Source of the DNA: Polytrichum commune
Taxonomy: Eukaryota; Streptophyta; Polytrichopsida; Polytrichales; Polytrichaceae
Reading direction: 5' to 3'
DNA: 64,000 nt
Assembly (NCBI GenBank): GCA_950295325.1
Contig: OX485804.1
Location: 49,600,001 to 49,664,000 of the forward strand
In this document: piece after piece, positions 1 through 64,000 of the stretch
Layout: the number at the start of each line of letters is the position of its first letter
Numbering within the stretch: position 1 is the stretch's first letter
Made by a program: the position numbers and the translations under genes
The notes under the pieces: generated by a model
The model's database searches: none
What the model was told of the DNA's origin: nothing
What the model saw: only the letters and a program-made list of their open reading frames with translations

Positions 1-94
1 TTTTCTCGCACAAAATACATTGATATTTGTACGTTATGAAATGTAAATCGCTAATCTAAACATACTCAAGGTTCACATCTAACATCCTATGCAC

Positions 95-345
95 TAGATA
101 ACCAACAAGAGGAGAGTGGATGACAAGTCGCTTTTGCAACTCTTCATCCACCTACTTAAGATGATTATCAATCATACCCGACAAAATCATGGACAAATCC
201 TAAAAACCGTAGATGATATTGCATCTCCATGGATGCAAATTTGCGATGAATTTCATAAGCATTATGACGAGCGATCGGTAATTAAAAGATGCCAATTGTG
301 TAAGTTAAGCACGATATATGTGATTTGTGAAAATTGCAAAGGATG
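95..345 (+). repeat. Dispersed repeat, related to 37,790-37,980
   Basis: The block beginning CTAGATAACCAACAAGAGGA is about 70-75% similar by eye to 37,790-37,980 in the same orientation, including AGGAGAGTGGATGA and ATCCACCTACT. It contains a 76-codon open frame with no recognisable domain; the second copy is not open in that frame, so I treat it as non-coding repeat. Confidence 0.6.
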
Positions 346-480
346 ACTAATATAACGTGTCAAAACTTGAACGTGGTACATAAATTATCTTTACCCATGT
401 TGCATTGAAGTGCCTCCCAAGTTCACCAAACTTTTTATTATTTCCACATTAAGGTTCTATCAAATATCCATACTACATTA

Positions 481-873
481 GAGTTATTTGTAAAGTCACT
501 CAAAGAGGGATGAAACTATAGGTTTGATCCATATTTGAGAAAACTTCTTATTAAGAGCTCGTTAGCTCGTTATGTATTGGAACCTATCATGAAAATTGGG
601 TGAAACTTCTGGGATCTCCTTTTTCCACCTCTAAAATAGGGTACGTGCATGGGACATGATGCCTTGAATCATGGATGGGCTATACAAGGCTAGCTTGGCC
701 CACCCATCCCAATAAGACAAGCTCTAAAGTCAGTTTCTTAACACCCCAACACCACTCTTTCTATATGATAATTCAAGCATTCAGAGAACTCACATGACTT
801 AGTGTTAATTATCATAAACTCAAGGTTTGGGACTAAACCCATGGTTTCATCCGATTTACTTTACAAATAACTC
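481..873 (+). mobile_element. TA-target MITE, family A, copy 1
   Basis: This is a 393-bp element with perfect 16-bp inverted ends GAGTTATTTGTAAAGT / ACTTTACAAATAACTC, flanked by TA on both sides (479-480, 874-875). A second full copy lies at 36,796-37,201. Family knowledge: a TA target duplication with short inverted ends fits Tc1/mariner-derived (Stowaway-like) MITEs. There is no coding capacity. Confidence 0.85.
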
Positions 874-3800
874 TATTCAATTGGCAAGTGCAAGAGACCT
901 CCCATCACATGCATGAATATATGTTGTGAAAGAAGCCTTGCACATGTCTTGCATGAGATGCAAAATTAGACAAATTTTTACTCCAATGTTAAATATATCC
1001 AGTGTCATGAAACTCTTTACACACATACATGGTTGAGCATAGACGAAGCAAATGGATTGTGATGAAGCTTGCTTGTGCGTCAAGGAATGGACAATTCGAT
1101 GCCTTCTTTTCTCACATGAATGCTTGCTTGCTCTCCATGATGAGCCTCGAGCATGCACAAACTACATATCGTGCCATCGTTGTGATGTATATAGTTGAAG
1201 ATTTAGGTCTCCGAATGTAATGAGGATTGGTTGATTCAATCAACATCAAGGTCTTGGTTCTTATTGTTCAACCCAATCTATATGGTGCGGTTGGTGAGGC
1301 AATATTCAATGAAGGACAAACTAACTCCACAATTTAATAAGTCCATTGCACGCAATCACGTCACATTTAGGGAATTTTTCATATTTTAGGTATGTCGGAC
1401 CTTCCTTATTGGTCAAGAAAGGTGGGTTCACATACCAATTCCCAACACCCTAAGTAACCAATTCCCAACACTATGTCAACTAGGGGCTCTCACATTGCAA
1501 AGTACCATACAATGAAATTTTGACATTTTTGTAGTGTAAGTTCTTTGAGTTTGGTAGTCCATTGGACAAACAACCATGGATGAAGTGACACATGGACATT
1601 TTGAGCTTTCCACATGTACACTTATTTACCTTGATTTCATGGTCTCTATATTGGTCTCTTGTGTTGTACTAAAGGTCTTTCCTCCACTGGTGCATATGTG
1701 TGTTTAGCTTCGTAAATTCGTTCAATGTTTACATATGAGCTAATATATGTGCTCAAAGGTTGAAACTTCTCTCATTCACGTCTACCCTAGTTGGCGTCAT
1801 ATCTCTTTCTATAACAGTGCATGCATATTGCAATCTTTCATTGCATGGAACTTTGACATCTGGGCCATCTTCATACAAGGGGGGGGGGGGGAGAGGGTAA
1901 ATTGACATTCCACAAGAAACATGGTGCGATAAAAAAAAGTGTCTCATTTAAAAATTTGAAGTATTTTTTAATTAAAATAATTATAGATATTGGATTTTTT
2001 GAGAATGTAATAGATAAATCCCAAATAACATTCATCGTACGTGCAAAAATCCCATAATTATGCACATTACTTCATAGCCCCGCACATGACCCCTAAAAAC
2101 ATAAGGGAGTTTACCCCCCCCCCCCCCTCTAGTGGGGTGGTCATGTAACAATCAATGTACTCCATTGTGATCGTAAGGCTTATGAAACTATTATTGAGTA
2201 TTATGTACAATCTAATTTGTACATATTGAAACCTTCTCCATATCCAGCTCAACAAAGTCACCTAAATCGTAAGTTTGTCCCCTCTATGTGCGTCCATTTT
2301 TTCATGAAATGGAATAAATACATTACACCCTTTACAAATTAGAAATACAAATGAACATCTTTGTATGAGTGTTCCAACACTTGCATTTCTTTCCTTAAAC
2401 ACATTGAACACATAATCCCCATGGGCATGTCCATATGATAACATGCACACAATTTCATTAACTTTCAAATTGTTTAAGTGGAGGGTCCAACCACCATATC
2501 ATCTAGTTTATTTGTTTGTTTAATATCCAATTTAACCTAAACCACCAAGTGAGAAGCCATTTTAGCACAAATACCAAATCATTGATCAGTGAGCCGATTG
2601 TAGTGTCCAAATCCAAAGTATTGAACATTGGACATGGAGACAATGGGATGCAATGACTTTTGGCAAGCATTGACATTCTTGGGTAAATGATTGTGATTGT
2701 TTCCATACTTTTGCATCCATGTGTGGCTTATATGATTTTCAAACATGACAAACATGTAAGTGCTTAGATAATAAGTAGCTTGGATCCATGTTGTCCTAGC
2801 GTGACCTAAAATTTGGTTGTCTATAAATAAATAACACGTATACATAAATAAATAAAACATGCATCTTTTATAGCCATGGAGTAAATCAATTGAACATGTA
2901 AGCAATCAAAGCATTGGGAAGAAAGAAGCATGTGTTACATAAGAACCACAAGATATATAATATTAAGGTAAGGAAACCTGATTTGTTCACTTATCAAATA
3001 TCTACCTTTCAATGTGCGTGTAACTCATTCCTGGCTTTGAAAACGGAAACGCATATGCCAAGCACTTCGGTTCCAAATGTGGTTTGTATTGGTTTACCTT
3101 TCCTACTAAAGGGAATACGTGAATCCCGGTCCATGTAACCGCCATGCTAGTTACAAATGCATGCGATTGGTGCACATGTGTACTAGCTCCACGTGGGCAT
3201 CCACAAAGCTTTTGAACTGTATGATGTGGTGATGATGATTATTGAAGAGGTCCGGAGTCTCAATATCCAATAGTCGAAAATCATATGTCGGAGTTGGCAT
3301 GCCCTCAAGATGCCATGTTTGTTATTATGTGTACTAGGTGTGTTGGCAAAACATGGGGCCAAAGAATGTGATGGTTGCCCACTAGATTAGCCCCACCTTG
3401 GCTCCATGGTATACCTAGCTCGGTCCATTCCCGACACCAAGGGTGTTATTTCTAAAGGAGTTAAATACATAATGGACAATTAAATGAGGTCCTTTGTCGA
3501 TGACGTTGGGAAGAGGCCGATATGCCTTTGCCTAGGTCTTTGTGACAACCACCTAAGATCCGAAGCGGGATGATATGCATTCATCCAAGAAACGCATGTA
3601 CTTTATATATTGACTACACTTTAATTGTCCACACTATACTTCATTTATAGTTTCTATATATATGATTAGGTAGCTACTATTAGCGAGGAGGTTCATGATT
3701 GGTCGACGGAGGTGCATGTGAATGCAAGCTTTTCATGTCATTGGGAACATCTAATACATGACAAGTACATAAAGTGATTAAACACATGGTCTATTTATAT

Positions 3801-4860
3801 GTTATCATTCCAAATACAATAATTTCAAAATAATATTGAGATCAATTAGTTTGAAAATTAAGTTAGAAGGAATCATATTATTTTCATTAGTGACCAATTA
3901 AACCAAGTCGAATACATACTAGTGCGACATATATAAACATCTTAAATAACTAAATATACGATGAACATTTTTTTTTATCTTAACTGAATTGAAATTCTAT
4001 AAATATAAATATAATTTTGGTTCAATGTTTGATCCACATGTTGTAGGAATCTCACAATGCACATGTACGCACCAAGGGCTTCCTATTGACATCCACCTTA
4101 ATTTTTACTTATAAAATATTATTGTCTTTTTGTTCCCTTGTGATGTTTATACGTTGGAATACTTTTTCCTTCTTATTTTACCATTGATTTTTATGTCTTT
4201 TATTATCATTAACGTTTGTCTTATGTACACAAACATCATTTTGTCCATGATTTGTTATCGACACAAGCTAATTATAATCAACAAAACATCCCCCTTCGAG
4301 GGTCCCACGATCCTTATTATATTTTTTCTTGGGCACAAATTGAATGGATCCAATTGGAAGGAAATCCAACAGTTGATTCATATTATCTCAAATCTTCAAA
4401 CAATAAACAAACTAACTCACACAAATTGGTTTTGTATTTGAAGGAAGCATCGTGCTACTGCAATGAGTTATCCCGTACCAAGGAGTTTCCAACGACTACA
4501 AAACCACCCTCACCCCCTCCCTTTCCTTCCCCGAGGCTTCAAATTCACGGAGAATTCGCAAATGGTATCTAACACACAAACAAAACAAAGGCGTGACTCC
4601 AAGTCAATGTAAGGTTTATCCAAGTCTGCATGGAAAACACTGAAGTGTAGTAGATGTCTCTCTTTCGAGCTTTAATGATCTTTGTAGTAGCCATGAAACT
4701 GTAGTTGTATAGGTCACACAACTTTACTTGCCATGCTATACTTTTCACCCAATGAAGACTTACGCTAATTTGAAATCTCTAAACAAATGTTACTTTTGAA
4801 AATCAAAGTTCTAGAAGACCTATTCTATTGAGGTTCAACATGATAGCCGGGCTCTCTTTA
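874..4860. other. Gene-less AT-rich spacer with G-run and C-run
   Basis: I see no gene here. A 13-base G-run (1879-1891) and a 14-base C-run (2114-2127) face each other 222 bp apart, each followed inward by a related GTAAA sequence, as if they were the two ends of a small inverted-end insertion. The other open frames are short and not family-like. Confidence 0.5.
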
Positions 4861-7800
4861 AGCGTAGCATCGACCACCCGAATGGGAGGGTTTCAAGCAC
4901 GACGCACTCACATACTCACCACAATTCGCTCCTATTCCTAGCTGCATACATGTAGAGATAACCAACGACATTCCGCAAGACTCGGAGAAAAGTCAAATCC
5001 ATTTCTCCACGAAATTACCACGAGCTCGGTAAGTAGATAGCGAAGCCCGCACCAAATTAGGTCACTCGAAAGCATAACCGGGGAGTAACTTCCATAAGAG
5101 GAAAGGTCATGGGGCCCGTGCATGATGAGCCCATAGTGAGCACACAAAGAAGAAGACCGTAAGGGAAGGCAAAGAAAGAATGATGAACTCACCCGGCCGG
5201 CCGGCCACCCATCCATCCACCCACCCATAGTAGTCAAATGCAACCCAAATCCCAAAATAGTCACCAAATTTGGCCCCAAAAGGTCCCAAAAGTAACCGAA
5301 ATGTGTCAAAATTGTGGAAGAAGTGCATAGAATATTATTCACTCCGATGCGCACCGATAGGCAAGCGGGCAATCGGGGCGTCCCATGTGGACCGGCCCGA
5401 AATCCCTTGTGGCTAGGCCGGGCCGGGTGGGGGTCGCGCGGGTGGCATCCGGATCCCGGGGTACATATTCCCCGGTCCAGGATCTTCGAGGAGGGTACAT
5501 AGCCAGCGACCGACCCAATCCGGCATCTACACAACCAATGGCCGCAAGTTTAGGCTAATCCCCTCTCGCCTGGGAGAGGGGGGGTAGGGGCGGGGGAGAT
5601 CTAGGGGGGGGCTAGATACCCGAGCCCCTCCCCAATCTACGAACGGGAGGGAAGAAGGTTGCGTAGCCCGTCTTGGTATTGTAACCCCGCGATGTACGCC
5701 ACCCGTGCTGCGCTGGGCCTGTGCCGTGCCCCACCGAGGGTGCCATAAAGCGGCTAATAAACGTGAATTCCTGGGCCAAATTGGAGCGTGGAGAGAAGGG
5801 AAGGGACGAGAACATTTCCGATGACACAGGGTTCCGATCCTTGGAAGAAAGAGATATGGCGATGGCCTAAGCACTGACCTCACGGACTCACGAGCGAAGA
5901 GAATTTACTTACACTTAGGAGCAGCCTGCGGGGAGAGAGAGGGAGGGAGGGAGGGAGAGGTGTGCACACTGCATAGGACCACAAGGTATGTGATGAGGTC
6001 CGGGATGATGATGATGATGTTGTTTATTTTGTCTATGTGTTTTTATTAAGTAGTGGAGACGACGGACTCAGGGAGTAGGCGGATGTTGTCGATGAGTTGA
6101 GGCGTCGCAGCGGTTGGCATGGCATGGCATGGCATGGCATGCGTACTGTTCTCAGTTGCGTAAGCCCTGGGGTATGTGTCGTAACTTAGGGGATGATATA
6201 TGGCAGCGTATGTGTGGTGGTGATGTGATGATGTGGTGTGGCGTGGTATCCTGGGAAGCCGGCATGGGGAAGAGAAGATGACGATGTCAGAAGAGAACAG
6301 AGGGAAGAAGGGGAGGAGTTGGGAGATGAGATGAACGATACGGTAACTTATGCCTTCGATGTTGCCGCAAGTTGTAGGGTGCAATTCGGTTCGTGTGGTG
6401 TTGCTAGGTAGGGATTTGGGACCGGTTCGGGATCCAATTGATGCTTCCTGCGGCCTTTGTTGTGAGTTTCTTTTGGGAGCCCGGTGCATGCCTCCGTGGC
6501 ATCACGGAATTCTATGACTCTGTGGTTTGCTTTGCCCTCTGTTTCCAACAAGTGACTGCAAACCTCGCCGGTGAATGTCGTCCGATGAAGCTCTTCTTTC
6601 CGCATAGGGTAGAGTTAGATGTCGTAAGGTTCATTCGGATGTGTGTGTCCCATGCGCGTTGAAAATTCGGTTACCTTGTTCAACTCCCCTGCGATGATGA
6701 TGACGATGTTGCCGTTTCTGTCCCGTCCGGAAAGATGTCACATGTAAGGTGGGTGATGGTGGTAAGGTGATCGTTGCCTCTGGGGAAATTGTGGAATCTT
6801 GAAATTCTGATGTGCACGATGTGTCTTCGAGTCGACCTCATGGTCTCTGTAATTGCTCGGGATCTTAGTACATGCGATGATGTACTGCGCGGGATGATTC
6901 CGAGGTCTTGATTCCGGACAAGGAATACAGAGTTGATTCTTTGGAGCTTCTTACGAGCTCTGTTTTCGGTCGTTCGAAGCATTGCGTGTACACCTGTAAT
7001 TTGTTCGCCGTGCTCGGGGAGTTGTGCACCTCTTCGACTTCCATGTAATTTTCTCAGGGTGGTTAGGAGAGTATCTGATTCCAAGGGGAATCTTTGCCGT
7101 CTTGCAATTTTTGGGATTAAACTTGTTCTGGTATGGTTTGCAGGTTTACGAGAAGCTACACAAGCGTGTGAAAAATACACTAGCAATTTGTACAGGGTTG
7201 GTGGGTTGGTAATATCATTCAAGCATACAGTGACGAAGCGCAGTATTGGAATCTGTGAACATGGCCACTGCACGGTTCTAAGGAGGCAATGGGTCGATTA
7301 ATTTAGGCAGTGGTTGCCAGGTAATTTCATCATGGTGGCCAGTTTGAAACTGTGTGAGAATTTATCCCAAGATTGAATTGCTGCAATGGGGAGCTATGTA
7401 ATATAGTGGACAGGAATCTTGAAAGTTCCTTTTACATCTGGGGGGCAGAACGTCTTGCAAGGGACAATACTAGGCAATGGCTCGCCCATGAGCAGAAAGA
7501 GGATCCTATGCTGTCATTTAACCTAGTAGAGTATGCAGTTAGTGCGGAACTGCTGAATGCTAATGTTTATGTAGGCTACAATTTGGCACTTTTTAAAGGG
7601 TAGTTCATCATGTGCATATTTTCTTAAGGACGTAGCGCAGCCGATTGGTGCATATCCACATGCAGCAGGGATGAAGATCGTTCTAGGTTTTGGTTGACAT
7701 GCGATTCCACCTTATGTCACCATGAGGAGCTTGTTGAAAAATTATTGCAGTGGTCATGTAGGGATCGATTTAACCTTCTGCTATTGACGCAAGACATTAG

Positions 7801-7977
7801 GGTGAATGGAGAAGGATGAGTGCCGGTGGAAGCTTCGTGTAGAAGTATAATTTGCTTTTGCATCTGGGAAGGGGGCATACATAGGTCACACTTGTTTTGC
7901 AGCATGCTGTTTTTTGAACTGAAGATTGGGTTCACTTTTACCAGGGCTGTGGGAGCACGAGCACGCAGCCTGGGCAT
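4860..7977 (+). other. GC-rich upstream/5' region of ATG18
   Basis: Composition rises sharply from about 5,340 to 5,800 (runs such as GGCCGGGCCGGGTGGGGG). A purine tract of GGGA/GAGA units (5932-5960), ATGATG repeats near 6,006 and four tandem GGCAT units (about 6,115-6,140) follow. Purine or CT tracts like these are common in plant core promoters and 5' UTRs. No conserved protein is encoded on either strand. I infer promoter plus 5' UTR, possibly with a 5'-UTR intron, but no transcription start is visible. Confidence 0.5.
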
Positions 7978-10900
7978 GTGCAAAAGAAGGAAAACAAAAG
8001 TTTGTTAAGCAAGGCAGTGAGTGGGATGAGGAACGATGCCGACTTCCATGTGCGTAGTCCCCGTGGGGGCAGATTCAGCTCGTTACCTTCCTCATTTCGT
8101 ACTTTCTCTAATTACCTGCGTAGCGTGTCTGCAAATGCAAGCAGCATTGCTGCATCTACTGTGCGCCAGGCTGCTGTCTCAGCAGCTTCAAGTGGGTCAC
8201 TCAATGAAGACGATCGCCAACGGGAGCAGGTAATGCCTTCATCTTCATACTGTGTCGAATATAAAGAGACAGACAAATGCTGGAAAGTTTCTTGGGAAAA
8301 GAAAATTTCTACAGTTTTGGCTTCTCAATTTTAGGGTATCTCCGTCGTACTTTTGCAATCACAGCAATAATTTTACTGGAATTTGGTCTATATTTCAGAC
8401 GAGAATATGTTTCAAAACCTTGGTGACTGTCTGCTTGTTGTTGTGTCAGTCAGGTCTATCACTGATCGGTATCCAATTCTTTCTTGAGGGAGCAGGTTCA
8501 GTGGGCAAGTTTTGACAAGCTAGAGCTTGGATCAGGGGAGATTCGACAAGTGCTATTGCTTACTTATTTGAATGGTTTCCAAGTATGGGATGTGGAAGAG
8601 GCAAGTAATGTCCATGAACTGGTTTCACGTCGAGATGGTCCAGTTGCATTTCTGCGACTCCAACCAAAGCCAATAGTACCAGATCCAGTTGACGGTGGTG
8701 TTGGTTTCAAGGCAGCTCGGCCACTACTTTTAGTTGTTACAGGGGACACAACAGGTTCTGGGAGTCCAGGTGCTGGAGGGTTTCCGGGTGGGTACGGTGC
8801 AGGGGCTGTGGGTGCATCATTGGGGGTTGGAGGCTCTCACTCTGTGCCGACAGTAGTCCGGTTTTATTCTCTTTGCAACCATTCCTATGTGCATGTATTG
8901 AGGTTCCGAACGGGAATTCATGCAGTCCGTTGCAGTTCTCGAGTTGTTGCAGTTGCTTTGGCGACTCAGGTATGCAATAAGTTTCCGATTCAGTACTGTT
9001 ATTGCGCTTTCAAGTTAAAATGCTCTTGGAAGCAGCTGTAGTGTATTATGTTGCAGTTAATTTTGAGGAGTAAAGAGTGGTCAGAGCATTGAGGGTCATC
9101 AGGAAGCTGATATAAGGGATTGTTTGATACAGTCCTCTTTGTGTTGGAAATTGACCTTACCGAACATGTTAACTGACCTTTGCTGTAGTTTGGCACGTCC
9201 TAGACACTGTTCAGTGTAGATTTATTCTGCCTTTCTATATATACAAAATTGGTTTGTTTAAGTAATTATGTTCTGTATTGGTAGGTGTAGATTGCCTCAT
9301 CTCCTGTGCGATTCTTTTCTCTTCTGCTTTTGATGTACCTTCTTTCTTGTGGCACCGAAATAATGAAGGTCGGCACTTATGAGATTATCTTGACTTTATT
9401 TGGCAGATATATTGCTTTGATGCAGCAACATTGCAAAACATTTTTAGTGTGCTTACCTATCCCTCACCAGCAGCTACGCCAGGTTCCAGTCATTCTGGCT
9501 ATGGCGCTATGGCAGTGGGACCTAGGTGGCTAGCATATGCAGCCAATCAGCCCCTTATGACAACCACAGGACGTGTTTCACCACAACACTTGACACCTTC
9601 ACCAGGAGTTAGCCCTTCGACCTCGCCAGCAAATGGGAGCCTTGTGGCTCACTATGCAAAAGAGTCTAGCAAGCACATTGTGGCGGGTGTTGTTACCCTA
9701 GGTGATATGGGATATAAAACAATTACAAGGTACTGTTCAGAGCTTATGCCGGATGGTGCTAGTGGGTCTCCAGGTGTGGGTAGTCCCAGTTGGAAAAACG
9801 GCACAAATGGCCACAATCATTGGCAAGGGGCCCCTACTCTTGAGCCAGAATTTGCGGGCACTGTAAGTATTAGTTTATTCTCATCTTCAGCAAAACAACA
9901 ATCATTTACTTTCTCCTGGAGCTTAACCTTCTTAGTAGTAGTTCCATCATCTGATATATGTGCACCTCTTTAGGTTAGGCTTGCCAGTGTTCAAGTATGC
10001 TGCAGTCACCAGGCATGTTGTGCTAAGTTTGGTGGATTCTTGAGGTTTGCATGTGGTATTTATGTTGGATGTTGTAATGGGTCTGGTGGATTACAGGTGA
10101 TAGTTCGTGATATTGTGAGTAAAAGTATAGTGGCGCAGTTTAGGGCACACTCAAGCCCTTTGTCAGCGCTTTCATTCGATCCAAGTGGGACCCTTCTGGT
10201 TACAGCATCAGTATATGGGCATAACCTCAATGTTTTTCGCCTTACACCTCCTTCGGTTACTGGTGTAAACACAGCGTGTGGTGATGCCAACACATCGTAT
10301 GTGCACCTATACAAGCTCTCTCGAGGGGTTACCAATGCGGTAAGTGGTGCATGCGACTTTCTTGTTTTTGTGAGTGTTCCTTCTTTGTGGGACAATCATA
10401 AAAGTCTGATTCATTTTGTATTGGTTATTGTCATCTTGACAGGTCATACAGGATATCAATTTTAGTGGTGATAGTCATTGGATAGCTGTCAGCTCCTCAA
10501 GGGGAACAAATCACTTGTTTGCTATCTCTCCCTTCGGTGGTATTGTGGGCCCACAAACTCACGGGACTGTACCTATTGATGGACTGATTGGGCCTACTTT
10601 GACACCTGCGCCAGCATTTCCCTGGTGGTCAAGTACAGGACCTCTCAGGGTTAACCAGCAAGCACTTCCTTCCCCACCCCCAGCTATAAATCTCAATGTA
10701 GTGAGTAGAATAAAGAATGGAAATGGTGGATGGCGGACCACTGTAACAAGTGCTGCAGTGACGGCAACTGGTCGACCAAATGCTCTTGCGGGTGCAGTGG
10801 CTGCTGTTTTCCACGATGGTGGTGGGATAGGTGTGGAGTCAGATGTGGGCATTGGAACCCTTAAAGATCAGTTATGGGTTCTTTGCCCTACAGGGCATCT

Positions 10901-13798
10901 CCTTCGGTATGTTTTACGACCTTCTGCAGGGGGTGAAGGTGGTTATGTAAATGGTTTGCCACAGATGGCAGGCATTGGCACACCAGGAAGCCCTTCTTTT
11001 CCTCAGGAGTTAAAGGTAGTTGTGGAACCTGTAGAGAGGTGGGATGTTTCTCGTCGACCTAATTGGATGGAACGTGAGGAGAGGGTTGAGTCTCATGTGC
11101 CACACCATGATGATGCTGCGAGTGGGGCTTTGGGCAGTTTGGGAAGTCCAGGCGGTTCTTCAGGGGTGTTGTCTAAGGAGGGGACTACCACTGAAGAGCT
11201 GCAACGCTGGTTCATGTCTAATGCTGAAGTGCAGATGCATCAGGCCAGGCCTGTGCCTATATGGGCCAAATCGAAGGTACTTCTTCCTTTGTGATGAAGC
11301 TCTATTGTGATCCCGCAGATATGTTGGTATTTTCCTCCTTTATTAGAACTCTAGTAGTATGGTCTGCTCAGATTGGAACTTGACCAGGACTGTTTTCCTC
11401 CTTCCAGATTCAATTTCATGTGATGCTGTCAGGAGCCCCCAAGGATTCTGAGGCTGATGATGGCTTATACGGAGACGATGTAGTAGAAATGGAGATAGAG
11501 AGGATTCCGACTCGAGTGGTCGAAGTGCGAAGGAAAGATTTGGTTCCTGTTATAGAAAGGCTTCAGAATTTTTCGAAAGTGCAGGGTGCTCGGTGAGGCT
11601 TTTTTTTAAAATTCATCACTCTCACAGATGTTGACATGTGTGCATTCGTGTCATGGTGTCCATTCCTATGTCTGTAAAGCGAGGATCTGATCATCCACCT
11701 TGACTTGTGCATTGGTCCTGGCTAGTGAGGTAAACAACGATGCTTTTTTCTGAAGAAATGAATAGCATCTGACCGTTAAGCCTGCCCTGTCACAGGGACC
11801 TCATGGTGCCAGACACCCTACCTGGAGTGTCAGGTGCCAATGATCAGCTTCTTGGAGATGAAGCTTTGCATGACGGGTTCCTGGGTGGCCGCTTGGGAGG
11901 CATGCCACTTCAGCGTACTAACAGCTCTGGTAGCTTTGGTTTAGAAGGCCCTCCCTTCTTAGCAGATGGAGCTGGCCTTAATGGCTTTCACCATGGTTAT
12001 CAAGGTGCTTTCTCAAGCCCAAGCCCCCTTCAGGGTTAGATAACTTCTTTGATGAAATAGTCTGTAAGTCCAGTGGTTGAGTGTTGGTGGGAGGGTTGGG
12101 CAATGTTTGTCAACCTGGTTTTGATTGAGAGTTTGTTTGGTTACATTATTCAGACACGTTACAAAGGCGTTTTAGAGGTGTATCTTACTGGGAATAAGGA
12201 AGGTTCTTGTGGAGCAAGGTTCTACACCTGCATGCACAATGAGCAGGCAATTGTCGCACTTTCCTCTGTAAGGTTTGCCTCTTCATTGGAGTGCAATCTA
12301 GCTGTCAGCTGCTTGGTCTAAATCACTGCTTCCAGCATCCATTACATGGTTAGTTTCATAAGGGGATAGTGAAAGTGGGATTGTGTATGAGGTTGGTGCA
12401 AGATGGTGTTCTCTGGGTTTCTGTTCCTGGCCCACCTGTTATATAAGAAGGGTTACCGAGTAGAGCTCTGGGTAGAGGCTTGTTTTAAAAATTGATTATA
12501 ATTGTAAATTATAAAATTATCTCAAAATGTAAAATTAAAATTTTGTGATAGAACTTGTACAACACAGATTCTCTTCCAGTGAGGTATTCAGCTGCTTTCT
12601 TTCACTTCTGCGGGTATGAGCTGTTGCAATTGAATTCAGTTAAATCTGAGCTTTAGTTTGCAAGAGTCACTGTAGCTGATCCTTGTCTTGCAGATTTGCC
12701 GGAGATGGCAGCAACATCCACACCCCCATCCTCATTTGGATCTCCATTTTTTCAGCAGACCAGTGATGGCTTGGAACCACCATCTTCAGGGCGATCAGGA
12801 TTGTCACAGAAGTCTCTGTTAAGCTCCAAAACTGTTAACCATGAGTTCTATCAGGCTAATTTTGCTACACAACCAGGCACGGCGGACTCCAGCCCAGTTG
12901 TGATTGGATCTCCTCCTATAGATATTCCAAGGACAAATCGAAGGGACATGGGGATGTTTTTGGGATCTTCCAAACCTGTCCTAACTGCAGGATTCACTAC
13001 CAGCAGTAGATCAACCAGTAGAGGTGAGGATTTTAACCATGACATGCTTGATGGTCTCAGGGGTGGTAAAGGATCACTTTCCTCAGACCCCTCTATGGAT
13101 GGCCAGTTAGGCCACATGATGGCCCAAGTTGTTCCTCAATCACCTGATAATGAGTCTTTAGCTGCTACAAACAGGCAGTTTGACAATTTGGCTGTGCAAG
13201 AGAGCAATGGCATTCAGCACATGGATTCTGGGGTTGTGGCGAATGGAAAGGCCCCCTGGGATATGATGTCAGTAGTGGATGCACCTTGTTCTCAGGCAAT
13301 AGGGAATGGGACCCTCTCCCATGGGCTTCAATCTGGGGGCAGTTCTGCCTCTAAATCAACCTCAAACCCAGAATTTGAACCAGCATTTCTCTTTGACCAT
13401 GGTAGAAACCATGGGAGCAGTGGTGTTGTAAGTGATAGTACTTTGGATGGAAGTCCTCTACATGAAGATCTGAATACTGGCGAAGATGCCGAGAGCCTGG
13501 ATGCACATAGCAAGAGTGAGGACAATGAGGGTGCAGAACAAGCAGATGATGTTTGGGAGGGTGCAATGTTCCCTTTTTGTGAAGAAGGTGAACTCTTAGA
13601 ACATGAAACATGGTGATTGGCATGAACATGTTTTTCCTCCTAAAGTTGTATGATTCTGTTGCCAAGTCTGAAAGAGTCTTGTCATGGCACGAGGTTGTGG
13701 CTAGCAAATTGAATTGCCTGAAGCTGGTTTTGAAATGAAGAGAGATCATATTTTATGTTATTTGAAATATCTCCCTGTTGGGTCTTGCAGATTGCTAG
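7978..13798 (+). CDS. ATG18: ATG18-type autophagy protein with BCAS3 domain (plant ATG18f/g/h class), 9 exons
   Basis: Exons by eye: 7978-8229, 8496-8969, 9407-9862, 10097-10339, 10443-11276, 11408-11592, 11796-12034, 12694-13587, 13791-13798; all junctions are GT-AG and all phases agree, giving about 1,194 aa. Residues 1-84 are a Ser/Ala-rich lead. Exons 2-5 form the WD40 propeller: VQWASFDKLELG at the start of exon 2, NGFQVWDVEEASNVHELVSR, and FDPSGTLLVTAS in exon 4. At residues 468-471 an L-S-R-G stands where canonical PROPPINs have F/L-R-R-G, the phosphoinositide-binding loop. The BCAS3 domain follows across exons 5-6 (EMEIERIPTRVVEVRRKDLV). The rest is a long Ser/Gly/Pro-rich tail ending in an acidic patch and MFPFCEE. 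In the family these proteins act on PI3P membranes in autophagosome formation. The first ATG after the upstream stop was taken as start; Met16 is an alternative. It is longer than the roughly 930-960 aa I recall for Arabidopsis ATG18g/h. Convergent with SAS6. Confidence 0.92.
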
Positions 13799-16285
13799 GC
13801 GGAAGCAAGTGCAGCTCCAACACAGCTCTTCTGTTGGGGATCCTGTCCTGTCATGCCAGTCCAGCCCATCCAATTGGCTGACTCACCCATTGTCTGTGAA
13901 GGTTGCTCCCTTCCTGCATCCCAGCGCTGTTGTACTTTGTACTATGCAGGCTGGATGCCTTTTTCTGAGACTAAAGATTACTGTTTGGAACATAGATAGC
14001 TGGTGGCATACGACCTCCTAATTTGACAACTGAAAGGCGCCTCTATTTCAGGGTTGCCGTATTATGCGTAGTTGAGGAATCAGCTCCAACTAGACTATTG
14101 GCATGTCTAAGTAAAACCCTTAGGTGTGTCGGCAACCCCTAGCTCAGATCTCTGGAAGATGGATCTCTGGTGGGAGAGCGCAGTATTCTGGTGTTCGTAC
14201 TGGTGACATTTATCGTAGTTTCCTGGGTGTAAAATAAAGCCAACCAGTCCCTTCCTTGGATTAAAAAAGGTGTAGATTTCTGGAATTCGGAAAAAAGAAA
14301 AGCCCATAGGAAGGTATGTGAGGTAAATTCAATGATGAATAAGGATGAATAAGCTGGAGTGGAGACTAGAGTGCTTGATCATGAACCCCTAGGTGTTGAT
14401 CCAACTACAAAATGCAAAAAAACTTTTCTGAAACACTAACAGTCTGTACTAGCCTTGAATCGGTAGGGTTAGTAAGCTTTGGTTCTTACCCGTGTTCTCA
14501 AAAATGTTTGTACATAAAAAACTTTGTATAGAAATTACCCCATTTGTGCGGATCTATCTGTGCTTTGGTTATCGGAGGTATCAATAATTGTATCATGACT
14601 CTCTTTTTCTTTCAGTGTTTTGGTACATCTTTTCCACAAATTGTCGTGTTGGTGTTGCCTCGACATCTGGTCTTTAGTAGTGCAATCTGCATTTTGTGTC
14701 ACATTGATCAGCTGTACTAGTCCATGTGTATAGAAAGAATGTTAGCAGTTGGTTTGCATTGCTGCTCTTGAATTTGCACTTAAGAAGCAATGTCTTGTGT
14801 CACATATGTAAGCTGTGCTCTTGGAGACTTATTTCTACTGTCTGATACCTACTGATGGCTCAAAGAGTATATTGTTTTTGTATCAATTTGACACATGCTC
14901 TCTGATGCACCCTTTCGACTGAATTCCATTAAACCTCATGTCACTTCTTCCATGGGATCCCCTCAAAACTCATGGAATCAAGTCATGCACACTGGAAGTC
15001 TTTTTCTGTAGGATAAGGTACCATGGCTAGGCATGAATAATGTCTTGGGGTATGAAAGTAACGCCTACCAGAAGCCTAACTTCAGTTGCGAGGGATTGCA
15101 AAGATCGAGTCGGAGCAGGACAAGAAGGGCTGTCCATCCCTACTGGGCTCCACCACCACCATCAGGCATAGAGATCTACAAAACTCATGGTTCAGGACAA
15201 AACAGGAAGTGATAACTCGTCAAGAAAGGACGGCACGTGAGCAGTTTCATGCGAGTGTCGAAATTCTGACCTTAGACCTGCTACACTATTGACGCAGTCC
15301 TGGTGCTAATCGACAATGGGCTGGTATAGTTGATGAGCACCTTTGATCTGGTCCCAATTCCTGGGTCCAATGGTACCTTCTGTGGGGTGGTTGTTGTTGT
15401 TGTTGGTGGTGGTGGCCGCCCTTAGCACTCAAACCAGTGGTGACCATTCTCTTTGGTGGATGCCTTATGATGAGGAAGCTATAGATTGTCTGTTTCGCAA
15501 CTGAATTGAACACTGCCACCACTTCACGGGCAAGGACTAGGTACAAAATCTCAACTTTACTGCATGGTAGGACTCATCAGGATGTGGTTTGCAAGATAGT
15601 TTTAATTGCTATCAAAGTGCTAGATGTAAGTAGTACTCTACTTTTGACAACCTACAGTTGTTATAGTGATCTCTTCGTTTGAGTAAAGGTTAAAATATCA
15701 GACCTTGTGTGTTCCAGTGGATGCAGCTGTGCATTTAAAAAACTTTCAGCAGAGGCAGGAAGGCACACAAGTGTCAGTCATCAGGCAGACATGCACAAAA
15801 AAAGTAGTCGTGAGGTGTCCAGCGTGGGATGAGTTCGATTCCCGGGTGAACAACCAGATGTAAGTAGATGATGTTGGACAATCAACCCAATTTCTTACTT
15901 TCTGGGAGAACCCAAAATACATTTGTGACTTTTCACCATCAGGTGTGAGAGGCGGCCCGGACTTCTGAAAACCCACCAAGGAAAACTGCAGCCTGCAGCA
16001 GCAACAATGGTGGTGATGATGACTGCAGACAGAGCAAGTCACCAATTTTTTTCTGACCAGGATTTGGCGCAGGCGCAGCTGCGACCAAAACTTACACTGG
16101 GCTGAAGCATACATATGTACAACTACTTACCCAACTCTCAAATCTCAAAGATTCGTTGAGAAAGGCTTTTCCTTTACTTCGCAAGGAAGGGCCTGCCTTC
16201 AAGAAGAAGAAGAGACACACGCAAACTCTAGCCCAGAGTGCAGATAATCTCCAATACTTGTAACATCTTCGGACAAGCTGTTGTG
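13799..16285. other. Convergent 3' regions of ATG18 and SAS6
   Basis: There is no conserved coding sequence. The exon that begins at 13,791 continues as ATG18 3' UTR; AATAAA-like words occur near 14,230. The opposite gene stops at 16,286, so its 3' UTR must lie below that point. The region has TTG- and GGT-rich short repeats near 15,385-15,415. Confidence 0.55.
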
Positions 16286-19200
16286 TTACCTACGTGAGAA
16301 GTGACTATTCTGGGGTGACCGGTTTGAGGGCGTCTTCAAGTTCAATGTGGCTTTGGTACGAGAGGGAGACAAATTATTCTCCCGGTCTCCTCCATGTCCT
16401 TTAATAGTATGTGATGATGAATGCTGCTGCTGCTGAGGTGGTGGACTCTCTGAACAAGCGCCGTAAGGTTTTGGTGACTGGGGTCGGTTAAGGTGACTTT
16501 GAAGGCTCCCACCATCACCAGCAGTTTGACTGCTTGAGTCTCCATTCTGATGATGATCCTGCACACTGAACCCTGCAGCCTCGACTTGTGCCCTGCTGCT
16601 GCGGCTTAACTCACTTCTAATTTGGTCACCAGCAGCAGCTGCCTGCATCATCGAGGGTGACTGCCTTCCCGAAGGAGATTGCTGGTTTGGGGATTGGGGA
16701 TGCATGTGGCATCCATCAGATGTTGTCAGACTACCACCCGGTCTGCCTATCGTGATGGGACTTTTGATCAGGCTGCCGTACCCAGACCTGCTTCAGAAAC
16801 AGAAACAAATTAACAAGGTGTTCCAATAGTTGAGTGACAAAAACCTTGGCTTCATACTTCTACCTGCCTAAGCTCATTTGGTCAGCAATAAATTGAAAGT
16901 GCTGAATCAAATGTAGCATCCAGTACTTCATTCTATATGTGGAAATCCACGGTATAGTTGATTTGGTTGTCAGACACTGGGGCAAGTCAAGCCTTCAATC
17001 TTCACATATATATAGCAAACGAGTTGCATACTTACTCTTTGTGACGAGGTGTCAATAAGTTGGCAGTGTTGTGACGTTGTTTGCCTGTAGTTTTATGTAG
17101 TTGAAAATGATGAACACAGGTGATACAAGTTCAAATAAGCAATTAATGATCAGTGGTTTGGCAGTAGTTTAATAAGCATATATTGCTTAGAAAGAGCCAG
17201 ACCTGTCTGCAAAAGAGAGTTGCGGCTGCGGTAGTGCATTGTGCTTGGTTCCCCAAGAACCAGAATCATTCCACGAATTGAGCAGTGTTGTTCCGTCCAA
17301 AGGCATTGTGTTCCCTGTATAGGAACTCAGGTTGCTGGAGCCAGCCATTGCACTGGGAACTGTCACTCCAGCCTTTGGCTTATAATGGACTTTCTGAGTT
17401 GCACAGAGGGCAGCTTTTGTGCCTGGCACATACATTGACCGTTGGCTCCCTGTCATTGTTGGATTTGGATTGAAAACCCCTAAGCCATTTTGCTGATGCT
17501 TGACCTGAATTGCAGGAATTCCTGAAAACTGGGTAGCTGTGGTTGATAAGTAGGGGGAAGACATGGGAAACTGGCTTTTGAAGGCTGTTGATCCAGAGTT
17601 TCCCCCAAGAGAACTGTGCGAAGAGAGAGGTGTATTGGCCTCACCCGGCCGATTGCTCGTGAGACAGGAAGAGAAACACAGTCCATTTGCGTTGGATCGA
17701 GTAAATGTGTTGTAGCGGGAGGTGGGTGCACTTCCCGGGAGTTTACCCAATTGGGCCTCTGTCAGTTGCTGGTTCAACCACCTGCACTTGATAAAAGCAT
17801 ATCATTACAAATTAGGTCTTTCTTGCTGAATGAAGTTTGGCTTACAATCTCATACAGAACTTACGGACCAAATCACAATGGGATTATGATAAGAACCTCA
17901 AGCACTGAGATAAGCAGTACGGATGCTGAATGATCTAGCAAGTGCAACGGGAATGAACACCGATCAGTCACAATTGCCATCCCGTCAGTTTCAGACGTCC
18001 TGCACTACGTAATGGTCAAGCCAGCGATTTGTTGACGTGTCCATTCATTACTGATACGAGGAGCACATTATCAGCCATAATTGATGACCCTCCTATGGTC
18101 TGACCATTACGTTTAGTAATGGAAATTTTACGCCTTGCCGTCAGTTGTAGGAGACCCAGTACATACCTCGCCACTACCGCGGCTCGGTAGGTTGGTCGCC
18201 TACTACAGCCCGTGGGATGGCTCCTCACATTCATCACCTAGTTCCTTGTGACGACTCTCGCTACAGTATACACAGAATCATTGTTGCTACTTTGCTCATT
18301 CTCTAGCGCCACCTTAGTGGTTTGAAAGTCTGGAAATGCTATTTGTGATGGAACAGGTTTTTGGGTCACAATTCTATCTTATCTCGAGCTCCAATTAGCC
18401 CACTTGGGATGGGAACAAGCTTTCTGGTCTCCAATTGTAGAAAGTAAAGCTTGTGTGGGCAGTAAGACGACAAAGGCTAGAAGCTTACTGAATCATCTGT
18501 TGGTTGGACTGCAGCATATTTTGGGCTTCTTCAAGTTTGGTGGTTACTTCCTCCGTCTGCACGATAACCCAAAACATCGCATCTTTTCCTCAGTACCCAG
18601 AAACATTGAGCATAGCATCCGAACATTTTAGAAGACATAATAAGTTGATCTTTGTTACAGCATAGTCTTGAAAGGCGAACATCACCTTCTTCTTACTGCT
18701 TTCCTGGTCCGCTTTCAGATTTGCTAACTCACTGCGCAAGGTGTGATTTTCTCCTTGAGCCTTCTCAATAGCAGCTTGTCGCTCACTGAGCAGATTGTCC
18801 TGCTGGCTCGCAACTTGTCCCTTGAGCTTTACTTTTTGCTTCGAAGCCCGCAGTTCCACCTGAAGGGCCCAGATCTATTGTGAAGGGACTTTGACGAGGA
18901 ACTGAATTTCGAGATATGTATGTACACATATATACCTTTGCACTTTTACAACCAAGTCCAAACCATACAAACTTCATGTGCAGGACATTTTAGATGACAT
19001 ATATATCAGTATTTTAGATCCCTCAGTGAGGTGGTAAATAGTCATATGAGGCACCCTTGCCATGTGGAAAGGGTGAGTTGTCAAATACCCATTACTCAGG
19101 AAATGATGTTGAGATTGTCAATTTGTTACAACCTCATTGTTTTAATGAAGCTAAATCCGCTTGTCTCATACTGGTTGAGTTGGTGCTGAATAGTCAAATC

Positions 19201-22200
19201 AGAGCGGAGGGACACTATTACAAACCTGGAGTTTTTCAATTATCTGGTAGCACTTAGTGAGTTCAGTGGCACTGGCACTCGCCCTCTCCTCAGCCCGGTC
19301 AGCTGCTGTTTGTGCCTCCTTCCACGATGCTTCTAATGCTATCCTGCATTCATGCAAATCCCCAGGCATGAATTCGCAAGCATTTCATTATTCCCTGAAT
19401 GTGTTTGTTTGAAGAAGGAACATAACAATGACCACTACACTTAATTGATGATCACATAATCATGTATTAAGTAAATTGAGAGTTATGCATGACTTTTGAG
19501 CATGATGGACTTGTATGTAGTTAAATCGATGTTTGCATCTTTAGTTTTAACCACGTTTTTATTGAATGTACATCTACAGTGGTGTTTCGACCACATCAGT
19601 TCGCAAAGTATTTTCAATTAGGGTTTACATCACATGCTTCGATTTCTCTTACCCCAAATACCATTATATTGCAATCAGCATATATTGACAGCGCAAACAA
19701 TACTCTCATACATTAATAGATCTGGACATATCAATTGTCCAGAGCTACTTAATTCCTAGTTGACTCAATCTTCAGGCTGGTGTAAATGTCCGAACGCTAC
19801 AGGCATGTTGTGTAATAACAGTATTTTCTGTGAGCTGCCCACGTTTATATATACCTGTGTGAAGCCTGGGCTTCATGCTGCTTTGTCAAATTTGAGAGTA
19901 ACTCATTCTTATCCGAAACCTGAACCAGACACAAATACCTCCATCAGCCATCCTTGACAGATCACCATCCATATATCTCGTTTTTGGAACGGTTTTTGAG
20001 ATTGGTATGTTAGCTGACCTCCTGTTCTAATGCACTAAGTCGAATGAGGTGGTCATTCTGTTGTTTAGCTGCCTCTTGTTTCTGCATTTCCAAGTTACGG
20101 TTGTCTTTCCTTAGACGGTCACCTTCCTGTCCACATTTCCCACCATTGCCACTGGGATGTTATAGCAAATGATGCTCCACTCAGGCACTAATTAAGGTAG
20201 TCCTTCCCAAATCATCCACCACCATATAACCTAAAACCAACACTATGAACTATCGTACACCATTGAAACCCCAAAAATGTATGACAGTGGTACATGTTGT
20301 TGGTTTTGGGTATATGTAGTTGAAGGCAAGAGCAACGGTCTAACCGGACCTTGCAAGTATATGAATGATGTGGCTGTTGAAAGTGGTCAATGTGGTGGGC
20401 TTTAATCTCAGATGCTACTACATGATCCCATACCATCTGGAAAGGGATTTGCTTCCACCTAGCTGCAAGAGCTATTTTTGCAGATACATTATCATCAACT
20501 AGCAGATATTCTGCCACACTACAACGAGATACATAGACTGATCAATTTGAGTTTCGACCACAGAACAACAGGTTTACCAGATTTGTGGTGGCACGCAATG
20601 GAACACCCCAATGCTTGGTGACTATCAAATCTAATAGTGCTTGCTACTGACACTAAGATCATGGCTCAATGGAACAGGCTAGCTTGACTAGATTGAAGAC
20701 AACACCTGATACAGTAATTAGTGTAGCTTTCTTCTAAATGGATGTGATATTCTTCATTAGGGACATATGGAGTGCTACTCACAGTTTCTGAAAGTTTGTG
20801 GATCATTATGGTCCTGATCAATTTAAGGTCCTGAGTGGAAAATCAGCTCCTTAATTTGCATGTTGTCCTTGTGGGTAAACATGTTCGCTTAACTAACTAG
20901 GCAATATTAACTCTTCAGTTTTGAGCGAGTACCTGTAACTTTTCTTCCAGCTCTTTCTCCACACTTGAGAGCTTAGTTTTCATCTCCGTAATCCTGTTCT
21001 CCAATGTATACTTGGTATCTAGCAATGATCGCACCTGCATTCTCAGACTTTTTGACAGAATTAGGATCTACATAAACTTCATTCCACAAGGAACTTTGGC
21101 AATTTTGCACCACAAGGGGAAACGTTGATTAAAGTGGATTTTTTTGATGAATGGATGCCCATAACCAGGTTTTGTCCACTTTAACCCATGTTTCTCCATC
21201 TGGTTCTGAAATACCCAAAGTTCCCTGTGTTCTTAAACTATTGTCGATGTTCAAAGACAGTTAGGGATGAGGGCAATCAATCACAAATTTGAATGAATAC
21301 CTCAAATATATGATGGCATAGATATCATCTTTATCATCAACACCTCAAATATATCATCCTCATCATCAATATTCTGATTGATAAAATTTTGCGAACCTGT
21401 TTATCTAGATCACAAGCCCGTTCTTGTTGTTGATTAACCTGCTGTCGAAGATGGGTCTCTAGTTCAGAGCGATCCCTCTCTAGCCTGTCTTTCAGCTCTG
21501 CAGTCTCCAGCATCATCTGCTCAGAGAAAATCATAACTTGAGAATGTGCTTGAGGACAGGTATTAATATTTTGTACCAGATAATGTGTACACGTGAGAAA
21601 GACTTTAATGCGCATTAGGCATTGAATATTTTAAAAATGTATTATGTGGGATACATTTCGATATTAGTTTTCTTGGGGATCTATTGTGTTGCCATGTTCA
21701 TATATCGATCTTTTTGCAGGCAATTCCTTCTCCAGGATAATGGGTGTTATTGCAGTTATAATTTATTCTGTTAACATATCTGAGTTCCTTTTATGGCGAA
21801 CCTTTTCCTTCTCATGAGCAAGCTCCAGAGTGAATTCAGCTTTCAGCTCACTGATGTTCCGGCATTGGTTCTCCTTCACCTCAGCAAGTTCGCTGCATTC
21901 GTGAGTAGATTGGAATTATTGGTCTTTTGCATTTCTGTGTTCCTACAGATTGCTAATCTAAATTCTGTTCTATTCTCTAAACTTGCAGATGACTGCTATA
22001 GCATCAAAGTCCATTGGAGGTAGATGGGCTGTTTTCAACACACACACACCCATAAAAATTAAATAAAAGCCCTATGGAACGGCCTCATATCCCATCTGCC
22101 GATTATTCGAGCAACAGTTATGACGAAGAACTGTCCGTGGCAGGCTGCAAACTAAACATAATATCGATCAGCCCACAAAACTATGATTGTGGTCACTACT

Positions 22201-23946
22201 GCGTTAGACTGCTTCTGTAAAGTCTGGGTTGCTGATAATTGTACTTGAGAGCTGATTTGTTGTTCTTGGGCAATTAGCCACGGAAACTCATATAAATAGC
22301 AAAGATCAGACAAAATCCCAGCCGGCAAGTAAACCACAAGCATAAGATTTCTCAGATATTTCTGGCTGTAAACATGCCACATAAAGGTAATTCTCAAACA
22401 TCATGAGAAAACTTCTGTAATCTCAGAAATCTCAAAACAAGGGAAGAAAACTTCTGAATGTGGATTATGGGAATTTCGATTCTTACCTGCTCAAATTATT
22501 GACATCACGGAGGGCTTTCTCCAAAGAGTGCAATGTTCGACGCAGTTTTTCATGCATGTCAGAATTGATGGACTGCGTCACAAGCCCAAGCCCAGTGTAC
22601 TGCTTAAAATCTGATCACTTTCCGAGCTGACTTTGATAAGGTCACCACTCCAAGGTATGAAGAGATACTAAGCTGAACTTGACAAACCTTAAATTTGGCA
22701 CTTTAATGAAACGAATTTCACTACCTTGTACTCAGCTAGCCTGCCGGCAAGGAACTGCTTAATAACGGAGTCATTGCCTTGGCGAAACACAAGTGATAAA
22801 TGGCTAAGGTGCTTGAACTGGTTCGTTTCCACCACAGTAAAAGTGGAGTCTCCAGTTCGTATGTGCAGTACAGCTAAGAACCTGCCCATACCCCTGTTTA
22901 TAAGATAACAAGACAATGACATCATCTTACAATATGCAGAAGGACAGAAAAAACCTAAGATGGTTATGATCATGATCTGCTTGCAGTTGCAATCTTGAAG
23001 CCATATGAAGGCAACGATCTGACAGTCTCAAACATGATGTATACGAATGTGATATTGGTCACACTGATGATCCACAAGGATATAATTCACAGACCTGGGT
23101 TTCTCATCAGAAGAGGAAATGATACACTGCTCCAGCAACTCTATGAACTTGTAAGGAAATGTCGCAAAATCTACCAGCAAGCACTGGTCCACTTTCAGGC
23201 TTTGGAAGTCGTCCTCATTCACTTCCAGAGAATATAAGAAGAATGGGTCCAATTCATTTGTAATCTGCACCCGCAGGACCTGAACAAGGGAAAAACGGTA
23301 CATCATTTAAAAGACTTTGCAGAGGTGAATAATTGCATGGCAGGAAAAAAACAAGGAAAAAAGGAATCCCTGTAGTAGCATGCTGAAACCTGTTTTCACT
23401 CGGATGGTTACATGCTTGCAAATTTGCTTTCCTGATCGATCTTACATAGATAATGCTTGTTTCTGATAGAATCTATTTCCTTTGTCACACATAGTCGTCC
23501 ATCAACCTCTTTCAGTTTCATCAAAACATGTATATGTATGTATGTATGTATGTATGTATAGGTGACATAGTCTTTGGCCTCCCTAAAATTCATGAGATGG
23601 TTGTTTTAGGGTATTCTAAAGAGAATGAGGTGGTCAGCACAGAATGTCTTGTTCTAGCATACAACCAAGCCACTTGCCAAACCCCTTGGATTATCACCCC
23701 TACACCTGAAATCAGAAATACTGGCCTACAGAAATAAGCCCACAAATTTAATACAATGACTAAAAGGGAAAGATTTTTTGTGCTCACCTTAGTGGCGCGG
23801 TGAACCTTGCTCAGCCCCATGACAAACCTTGCAGTAAGATCCATGTGTCGGTCTTCGGAATTACACTTGGTGACTCGCACAGGGACAACTTTCTCGAAGA
23901 GTGTGGAGGTACTCTCCATGCCGCCGTCTTCAACCTCAAACCCCAT
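16286..23946 (-). CDS. SAS6: SAS-6 centriole/basal-body cartwheel protein, 14 exons
   Basis: Exons in transcript order: 23946-23788, 23279-23095, 22893-22725, 22572-22487, 21892-21802, 21516-21397, 21034-20933, 20126-20019, 19919-19855, 19343-19226, 18859-18686, 18556-18489, 17781-17203, 16787-16286. All are GT-AG with consistent phases; the product is about 841 aa. Residues 1-171 are the SAS-6 head: LFEKVVPVRV, VHRATKVLRVQITNELDPFF, then NEDDFQSLKVDQCLLVDF, and VVETNQFKHLSHLSL, whose Phe141 matches the conserved Phe of the head-to-head contact. Residues about 172-490 are a heptad coiled coil over nine short exons, ending with LRASKQKVKLKGQ and the MIQWLNQQLTEAQ motif. Residues about 493-841 are a Ser/Gln/Asn/Pro-rich disordered tail. 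SAS-6 dimers form rods that assemble into the ninefold cartwheel; in plants this is needed only for flagellated sperm. Human SAS-6 is 657 aa, so the tail is long. Exon 4 could start instead at 22602, in frame, adding 10 residues; Met10 is a possible alternative start. Confidence 0.95.
23528..23560. repeat. (ATGT)n microsatellite in SAS6 intron 1
   Basis: Tandem ATGT units lie in the first SAS6 intron (23,280-23,787). Confidence 0.9.
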
Positions 23947-24417
23947 CCGATTCCTTTCCTGATTATAGCGTTATAATATGAATCACGTAAGAATGAGAAA
24001 CTATGATTTACAGCATACACACACACACACAGATATATATACACACCTTTGTGTCCAATTCTTATTATTCCAGCAAAGATTATTTTGCAAAGTCCCATGC
24101 AGATTGCAGCCAGCAAAGGATGGGGTACATGATTATGAGAAGAGAAAATGTATCAATGGCGGAAGTGGTGAAGACCTCGTAGAAATGTACGTCGTTGTCG
24201 GGGAACTCGTTCAGCTCGCTGCCAAATAGGAAATCATCACTGACTCTCTTGTTGTTGTTCACGTGCAAATGTGGATGATACATGTGGGCATGTTCGGAAT
24301 GCTTACTCTATGATCCTATACTGCTGCTATACCTAACCCTGAAAGCGGTAAACTTCAAAGCTTCAGAATCTTCAAAGGGCAAAGAGTTTGATAACATTCC
24401 ACCAGATTTTTGTGAAG

Positions 24418-24470
24418 CAGGCTCTCTCTCTCTCCCACTCTCTCTCTGTGTCTCTCTCTCTGTCTCTCAA
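24418..24470. repeat. CT-rich tract upstream of SAS6
   Basis: CTCTCTCTC runs are broken by GTGT and CCAC. The tract lies about 480 bp upstream of the SAS6 start and reads as a GA tract on the SAS6 strand, so it could be part of the promoter or 5' UTR. Confidence 0.6.
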
Positions 24471-25751
24471 TCATGCAGTCTCCTTCTCAGACTAGCTGGC
24501 TGGACTCGGGCATTTTTTTCTTAAGCATATTCAATCACATTCAAACATGCTAGCGTGTTTTCAAAAACTTGCCTACCGTACTAAGATATCAATCAATCAA
24601 TCAACGCTCAGACATCCAAACAAGTTTTTCTTAGTCTCGTTACAACGTGTTCTTTAAGAAATCTAAGCATGCTTTTTATCCATGGCAACGATACCAGCAT
24701 TCAGGAACGACCTCCGGGTGTATGCAGCTCCTGTACATCGTCTTCTACGCCAAACGATGTGGTGGTGACACAAAAAAGCAATGGGAGGAGGAGACAAGGA
24801 GACCACGAGACCAACTGATAACCGCTACTAACACAAATCTGAGAAAAAATATGCCTAATTTGTATTAGGAAAACAGTGGTCCACAGCAATGTATGTTTAA
24901 TTCTACCTACTATTCTAAACCTTCGAGTACGAAGCAGTTCTTTCTGCAAGAATGTCAGTTATCATCCAGCCACGAAGGGTAATTATGAGAACGCACATGC
25001 GTAGACATGTCGACAGAGTTGAGAGTTCATAGGACAACATTGTTCAGAAACCTTCCTAAACACCTACAAGTTGGTTCAATACCCCCCAAAAACCAATACT
25101 ACAGATGTTGCAAACCAATCCTACAGATGTAGCAAGGTATGCCAGATGTTGTAAATGTGGCAAGAAAGTGAAAGAGTAACTAAAATTGCTGCTCTCCTCC
25201 AATACTTACAATAAGCAGCGTCGTGACAACGAATTGGCAGGAGAACAGGGGAAAAACTCAGAATTGTTGCAGCGAACAAATTAAGAATTCGCTCACACAT
25301 CCCAGATCGGAGAACAGGAAAATTTGCAGTAGCTGCAATGGTTATCCTCAAATTGATGCAGGAGTCATCGAAGATTGCATACCCTACATCCAAATTCTGG
25401 CAATGTCTTGCAGCAACGATGTGAATCAATTCGCAAACTGCCCCGTTGAGGGAATGATTTGTCAAGAGCTCCAGAGTGCAGTGACAAGAAGATCAGGAGC
25501 AGCGGTAGAGGCGGGAAGGCAAATTGAGGCTTCGAAGCTGCAATAACAGCATTGTTACCAACTTACAGCATTGGAAGAGAAGGGGAACATCCAAAGGGAA
25601 AGTCAAGGATGCATGTGTCTACGATGGGAGAGGGAGAGGGAGAGGGCCCTGACGGCGGGAAACAAGGGAAGAAGCGGCGGTTAAGGCAAAACAGGAATTG
25701 CACTGTTCTGTCTGAAATTCTCCTCCCATGGCTACGGATGAATGCAGATGA

Positions 25752-26655
25752 TGAATGATCAGCAGCGGTCATCCACCACTTGTGTCTTGTTGATCTGCTG
25801 GTATGTAAGTAGTGATTCATCAGGGAGCCATAGTTACCGAAATCTTAAGTTACCCCTCAAATGGCTCCAACATAACTTAAGCTACATCAATACCTTTTTG
25901 TGCAAAGAGTTATGGCCTTCACTCCTCACGAAGATGATGAATGATCACGAGGGGCCATCCACCATTTGCCTTGATGATCTGCTGGTATGTAAGTTGTGGT
26001 TCATCAGGAAGCCAATACTACTGAACTCTTACTCCTCAAATGACTACAACATAAAACTATCAAACATCTCTCAAATGATTTCAAAATACAATTCCACCCA
26101 TTTGTGCAAACACTGCCATGTTCACAATAATCTACTAGGAAAACCCACAGTATCTTCGATGACCCACAACACTGTACCTTAGTAACAGAGATGCAGAATT
26201 CTTGCGATACATGTCCAAGTTTACAATATACGACGATGGTGGTCGCAATTGCTGCTTGCATTTTAATAGCAATGCCTACATCCCTGCATCTTCAGTACCG
26301 TAGGATTGGGGGCCACTGAGGACTTGCCGCTGTGGGTTGTACTTCATGATGAGTGTAGGCGATAACATTTTGCACAAAAGAGTATCGATATAACATATGT
26401 TGGAGCCATTTGAGGGATATTTATGAGATGTTGGCATTGCTATTCAAATGCAAGTCACAATTGCGATCAACAGTGGTCGTATATGATGGACTTGGATATG
26501 TATCATGAGAAATGACAATTCTGCATCTCTGTTACTAAGATACAGTGTTGTGGGTCGTAGGGTTTCCTTATAGATTAGCGTCAACATGGCAGTGTTTCCA
26601 CCAGTGCATAAAATTGTATGTTGAAATCGTTTGAGAGATCGTTGGTAGTATTTTC
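25752..26655. repeat. Cluster of direct and inverted repeats between SAS6 and CRTISO
   Basis: A unit at 25,752-25,826 is repeated directly at 25,936-26,010 (both contain GATCTGCTGGTATGTAAG). The stretch 25,853-25,920 (CCCTCAAATGGCTCCAACAT) is inverted at about 26,352-26,416. The stretch about 26,060-26,280 is inverted at about 26,434-26,650 (for example CTGCATCTCTGTTACTAAG against CTTAGTAACAGAGATGCAG). A weaker related piece lies near 26,760. There are no open frames of note. It could be a decayed foldback element or several overlapping MITEs. Confidence 0.8.
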
Positions 26656-27110
26656 TCACATGATTGATCGCCAAATCAAGTGGAACTCATCTACCCATAG
26701 TCCACAACAAGTCTTCAAGGACACAATCCTACATTACTGAAGATGCACAGATGTGCACGTAATGCTATGCAAATTCAAGTCACAATTGAGACAGCCATCG
26801 TGAAGAATATTATTGATGCATTTTTCCTTCTTCGGGAGCCTTGTTTCAGAGGATTTCTTGAACCTGGCTTGACAACCAAGGAGTGTGACACTTGACCTCC
26901 AGGCTTCTGAAAAATCTTGAACTGTACCTTGCTTTTTGAAGAAAGTGCCACATTATTGCGTATTGGAGATTCACAGCTCACTTAATGAATGTGATTTAAC
27001 TACTATACTTATAAAATGTAATAGAAACTTGGGAAATCAATATGCAACATATAGTATACATAAAAATTTACTAATACAGATTAATTACTAATCTAGAAGC
27101 TCCTGTATCT

Positions 27111-30100
27111 TCAAGGGGGAGCAGAATCAAATTTTGAAGGATTTTTTGTTGTTTTTGTCGCAAATTGCAAACCTGTTTGTTGGGCTTGCCCATATGGTAC
27201 TGCAAGCTAGATCCACAAATTAGTCACAAGTAGTCATCTGTTGTGTGTTTTTGATGGACTGACAACCACCGCTTGGTTTCTAAGCTCCCACCAGAATAAT
27301 ACAAAACCAAAAAGCACTTCTAATTTGAAGTCCTTCAAATTACCTTGTGTACCAAGTAGTCAGAGGAACTCTATACGAAGAAGCAAGAATCTGGGTTGCT
27401 TTCTCTCTAGGTTATGTGTGTCAAATCAAGGTCTTTGCCTGTTCAGTATATGTTTCATCCTATTCAACAACTAGGAAATCTAAGCTAATGTCCGGAACCA
27501 GGCCAAAAGTGTGCTCAGTCCTTTATCCAAAATTGGTGATTTTTTCTCAAGCCCTGCATGTACATCAGCAAATCGAAATTGTTATGACATTGTCGAATGA
27601 GAAGAGTCAGGATAACTTCAAGGTGTTTGACAAAGTTGAAATTTAGCCACTTACCAAGGTCAGCAGCAACCCGATGTGCACACATTATGCCCGAGAAGGC
27701 AACAGCTATGACACCTTGACCTGGGAAGCAGCTATCTCCAACACAATATAACCCATCTACTGCCTGCAACATCACAATGCAATATCAATGGTGAAGGTGA
27801 CAATAATGGAATGATCATAAATGGTCACGCAGGTTCCCCCCTCAATTATGTTGCCTATTGAGCCTAGAGTAGTTATCAGATTTTGAGCACATGCTCCAAT
27901 TCCTTTTAAAGACATATCTTTTTGATATCCGCTCTTGGAGCCACACATAACTACCTACCACTCAAATACAAGGTGTGCAATTAAGATCAGTAACCAAAGT
28001 AGGCACGTCTAATTTGTATAAGGTAACTTCTCAACAATATCAGATGAGAAAATCTTCAAGGAATGTGGGGTTTAGTGGTAACAATCTCCATCAATACCAG
28101 AAATGGTAAAGTACACCATCGATCACTACCTTCAGAATGCCTGAAGAGTGGAGTTTTCGATTTTCCCCTCTTAAACCCAATATTAATGAACTTCAACCTA
28201 ACAGAGTTATCCTCTAACTCAACATGAGTTGGTTGTTTTGGCACAACACCTTCCATGTTCAGTAAGTTTTGGGTGCATGCTTGGAGGTGCACTTTTTTGT
28301 CTAATTAGTGTGGGTTACGATTCGGAGTTATGTGTTGCTATAGCTTTTTACCAACATCATCATTTTTTACCAACTAAATTATATCATATTCTTCAGTGTG
28401 CAGACTAACTACTTATTTTATTTGGGTAAAAGATGCTATCCTCAGTAAAATATTAAACCAATGCGTAACTCCAAATGGTAACCCATACTAATTAGACAAA
28501 AAGGAGTAGTTTGAATGTTTGAACAAAGAACATTCTATTTCGGTTCACTGAGGGTCAAACTCATTTGCTAAAATGAGGTACTAAAATGAGTTTGGCCCTC
28601 AATGAACTGAAATAGGTTGCACTGCATTCACATTCAAACACTACCTCTGTGCAAGCACCACAAGTAGAAAGAAGTTATTGATATTGTATGCATAACAATT
28701 GATTTTTCTTATAACTACTTCATGAGGAAATACGTACTGTAGTATTGAAAGGCATGCCCAGCAATCCTTTCGGCCTGCCGCTTGGAATGGGGCCGTATGT
28801 GCCATCATCCCTAGCCAAATACCGTCGATGGGTTTTAGGAGTGCCTACCTGCATCACTAGTAAAGAGTAAGCTAGAGCCGACACTACACCTGACCTTTGT
28901 ACACTCACATGAATTTCAACCTGACTTATCTTTCACTACCATATAGGACACTCTATTTCATCTTCACCAGTGCTGGAATGTAGTTTCCACATGGAATTCA
29001 ACTGGGTCTCGCCCAATGTAATAGTGACATGGCAACAGTTAAGAGAGACTCCCATTTTTTTGTTGGAATAGATCCCTCTACTAGAGAGGTGTAGTTGCAA
29101 CATTACCTCCCGGAATGTTGTGGCATCCCTGAGCCCTGGAAATAGTGTTGCCTCCAGTCTGCTCACAATCTTATCAGCCACTGCCTCTTTCTTTGCATTA
29201 TAATCAGCTGGAGATAAGCCCTAAAAATTCAACAAGTGCCATAGTGAAAACCTGCAACTTGGTTGATTCTTGAAGGCACTTCAATAAGATTTTCTGTTCC
29301 ATTCTAATTACCACTTGATACAAGTGCATGCAAGTTCGATCCAAAATTGATACAGATAGATTCCAGAACCCAAATCCTTCGTAGACCATATATGTAAAGT
29401 TGTCAACACCTAAATTGGACTTACGAACTACACTGGCATCATAAAATACAGTCACATACCATACTAACATACTATCATACTTGCGGGTCAGATTAGGCGT
29501 CAATAAGTGTCACATGTCATATGAGTGGTTGGCACATCTTAAAAGATGATGTGGAGATTGAAATTAAACAGAGATGTGTTTGACCTGAACGTATGGTAAT
29601 TTTCAAGATCAATTATTGTTTCCACTTCAAGGATGCTGCATAACCCTCACATACATCCTGTGATGCCGCTTGCACATTGAAATATTCACTCAATGGGTGG
29701 ATTGTACAAAGTACCCACAGTAATTTAAGGATTCAGTTTACCTGCCAGTCGTCAATCCATGCAGTAGTGAAGACATGAAGAATATGGCGCCCAGCAGGTG
29801 CAAGTGACGAGTCCAGAACAGTAGGAATGCTCAGGAATATTGTCTGATATGGCTCCTCCATTTTTGACCAATCGTCCTGCAGATAATGAAATATTAAAAC
29901 CTTCTTAAACTAGAAACTACCCCTGTATGTCTATCAAAAATTCCATAGATGAAATGGATCCACAGATCTAGCTGGAAACGGAAATGGAAAGGAGGTTCAC
30001 TAAGTGAGGTAGACAAAATCAATCTCAAGGAGAGAAGAGATGACTTTGATGTTGCCATTGGCGTGAATTATGGTGTTGCTTCATCTTTGAGTTGGTCTAA

Positions 30101-33100
30101 GTCTATATGTAATCCTGATACAGGTATTGTGAGAATTAGAGGACCCTTGAAGACTATTGCCTCCTTTCAAAGGTGAAAACCTTGAATAGGCATGTACAAG
30201 CTGGCCTGCACCTAGTTTCCCCCAAGGACAAGCCCCTAGATTCCCACATGGTTGATTGAAAGTCTCCAATTTACTTGGAGACCCACCCACACTATGATTG
30301 GGTGGACCGTAGCTGGTAGGGTGGATTGGAGATCAAATGCTAGGAAGGTCACCCATCTGAGCACTATTCTGGCCTTAGGCGCCTTAACCTTGACATTCCC
30401 ATGAGATCTGGGCCAAGGTCTTGGGTTTAAGCCACCCTTGAAAAAAACAATCAATAAGATGTGAGACCAATTATGCGTCCTAGAGCACAAATTCAAAGAT
30501 CAGACTATGAAATGGTTGAGCAAACCTCAAGCACAAGGTGGTGACATTCTGTGCCAGCAGGTAAAACCTCAGCCCTCACGCCCATGTGTATAGATAAAAA
30601 AGAAGGGGACTTGCGATAGAGCTTCTGAAAGTTTCGCTCTTCCTCAGGCATGTTCTCTGGCTTAAGGAGTTTCTCTGCAAATTTATTGGAATCCACATAA
30701 CCACTACTATTAATTCTTGATCAGAAATCCTGGGCAAATTGGCTTCACTGCACGCGTTATCTCATGTAAGGAAGGAGAAACACTATGCAAAACGAAATTA
30801 TGAGAGTGATAGAAGTCGTAATAAAGTCTCGAGCAGGTCTGCATATTCTAACGTTGCGGGAAATACAAAATAAAAACATTTTGGATAAGATAGATAACAA
30901 TGAGAGAACGTTTTGCTGTCTTTGAGGGTTTACCAAATGTGTCCCATCTTGTGGCATTTGAGATCACTTTCTTTGCACAAATGGTTTTCCCATTCGAGAG
31001 TTGCACTCCAACCTGTCATATATTGCAAAACATCAGCAGCATGTTCAAATAAATATCACTATAGACTACTTGATTCTTCCAAATGTTTCTATAGAGGGCT
31101 TTGTGAAGTGTGATAGAATATTGTCAGTCCAATGTTACATGGTGTGGTTTGTTACTCGCAGGTGATGTCTATCTCTAGGTGACTTTTCCATCATCACAAA
31201 TCAGTAGGAGATAGTGCAACCCTATGCGTGCTTGATCAATCAAGGGTAAGAAAAAGAAAATGAAACAAGTATAACGCCATTGTTTGCCAACACGAGGATG
31301 ATTTATAGAGTTTCTTCACTTGCAGGCTACTGCCTCAATTAAGATTGGGCTCTTTCTAACGGCCATAACCAGGGCAAATTCATTGCCAGTTGGTCCTTCC
31401 CTAAGGTAGATGGGTCTTAAATGGTCACTTTTCTCTCTACACCCACTTTTCATAAGATATGAAACATGCAATTAGTGCGAGATGATTAGCAGATACAAAG
31501 TATGCCCATAGCCACCTTCCTCATGATTTTCGAAGCTCGTATGACAATTCTATGAAGATCTTTGAGTTATTAAATGATCATATAGGTCCCCCCAATTATG
31601 TAAATTATTACATCTAGAATGGTTAACAATTTTTAGCACGTAGACCGATCTCTTTTCAACATATGTCTTTTTGGTGTCCATTTTAAGATTCACACCTAAC
31701 CATACACCACTCAAATATAGGTGTCCAGTAAGATCGGGCATTGAATTAGGCACATCTACCTTACTAGGCTCACCGTGCCCCTTGGAACCCACAACTTTTT
31801 AAATGACCAGTTGACCTGGTAACCAGTGACCCCTCAATGATCGGGTGAACCATAGCGGGTGACACTAGCATAGCTTGGTGGAGAATGGACTGCACACCAC
31901 TTGCAAGGTAGAGATGAGTCCCAACCACTCAAGCTATTGGTTTGATGCTTTGAAGGTAAGAAATCTAACCGCTTTGCCATCCTTCATCACAATCTGACTG
32001 ACATTAGCTTTGTACTGAATGCGACCACCTTTCTCAACCAGGCCATCAGCAAGCTCCCGTGCAATGCCCCCCACTCCTCCTTTCGGATAGTTGATCCCTC
32101 CATAATGCCTGTCACACATAACCTGCGAAATGAGATTAGCAAGTTCCTCAACTTTGAGAAGAACCTAATTAGATACGTCTATTTAGAAAGGATCTATTAG
32201 AAAGGATGTACAAGAGAAATGGTGGAGAAAGTCTTGAACTTGTACCATGCTGGCATTGATCATTGGTGTTCGGCAGGCATTCACAGTGCTCACAATAAAG
32301 CACTGCACATGCATCCAAGAGTTTGCACATCAATTTTACTTCAAGACAACCTTCCCATATTCTAAAACAGTAATCTTAGTGGAAAGTTGGTGAAGCTCAT
32401 GAAGTACCAAATCACAAGGGTTTGCATTGAAGGGGCATTTACACACAACTACTCAAGTGGCCGTGGTTGTGGTCGTGGTCATTGTTCAGGCCCACTTTCA
32501 ATGGAAAGTATGATTTCTTTCATCAGGAACAAAGCTAAGTTGTAGTGGAAGGTAGATTTGACCTCAAATGTCATCTTTCTATGGGCACAATCCGTGGAGT
32601 GCAGACAAGCAATTTATGGATTCCAGGGGAAAGTTTGTCTGAGAGTAACTGCCTCCTATAAATAATTTCCCATGTTTTGGCCTTGAAGTTCTTTCTCAGT
32701 GTCACTCGGTAGCTATAAGCAAAATAAAACCAAAGAAAGTAATTGACAACCACTCCCAACTACACCTTGTATGAGTAGTTAGGCAAGTAAGAGTAGTTGT
32801 GGTTGTGGTTTTCATCAATTCATCTTATACTCCTTATCACTTACAAATAACACCAAAGAGAGTAACCTACAACCATCAACCCCTAGAATGATGGTTGTGT
32901 GTAAACGCCCCTTGAGTTGTCAATGAAGAAGTTGAGTTCGTTGTGCACAATCTCATAGGTATGTTAAAGACTAGATGATGAAGACATTCCAATCAAGAAG
33001 GCTTATGCAAAAATGGTAACTGATGACCACATACTTGGGGCTGAACCAATGCTTACCTCAGCATCGATGAAAGATAGAAGGTTAGGGTCCTTGATATATT

Positions 33101-33488
33101 TCCTGGCAATATCACCTGCATTCTGTGGTATATAGTAAGCTGGCACAAGTCACAAGATTGATGTAAGCTCAATGAAATTGAACAGAAAGATTCTCTCTTC
33201 AATGAGATATTTTTGCCTGCTGAGTAAATACAGATGCATGGGACACAATTGTAATACCACGACTACAAAGTCTAGAACTGTTTCGTTGTGAAACAAAGAA
33301 GGAGTCTAATCCTGTATTCCTGGGCAGGTCTCAAATTTCTAATACGTGTGCTGACTCCTAATGAAAGGGCAATGGTATCTTCAAGATAACTAAAGCTTCC
33401 CATAGAGTTTGTCCTTGGACTCAATAAATATTTGTTACAAGAGAACAAGAAGTCCAAACCGTATCTATTGAGAAGAAAGAGATTTTTG

Positions 33489-33531
<43 letters not shown>

Positions 33532-35479
33532 ATGTATCTATGCTGTTTCAAAAAGGAAAACATACAGTGTCTTACCAAGAGTTAAGCATGCAATGGGATT
33601 CTTGAAGAACTGGCCAAACAAGTAGAGGGGCTCTTCCAAAGACTTCAGTTCCAATGAGTTCAATGCGTTGAACACCTGTCACATTGAACTGGGCTCATCA
33701 ATTCTGCATCCTTGACACCTCTGATGGCGTGAAACAAGCAGGGGTCATGAAGAATGAAAGATGAAAGTAGCAACCAATGTTGGACTGCTATATAGGTGAA
33801 TGCACAGTGAACACATGGTATCAATACAAAATATCAAAATGATATCAAAGAACCTATCCGACCAGTATCAAAATTGTAACACCAGACAAAGATTGATACT
33901 TGGTGGGTATCATGGAACAAAAGAGCCTTTGTATACCCAAGTTATTATTTGCGTCAATACCATCGTAATGTGTAAAGGCTGTTGCATGGCATATAGACCC
34001 GAATGGTATCAAAAACAAATATATCCCCAAACATCCATACCCTACCGGTATCAAAAAATGAAAAAACCTTATCATATGTACCCAAGTTGTAGTAAAAAAT
34101 AGGTGATACAAGTCCAGCATTGGTAGGAATCTCTTTCCCTCTGTATTTGATCAATTTCAAAACTTTTGAATTCTCTACAAGACAAGTGGCAGCAGGCACC
34201 TTCTGAGGATCTGGGACCTCATTCATTTTTCTTGCAATAAAATTTGGAGGTTATAGAACATACCTTCCAGCATTCTGCGTAGAATGTTCTTATTCCAGCC
34301 TCCTCATGGGGAAATCGACTGATGAGTTCTCTGAGAAAGTCGTCATACTCCCGATGCACTTGCACAGACAGACTATTCGGAAGGTGGTAGTGAACTGTCA
34401 CCGGATCCTCTATCAACTCCATTTTCCGTCCTACTGCTGCCAATGACCTAGTTACCAGATTAATTGACCCCTGCAGGTACCCATCGCAGAGGAAGCTCAA
34501 TTAGGTCACATAGGTAGAACAAAAAACCTTGCTAAGGGTTTTCTTATGGGCTCAAGATTTTCTTAATGCCTCTCACAAGTGTAAGTCTACCCTGACACCC
34601 ACCCGAATCCTCTCATACCATCTAATCATGTAGAGGGATTTTTCAAGTCTCGGTGTAAGATAGGTAGGTACTGCAAAAGTCCAGAAGCCCCTTCATCTGA
34701 ACACTCTCGTGCAAAAGGCCAATATAAGCCATGAATTCATGGAGAGATATGAAATATGTAATTCTTTCTTTCCCATCTGAATTTGACAAGTCGCTTTCAC
34801 TTGACAAAACCTCACATTACCAATTCGATCTTTAGAAAATGCTTAAACCTTTCCTTCTGAACCTTAATTAAGCTCGATCGACAGGACTAGCCCAATAGTG
34901 CGATGTGTTGAACCTAGAAATGTGACCGGAAGGTTCATATCCCCTTGAACGGTTGTTACCGTGAAGAGTGAGCATGACTTTCTAAATTTTCCAAAAAGAA
35001 ATCGAACAAGTGAGTCATAATCCGTGGCATACCTTTGCACTAAATCCAAACATCACCGAGGAACCTACATCAAAAGTATAGCCCTCTCTTTCGAAGTAGC
35101 CCGAGCTTCCACCTGGAATCACATACTTCTCCAAAAGCATAACTCGAGCACCCCGAATGGCTAATTGGGTAGCAGCCACAAGCCCCCCAATGCCAGCCCC
35201 GATGACTATAGCATCATACTCCTCACTTGAATCTCCCACATCGGCATTTTTCGTGGTGATTCCTGCTGCGGTTCCAGCAGTGGCCTTCACTTGGCTGCAT
35301 TTTCTAGGCTTTGCAAATACCTTCGTCAAAAAATTCCCTTTATGAAGTTCCTGAGAAAGGTTTAAGGTTCTTGTCTTCACAAAAGCGGTAGAGAAGGGAG
35401 GTGGGGTTTTGTGGGGGAGGCCATTGGAGGAGGTGAATTGAGTCGATGTGGCACCTATTCGCAAACTTGCAACCGCCAT
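27111..35479 (-). CDS. CRTISO: Carotenoid (prolycopene) isomerase CRTISO, plastid, 13 exons
   Basis: Exons in transcript order: 35479-35033, 34470-34264, 33675-33576, 33139-33057, 32302-32246, 32122-31970, 31012-30934, 30674-30526, 29876-29742, 29220-29107, 28848-28738, 27763-27655, 27172-27111. All are GT-AG and in phase; about 601 aa, close to the 595 aa I recall for Arabidopsis. The enzyme is FAD-dependent and converts poly-cis-lycopene to all-trans-lycopene in plastids. Residues 1 to about 65 are Ser/Thr/basic-rich and read as a transit peptide. The dinucleotide-binding motif [16 protein letters not shown] is at 91-106, followed by [20 protein letters not shown] and [12 protein letters not shown]. 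Later landmarks are [52 protein letters not shown] and the flavin-end motif [16 protein letters not shown]. The upstream in-frame Met at 35614 is a possible alternative start. The last exon is uncertain: it preserves phase but lacks the LLGWLRT-like end I expect. Confidence 0.94.
27800..28020 (+). repeat. Dispersed repeat family B, in CRTISO intron 11
   Basis: This copy runs from a CCCCTCAATTATGTTG-like start through TTTTAAAGACATATCTTTTT and CCACTCAAATACAAGGTG to a CACGTCTAATTT end. It is similar by eye to 31,565-31,780, 37,500-37,740 and 62,580-63,000, all in the same orientation. Confidence 0.7.
28294..28502. mobile_element. MITE family C, copy 1, in CRTISO intron 11
   Basis: Long inverted ends of about 40 bp begin TTTTTGTCTAATTAGTGTGG and are mirrored at the right by CCATACTAATTAGACAAAAA. 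A second copy lies at 36,582-36,788. There is no coding capacity. The target duplication is not clear. Confidence 0.78.
28504..28645. mobile_element. Foldback hairpin in CRTISO intron 11
   Basis: About 62-nt arms face each other around a loop of less than 20 nt: left GTAGTTTGAATG ... CGGTTCACTGAGGGTCAAAC, right GTTTGGCCCTCAATGAACTG ... CATTCAAACACTAC. The transcript would form a long imperfect hairpin of pre-miRNA or MITE type. It directly abuts the family C MITE. Confidence 0.8.
31565..31780 (+). repeat. Dispersed repeat family B, in CRTISO intron 6
   Basis: Contains TCATATAGGTCCCCCCAATT, TCTCTTTTCAACATATGTCT and CACTCAAATATAGGTGTCC, followed by ACATCTACCTTA, in the same order as the other family B copies. 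Confidence 0.72.
32432..32911. mobile_element. 480-bp inverted-end element in CRTISO intron 4
   Basis: Inverted ends GGGGCATTTACACACAAC / GTTGTGTGTAAACGCCCC (18 bp, one mismatch) bound a 480-bp insert flanked by TTGAA and TTGAG. Inside are repeated GTGGTTGTGG words and their complements. There is no coding capacity. The GGGGC-type end resembles PIF/Harbinger- or hAT-type MITEs; the family is not resolved. Confidence 0.75.
33488..33531. repeat. (TA)n(TG)n microsatellite in CRTISO intron 3
   Basis: About ten TA units run directly into about ten TG units. Confidence 0.95.
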
Positions 35480-36580
35480 GGCTGCCACTTGGGGAAGAGA
35501 AAATCTGCAAATTGACAGGCACGAGCCTTGAGAGATTTCCAATGGCCCTACAACAACATTTCCCTTGTTCCCCCCAACATCAACAGCATACAAAGATGAG
35601 GTCAGAAGACGCACAATATGTGTCTACAGCTTAATTCCTGTTATTATCGATGTCACAAGCATCGTCATGACAAGGTTACCACAAACATCATCACTAAAAA
35701 TAATGACAAACTTTCGTGCTTTATCTTATTTAGCCGTGATCATATTTAGTGATCCTATTTAGCCGTGGCGTCATGTCGTAGCAGAGCGTTCAAGAGGAGA
35801 AAATGTAAGAGCAGTACCCAATTTGCAAAATTACAAATCTCAAGCAAGACAAATCTCTCCAACAAGGATTGTGATGGAGATCCAACAAGTTGGCTACCGA
35901 CGAGATTCTACTTGCATTGCTTCTTCAAGGCTGCACTGACCCAAGAAATGAAGTTGTTTTTCCATCAATGGCACCACAACATAACATAACCCTCTTGGCG
36001 CAGCACAAAGAGTTCAATAAAGACGACAAGAACCAAAAGAGGGGAACAAGGATGAAGAAGAAGAGGAAGACGCAACAAACTTGCGGAGAGTGCGGTAATC
36101 CTGGGCTACTTCTTAAACAACCCAGTTTGTTTGTGCATCAAATTGTGCAACAGAGAGGAAATGCATACTTATTAGAGGAAATTGGGGCTCAAGAATAGCA
36201 CACCCAAATTCGAATCGAGCCAATCAAGCCATTCAACGAAGGCACAGTCTGGTCAATGCGCGGAAGGGGGGCGCAACCAGATTCGATTACTTAGGTGCTC
36301 AAGAGTAGAGTCGAGTCGATGAGGATAGAATCCTCGATACATAAAGGGTGTGCGCGGCGGCGGGATCCCAGGTGTTGCAAATCCCGCACAATTCTTTGGC
36401 AATTCATGCTTCGTATCAGTTTAGTTATCCTCAACCAGCACGAACGCTCCGGAACCTCTCTCCAGCCTAAAAACCCAACACAAGTGTAAGCTAAAGGATG
36501 TGGGCCTACCTAGGGTAGATGGGTCTTAAATGGTTACATTTCCCAACTAGCCCACTCTCAATCTCCCATGTGCACTACAA
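35480..36580. other. Upstream region of CRTISO, no gene recognised
   Basis: 35,480-35,614 is open in frame with the CRTISO start and may be 5' UTR or an N-terminal extension. Beyond that only short open frames occur, including a Lys-rich 102-codon frame at 35,890-36,198 (+) without a recognisable domain. Confidence 0.5.
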
Positions 36581-36581
36581 T

Positions 36582-36788
36582 ATTTTGTCTAATTAGTGTG
36601 GGTAATCATTCAAAGTTAAGCATTGCTATAACATCTTAATGAGAGTATCTTTCTTTACCCAAATAACATCAGCAATTAGTATGCACAACGAGCATGATAT
36701 GACTTAGTTGGTAAAAAGAATATAATGTCAGTAAAAAGTTATAGCAACATGTAGCTCCGAATGGTAACCCATACAAATTTACAAAAAA
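36582..36788. mobile_element. MITE family C, copy 2
   Basis: The left end TATTTTGTCTAATTAGTGTG and right end ATGGTAACCCATACAAATTT mirror each other and match copy 1 at 28,294-28,502 at both ends. The right end is more decayed. Confidence 0.7.
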
Positions 36789-36795
36789 TAGTGTA

Positions 36796-37201
36796 GAGTT
36801 ATCCGTAAAGTCTCTCAAAGAGGGATGAAATTGTGGGTTTCATCCTTCTTTGAGAGAAATTTCTATTACGAGCTCGCCAGCTCATTGTATTTTGGAGCCT
36901 ATTTTGAAATTTGGGACTTCCTCTTCCCACCTCTCAAACTTTGAGAGATTTTTAGGGTCTAAAAAAGGGTGTGTCCATGGGACCTATTGTCCTTACTCCT
37001 GGATCGGCCTATGCAAGACTAGCTTGCCCCACTCATCCTCGTAGGACAAATTAGAAAGCCGGGTTTTTAATAGCCCGACACCAGTCCTTGTGGATGATAA
37101 TTTAAGCATCAAGAAAACTTGGGTGACTTTGTGTTGATTCTCATGAATTCATGGTTTGGGACTAAACCCAAGTTTCATCCACATTACTTTACAAATAACT
37201 C
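36796..37201 (+). mobile_element. TA-target MITE, family A, copy 2
   Basis: A 406-bp element with ends GAGTTATCCGTAAAGT / ACTTTACAAATAACTC and TA on both sides (36,794-36,795 and 37,202-37,203). It is similar to 481-873 along its full length in the same orientation, for example GGTTTGGGACTAAACCCA near the right end of both. Confidence 0.85.
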
Positions 37202-37202
37202 T

Positions 37203-37389
37203 AGTGTTTGGGGAGTTTTCTGGGCATAATCGATCAAGATCCTAGTGTTTCCAAGTCCAACCGGTTACATGTTGCAATTTTTCAGTTTTTCTACATTAAT
37301 TTGAGGTGCAATCTATAGATTCCTCTAAAATGATGGGAGAACTTCAATTGGTTCATCTTTAACTAGCGGTTGGTTCTCCCCATTCATTG
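37203..37389 (+). mobile_element. hAT-type MITE family D copy, left end decayed
   Basis: It starts AGTGTTTGGGGAG and ends TCTCCCCATTCATTG. The interior carries the family signature AGTGTTTCCAAGTCCAACCG and GGTTACATGTTG. The left end abuts the family A MITE, so its target duplication cannot be read. Confidence 0.65.
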
Positions 37390-37499
37390 CTCCTAAGATA
37401 TGAAACATACAATCAGGACAAGATGGTTAGCAAATTCAAATCCAAGTTGTAGCCACTTTCCTCATGATTTTTGGAGCTTATATGAACATTTTTTTACAT

Positions 37500-37740
37500 T
37501 ATCAAAGTGAAGAATCTCATGATCATTAAATGCTCATATAGGTCTCCTATTTATTATGTTGATTATAAGCCTAAAATTGTTATCATATTTTGAGCATGTA
37601 GTCCAATCTCTTTTAAACACACATCTTTTTGGCATGCTTTGTTGGAGCTATAGCTAACTACATACCACTCAAATATAAGTGTCCTAATAAGAAATGTAAC
37701 CGAATAAGGGTTGTCTACCTTATTATGGACACTTCCAACT
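37500..37740 (+). repeat. Dispersed repeat family B copy
   Basis: Contains GCTCATATAGGTCTCC, CAATCTCTTTTAAACACACA, CCACTCAAATATAAGTGTCC and a TTGTCTACCTTA end in family B order. Confidence 0.72.
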
Positions 37741-37789
37741 TCACATACAATTTCGATTGTTGGATCGGCTTAGGAATTGTTTCAGCTAC

Positions 37790-37980
37790 ACTAATTATGG
37801 CCTAGATAACCATCAAGAGGAGAGTGGATGATGAGTTATAAGAGCGGTGAATCATCCACCTACTCGAATTGGTTATCAATCATAATTGATAGGATCATGG
37901 ACGGAATAAGATAAGCATGGATGATAGCATTCATCCATGGATGAAGTTTTGTGACAAGTATTGATAATTGTTCTACTCTT
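37790..37980 (+). repeat. Dispersed repeat, partner of 95-345
   Basis: Begins CTAGATAACCATCAAGAGGA and follows the 95-345 block with many substitutions. Confidence 0.6.
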
Positions 37981-39278
37981 GGATGAGCGACTAGTTATGG
38001 TAAATATTGTGACAAATGTATAGTGCAACTTCACATGGTGGCCCACAATACCATGCCATCACGAATCAAAATAGCATGCAATGCTACTTACATATGAATC
38101 TTCAACCATTCACTATGTTGTCATTCTTTCACTTCTAGTTATGGATAATGTATCAACTGAAAGCAATTGAGAATGTGGATCCAAAGAGCATAAACTCACT
38201 TTCTAAGATCAAAACTCAATAAATCATCAAAATTCAACATGAACGTGTTTCTTGAAGGTGACTAATCTTTGAATGGTCACTACAACCAATTGATAATAAT
38301 TAGGAGGCGATCTTGGTGTCTTTAGATAGAGCATGAGAAGGTCTATAAGATAGGATGTTTCTTTTGTGAAAACAAGCAAGATATGAAGGCAATATTTATC
38401 ATTAATTTCTTTGACATTTGATGTTCTGTAGTGTGGGTTGGTAAATAGTGTGCACCTACATTATTATTCTCAATGTTTTAAATGTTGATTTCTCAATATT
38501 AGTGTGGCCCACAATATTAGTATAATCGTTGTTGTTAGTACTGATGATGAAAGATGAAGATAGTGCCATCTCAAATATCAAAATGGAAGTTGAGGTGCAA
38601 AACTTAACCCCTAAAGGACAAGGTAGTATACGTGACATCAAAGATGTGTGACCTAACTTGGAGTTGACATACAAATGGTAGTTGTTAAGAGTTAATTTTA
38701 GACTACATCTATATGGTTGGAATCAAGATAATTATGGTCTGACAAAAATTACCAATTTTGAAGGCGTTTCTCAAAAAATGAGATGAAATATGTACATCAC
38801 CAAAACCACATGAATTACAATTTGATTGATTAAAGCCATTGACTCTATTTGTGGAGAATGGCAAGAAATGTCAAGTAAATACCCTTATTACTTTTTTGAA
38901 ATAATATTAATTGTAACAAAGGAAAATATTTGATGTTTGAGCACTTTGAAATTCATAGAGAAATGTTTGTAGAAATTCGGCAGGCATTGTCTCATCTAGT
39001 TTGCACTTTGTGAATCACACATATTGTCATTTCAAGCTTTGGAACTAGAGCTTTGTAAGATGCAATAGTCTGTGAGAAGTCAAAGTGAAGATTCTCTTTC
39101 TCTTTAAGTGATTACCAGTATATGGGCCTTCTCAAGTGTGTTAGCGGTTAAACCTAGAGTGGAGTGTATATTATCTTATAGAAAAATGATAGCTAAATAG
39201 GTCATTTGTGGGTTAGAAGGTTCAAGAATGTGACAAGAACGCTTATAAATACAAGGGTCCCAAGCAACAACACTTAAG

Positions 39279-39462
39279 ATGATATTTAGTGTCATTTACT
39301 ATTTGAAATTACACAATGCTATATCTTTTCTTTACCAACAAATGTCAAATTGGTTGTTTGGACATTATAGAACATTAGCAACTTTACTCGGTACCGTTAC
39401 ATCAATAGTAAAAAAAATAGAGCATTACGTAATTCCAAATAATAAGTGACACTAAATATCAT
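39279..39462. mobile_element. Short MITE with about 41-bp inverted ends
   Basis: The left arm TGATATTTAGTGTCATTTAC continues to AATTACACAATGCT. The right arm AGCATTACGTAATTCCAAAT ends TGACACTAAATATCA. About five mismatches occur over 41 bp and the spacer is about 100 bp. The ATTTAGTGTCA end is shared with the element at 52,160-52,442. Confidence 0.78.
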
Positions 39463-40025
39463 ATTATGTGTAGTACCCTTATCTAGGCCTAGAAACCACC
39501 CGTCTCCATACCTCTATTTTTTTTTGCTTGTTCTCAAACCTACACGTGTTGGTTCCCATCGTGGATGCTCTCATTTTTTGTATGGACAACCCTTCTACCA
39601 CACAAAGTCCCTCAAAACCCAAAGGAAAATCCCAACCATATTCTTACAAGCACATAGTCCAATCTCAAAGTCACGCAAGTGCCTTGAGTGTCCTTTCTTA
39701 AGAACGTACCTTGCCACATACCATTGAAATGTAGGTGTCTAATTAGGAAGAGTGACCACATAAGACCCACATGAAATTAGTCTTTGTACTTTTCTTCTTG
39801 ATGTTTGTAATTGAAACGAATTCATCAATTGCATGAAAAATCGGTTTGTGATGCCTTCCAAAGAAATGAAAGAAAAAGATGTCGGTGTTCATGCAGTGAC
39901 ATGAATGTGAGCTTGTTCCGATTATATTGACCATGATTATTCATGATGCATGATAAGGCGTTGCGGCATCCTTTTGGAAGGTGAGTTTGGTGATGCCTTC
40001 CACAAAAAGCTCTTTGACACCGCAA

Positions 40026-40466
40026 CCATGAATAGGGAGAACCAACTGCTAGCTACAAATGATACGAGTGAGTTTGAGAAATACCCGGTGAAAGTTCAAG
40101 ACTTCATGAAATTCGGTCCAAGATGACCCTAAATTACTGGATGATAGTGTAGAGATACCCAAAATTGAACAGAGTGGTTGGTGGTTCGATTGTTGGCCGT
40201 CAAATCTTCTCTATACTTGTGACGGAAAACTAGCCAGGTGATCAAGCGATTCTTGTGTTCCAAAACAAAAGAAAAAGAAAAAGAAAAGAAAAAAGAAAAG
40301 AAAAAGAAAAAAAGACTTCATGAAAATTACCAATCATCCTAGATGAATCTATGGAACATATCTCAAATCAATAAAGAAAAACTGAAGAAATCATAACATG
40401 TAACCAGTTGGACTTGGAAACACTAGGATTTTGACTGATTGTGCCCAAAAACTTTCCTGGACGTTG
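40026..40466 (-). mobile_element. hAT-type MITE family D, interrupted by a SINE-like insert
   Basis: The two halves, 40,026-40,111 and 40,312-40,466, together match one family D copy in reverse orientation. Flanking 8-bp sequences CACCGCAA (40,018-40,025) and CACCACAA (40,467-40,474) agree at 7 of 8 positions, as expected for a hAT target duplication. Confidence 0.8.
40112..40311 (+). mobile_element. SINE-like retroposon inserted in a MITE
   Basis: A 200-bp insert ends in a long A-rich tail (40,262-40,311, AAGAAAA units) and is flanked by perfect 14-bp direct repeats AAGACTTCATGAAA (40,098-40,111 and 40,312-40,325). It carries GGTTCGATTG near its middle, a good match to a Pol III B box. An A-rich 3' tail plus a long target duplication is the hallmark of LINE-driven retroposition. 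Confidence 0.85.
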
Positions 40467-40537
40467 CACCACAAATGACCGAGGGTTTAAGGTTTCTTTG
40501 TGTCCCGGGCTTTCACTCCTCTGACTCTCTTTGGGAG

Positions 40538-41109
40538 AAATGTATGGGGAGATTTTTGGGCATATTTGGTCAAGATCCTAGTGTTGCCAAGTCCAAACGG
40601 TTACATGTTACGATCTTTTGGTTTTCATTATTATTTTGAGGTAAATTCCATACATTCCTCTAACACGATCGACAATTTTCTTGAAGTCTTGAACTTCAAC
40701 CGGTTATTTCTCAAACTCAATTGGTTCATCTGTAACTATACTAAATAGTCCTATTATTGTGGGCCACAGTAACTTTCTAGAGTCCATAGTAATTTCCATG
40801 ATGAGGATTAATGTGGACCACATTAATTTTCAACCCACATTGTATTAGCATGGGCCCTAGTGATTGTTTTTCCTATAAAATTGGTGCGGGTGGTTATTTT
40901 ATTTTGTGCTACTTTTGTCCTTTACCTAATATTCAATGTGTTGGTCGAAGTCTTCATGAAGATTTGGGGGAAGACCCAGGGTCTTGGACCCACATTAATT
41001 CCACCTTGACTAAAAAAGTAATGCAGCCCACACTAATTATATCCACGGTAATTTTCCACCCACACTAATACAACTATTTAGTGTAGTGGTCGTTTCTTCC
41101 CATTCATTG
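40538..41109 (+). mobile_element. hAT-type MITE family D, interrupted by a TA-target element
   Basis: The left part, 40,538-40,738, carries the family signature (GATCCTAGTGTTGCCAAGTC, GTTACATGTTACGAT, TTGAACTTCAACCGGTT). The right end CGTTTCTTCCCATTCATTG lies at 41,091-41,109 after a 345-bp insert. The 8-bp flanks match poorly (about 5 of 8). Confidence 0.7.
40739..41083. mobile_element. TA-target inverted-end element nested in a MITE
   Basis: A 345-bp insert with ends TACTAAATAGTCCTATTATT / AATACAACTATTTAGTG (about 25 bp, a few mismatches) and TA at both sides (40,737-40,738, 41,084-41,085). Removing the insert and one TA restores the uninterrupted family D sequence CTGTAACTAGTGG seen at 55.9 kb, so the borders are well defined. 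Probably a Tc1/mariner-type MITE. Confidence 0.82.
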
Positions 41110-44100
41110 TTCAGGACTAAATATGTTAATCATGTCAAAAATGACCCAATAGGCTGATATCAAGGTATTCTTTAAGTGCACTGTTTGAATAAGTTTAACA
41201 CTTTGATGTTATAGAGAATATAAGTTCAAATATGTAATATGGGTATCCTTGGATGCAAATATGCACATTGTATATTGATCATCAATGTCTAGTATGAGTA
41301 TATATTTCTTATTTTCTCCTTGACATAAGACAATGTATTTAACAAGGTTTGAAAGAAGTGCATACATTAAATATGATTAATGAACTTGGTGAAGCCCGTA
41401 TAAATTGTGCGTATGACTATACATTGAGACCCACATCCTTTAAGGGTTAAGATATTCTATTTGGTATGATCAGGTGTTACAGAGTTACATAATATAATGC
41501 TGCTCATAAATTTGCCTAAGGAGAAGTAATATCACTCATAGAACATGCAATTTTTCGCACGTAATCTGTGGGTTTACATGTGTTATACATTAGGTGATTT
41601 TCCGGGGCTTATCCAAAATTGTTATTCATGGAGAAAATGTTGTGCCATACTAGATGATGACCCCGGGGGGTGGACTCTCCATTACCAACCTAAATGACAT
41701 GCATGGGTTGCTATGAATTTTAGCCTCCTATATATGAGAAGTTTATACAGAAACACAAATGCATACATACCAATGGCATGGTAGAAAATGGACTCATGTA
41801 TTTATACTAATCTTTTCAATTTAATGTGATAAAATTTCTCCACTACATATACAAATTATAAATCATGAATTGAATATACCTATATTACATGTAAAATCCA
41901 TGTTCATTTTCTAATGAAAAGATCTTGAACGTTTTATCATCCATGGCATGTAACTCAACGATTGCATCAAACAAACAAAGACAAGAGCACAAAAACTTAG
42001 CCACAATCCAGAGAGCAAAACTCAAGGGAGCCTGAGCACTCCAAGAGCCTGTAGCTAGTCCTATAACCCAATTGCAAACCCTAACAAGAATGAACAAGGG
42101 AGTCATTGAGGACTATTACCAAATGACAATAATGAATGAAAATGTGAATTAGATAAAACTAACACATCTACTGTCTAAAAAGTCTTTAAACCTTAGGGCC
42201 CCCTTTAGTATGTCTACCTTTACTTTGAAAAACTTAATAGCCATTTTAAAAGTGTGCACTAAGTGAAAATTAATACCTATCCCTTCTGTATACTATGTAC
42301 GCTAATGTCTCAAATAATACCCCTTCTTACACTCGTGTTAGTTAGCATGTGGTATAAAGAGTCCACCCCCTAAGATGATGACATCAAGATTTTGTTTATG
42401 CTTTTCAATGGGGAGGGGATTGCCGTATACGAGCGTACCTCTCATTCATCCAATATGAAAGCCCTAAAATAGTGTGTAACCCATAGGTTACTTTTTAAAG
42501 TTGATTCGACAATGGAGTTAGCTTAAAATTACTTTAAACATGTTGGGTTGTTTGGCGTTGGAGTTCTTAGAGCTCTGTGCTTTATTAACCAAAGTTATGC
42601 CCAAAGCGTTGCTACCGCTGGTAGCCGCAAAGTGGGCTGGGGCGAAACAACCCATACATTGGTTCCTTGGAGACAAGGGTTCAGGCATCCAACAAAGAAC
42701 GAGTGTATGGGTTGGTTCGCCCAAATCCGCAAAGTGGCATCGCAATCTACGTCTATGGCTACCAGTTGCACTCCCTTGTATGTTGCAGTTCAGGTCCTAT
42801 GTGAGACCAATGTAGAAGAGGCCTTTTGAGGTTGGCCAACTAGCCTTTGTATTTTTGTGGTGTTTTTTTAAAGTAAAGTATATGTGGTGGTCATGGGTAT
42901 AGGAGATGTCTTTTTGTGGGCATACCCCCCCCCCCCAGCTACATTAATTGATCTATGAATAACCCAATTGAGTAGATTGAAAAATGTGAATTCAAGAGAA
43001 TGATGCCCAATCTAGTTACACTTGGTCTTCAACTACTTGTCCTATGTTCTCTTTTTTTCACTTCTAGTTGTTGGTAAGGTACCAAATGAAAGTTACTAAG
43101 GATGTGAAATTTCTAAAAAGTCTAATCTCTCATCTTTAGTTTAAGAGGCAAGGGAGAAAACATTAAAACTTCACGTAAAGAACAATTGATCTTTGAATGG
43201 TTATTATGCTAAAATGGCTACGAGTTAGGATGAGATCTTGACGTCTATGAAAAGAGCTCAAGGAGCAAGTGCTACAAGACAAACTCTTTGTTTGAAGAAA
43301 ACAAGCAAGATTTGAAGGAGGTATCATTTGAAGTAGTTATAGGTGTTTCTTGAAGGTAGATTCAAGTGATTTGTGCAGATCCACCTTTGCTAGGCATTTG
43401 CTCAAATCAAGGTGAGGGTGCCACTTGTTGAACAAATAGTAGCACATGTTGCACGATATTTTCAATCCAATAGAAAATTTGTAACTTACAAAGTGGATGT
43501 CTTACGTTTGATAATGCAAGTTGGTAAATAGTGTGCACCTACATTATAACCCTCAATGTTTTTATTTAAAGAGTGTGGCCAAAAGGATTGACCAAAATTA
43601 GTGCAAGAGTGTCACACTTTAGTAAGTAAAATTTTGAAACAAGCTTCACTCAATTTACATTCAATACCACAATTATACTTCATTGAACACCTTAATTTGA
43701 GATCAGACCATGTGCTTAAATGACAAGTGTTACAATGAGATTGGAATATGTGCTCAAATACATACAAGATCCTAAATATCATATTGAACACAACTTGGGT
43801 GCGCTTGCGCTTTGACTGACCTCTTTATATAACTTTTGCATCATAACTCCAACTCCAAAAATTGAAATGACCATCTTCACGATTCGCAATTACTAATCAA
43901 ATGAGACAATTCTTGATCCGATCTAACCATCAACGTGGAATTGGAAGAGTTGATAATAGGGCCACATACCTTACCAATCATATAAATATAGGTATCCAAA
44001 GAAGAAGAGTGAGTCCCACATACCTAGTAAGTTAACGTCTGCATACGTTAAGTAAATAACAATAGAATAGCATTTTTGTGCATCGCGAAGTTCTTGGCCA
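41110..44100. other. Gene-less spacer
   Basis: No coding region is recognised. It holds the hairpin at 42,619-42,745, a C-run near 42,926, and a partial family E repeat near 42,415-42,520. Confidence 0.5.
42619..42745. repeat. Short-loop inverted repeat
   Basis: The left arm (GGTAGCCGCAAAGTGGGCTG, then GGGCGAAACAACCCATACAT) pairs with the right arm (GTGTATGGGTTGGTTCGCCC, then CCGCAAAGTGGC) around a short loop. About 75 bp of it (ending GGTTGGTTCGCCCAAATCC) recurs at 48,485-48,560. Confidence 0.78.
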
Positions 44101-44149
44101 CGCCGGTGCTCGATCGATCGATCGATCAGTGCCCGAGTGTGTTTGAAGA

Positions 44150-45760
44150 GGGACAGTTTGAGTTACATCCCTACCGTTGGAGCGGAGTGTGCGGTCGAGA
44201 ATTGCAAGCATCTGGGGTTGAAGAACCCCTAGAGACATCGATCATCGCATCAAACATCCACTCCAACGATGGAGATGAAAGTCAAAACAGTCCTCTGAGG
44301 TTGATCCCATGCTCCAAAACTACTTCAGATCTCTCGCGTAACGAGTCTGTACGAAAAACACATGTGGTCAGGTAATTCCATGGCGTACGGATCATCTCTC
44401 TAATTTCTCTCCAAATATTAATCCATGGTGATGAAATGACGGCTTTAGCTTCTGGTGAAAGATGCATTCCAGGGACTGTGCGCTCAGTTAATTATGCTCC
44501 GGCGGAGGCATGATTGGGCTGGTTCAGTGCAACGGCCAAATTTGGTACATAAGTACATTCCTCAACCGCTCAAAGACGAAATATCATGGAGACACATTTT
44601 TTAAGAGACATGAAGATGAGTAAGGTTATGAATAGGGCAATGCGTCGCAAGCATCGTCAGCGGTACTGTTCTTCCAGGAGGGACGTCTTGGCTTTCATCT
44701 CCAGCGTTGGAGTGGACATTGAACTTGCAGTTGAGAGATTACATCTGGACAGGAAGGGATAGCTCCCTAATACCTGCCTGGACATCGTACTGCAGTCGCT
44801 CCAGCGATGAAGATGAATGCCAAAACGTTCCCCTGAGGTTGATGCTCCTGGTGAAAGGTGCAGTCCATTATACTCCGGAGGAGTGATTGGGCTAGCCCAG
44901 ATCATAATTAGTAAACTAAACGAACCGGTCAGGTTTGTCACAGAATTGGACTCCTCAACCACTCAAAGAGGAAAAATCTAGTAGACACCTGATTTAGAGA
45001 CGACATGGAGATGAATGAGGTTATGAATAGGGCAAATGGCGGACATAACATTGAATCCGCTTTGTGTGCGCCGCAAACATCGTCGCAAGGTACCTACTGT
45101 TCTTCCAAGAGGGACGGCTTGGCTTGTTATCTCCAGCGTGGAATGGACAATGAACATGCAGTTGAGAAATTTCATCTGGATAGTCCAAGGAATTATAGCT
45201 GCCTCGACAAGGTCCTGCAGTCTCTCTAGCGATGAAGATGAACCCAAAACATCCCCCTGAGATTGATGCCGAACCCCCAGCGGATGTCCTACGAGGCCTA
45301 TACCGAAAGAGGCGAAAACAAGGCCATGCAGAAATGCAGAATTGCAGTAATTACAAGTAAGAAGGTTCCATGTGGATAGGATTAACGTCGTAGTCCCACG
45401 ACCTAGGCAAGGTCTAAGAGTTTTCTGAACTAAGACTCCACTCTCAAGATAAGGCACGGACACAAAACAACTACGAAGGGAGCATGCATCCTCCCTTGTT
45501 GACCAAGTTTGAAGTACGTGAACGTGCCTCATTCTCACGACACACGCATGACACTCGAAGTTTTGTTGCACCAAGCGTTACAAGTGGCGGATGGAAATAA
45601 CCTACTAGCTACAACAGTTTGTCCGAATGTCTGTCATCAAGACGGACTAGTTGGCTTCCATTCATCGCTGAAGACACTGTGCGGAGGAGAAAGAAATTAG
45701 CCCTCTAGACTCTAGCGATGAAGATGATAAAAGTTGGAAAAGGGCCTCGGGGATCGATCA
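44150..45760 (+). repeat. Degenerate tandem repeats, about 400-bp unit
   Basis: Landmarks recur at about 400-550 bp: GGTTATGAATAGGGCAA near 44,622 and 45,019; ACTGTTCTTCCA(A/G)GAGGGACG near 44,665 and 45,099; AGCGATGAAGATGA near 44,800, 45,228 and 45,712; CTGAGGTTGAT-like near 44,295, 44,833 and 45,258. The region is richer in CG than its surroundings. Short open stretches are alike between units (CSSRRDVLAF against CSSKRDGLAC) but are broken by stops, and no family is recognised. It could be duplicated exons of a decayed gene or a satellite-like array. Confidence 0.6.
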
Positions 45761-46010
45761 TCCACGCTGAATCCGGTTCCCAGACTACCGATTTTCTCGT
45801 ACTCTAAATCTCAATTCGGCGATGAAATGATGGAAGAAGCCAAGTTGCGGCAGATTTATAGGTTGTTGCTTGTTAGAGTACTGAAGAAGAAGGTGGCGCA
45901 GGTGGAGTCTAGTAGGGATTCGGTGCTTCTGGACACTCAAGTTTCCTCCGAAAGGCTGTAACTACTTCTAATTATCTCGAGTAGAGCTTACTCAGACAGA
46001 AATATATCCC

Positions 46011-46034
46011 ACAGACAGACAGACAGACAGACAG
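46011..46034. repeat. (CAGA)n microsatellite
   Basis: Six tandem CAGA units just beyond the degenerate tandem region. Confidence 0.9.
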
Positions 46035-46099
46035 CCAAAATCCAACTGTATCGTCACCACAATTCCGAATCAGATACTACTGGAATACAGTAGGAATAC

Positions 46100-48480
46100 C
46101 TAGTGCCGGTGCTGATACCTACAACCTACCGCTGGGGTCAAGTGTCTTCAGAACCTGATTTAGATCTGCCAAGGTAACACATTTTGAAGATGAAGCTAAC
46201 ATTCTAGTATGAATTGACATTTGGAGTTGCTTTTGCATTATAAGCATTTTTGAGACTACAAATTCTAAGAAAGCACCTACAAAGGGTCATCGTCTTCGTC
46301 TTCAAGGTAAGCGTGCCTTAAATAGTTAGTTTTTCATGTTTGCTACGCATTCGTCCTTGGAATCAAGAGTCTTTGGTTTTTTTGTGGAATTTGCACCTAT
46401 GGAATTTCGAAATGATCCCCACAATTTTCTGAGCTTTTCTCTAGGTACTATGATATACCAAAGTGGAAAGTGTTGGAGGCATCAAGTGACCATGATATCT
46501 TGCTTGCTTGTTGAGTGATCCTATGATGGTTGTGTTCTAGACCGTGTTGTGGACCCAAGTGGCCTATGAGTAGACCACAGAGTCCGAGTTAAGAGGCAAT
46601 CATGCCCACCCGTAATGGTTGCCACCTTTGTCCTAGCCTTGACCGGGCAAAGTTGACTTAACTAGCCAGATTCGTATGGTGTTCTAGTTGTGAAGGTGTT
46701 ATGTACAGTGGGAAGGCACGACCTTCATGGGAGGTGGCTCACTTCTTTAGATCCTAAATCGGGTAGTTTGACATCTCTTAACTTAGCTCAACATCACTTG
46801 ATTCCTTTAATGGCTATTGCAGACCCTATAAGACTCATACATAGGGTGACCAAATAAGACCACTAACACAATAAGGTACATTTACCAATAGTAAAACATG
46901 GTTTGGAAGTTGGCACTGAGCTAAGATATTTTGAAGAAGCAACATTTTGGAGTTGCTTACAATTGCTATTTAAGTAAAATTGGACTATGTCCAAGTCCAT
47001 GATTATAACATGTAGAATTCTACCATAAAATCTTATGATAAGATTGTATGGTAAGATTCTTTGATAGAATATGCAGAGTTGATTGTGATAATATTGTAGC
47101 GATTGTTTTTATTATGTTTTTACTATTCAACACTTACATCTATAGATTTAACATCAATAAATAAACATTTTTTTCCAGCATATCTTTTGAGTAGCTTTAC
47201 ATTTAGGTAATCACTAAAGGATTCACATATCTCCTTAAAAAATTTAAGTGTATTGAAAGTGTATTGACGAATCTGCCTAAAGAAGTGAAGTAACCAAAGA
47301 GTCTATATTTTGAAAATATGTCCATATTTAATTAAATACGAGTTTTTTTTCTTTTTGATAAAACAAACACATAGTGTGTGAGGATGGCAACTATTTCTTT
47401 TTATTAGAGTTAATTTCTTCTAATGTGTTCTAAAGACTTATTACTCGAAAGTGTAAACATTTTGTATTCAAGACACTTAGACACACAAATGGTATTAATG
47501 CACTCCTCTCAATGCCCTCCCTCTTTCCAAGCATGATATTCTTCTTTGTGTTGTAATTATTCATCAACTCATTACAATTTAGTAGCATTGAGATGTGTGA
47601 CCCTATTGTGGGTACTATCAACTCCACACACAAATTTGGCCATTGGATCAAATTGGGAAGTGCCAAGCATCCAATTAACAAAATTTATAAATCACGGAAA
47701 TTAACCCTAGGTGGCCACAATCGGGATTCACTATAGAGTCCTCGGATAATAAGATCACTTGAGAGCTGATAATGGTTTTGTAATAATGTCTTTTTATAGT
47801 TATTATAGAATGTTTCAAAACATGAGCTAGACTAAAATACCATGATACTTTATTTTTATTATAAGACCTTTTCATAGTTATTAATAAGATGGAAAAAATC
47901 CTAGGGCCTGGACTATGACACCCATAATATAAAAATACCTTATTATACAACTAGAAGCCATTATATTTTATATTACAACTTGTTTATTTGCATAAATTTT
48001 GATACCAATGGATTCATCTTGACTTTCTCTTTAATTATCAACCTATAAAACATGCTAAGTTAATAATCATATTGATGCCACTATAAAGTGATACGCAATC
48101 TCATAATTATGTATTATGATCTTGGTAGTTGTTGCCACCCCGGGAAATCAACACAACTAACATCATAGTCAAAGTCTAAAGTTGGAATGCAACAACGTGA
48201 CATTGTAATAGGTCAAAGTGAAGAATCCCTTCTTCTCCAACTCTGTTAACAATTCAACCTAGAATAATGTTTATGTCGTAAACACATTGTCCAATCTTAT
48301 CATAACACGTGTCGTTCGGGTGTCTGTTCATAACTAGAACTCTTGTCATATAGCACTCAAATGGAGGAGTCCGGTTAAGGAAAGGGACCACACATAAGGA
48401 CCACATAGCTTAGAAGCGATTTAGAAAGAGGTGATCTAAAAGGGAAAGAGGGAAATGTGGCATACGAATGTACCTCTCAT
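46100..48480. other. AT-rich gene-less spacer
   Basis: No open frame with family character. It includes a decayed family B-like stretch near 48,230-48,400 (CACTCAAATGGAGGAGTCC). Confidence 0.5.
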
Positions 48481-48484
48481 CTGG

Positions 48485-48560
48485 CTCGGTTCCTTGGAGG
48501 CAAGGGTTTAGGCATCCAACAAAGAATGAGCGTATGGGTTGGTTCGCCCAAATCCCTCTC
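48485..48560 (+). repeat. Copy of part of the 42.6-kb hairpin
   Basis: TTCCTTGGAGGCAAGGGTTT through GGTTGGTTCGCCCAAATCC matches 42,661-42,727 with few changes. Confidence 0.75.
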
Positions 48561-49115
48561 ATCTGCCCCACATAAAACCTTGTTGCCACATGTTGCCACA
48601 TAAAACCTTGTTGCCGATTCAACTGAACTGGAGGGTCTTTAAAACTAATTCCGGTGTCGAATCAACATACAAAAGCAACCTCCGGGCTGCATACTAGTTC
48701 AGCCCGGGCTTTCATGTGAGACGATGAGAGCGAGGTACACTCACATGCGATGTGGAAGTCCCTCTCTCTCCATCGGAAAGGGTTGCTCAAGCTGCGACCC
48801 GGGCGGAATAGTTGCGATCGAACCCAGCAGAGGGTGTGGTATAGCCCCCGTCCACAAGCCTCCAAAACGCACCAACAGCAATTTAATCTGAAGAATGAAT
48901 ATCCAAAAGCAGCAGCAGCAGCAGCAAGCAGCATGCATGCATGCATGCTCATCTTGCACAGTTCGATCGATCAAGTAATCGCTCCTCCTGAAGTAGCTCG
49001 ATTGACTCGTTCCCCCTCCCTTTGGAACCCATGGCACAGGCCAGCACGCACGACACTGGAATGACGGTCCCAAGACATTGAACCTGCTCCCGAAGCGATA
49101 ATAAAGCATCTCATG

Positions 49116-49323
49116 CAATGATCGGGGAGATTTTTGGGCATAACCGGTCGAGATCCTAGTGTTTGCAAGTTCAACCGGTTACATGTTGACATCCTTCGGT
49201 GTTTTTCTATCTTAATTTGAGGTATATTCCATAAATTCCTCTGAAGTGATCGGTAATTCTCCCTGAAGTCTTGAACTTCAACCGGTTCATCTGTAACCAA
49301 CTGCCGCTTCTCCCCGATCATTG
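49116..49323 (+). mobile_element. hAT-type MITE, family D, best-preserved copy
   Basis: A 208-bp element with perfect 15-bp inverted ends CAATGATCGGGGAGA / TCTCCCCGATCATTG and a perfect 8-bp target duplication ATCTCATG (49,108-49,115 and 49,324-49,331). An 8-bp duplication is characteristic of the hAT superfamily. The interior contains two AACCGG motifs and GGTTACATGTTGACATC. There is no coding capacity. This copy defines the family; other copies lie at 37.2, 40.0, 40.5, 53.8, 55.7, 62.7 and 63.0 kb. Confidence 0.93.
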
Positions 49324-49331
49324 ATCTCATG

Positions 49332-51799
49332 AGATGTCGACACACTGGCCTGGGCATGCGTCACGGGGTGCAGCAGGCGACTCTCCCTGTTGGAACAACT
49401 GTTGTTTCTAAACCCACTTCTTTACTTATGGTTGTAAGGTAAGCTGGCCTTACATTGGACACTTTTAGCTCTGCACCCACTTCTGGTTCCAAGGATATTC
49501 ATATGTAAGTCGCAAATAGTGCGAGACGACTAACAAATCCAAATCACGGTGGTCGTTGTGAGCCAAATTTTTGGTCGACTAGTTATACTGTAGGCACATA
49601 GGAAGCAAGTAGATGAAGTTGGTGTCGAGGTAGATGAAAATAGTTGACTATAGGCAGTGACATGTAGTTATAACTATAAGCGTTGGTTTAGGAGCCTATA
49701 GTTGGTTACAGTTCAATCACCATCTTCCCCATTGAGCACAAAAACACTAGGGGGGGGGGGGGGGGGTCGGAAGAAGCACGCATTTTTTCAGGCGGAGTTT
49801 GAGAGGATAGTTGAACCAAGCAGTCTTGTCTCCCTTAGCACCAAGAGCGTGCGAGGTAATTCTATGAACTGAGAGCAATCACCATAGTGTTTGTGAAATT
49901 TTTGTTTTGTGTCAAAGCACATTGTTATTCTAAAATACAAGTTATACTGAGTAACCGGAGTCTGGCTGAATTATTATTTCTTACTACTAATTAAGTGAAT
50001 GTGAAATTATTGCGAATATAGTTGAGCAAGTTGAAGTCGTGAACCATAATTTTGAGGAATGATATGTGAGATAACTATCATCTAAGTAAGACTCGCTTTA
50101 CTCACAGAGATAGGAACATATGGGTAAGAGTGTTGAAAATAGGATATCAAGTTGAACCATGGGCAGAGTATCCCTTCGCATTAAGAGCATACGTAAAATA
50201 CTTGGCCGAAGCAGGCGATAGAGGGTGAGAGAAGATTGAGGGAGTAATCACTCTAGAAGAGCAGAATTCTCAAGCGACCAATGCATACTTGAATGGGAGT
50301 CGGGTTGAGTTGAAACCTAGACGAAGTCCATTGTTAAATGAAATTGTTGAACATCATGTGAGAAGGTGGAACAAAGTATTCAAGGGTTGCGAGAGATAGG
50401 AACCACTTGAGAGAGAATAAGTCATGTGAAAGGCATCCTAGTGATTAAGAATTGAGAAGTCAAGGGTCAGTCCGAGAAGGAAATTATTGAAAATTATTGA
50501 TGTTTGTGAGAGGCAAAGAAGAGAAGAAAGAGAACATGATAAATCTTGCAATCGAGTTTATGATTATAGTTAAAGTAAGCGCCATAGTTTTGTGGTCATA
50601 AGTATGCTAGTATGTTGAAATTAGATAATCTTGTATCAACTGAATGTGATGAGAAAATGTCTCTGAATAGTCAAATAGTAGTGGAAATGAGAGATTAAGA
50701 GTGATAAATTGAATTTGAGTTAGGATGAACTCTGGATTATCAAGGATCTTAAGGCATGAGTTATCCTATAGTTAATTAGATACTTAGATTGATACATAGT
50801 CTAAAGACTTTGATCTTTGAGGATGAAATGCAAGTTAACAAGATTAACTATTGTCTTGTGTGTTACCATGGTTGTTGTTGTTGTTGTTGTTGCAAGGTGT
50901 GCAAGGCAACCAAGACTATAACTTGACCTTGGTGTTAGCAGTTAATTACATAAGTTGTGAGTAAGGATTAAATCTTGAAGTTAATAAATCAACAATTTGT
51001 CTTGCCTTGGAATTAACATTGATCAATTAAGAAATGACTTGTGATGAATGAAGTTGCATTGGCCAATGATTACTAAGACATTTGTGATTCTCAAAGACTA
51101 TTGTTCTAAAAATAGTATTGTTCTACAATCTCATGGCGAGATGAAACCTACAAACAATCCATTACTAAACAAACCTTACTGAATGAGAAACTTTGAGAGG
51201 AAACCTTGAGAGAAAAGAGAGTAAAAGATGAATGAGTGATGTTTTAGAGTGAAAATGAAAACCCTATTGTATGATTAATGAACTATAATATGAAAAATAC
51301 ATGTAATAGACACTAGTGAAGCCTTCCTTAAGACTCTATACCCTGGGTTTTGATTAATTTAAGTTATAGCAAAAACCTAACTATAGTCGTACAACCAATA
51401 TCATCATAATTGATGAATGGAGGATGACTTGTTACCTCACAAAGAAGGGCGATGTGCTTGGGAAGAGATAGGTTATTGAAAGGAATGCATTGATACTTCA
51501 TTGATACCATTTGTGTCTAAATTGGAAAATTAAAGTATTTCCCACTTCTAATGCCAATTTGTTTTACAACGTATGAAGTAGAATCAAATTTGGCGGGCTA
51601 TCACCATCCATACACCCTGTATATTTATTTTCATTGGTAAGAATCTTGAATTTAAATATTTATTTTTTATTATTATAAAAAATAAAATTTTAATTAGTAA
51701 TCCATGTTAACATGTTTTCGTATTTCTAAACCAGGTTCTAAAGAGGAAGACCAATGCGGTTGCTACAAATGTTTACCTCTTTATGATTTGGACAACGAG
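49332..51799. other. Gene-less spacer with 17-base G-run and (TTG)n
   Basis: A 17-base G-run lies at 49,750-49,766 and a (TTG)n microsatellite at about 50,872-50,892. Both strands are rich in stops; no family is recognised. Confidence 0.5.
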
Positions 51800-52062
51800 G
51801 GCTCCAAAGAGAGGGAATATTTGTGTATGAGCGTCCCTCTCATTCATTCAAACATAAAAGCCTTGAAATAATATGCAGCCCAAACGTTACCTTTTTTTAG
51901 TTGATTCGACATCATAATTAGCTTTAAAGATGTCGAAATAGTATACTTGAAATCATTTAAGATGAATCGGCAACAAACCTATAAAGGGTCAAGTATTAAT
52001 GTTGGATGAATGAGAGGTATGCTCACGAGTATACAATAATTTCCTCTCTCCAAGGGCTCCAC
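51800..52062. mobile_element. Foldback element, family E
   Basis: Arms of about 60 bp: left GGGCTCCAAAGAGAGGGAAT ... CCTCTCATTCATTCAAACAT, right GTTGGATGAATGAGAGGTAT ... TTCCTCTCTCCAAGGGCTCC. Pieces recur near 42,415-42,500 (TACCTCTCATTCATCCAATA), 48,440-48,480 and 58,000-58,050 (TATTGGATGAATGAGAGGCA). Confidence 0.75.
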
Positions 52063-52159
52063 CTTCACTGCACACACAAGTTATTCCCAAGCTCTTGCTT
52101 TCCATCAGAGCCACAAATTATATAGTAAGCTCGTCCACACCCTAATCTTGGTGGCACCT

Positions 52160-52442
52160 ACACTAAATATGATATTTGGTGTCACTAATTCTAATTGTCT
52201 TGCTTGATACAAATTGTAAACTGCGGTATAGTGTCACCAACACTAAATGTGAACCCCACAATATTTTTCATTCCTTGTAAAACATTTGGGGGATTATAGA
52301 TTTACAGTGTTGCAATTACTATCACTTACCAAGTGATTTTTCATCCAAATTTTAATCATCCATGATTATATTTCATCACAAGTTGCTGACAAGAGAAGGC
52401 ATCTGAAAAATTACCATAGTGACACTAAATATCATATTTAGT
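52160..52442 (+). mobile_element. MITE family F, copy 1
   Basis: A 283-bp element with about 28-bp inverted ends ACACTAAATATGATATTTGG / GACACTAAATATCATATTTA. The interior (GTGTCACCAACACTAAATGT, CACTTACCAAGTGATTTTTC) recurs at 60,990-61,381 and, inverted, at 59,640-59,945. Confidence 0.8.
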
Positions 52443-53813
52443 ATACTCGTCCCTTTAGAACAACTAATTCCTACATCACTTGGAATGCTTTTAATGCATT
52501 GATGGTTTGTTCTTTATCAAAGAATAGGAGCAACATGCTTGAAAAGAGTTCTAGGTAGATGTGTGATACAAAATCATAAGTCTATTTATTGTGATATGTG
52601 CAATTAGGTTGCTTCTTTACCCATTCAAATTTCCTTGGGTCATAATCATATTACAAAAACTTATAACATTGTTCATTCAACCATATAGCAATCATAGTAG
52701 AAACACAATTTATGTATTTTGTTACCATGGTAATAAAATTTTCAAAATAGTGTGAAATGTCGATAAATTAGTGTGGGGCAACCTACTTGCACACATCAGT
52801 GTATTGCAATACAATGTTGTTCCTTTATTCTTTATTTTACGTGATTTAAAATTTGTACATGAAGCTCGTCCACCTTCTCCCCTAAGGTGGTAATTACTCT
52901 CCTCTTTCGAACAATTTGTTTCTTAAACACTTCTGATACTTCTAATGAATTGATACTAACTTGTTATCCCTTAAAGAGGAGCAACATGCTCGGGTAGAGG
53001 GAGTTGAAAGAAATCCATTGACAACATATTTCTTTGTATTAGGATAGCTTTCCATGTTCAGATTTTGTATGTTTGGATAGTGAACACAACCAAGAGGGCC
53101 TATGTGACCATAGGAAGAAAATGAGAATCTCGATTGTTTAGCCTTTTTTTTTTTTTTCATCGTAACTCCGATCCCGAAACTCGGCATGGCTATCGTCAAG
53201 ATTCGCAACCACTAATTGGACAAGTCAATTCCTAAACCAATCCAACATCCATAAATATATTTGTGTAATTCATATGCCGTTCTTAATCGGACACCTAACA
53301 ACTGATTGGAGTGCACTTCGGTGAGAATCAAAAACCAAACACCATAAACACACATACCTTAAAATAAATCGAACTACTTCTCCAGATCTTCTTAGCTAAA
53401 GTACACTCAACAGTCCGCAAAAATTAAGAAAACCTATATAATCACTTGAAAGATCAAACATACATACACTTCCGATAACCATAACCAAACATGCGGAGGT
53501 CCGAGTTTGGCTGATATTTCATGCATTTGCAAACGGAACAAATCATCATCATCATCAAGAGGTAAAGCCGATCGATAGAAGATGGAGAACACGACAACCA
53601 GTCCACTTAACACCTGCATAGCGGAGTTGGCACCCACCCAAGCAAAATGCAGGAAAGTCATTCCATCACCTCCCCCGGGCGATGAAAGGACCTCGATCAT
53701 CAGGGCTAGCTCACCCCAAAATTCCCGCAAAATCAGTCCCCGCAAGTTAATGCTTCTGACTCCCTCCCCACCTGCATATTTCCAACACTTTTACTAAAGG
53801 ATTGTGGGCCTTA

Positions 53814-54047
53814 CGATGAACAGGGAGAACCGGCCGCTACTTACAGATGAACCGGTTGAGTTTAAGAAATATACGGTTGAAGTACATCAAGACTTTTGGG
53901 AAAATTACCCATCATTTTACTAGAGGAATCTATGGAATGTAACTCAAGTTAATGAAGGAAAATCGAAAGATGTCAACATGTAACCGGTTGGCTCTTGGAA
54001 ACACTAAGATCTCAACCGATTATGCTCCAAATTCTTGCCGGACATTG
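53814..54047 (-). mobile_element. hAT-type MITE family D copy
   Basis: Reverse orientation, 234 bp. Carries GATGTCAACATGTAACCGGT and GATGAACCGGTTGAGTTTAA. The flanks GGGCCTTA and GGGTCTTC agree at 6 of 8 positions, consistent with an aged 8-bp duplication. Confidence 0.78.
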
Positions 54048-54539
54048 GGGTCTTCACAAGTGGGCACCTGTATATTTAAGTGGTATATGAATCTTATGGC
54101 AGGACACCGGTGTTCTAAAGAAATTAGAGCTTGCTTGATGATTGGTTGTGTGGTTGTAAGTGATTGAAAATAAAAACCAACTTTGAACATCACTCAATGC
54201 CACGTCGATTGCCTTCAACTGACCATTTTTGACGTTGACACGGGCTTTATGCGAGAACTGATGTATTATGGGACACCGTTCTCCCGCCATAAGGTTCATA
54301 TCGTACAACTTCAAGCCATGAACAAACACCAGAAAGACACGTGCCGTGATGAGACAATCCTTGATTTCATACAATGGTCCAAATTGTGTATGGAGGTGGT
54401 GGACGTGTCCTATGACAATAGGGCCACATACCCTATTTGCATGCATTGTTCAAGACATGTGTTATGATGACATTGGACTAGGTCTATACAGAGAATATAT
54501 ATGGACACCAATTTAGGTCCAACAATTTCACATAATTGG

Positions 54540-55000
54540 GAGGGCCTATGTGATCACCTAGGAAGAACGAGAATCTTCACTTTGACCTCCTCTTACTTGC
54601 ACATCTCAACGTTTTGACATTGAGACTTGAAAGGACGACCTCCGTGATTCATTGCCATTGCTAACTAATTGGATGAGACATTCCTGGTTTGTTCTAATGG
54701 TCCCAACTTGCTTGTGGGAGTTGGAAACGTCAACAATATCGGCACATACATACCTTCCTTTGCATGCATTGCTCAAGGTCTCCACGGTCAAGTTGAAGCT
54801 ACAAAACTCATGTAGGTGCGACAAATGCACCTAGCCTACATGCTCAAAGTATAGACACCATTCTAAGCCTAGTTCTCAACGCCATCGGGAGGACCTATGA
54901 GGTCACTTAAAGAGAACAAGAATCTTCACTTTGACCTCCTCTAACTTTTGCATCTCATCATCTATTCTGAAACTTGACACAACAATCTCCGTGATTCATT
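54540..55000. repeat. Direct repeat pair
   Basis: The stretch near 54,567-54,660 (GAATCTTCACTTTGACCTCC then CTCCGTGATTCATTGC) recurs at 54,910-55,006. Parts also occur near 53,165-53,215 and 43,850-43,900. Confidence 0.6.
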
Positions 55001-55733
55001 GCGACCATCCAATTGATAACATTATTCAACTGCTATATCCGTTCCATTCTAATAACATTCAATGACACTGCTTCACCCAAGTTTATCAACCTTAATCTAA
55101 GATAACCGTGATGGTATGAGAATAACCATGGTTATATAGTTCCCGAACAATATCTGACTTAATCCCAACCCCACCCACCCTCCATACTCCGCTGGATAGT
55201 GTTATGTTCGCTAACCCTGAATCAACCATACAATTTTGACCGATTCGATCTAATGGTCCAAAATTGTATGTGGAGTTGGAAGTGTCCACACGCCTTAGTG
55301 CTCAAGGTCTCCACAGTCAAGTTAAAGCTACAAAGCTCACCATAGGTGCGGCAGATGCACCTAGCCTGTTTCTACCGCTGCTGTGGAGCCTTTCGATTAC
55401 GTCTCAAGCCAAGCACCTCCTTAGGTGCATGAAACTTTAAAGCAATCTTCTTCTCCGTTTGCTAGCCTTCTCATCGGCCGATGAGGATTTCAATGCAACT
55501 AAAACTATACATACGTACGTGACCCTATTGTGCACGCATCCAACTCTACAGACAAATTTTGGGCCGTTGGATCGGATCCGTAATTGGTCTTATCCGGTTA
55601 GCCAATTGCGATTTGTCTGTAAAGATTGGTGTTTCAAATTTCAATATCGGAGATGAGATGCAAAACTTTATGAGAGGTCAAAGTAAGGACTCCGTTCCCT
55701 TCTATATATGCTCAAGTGTTTTTTTATTACATG

Positions 55734-55961
55734 CAATGTGTGGGGAGAGTTTTGGGGCATAAGTGGTCGAGATTCTAGTGTTTCCGAGTCTAACCGGTTA
55801 CATGTTGACATGTTTCGGTTTTTCTTTATGATTTTTGAGGTATGTTCTCTAGATCCCTCTAAGATGATTAGTAAATTTCTTGATGTCTTCAACTTCAACC
55901 GGTTATTTCTCAAACTCAACCGGTTCATTTGTAACTAGTGGCCAGTTCTCCTCGATCATTG
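55734..55961 (+). mobile_element. hAT-type MITE family D copy
   Basis: A 228-bp element with ends CAATGTGTGGGGAGA / TCTCCTCGATCATTG. Flanks ATTACATG and ATTGCACG agree at 6 of 8. The interior matches the 49.1-kb copy (CCGGTTACATGTTGACATG, TTCAACTTCAACCGG). Confidence 0.82.
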
Positions 55962-56330
55962 ATTGCACGGATGGATTGTATGTTGGGATGTTTGATATGC
56001 TTTAGTTATTAAATAAATAAATAAATAAAAAGGGTGGGCGGGGCCTCCACTTTAGGACGTGAAGGAAAAAGAGGGGTACAAAGAAATAAAATAAAGGAAG
56101 AGCCAAAGATTCTTTGAATAAGATGTGCATGTGTTCTTTGGTCACTTTTTTTGTTCTCCATCTTCTATTGATCATATGTAGGTTTTGAAACTTGTGTTGC
56201 ATCAACAAATCTATAATGAATCACCAACAAAAATAGGACTTCCGTTGAGTAAGTTATGAAAATTATCAGAAGTGCATATGAGTTACTTCCATAATGAATG
56301 CATAGGTCCCTTCAATTATGTTGAGTATGT

Positions 56331-56331
<1 letters not shown>

Positions 56332-56361
<30 letters not shown>
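56332..56361. repeat. (GA)n microsatellite
   Basis: Fifteen uninterrupted GA units. Confidence 0.95.
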
Positions 56362-56363
<2 letters not shown>

Positions 56364-57048
56364 GTTTGTTATTGGTATATTGCTTTGGGACATACCTAGT
56401 AGGCTAGTACTAAATAAACAAAATTTGGATACCAAACAATCCCCCGTCATCATGGGGCCAATTAGAAAGATTGCTAGCTCCGTTCCCTCATTAAGATACT
56501 ATTGCTCATTGCACCGTCACGTTAAATAAAGCCCTACCTACTGCAAGGTAGCAATAAATCCTACCTTGTACCAAGGTGACTCTTGAACAAGGTAAGACCA
56601 ACAATCTCAAATTCACATCAGTTTTACACAGATGTTGGTTTTTCTTTTCCTTTCTTTGCTTTGGAACATGTCATACATGCACTTTTCTGCATGATTTTAA
56701 AGCTTGTTTGTACATTAAGAAAATAGTATCAATACCTAAAAGTTGAAGCATGAACTTCATGGGGTAGGACCAGTTGCCTATAGATTGAGTACCACTAGAG
56801 AAATATGTTAATGCACTAGAGTTGAAGCTGATTGGAAATTATGAGCTTTCTCTACAAAGTTCAATGTGTTCATGTGTTTAGCCACCGGTTGACCCTTTCC
56901 CCTTCTAAACTTGAGTCATATAGCAGCTTGTTTTCTAAATGGATGCCAAATTGACATCTCTCTCTCTATATATATATATGTTGGTAGCACCTCGTGTATG
57001 GTGGTATCATTGAAACTCAACGGAAAGATGGGGATTATCACATATGCA

Positions 57049-57870
57049 CAGGGTTGTCTATCGTGACGTCCTGCCACCGTCATGACGTCATGACGTGTCG
57101 TGTCGGGGCGGACCCCTCCGTCACGACATAATAGGGTCCACGTAGGGTCATACTAGGGGGAAGCTAGTAGGGTGGGTAAAATACTTACCTTCTTGCCAAG
57201 GTGGCATCCAATCTGGCAGAAAAATCCGACGTGGATGTGCATATTTCCCTTGCCAGGTAAATCATTTTGCCTTTGTGTTTATCATTCTGTTAAAACCAAA
57301 GTAGTAAAATATGACAAATGAGGGTGTGGGGGGAGGGGAACGGAGCGGACGGGGACGGGAACGCCAGATGGAGGGCCGGATGGGGGCCGGATGGGGTACC
57401 GGATGGGGTATGGATGGGGGCCGGATTGGGGTTCGGATTAGGGGGGACCGGGTTCGGATGGAGGGGGGGCCAGGTTCGGATGGGGGGGGGAGGGGGTTCG
57501 GATTAGGGGGGGCCGGGTTCGGATGGGGGGGGGGGGGGCGGATGGAGGCCGGATGAGGGCCGGATGGGGTGCCGGATGGGGGAGGGGAACAGGGGAGGGG
57601 AACGTAGGGAGCGGGGGGAACGGGGGGGGGGATGGGCGCTAGTAATTTTTTTCCCACTTTACCTCTACTTTGCTGACATGGCACCATACGTGGACATCGT
57701 AAATCCTACGTGTCCTGATTGGGGTAATGTAATTACACAAAAAAATACGGTAAAATTCAAGTTCGTCAAGATAAAGATGGCATCCGGCATAATGTCGTGA
57801 TAGATACGTGTCGTGACGCCACGACATTATGTCGGGATTAGCCTCCGTCACGACACAATAGACAACCCTG
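57049..57870. mobile_element. 822-bp hAT-like non-autonomous element
   Basis: Inverted ends start CAGGGTTGTCTAT on both sides (13 of 13, then about 4 of the next 7). The flanks CATATGCA (57,041-57,048) and TATATGCA (57,871-57,878) agree at 7 of 8, consistent with an 8-bp hAT duplication. Sub-terminal zones are rich in GTCGTGACG-type palindromic words. The middle is a G-rich minisatellite. No transposase is encoded. Confidence 0.85.
57315..57630 (+). repeat. G-rich minisatellite inside the hAT-like element
   Basis: Irregular tandem units of about 10-30 bp are built from GGATGGGGGCCGGAT, GGTTCGGATTAGGGGGG and related words, with many runs of four or more G on the plus strand. The Pro-rich and Gly-rich open frames over it are products of composition, not genes. 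Confidence 0.9.
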
Positions 57871-58399
57871 TATATGCACATCCTTCTCATCCATCCAACT
57901 TCAAAACTTCAACTCCTATACATTTGTTGTCGATTCATCTCAAATGACTTGGACTGGGCTACTACTTCAGGGTCTCTAGCTGCGTACTATTCCAAGGCTT
58001 TCATATTGGATGAATGAGAGGCACACTCACACGCAATAACTCCCTCTCTACGAACCCAACATGGGTGAATGAGACGTGTTTCTCAATTTTAAACAAACTC
58101 TCCTCTCCTCTCCTCTCCTTTATGATTTTCCAAATATAAACTCTAATTTCCCTAGGCTCCCTTTTATCCATTTCTCTATCCATCCAATTTTAGGTACAAA
58201 TGTTGGCACTATGTAACATGTAACAATCATAGCAACAAAATGTGTTGGCACATAGAGGTACATTAACAAAATTTATTTTGTAGTATTATAGTAGCAAAAT
58301 TACACTAAACCCAACCAAGCGGCCAAGATTGCTCAGTTGGTAAGGCGGTAGATTTGAAGGCCTTGGCCGGCCTATTGTGCCTCAACCTTGGAAGGTGCC

Positions 58400-58471
58400 G
58401 CCTTTATAGCTCAGTGGTAGAGCGTCAGTCTTGTAAACTGAAGGTCCAGAGTTCGATCCTCTGTGGAGGCA
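58400..58471 (+). tRNA. tRNA-Thr (anticodon UGU)
   Basis: This folds as a complete 72-nt cloverleaf. The 7-bp acceptor stem is GCCTTTA against TGGAGGC (with G-U pairs). The D stem is GCTC/GAGC around AGTGGTA, and the 5-bp anticodon stem is TCAGT/ACTGA. The loop is CTTGTAA with anticodon TGT. The variable region is AGGTC and the T arm is CAGAG-TTCGATC-CTCTG; the discriminator base is A. There is no encoded CCA, as expected for a nuclear gene. The D- and T-arm sequences also serve as the internal A and B boxes for RNA polymerase III. It does not look like the chloroplast trnT genes I remember, so I take it as nuclear. Confidence 0.93.
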
Positions 58472-58475
58472 TCCA

Positions 58476-58480
58476 TTTTT
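58476..58480 (+). terminator. Pol III T-run after tRNA-Thr
   Basis: Five consecutive T begin four bases after the discriminator base of the tRNA gene, the usual RNA polymerase III stop signal. Confidence 0.75.
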
Positions 58481-59639
58481 ATGAATTTTCTACTGATTTG
58501 GAATTTCCGTCCACGAGTCCAATTTTTGCTAACGAGAGTTCATTAGGTTGTTAAGACATCATAGAACATATTGAACATATGGTAGAGGCGCCTATTCCCA
58601 ATGAGGACCCCATGGGCAATCTACATGATACTATAATGTCAATCAAGTTGGGACTGACTTTCGATAAGGCTTGGAACCAGTAATGCCATGACACATGTCT
58701 CTTGGTTTTGAGTGCTACAGTGAGGAGGAATGAGCGGTTAAAATGGGCGGTTATATGGTAAACTCTCAACATCAGTATTATGTTCCGGTCAACTTTTGGC
58801 TTCAAAAGTTCATAATAAATTCAATTCAAGAAATAAAAGTACCAAACAAATTGCAATCATCATGAATGTGCACCGCCTTATACTTCTCAAGATTTGACGC
58901 AAATTCTCTTAAGTGATCGGTTATGGGCACCTCCACTCTACTACCACAAATGTTGTGGTATTTGGATCATATTTGAGATCTTGAGACCCCCTCAAACTGG
59001 AGTTTTAAAATTCAAGTGCCTAATATTGAAATTTGAATCTACTTTAAATTTGGGTGTTGGGATGATATTCATTTGTCATATGTGGATAGTATATGTGGGT
59101 ATTTAAGTTCTTAGAATTGCACTCTGTGCACAAGAGTGCTATCCCCTATGATTTTCCTCCACATGTGACCAATTCTAGTTGGTTGTCCAACTGAGGCCAA
59201 ATTTAGGCTCCTTTCAAAAGGCAAAGCCAGTAAATTCATTGGAATACGGTTTAGTCCCAAAGCAATTTCATAAAGCAATGATACAAAACATACATACACA
59301 AAATAGATATGCACTTATGAAGAACATGAATTGCATTTATTATAGAACCATAAACTAATGACATCCCCAAAGCATAATGATGAAAGTCCTACTGCATAAA
59401 ACTCTTAAAATGTCATTTTTATACCATGGTATCTTTAAAATAATATAAATTAATTTCATGGAATCTATAACAACCTACATTATTTTAAACTCAAAGTCAC
59501 AAATTTTGTAGGGCTTATTTCATTTTGAAATAACTATGATTTAAAAAAAATTGATACCATAAATAAAATTGACCTTACCTTTGACCACAAGCAATTTTCT
59601 AATTGTCAAGGAGTGTCAGCCCCGGGATAAGTCTACAAG

Positions 59640-59945
59640 TATTGTCATGGATGATTGAAATTTGGATGAATTCCATGTCAATTATTGAAACAAAGTGTAG
59701 TATATTTTGCATCCGAAGAACCTTGTGATGAAATGTTGTCATGGATGATTGAAATCTAGATGGAAAATCACTTAGTAAACAATGACAATAATTGCAGTTA
59801 CATGGTAAACCTAAAGATGCCTAATTTTTTTTAAACAGGGAATGACAAATGATGTTAGGTTTACATTTAGTGTTGGTGACAACTACACGGGTGGTTTACA
59901 ATTAGTATTGAGAAAGACAAATAAAATCAATGACACTAAATTAGT
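59640..59945 (-). mobile_element. MITE family F copy, inverted
   Basis: On the minus strand it carries TAATTTAGTGTCATTG, GTTGTCACCAACACTAAATG and AAGTGATTTTCCATC in the same order as 52,160-52,442. The outer limits are approximate. Confidence 0.65.
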
Positions 59946-60989
59946 TATTAATGTGATTTAAAACACGGGAAACAACACTTGACAACCTTGATTTGTTCAA
60001 TGCATCCTTCAATTTGATTTCAATAACTATGATTGTCCAAAGAAAGCATGCCTGACCTACTAGAGATCCCTACCCCAATTCTCGTATCCTTATCCTCAAG
60101 TTTCATACCCTATTGTAGCCATTTAATTTCTAGATATTTTCGGGGCTCCTCTCACTACATAAAAGATGACCCCCGCAAATGGAACAACTTTACCTCCGTA
60201 CTGTGCTCTCAAGCGGCTTACTCTAAGAAATCAACTTTCAGCATAGCTTTTATGCAAGTGTATGAATGAATATATCTTGTGAGTTTTAGGTACGGACTAA
60301 GGGCCACTTCGCACACGAGCCAAGAGCCGTACCATAAAATTGTGAGAGCCCAAAAGAAAGTGTCCAAAGGCCGTCCCAAGACACCTCCAACTCATGTAGT
60401 GTGGTCATGGACCTTCATGTGTAGTGTGAAGTCATATGTAACCATGCCCTCAACTAAATGCTATTTCAATGAATTTTTATTCATGCAGGTCCTCACACAT
60501 GATAAAATAGAAGAAATCAACGGTTTTGAACGTTCGAAGTGTCATAGTCTCTTGGTTTTGTGTTAGACCTACCTCCAAGAGACGATTTTGAAGACAGTCC
60601 AAGTGACCATGGAACATGATCCATTTGATGCCATGTAGGAATCCACGTAGACTTTACATCCATCTTGCATTCACATACTCCGTTGGTCCCCCAAGCGTAG
60701 TGTAAAGTGAACTTGGACTGGCTCCGCCTTTTCCACCAATGAGAGTGCTTGAAGTGTAATGGTCACGGGCTCTCAGTCTTGTGTGTGAAGTGGCCCAAAG
60801 GCAGGGAGTCAAGATGACTATAATTAACTTAGAACCCACCCAACATTATACTGAGAGCCCGTGGGTCTACTGTAATAGCCCGGTCCTCTTCTTATTTGGA
60901 AGAACTTGGGATAAAACTAATCATAGTATTGGCCACATATGTATGTATGTATGGCAAGGTAAACCATCCGCAGTAGCCTAATTATTGTA

Positions 60990-61381
60990 TTGAATGCCAA
61001 TGATCCTATTTGTCTTGCTCAAAACTAATTGTAGACCACCCGTGTAGTGTCACCAACACTAATTGTGAACCTAATTGTGAACACTAATTGTGAACCAACA
61101 TTATTTGTCATTTCTTGTAAACATTTTTAGATTTACAATGTTGTTGCAATTATTGTCACTTACTAAGTGATTTTCCATCCAAATCGTTCATGACTATATC
61201 TCATCACATAAATGTTAGGATGTAGAATATACCAAACTTTGCTTGAATAATTGGCACGGATTTCATCCACCTTCAGTAATGCATGACAGTACTTGTAAAC
61301 TTGTTCATAAGAAGTGTCATCAAAAAAGTTACCACAGTGACATGAAATCGCATATGACACTAAATACAATATTTAGTGTAC
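60990..61381 (+). mobile_element. MITE family F copy
   Basis: Shares GTGTCACCAACACTAATTGT, CACTTACTAAGTGATTTTCC and the right end TGACACTAAATACAATATTT with 52,160-52,442. It contains a small internal triplication of CTAATTGTGAAC near 61,052-61,097. The left end is decayed. Confidence 0.68.
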
Positions 61382-62579
61382 TAGTCATTTTTCTTTGTAT
61401 GGCATGTTTTTCCAACCCTCAAGTCAATTCATGTAAGTTAGCTAGCTAGACCTAGGCCATCGCAAACTTGTTGGACTCATGCACATGAATCCCATGGGAA
61501 TGAATATCATGGGTCATCCTCGCACTGTCTAATGAACATGCAATTGTCAAGATCTTGTCATTTGGAGCTTTGGAATGATATTGGCATTAAAGTTCATGTG
61601 CCTACTCAATTCACATTTTCTAAAATGTATATTAATAAACTGACTTGTAGCACCCATGTGCATGAAATATAATGTTAAAAAAATGCAACCTTAAAATTGT
61701 ATTTCTTTTTCTTTCTTTCCCCCTACCCCTCAAACCCCCCCCCCCATCAACCCTTGCCCCAATACCACCCATACAACCCCCCTAAACCCATTGCCCCCCT
61801 ACACTCCCCTAAGCTTAGCCAACACCCCCTCCCCCCCACGGGTAGATCACTCTAAGGCATTTTTGTGCACCACGTGCGGCTGGGGGTTTTTTGTTTTGGG
61901 GTATTTACCTTCAAGGGCTAAATTAAAGCCTCCCTATAATTACTTAAATTTCAAAAATGGCCCATTTGTTTGCACCCTTCCATTACTTATATTGTCCAAG
62001 TCACTACAATTTTTTGTACTCTATATTCCTTTTAAGTAATAAAAGCTAATCTACTTCCTAACGCGTTCCCTTTTCATTCATTTTTGGACAGACGGAAATC
62101 CCAATTATCATCCATCCCCGTGAGTCCTAAACCCATTTATATACCATACTAAACATACCTTCTAGGATCCTTATCTTCAGCCCCTATATTAATTTTACAA
62201 AAAAATAATGGCCCACGTTTTATGTCCATCTAACTTACTTATAATGGGATTGTCTACATTTAATGGCCCCTTCATTATTTGGAATTCCTTTATAATTTTT
62301 ATTTCAAATGATTTTAATCCTCTCTATATTATGCCGCACGTCGTTTTTTAAATGCACTAAGTGATCTACCCGTGCTCCCCCCCAACTACATGCCCGTCAT
62401 TTCCCCAATGCCCGTCGAAGTCTTCCCTAAGTCCTACTCATATCCGCATGCCATACGGTCCTTGCCAACCCCCAGCTAGCCTTGCTGGAGGCCAGCCGGG
62501 CGGGTCAGCACCTAGCAAGAAATTGTTTTATTTTTATGTGATTTTGTAAAAAAAAAAAATTTAAAATCACCCCCCCCCC

Positions 62580-63000
62580 TCATATGTTCACATAGGTTTC
62601 CCCAATCATGTCAACTACTGACCATGTTTTGAACACGTAATCGAGTCTCTTTTAAAAACATGTCTTTTTGACCCCCACTCTTGGATCCACACCTAACCAA
62701 ACATCACTCTAGTGTCCAAGGAGATTTTTGGGTATCATTGGTCAATATCTTAGTGTTTCCAAGTCCAACCGGTTACATGTTGTGATCCTCCAATTCTTCT
62801 TCATTAATTTGAGGTAGATTCCTCTATGGATGGTTGGTAATTATCTTGAAGTCTTGAACTTCCACTGGTTATTGCTCAAACTCATCCGGCTCATCTGTAA
62901 CCAAACGATCGGTTCTTCCCGTTCATTGCACCATTCAAATGTAGGTGTCCAATTGAGACGAGTAATGGAATTAGGCCCATCTACCTTATTAGCACAAGTA
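62580..63000 (+). repeat. Family B copy split by a hAT MITE
   Basis: 62,580-62,709 and 62,929-63,000 together read as one family B copy (GTCTCTTTTAAAAACATGTC, then CATTCAAATGTAGGTGTCC, then CCATCTACCTTATT). The gap is filled by the MITE at 62,710-62,928. Confidence 0.72.
62710..62928 (+). mobile_element. hAT-type MITE family D inside repeat B
   Basis: The right end TCTTCCCGTTCATTG is clear; the left end TAGTGTCCAAGGAGA is diverged. Flanks CATCACTC and CACCATTC agree at 6 of 8. The interior matches the family (AAGTCCAACCGGTTACATGT). Confidence 0.75.
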
Positions 63001-63024
63001 AATATCAAGTCTCGTTCGATATAC

Positions 63025-63229
63025 CAATGAACAGGGAGAACCGACCGCTAGTCTCAGATGAACCGGTTGAAGTTTAAAACTTCAGGAGAATTATTGATCA
63101 CTTCAAAGGAATTTATGGAATATACCTCAAACTAATATAGTAAAACCGAAGGATGTCAACATGTAACCGGTTGGACTTGCAAACACTAGGATCTCAACCG
63201 GTTATGCCCAAAAATCTCCCCACTCACTG
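63025..63229 (-). mobile_element. hAT-type MITE family D copy
   Basis: Reverse orientation, 205 bp. Starts CAATGAACAGGGAGA, ends TCTCCCCACTCACTG, and carries GGATGTCAACATGTAACCGG. The flanking 8-mers do not match well. Confidence 0.72.
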
Positions 63230-63263
63230 ATCAAGACTTTAGAAAACATACCAACCATTTGTA

Positions 63264-63350
63264 GAAGGAATGTATCAAATGTACCTCGATTTAATGCAGA
63301 AAAACCGAAAGATGTCAACATGTGACCGATTGGACTTGGAAACACTGGGA
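63264..63350 (-). mobile_element. Fragment of hAT-type MITE family D
   Basis: GAAAGATGTCAACATGTGAC and TTGGACTTGGAAACACTGGG match the family interior in reverse. Both ends are missing. Confidence 0.6.
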
Positions 63351-64000
63351 TCCTATGTTCGGGGAAAACCGACGGCTAGTTCATTATCAGCCGATGGATT
63401 TCCCCTCATGGCCGGTCCAAATTTCCAACCATCGGATGACAATCCGACTGTAATTTCAATCCTCCGGCAATTAGCCGATGGATTAGAAAATGTCCCGGAA
63501 ATGTAGCCGATTCTTCTTGTGAGTTACTGGATTTCAGCCGGAAGCATCCAGAGCGCTATTGGTCTGGGGCATCTGATGATGCACTTGAGGAAGTACCCTA
63601 AACCTTAAACTTTTTGAATTATGCAACCTTTCCATGACCAAATCCATTTGCTTCTATGAAGAATTGGGGGACCCTTGGCCTTCAAGCGGTGAAGGCATTG
63701 CTAGGTTCAATTCCTGCCAAGGATATTAACTCTTCAAATTTAAAGTTTTGAACATGCCTTTCTTTTCACTTATTCAAGATTTTGTACTAAGAAATGTTTT
63801 CTAATAACTTTTCATACATTTTTTAAACAATTAGTGCCGATATGAATTCCATTTAAACGGATATTGGCCAATGAAAATATGAAAATATAGGCAATTGGCC
63901 GATTGATTTTACAAAAGACCGGCTGTTGCCGATGTAAATTGGAAAAAATCCGACCCTTCGTAGCAACTATCGGCAATTAGCCACTAAGGCTTCAAAAACT

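What the first reader, a model, noticed from the sequence alone, without database searches (positions are those of the whole stretch)
16286..23946. SAS-6 cartwheel gene marks a plant lineage with flagellated sperm
The head domain, coiled coil and end-of-coil motif all match SAS-6, and 14 exons join without a phase conflict. Family knowledge: flowering plants lost centriole genes. The host should therefore be a bryophyte, lycophyte, fern, cycad, Ginkgo or streptophyte alga. In such plants the gene should be silent except in spermatogenous cells.
Basis: partly seen in the sequence, partly recalled or inferred. Interest (0 to 1): 0.75.

Follow-up and report, generated by a model that had tools for sequence, protein, structure and literature searches.

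The report
Moss SAS-6 centriole cartwheel gene
This is an intact, apparently single-copy moss gene for SAS-6, the protein that sets the ninefold pattern of the basal bodies under swimming sperm; it is an ordinary, expected gene, and the host is most likely a haircap-type moss.

Summary
On the minus strand, 14 exons from 23946 to 16286 join with 13 GT-AG introns into one 855-residue frame without internal stops. Residues 16-151 match Pfam SAS-6_N over nearly the whole model (E 9.9e-32). The head's best PDB match is 6zz8, 'Centriole protein' (E 6e-46). The coil searched alone finds SAS-6 coils first and without gaps (E about 1e-7); this separates it from the tail-less SAS6L family. No other copy was found in the 408 Mb genome. 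The lineage inference is right and can be narrowed: seven chromosome-sized contigs, LEAFY genes of moss type II and type I-like kinds, a nicotianamine synthase gene, and flagellar RSP3 and IFT46. With published distributions this points to an early-diverging, non-Bryopsida moss, probably Polytrichales. A review reports that SAS-6 is required for bicentriole formation in Physcomitrium. Sperm-only expression could not be tested; DUO1 motifs upstream are not enriched. A new member of a well-known family: low interest.

The parts
23788..23946 (-). exon 1, start codon at 23946; N-terminus and first part of the SAS-6 head
   Evidence: Pfam SAS-6_N residues 16-151
23095..23279 (-). exon 2, head domain
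   Evidence: SAS-6_N genome match
22725..22893 (-). exon 3, end of head domain with Phe141, the residue that by homology docks into the next head
22487..22599 (-). exon 4, start of coiled coil (acceptor could be 3 bases earlier)
21802..21892 (-). exon 5, coiled coil
21397..21516 (-). exon 6, coiled coil
20933..21034 (-). exon 7, coiled coil
20019..20126 (-). exon 8, coiled coil
19855..19919 (-). exon 9, coiled coil
   Evidence: its first part is in the match
19226..19343 (-). exon 10, coiled coil
18686..18874 (-). exon 11, coiled coil (alternative in-frame acceptor 15 bases further in)
18489..18556 (-). exon 12, end of coiled coil
17203..17781 (-). exon 13, W-L-N motif (residues 497-499) and first part of the Ser/Gly/Pro-rich tail
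16286..16787 (-). exon 14, rest of the tail and TAA stop

Best explanation
The gene encodes the moss ortholog of SAS-6. Two chains pair through a coiled coil of about 320 residues. Nine such dimers join head to head through Phe141 into the hub ring of the cartwheel, and the coils are its spokes. In moss antheridia stacked rings would template the bicentriole that splits into the two basal bodies of the sperm. Shown here: gene structure, head and coil homology, the conserved Phe, no second copy found, and a moss-like host genome with other flagellar genes. Inferred from the family and from Physcomitrium: ring formation, bicentriole role and sperm-lineage expression.
For: Gene model; SAS-6_N E 9.9e-32. 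The 22 PDB sequences that match the head at E <= 0.01 are named 'Centriole protein', SAS-6, spindle assembly abnormal protein 6 homolog or, in one case, a protein with that N-terminal domain. Phe141 aligns with the Phe of 6zz8; 3q0x and 6zzc carry Glu there; that these are F145E mutants of Chlamydomonas SAS-6 is recalled. Coil aligned without gaps to SAS-6 or centriole-protein coils over 104, 98 and 77 residues (E 1e-7, 1.2e-7 and 0.11). All 14 protein matches in G000 lie in this locus and it gives the only SAS-6_N match. RSP3 and IFT46 present (0 of 14 control genomes ring for either). Moss-like host. Physcomitrium SAS-6 required for bicentriole-mediated centriole formation, as told in the review PMC9014216 (passages).
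Against: No transcript or protein data. No moss SAS-6 sequence was available for direct comparison. Tcp10_C (SAS-4) and HYLS1_C gave 0 matches; nothing rang in the controls either, so this does not show absence. The IFT57 matches are repetitive, in several frames, and 3 of 14 prokaryote controls ring too, so they count for nothing. The single-sequence fold was poor (mean pLDDT 48.6).
Confidence: 0.94

Rival explanations
1. It is a member of the SAS6L family (head without coil) or of another head-plus-coil family of the XRCC4 kind.
For: The head domain is shared between SAS-6 and SAS6L (PMC3697468, passages). The likeness of XRCC4-type heads is recalled.
Against: A long coil follows the head and its own best PDB matches are SAS-6 coils, gapless; SAS6L lacks the tail. 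The 22 head matches all carry SAS-6 or centriole names. No tree was built.
Confidence: 0.02
2. The gene is a relic: SAS-6 kept in a lineage that makes no centrioles, decaying or put to another use.
For: SAS-6 is reported in Ostreococcus and Encephalitozoon (PMC3697468, passages), so presence does not prove flagella. SAS-4 and HYLS1 domains were not found, though without a working control.
Against: All 14 exons are open with GT-AG introns; RSP3 and IFT46 are present; the host looks like a moss, and all non-seed plants make cilia for their male gametes (PMC3268115, abstract and passages).
Confidence: 0.03

Closest known systems
SAS-6 / Bld12p of Chlamydomonas (PDB 6zz8, 3q0x and related chains named 'Centriole protein'; the species is recalled)
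   Same: Head aligned over query residues 10-227, docking Phe conserved; coil in register over 77 residues at weak score (6yrl, E 0.11)
   Different: 346 residues follow the end of the coil here, total 855, against about 600 for SAS-6 in general (PMC3697468, passages)
SAS-6 of Physcomitrium patens (bicentriole assembly)
   Same: Same family; the review PMC9014216 reports it as required for bicentriole-mediated centriole formation in this moss (passages)
   Different: I had no sequence of it, so it was not aligned; the host here is probably of another moss class
SAS6L family
   Same: Shared head domain
   Different: SAS6L has no coiled-coil tail; this gene has one

Membership tests
SAS-6 | N-terminal SAS-6 head domain | tested here: met
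   Pfam SAS-6_N 110.4 bits, profile 2-135 of 135; PDB best E 6.3e-46
SAS-6 | Long coiled coil directly after the head | tested here: met
   About 320 residues with at most 1 Pro or Gly in each 28-residue window from 183 to 504; SAS-6 coils are the only PDB matches at E <= 0.001
SAS-6 | Hydrophobic Phe or Ile in the head loop for head-to-head docking | tested here: met
   Phe141 aligned with the Phe of 6zz8; role of the residue from PMC4113102 (passages)
SAS-6 | Ninefold ring formation and localisation to the cartwheel | not testable with these tools
   needs purified protein or microscopy
SAS6L | Head domain without coiled-coil tail | tested here: not met
   coil present; definition from PMC3697468
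Host: non-Bryopsida moss | Both type II and type I LEAFY genes | tested here: met
   Two type II-like domains (Asp, Cys) and one type I-like (His, Arg at two of three sites; the third site, by recalled numbering, differs from type I); distribution from PMC6588583 (passages), which also reports both types in the liverwort Plagiochila
Host: Polytrichales | Seven chromosomes and a fungal-type NAS gene | tested here: inconclusive
   Seven large contigs hold 406.1 of 407.8 Mb; one NAS match, but fungal or bacterial kind not resolved; n = 7 for Polytrichum is recalled

The most novel reading that the evidence does not exclude
The long Ser/Gly/Pro/Thr/Gln-rich tail, 346 residues after the coil, is a moss addition that helps build the shared elongated cartwheel stack of the bicentriole or its splitting.
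Probability: 0.06. Interest if true: 0.45.

Novelty: new member of a known kind. Interest (0 to 1): 0.15.

Why it matters
It is a clean, complete SAS-6 gene model from what is probably an early-diverging moss class, useful for comparing centriole assembly across land plants. It fits what the family's known distribution predicts and changes no view.

Tried and rejected
An optional 49-base exon at 17036-17084, seen by eye in the letters, has AG and GT at its edges but ends in a phase that does not fit the last exon; without it the phase fits. A 5' exon in 24083-24307 is left open. DUO1 motif RRCSGTT (from PMC6290024, passages): 0 in 500, 1 in 1000 and 2 in 2000 upstream bases; 30% of the 1-kb and 26% of the 2-kb stretches scanned across the window have as many: no signal. 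The AlphaFold model of residues 1-239 without an alignment was too poor to search with. IFT57 matches were discarded as repetitive. Tcp10_C and HYLS1_C: 0 matches, uninformative. NAS against GTDB genomes: 44 stretches matched a pattern, none confirmed; this tool finds close relatives only, so it does not decide the gene's origin. The 2021 bicentriole paper is not held, so its result is taken from a review. Three paper searches (listings only, of which 3, 10 and 10 papers were shown) listed no genome report for a Polytrichum. Passages of PMC10879339, PMC12630451 and PMC10096954 were seen and gave nothing decisive. Against Polytrichales by size alone: a table row in PMC13120521 gives the Bryales moss Ptychostromum knowltonii 408.8 Mb, close to G000; but its N50 there is 32.61 Mb, while the contig lengths give about 59 Mb, and Bryopsida are reported to have type II LEAFY only.

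Full report
Observation. The minus strand around 16-24.6 kb was read for open pieces and exon edges. Fourteen exons, 23946 to 16286, join with 13 of 13 introns GT-AG, phases consistent, 2568 coding bases, 855 residues and one final stop.

Identity. Of 24736 Pfam models only SAS-6_N matches at E 0.01 or better (E 9.9e-32, residues 16-151). 22 PDB sequences match the first 239 residues at E 0.01 or better; their names are centriole protein, SAS-6, spindle assembly abnormal protein 6 homolog, or (one) a protein with that N-terminal domain. The best is 6zz8 (E 6.3e-46, aligned 10-227). Phe141 falls on the Phe of 6zz8; 3q0x and 6zzc carry Glu there. PMC4113102 (passages) says that a Phe (Chlamydomonas, zebrafish) or Ile (C. 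elegans) enters a pocket of the next head and that the contact is essential for centriole assembly.

Coil. Residues 172-508 searched alone give two PDB sequences at E 0.001 or better, both SAS-6. At E up to 1 there are ten; the first three are SAS-6 or 'Centriole protein', aligned without gaps; the third has E 0.11, the first of another family 0.16. SAS6L lacks the coil (PMC3697468, passages). After the W-L-N motif and the end of the coil come 346 residues rich in Ser, Gly, Pro, Thr and Gln. The likeness of the W-L-N motif to other SAS-6 proteins is recalled.

Copy number. The family search of G000 gives one match, in exon 2. The protein search gives 14 matches, all in this locus, one for each exon. 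Counts from this tool are lower bounds.

Host. G000 has 407.8 Mb in 64 contigs. C1 to C7 are 77.9 to 42.1 Mb and sum to 406.1 Mb; of the other 57 contigs, the nine asked for are at most 147 kb. LEAFY: four SAM_LFY matches. Three have DNA-binding-domain exons in the DNA read; around the fourth, weak one (36.9 bits) my motif scan found none in L005 or L010. Two carry Asp and Cys as 4bhk does (4bhk as Physcomitrium LFY1 is recalled). One of these two was searched: 4bhk 218.7 bits, next 2vy1 (LEAFY) 171.1. The third carries His and Arg as 2vy1 does at these two sites, though its best match is also 4bhk (201.3 against 180.6 bits); at the third site, by recalled numbering, it does not have the type I residue. 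PMC6588583 (passages) reports type II in Bryopsida, both types in Tetraphis, Andreaea, Sphagnum and Takakia, both in Polytrichum commune by an earlier comment, and both in the liverwort Plagiochila. Against a liverwort: n = 9 is the basic number in nearly all of them (PMC5021289, passages), and among liverworts NAS is given for Blasia only (PMC12454661, figure legend). G000 has one NAS match (E 9.1e-60; 1 of 14 controls, Methanosarcina, also rings). That paper describes NAS in Polytrichales and Tetraphidales as well as in Funaria- and Hypnum-type mosses; I saw no statement on Sphagnum or Andreaea. n = 7 for Polytrichum is recalled; a review gives seven as the suggested ancestral moss number (PMC13120521, passages). 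The same review lists a Bryales moss of 408.8 Mb, near in size but with a different N50. Nuclear DNA of two Polytrichum species is given as 0.48 pg (P. piliferum) and 0.76 pg (P. juniperinum), so size does not decide. Polytrichales is likely, not proven.

Flagella. RSP3 gives 4 matches at two loci and IFT46 3 matches at one locus; 0 of 14 prokaryote controls ring for either. Tcp10_C and HYLS1_C give none, without a working control. IFT57 matches are repetitive. All non-seed plants make cilia for their male gametes (PMC3268115, abstract and passages). SAS-6 by itself would not prove this, as Ostreococcus shows.

Mechanism. In bryophytes two centrioles form de novo from one shared cartwheel stack, the bicentriole, and SAS-6, Bld10 and POC1 are reported as required for it in Physcomitrium (PMC9014216, passages; PMC4113102, passages). 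The gene found here should do the same; this is inference. Expression was not tested; the DUO1 motif scan gave no enrichment.

Verdict. An ordinary, intact moss SAS-6.

Noticed in passing
G000 C1:40568430-40575000, C1:62296262-62303500, C7:8633500-8640760, C7:14029380-14036000: One genome carries two type II-like and one type I-like LEAFY DNA-binding domain, plus a fourth, weak SAM_LFY match at C7:14.03 Mb with no DNA-binding-domain motif found in the DNA read around it.
   Followed up: partly
G000 C4:11912553-11913218: A nicotianamine synthase match inside one open frame of 395 codons; published work explains moss NAS genes by transfer from fungi or bacteria (PMC12454661, passages). Origin not resolved here.
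   Followed up: partly
window 8484-13616 +: BCAS3-type gene on the + strand, converging on the SAS-6 gene: BCAS3_WD40 in 8484-9041 and BCAS3 in 10515-11294; the open frame 12696-13616 matched no family.
   Followed up: no
window 35015-35614 - (further exon-like pieces down to about 28.9 kb, by eye): First exon of an FAD/NAD-binding oxidoreductase (NAD_binding_8); carotenoid isomerase is a guess from recall.
   Followed up: no
window 57363-57603: GC-rich tandem repeat array with units of 11 to 65 bases, overlapping a proline-rich open frame.
   Followed up: no
window 58400-58471 +: tRNA-Thr(TGT) gene.
   Followed up: no
G000 C2:59299937-59300906: Stretch open for more than 500 codons in several frames that gives overlapping IFT57 coil-like matches; probably a repeat.
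   Followed up: no
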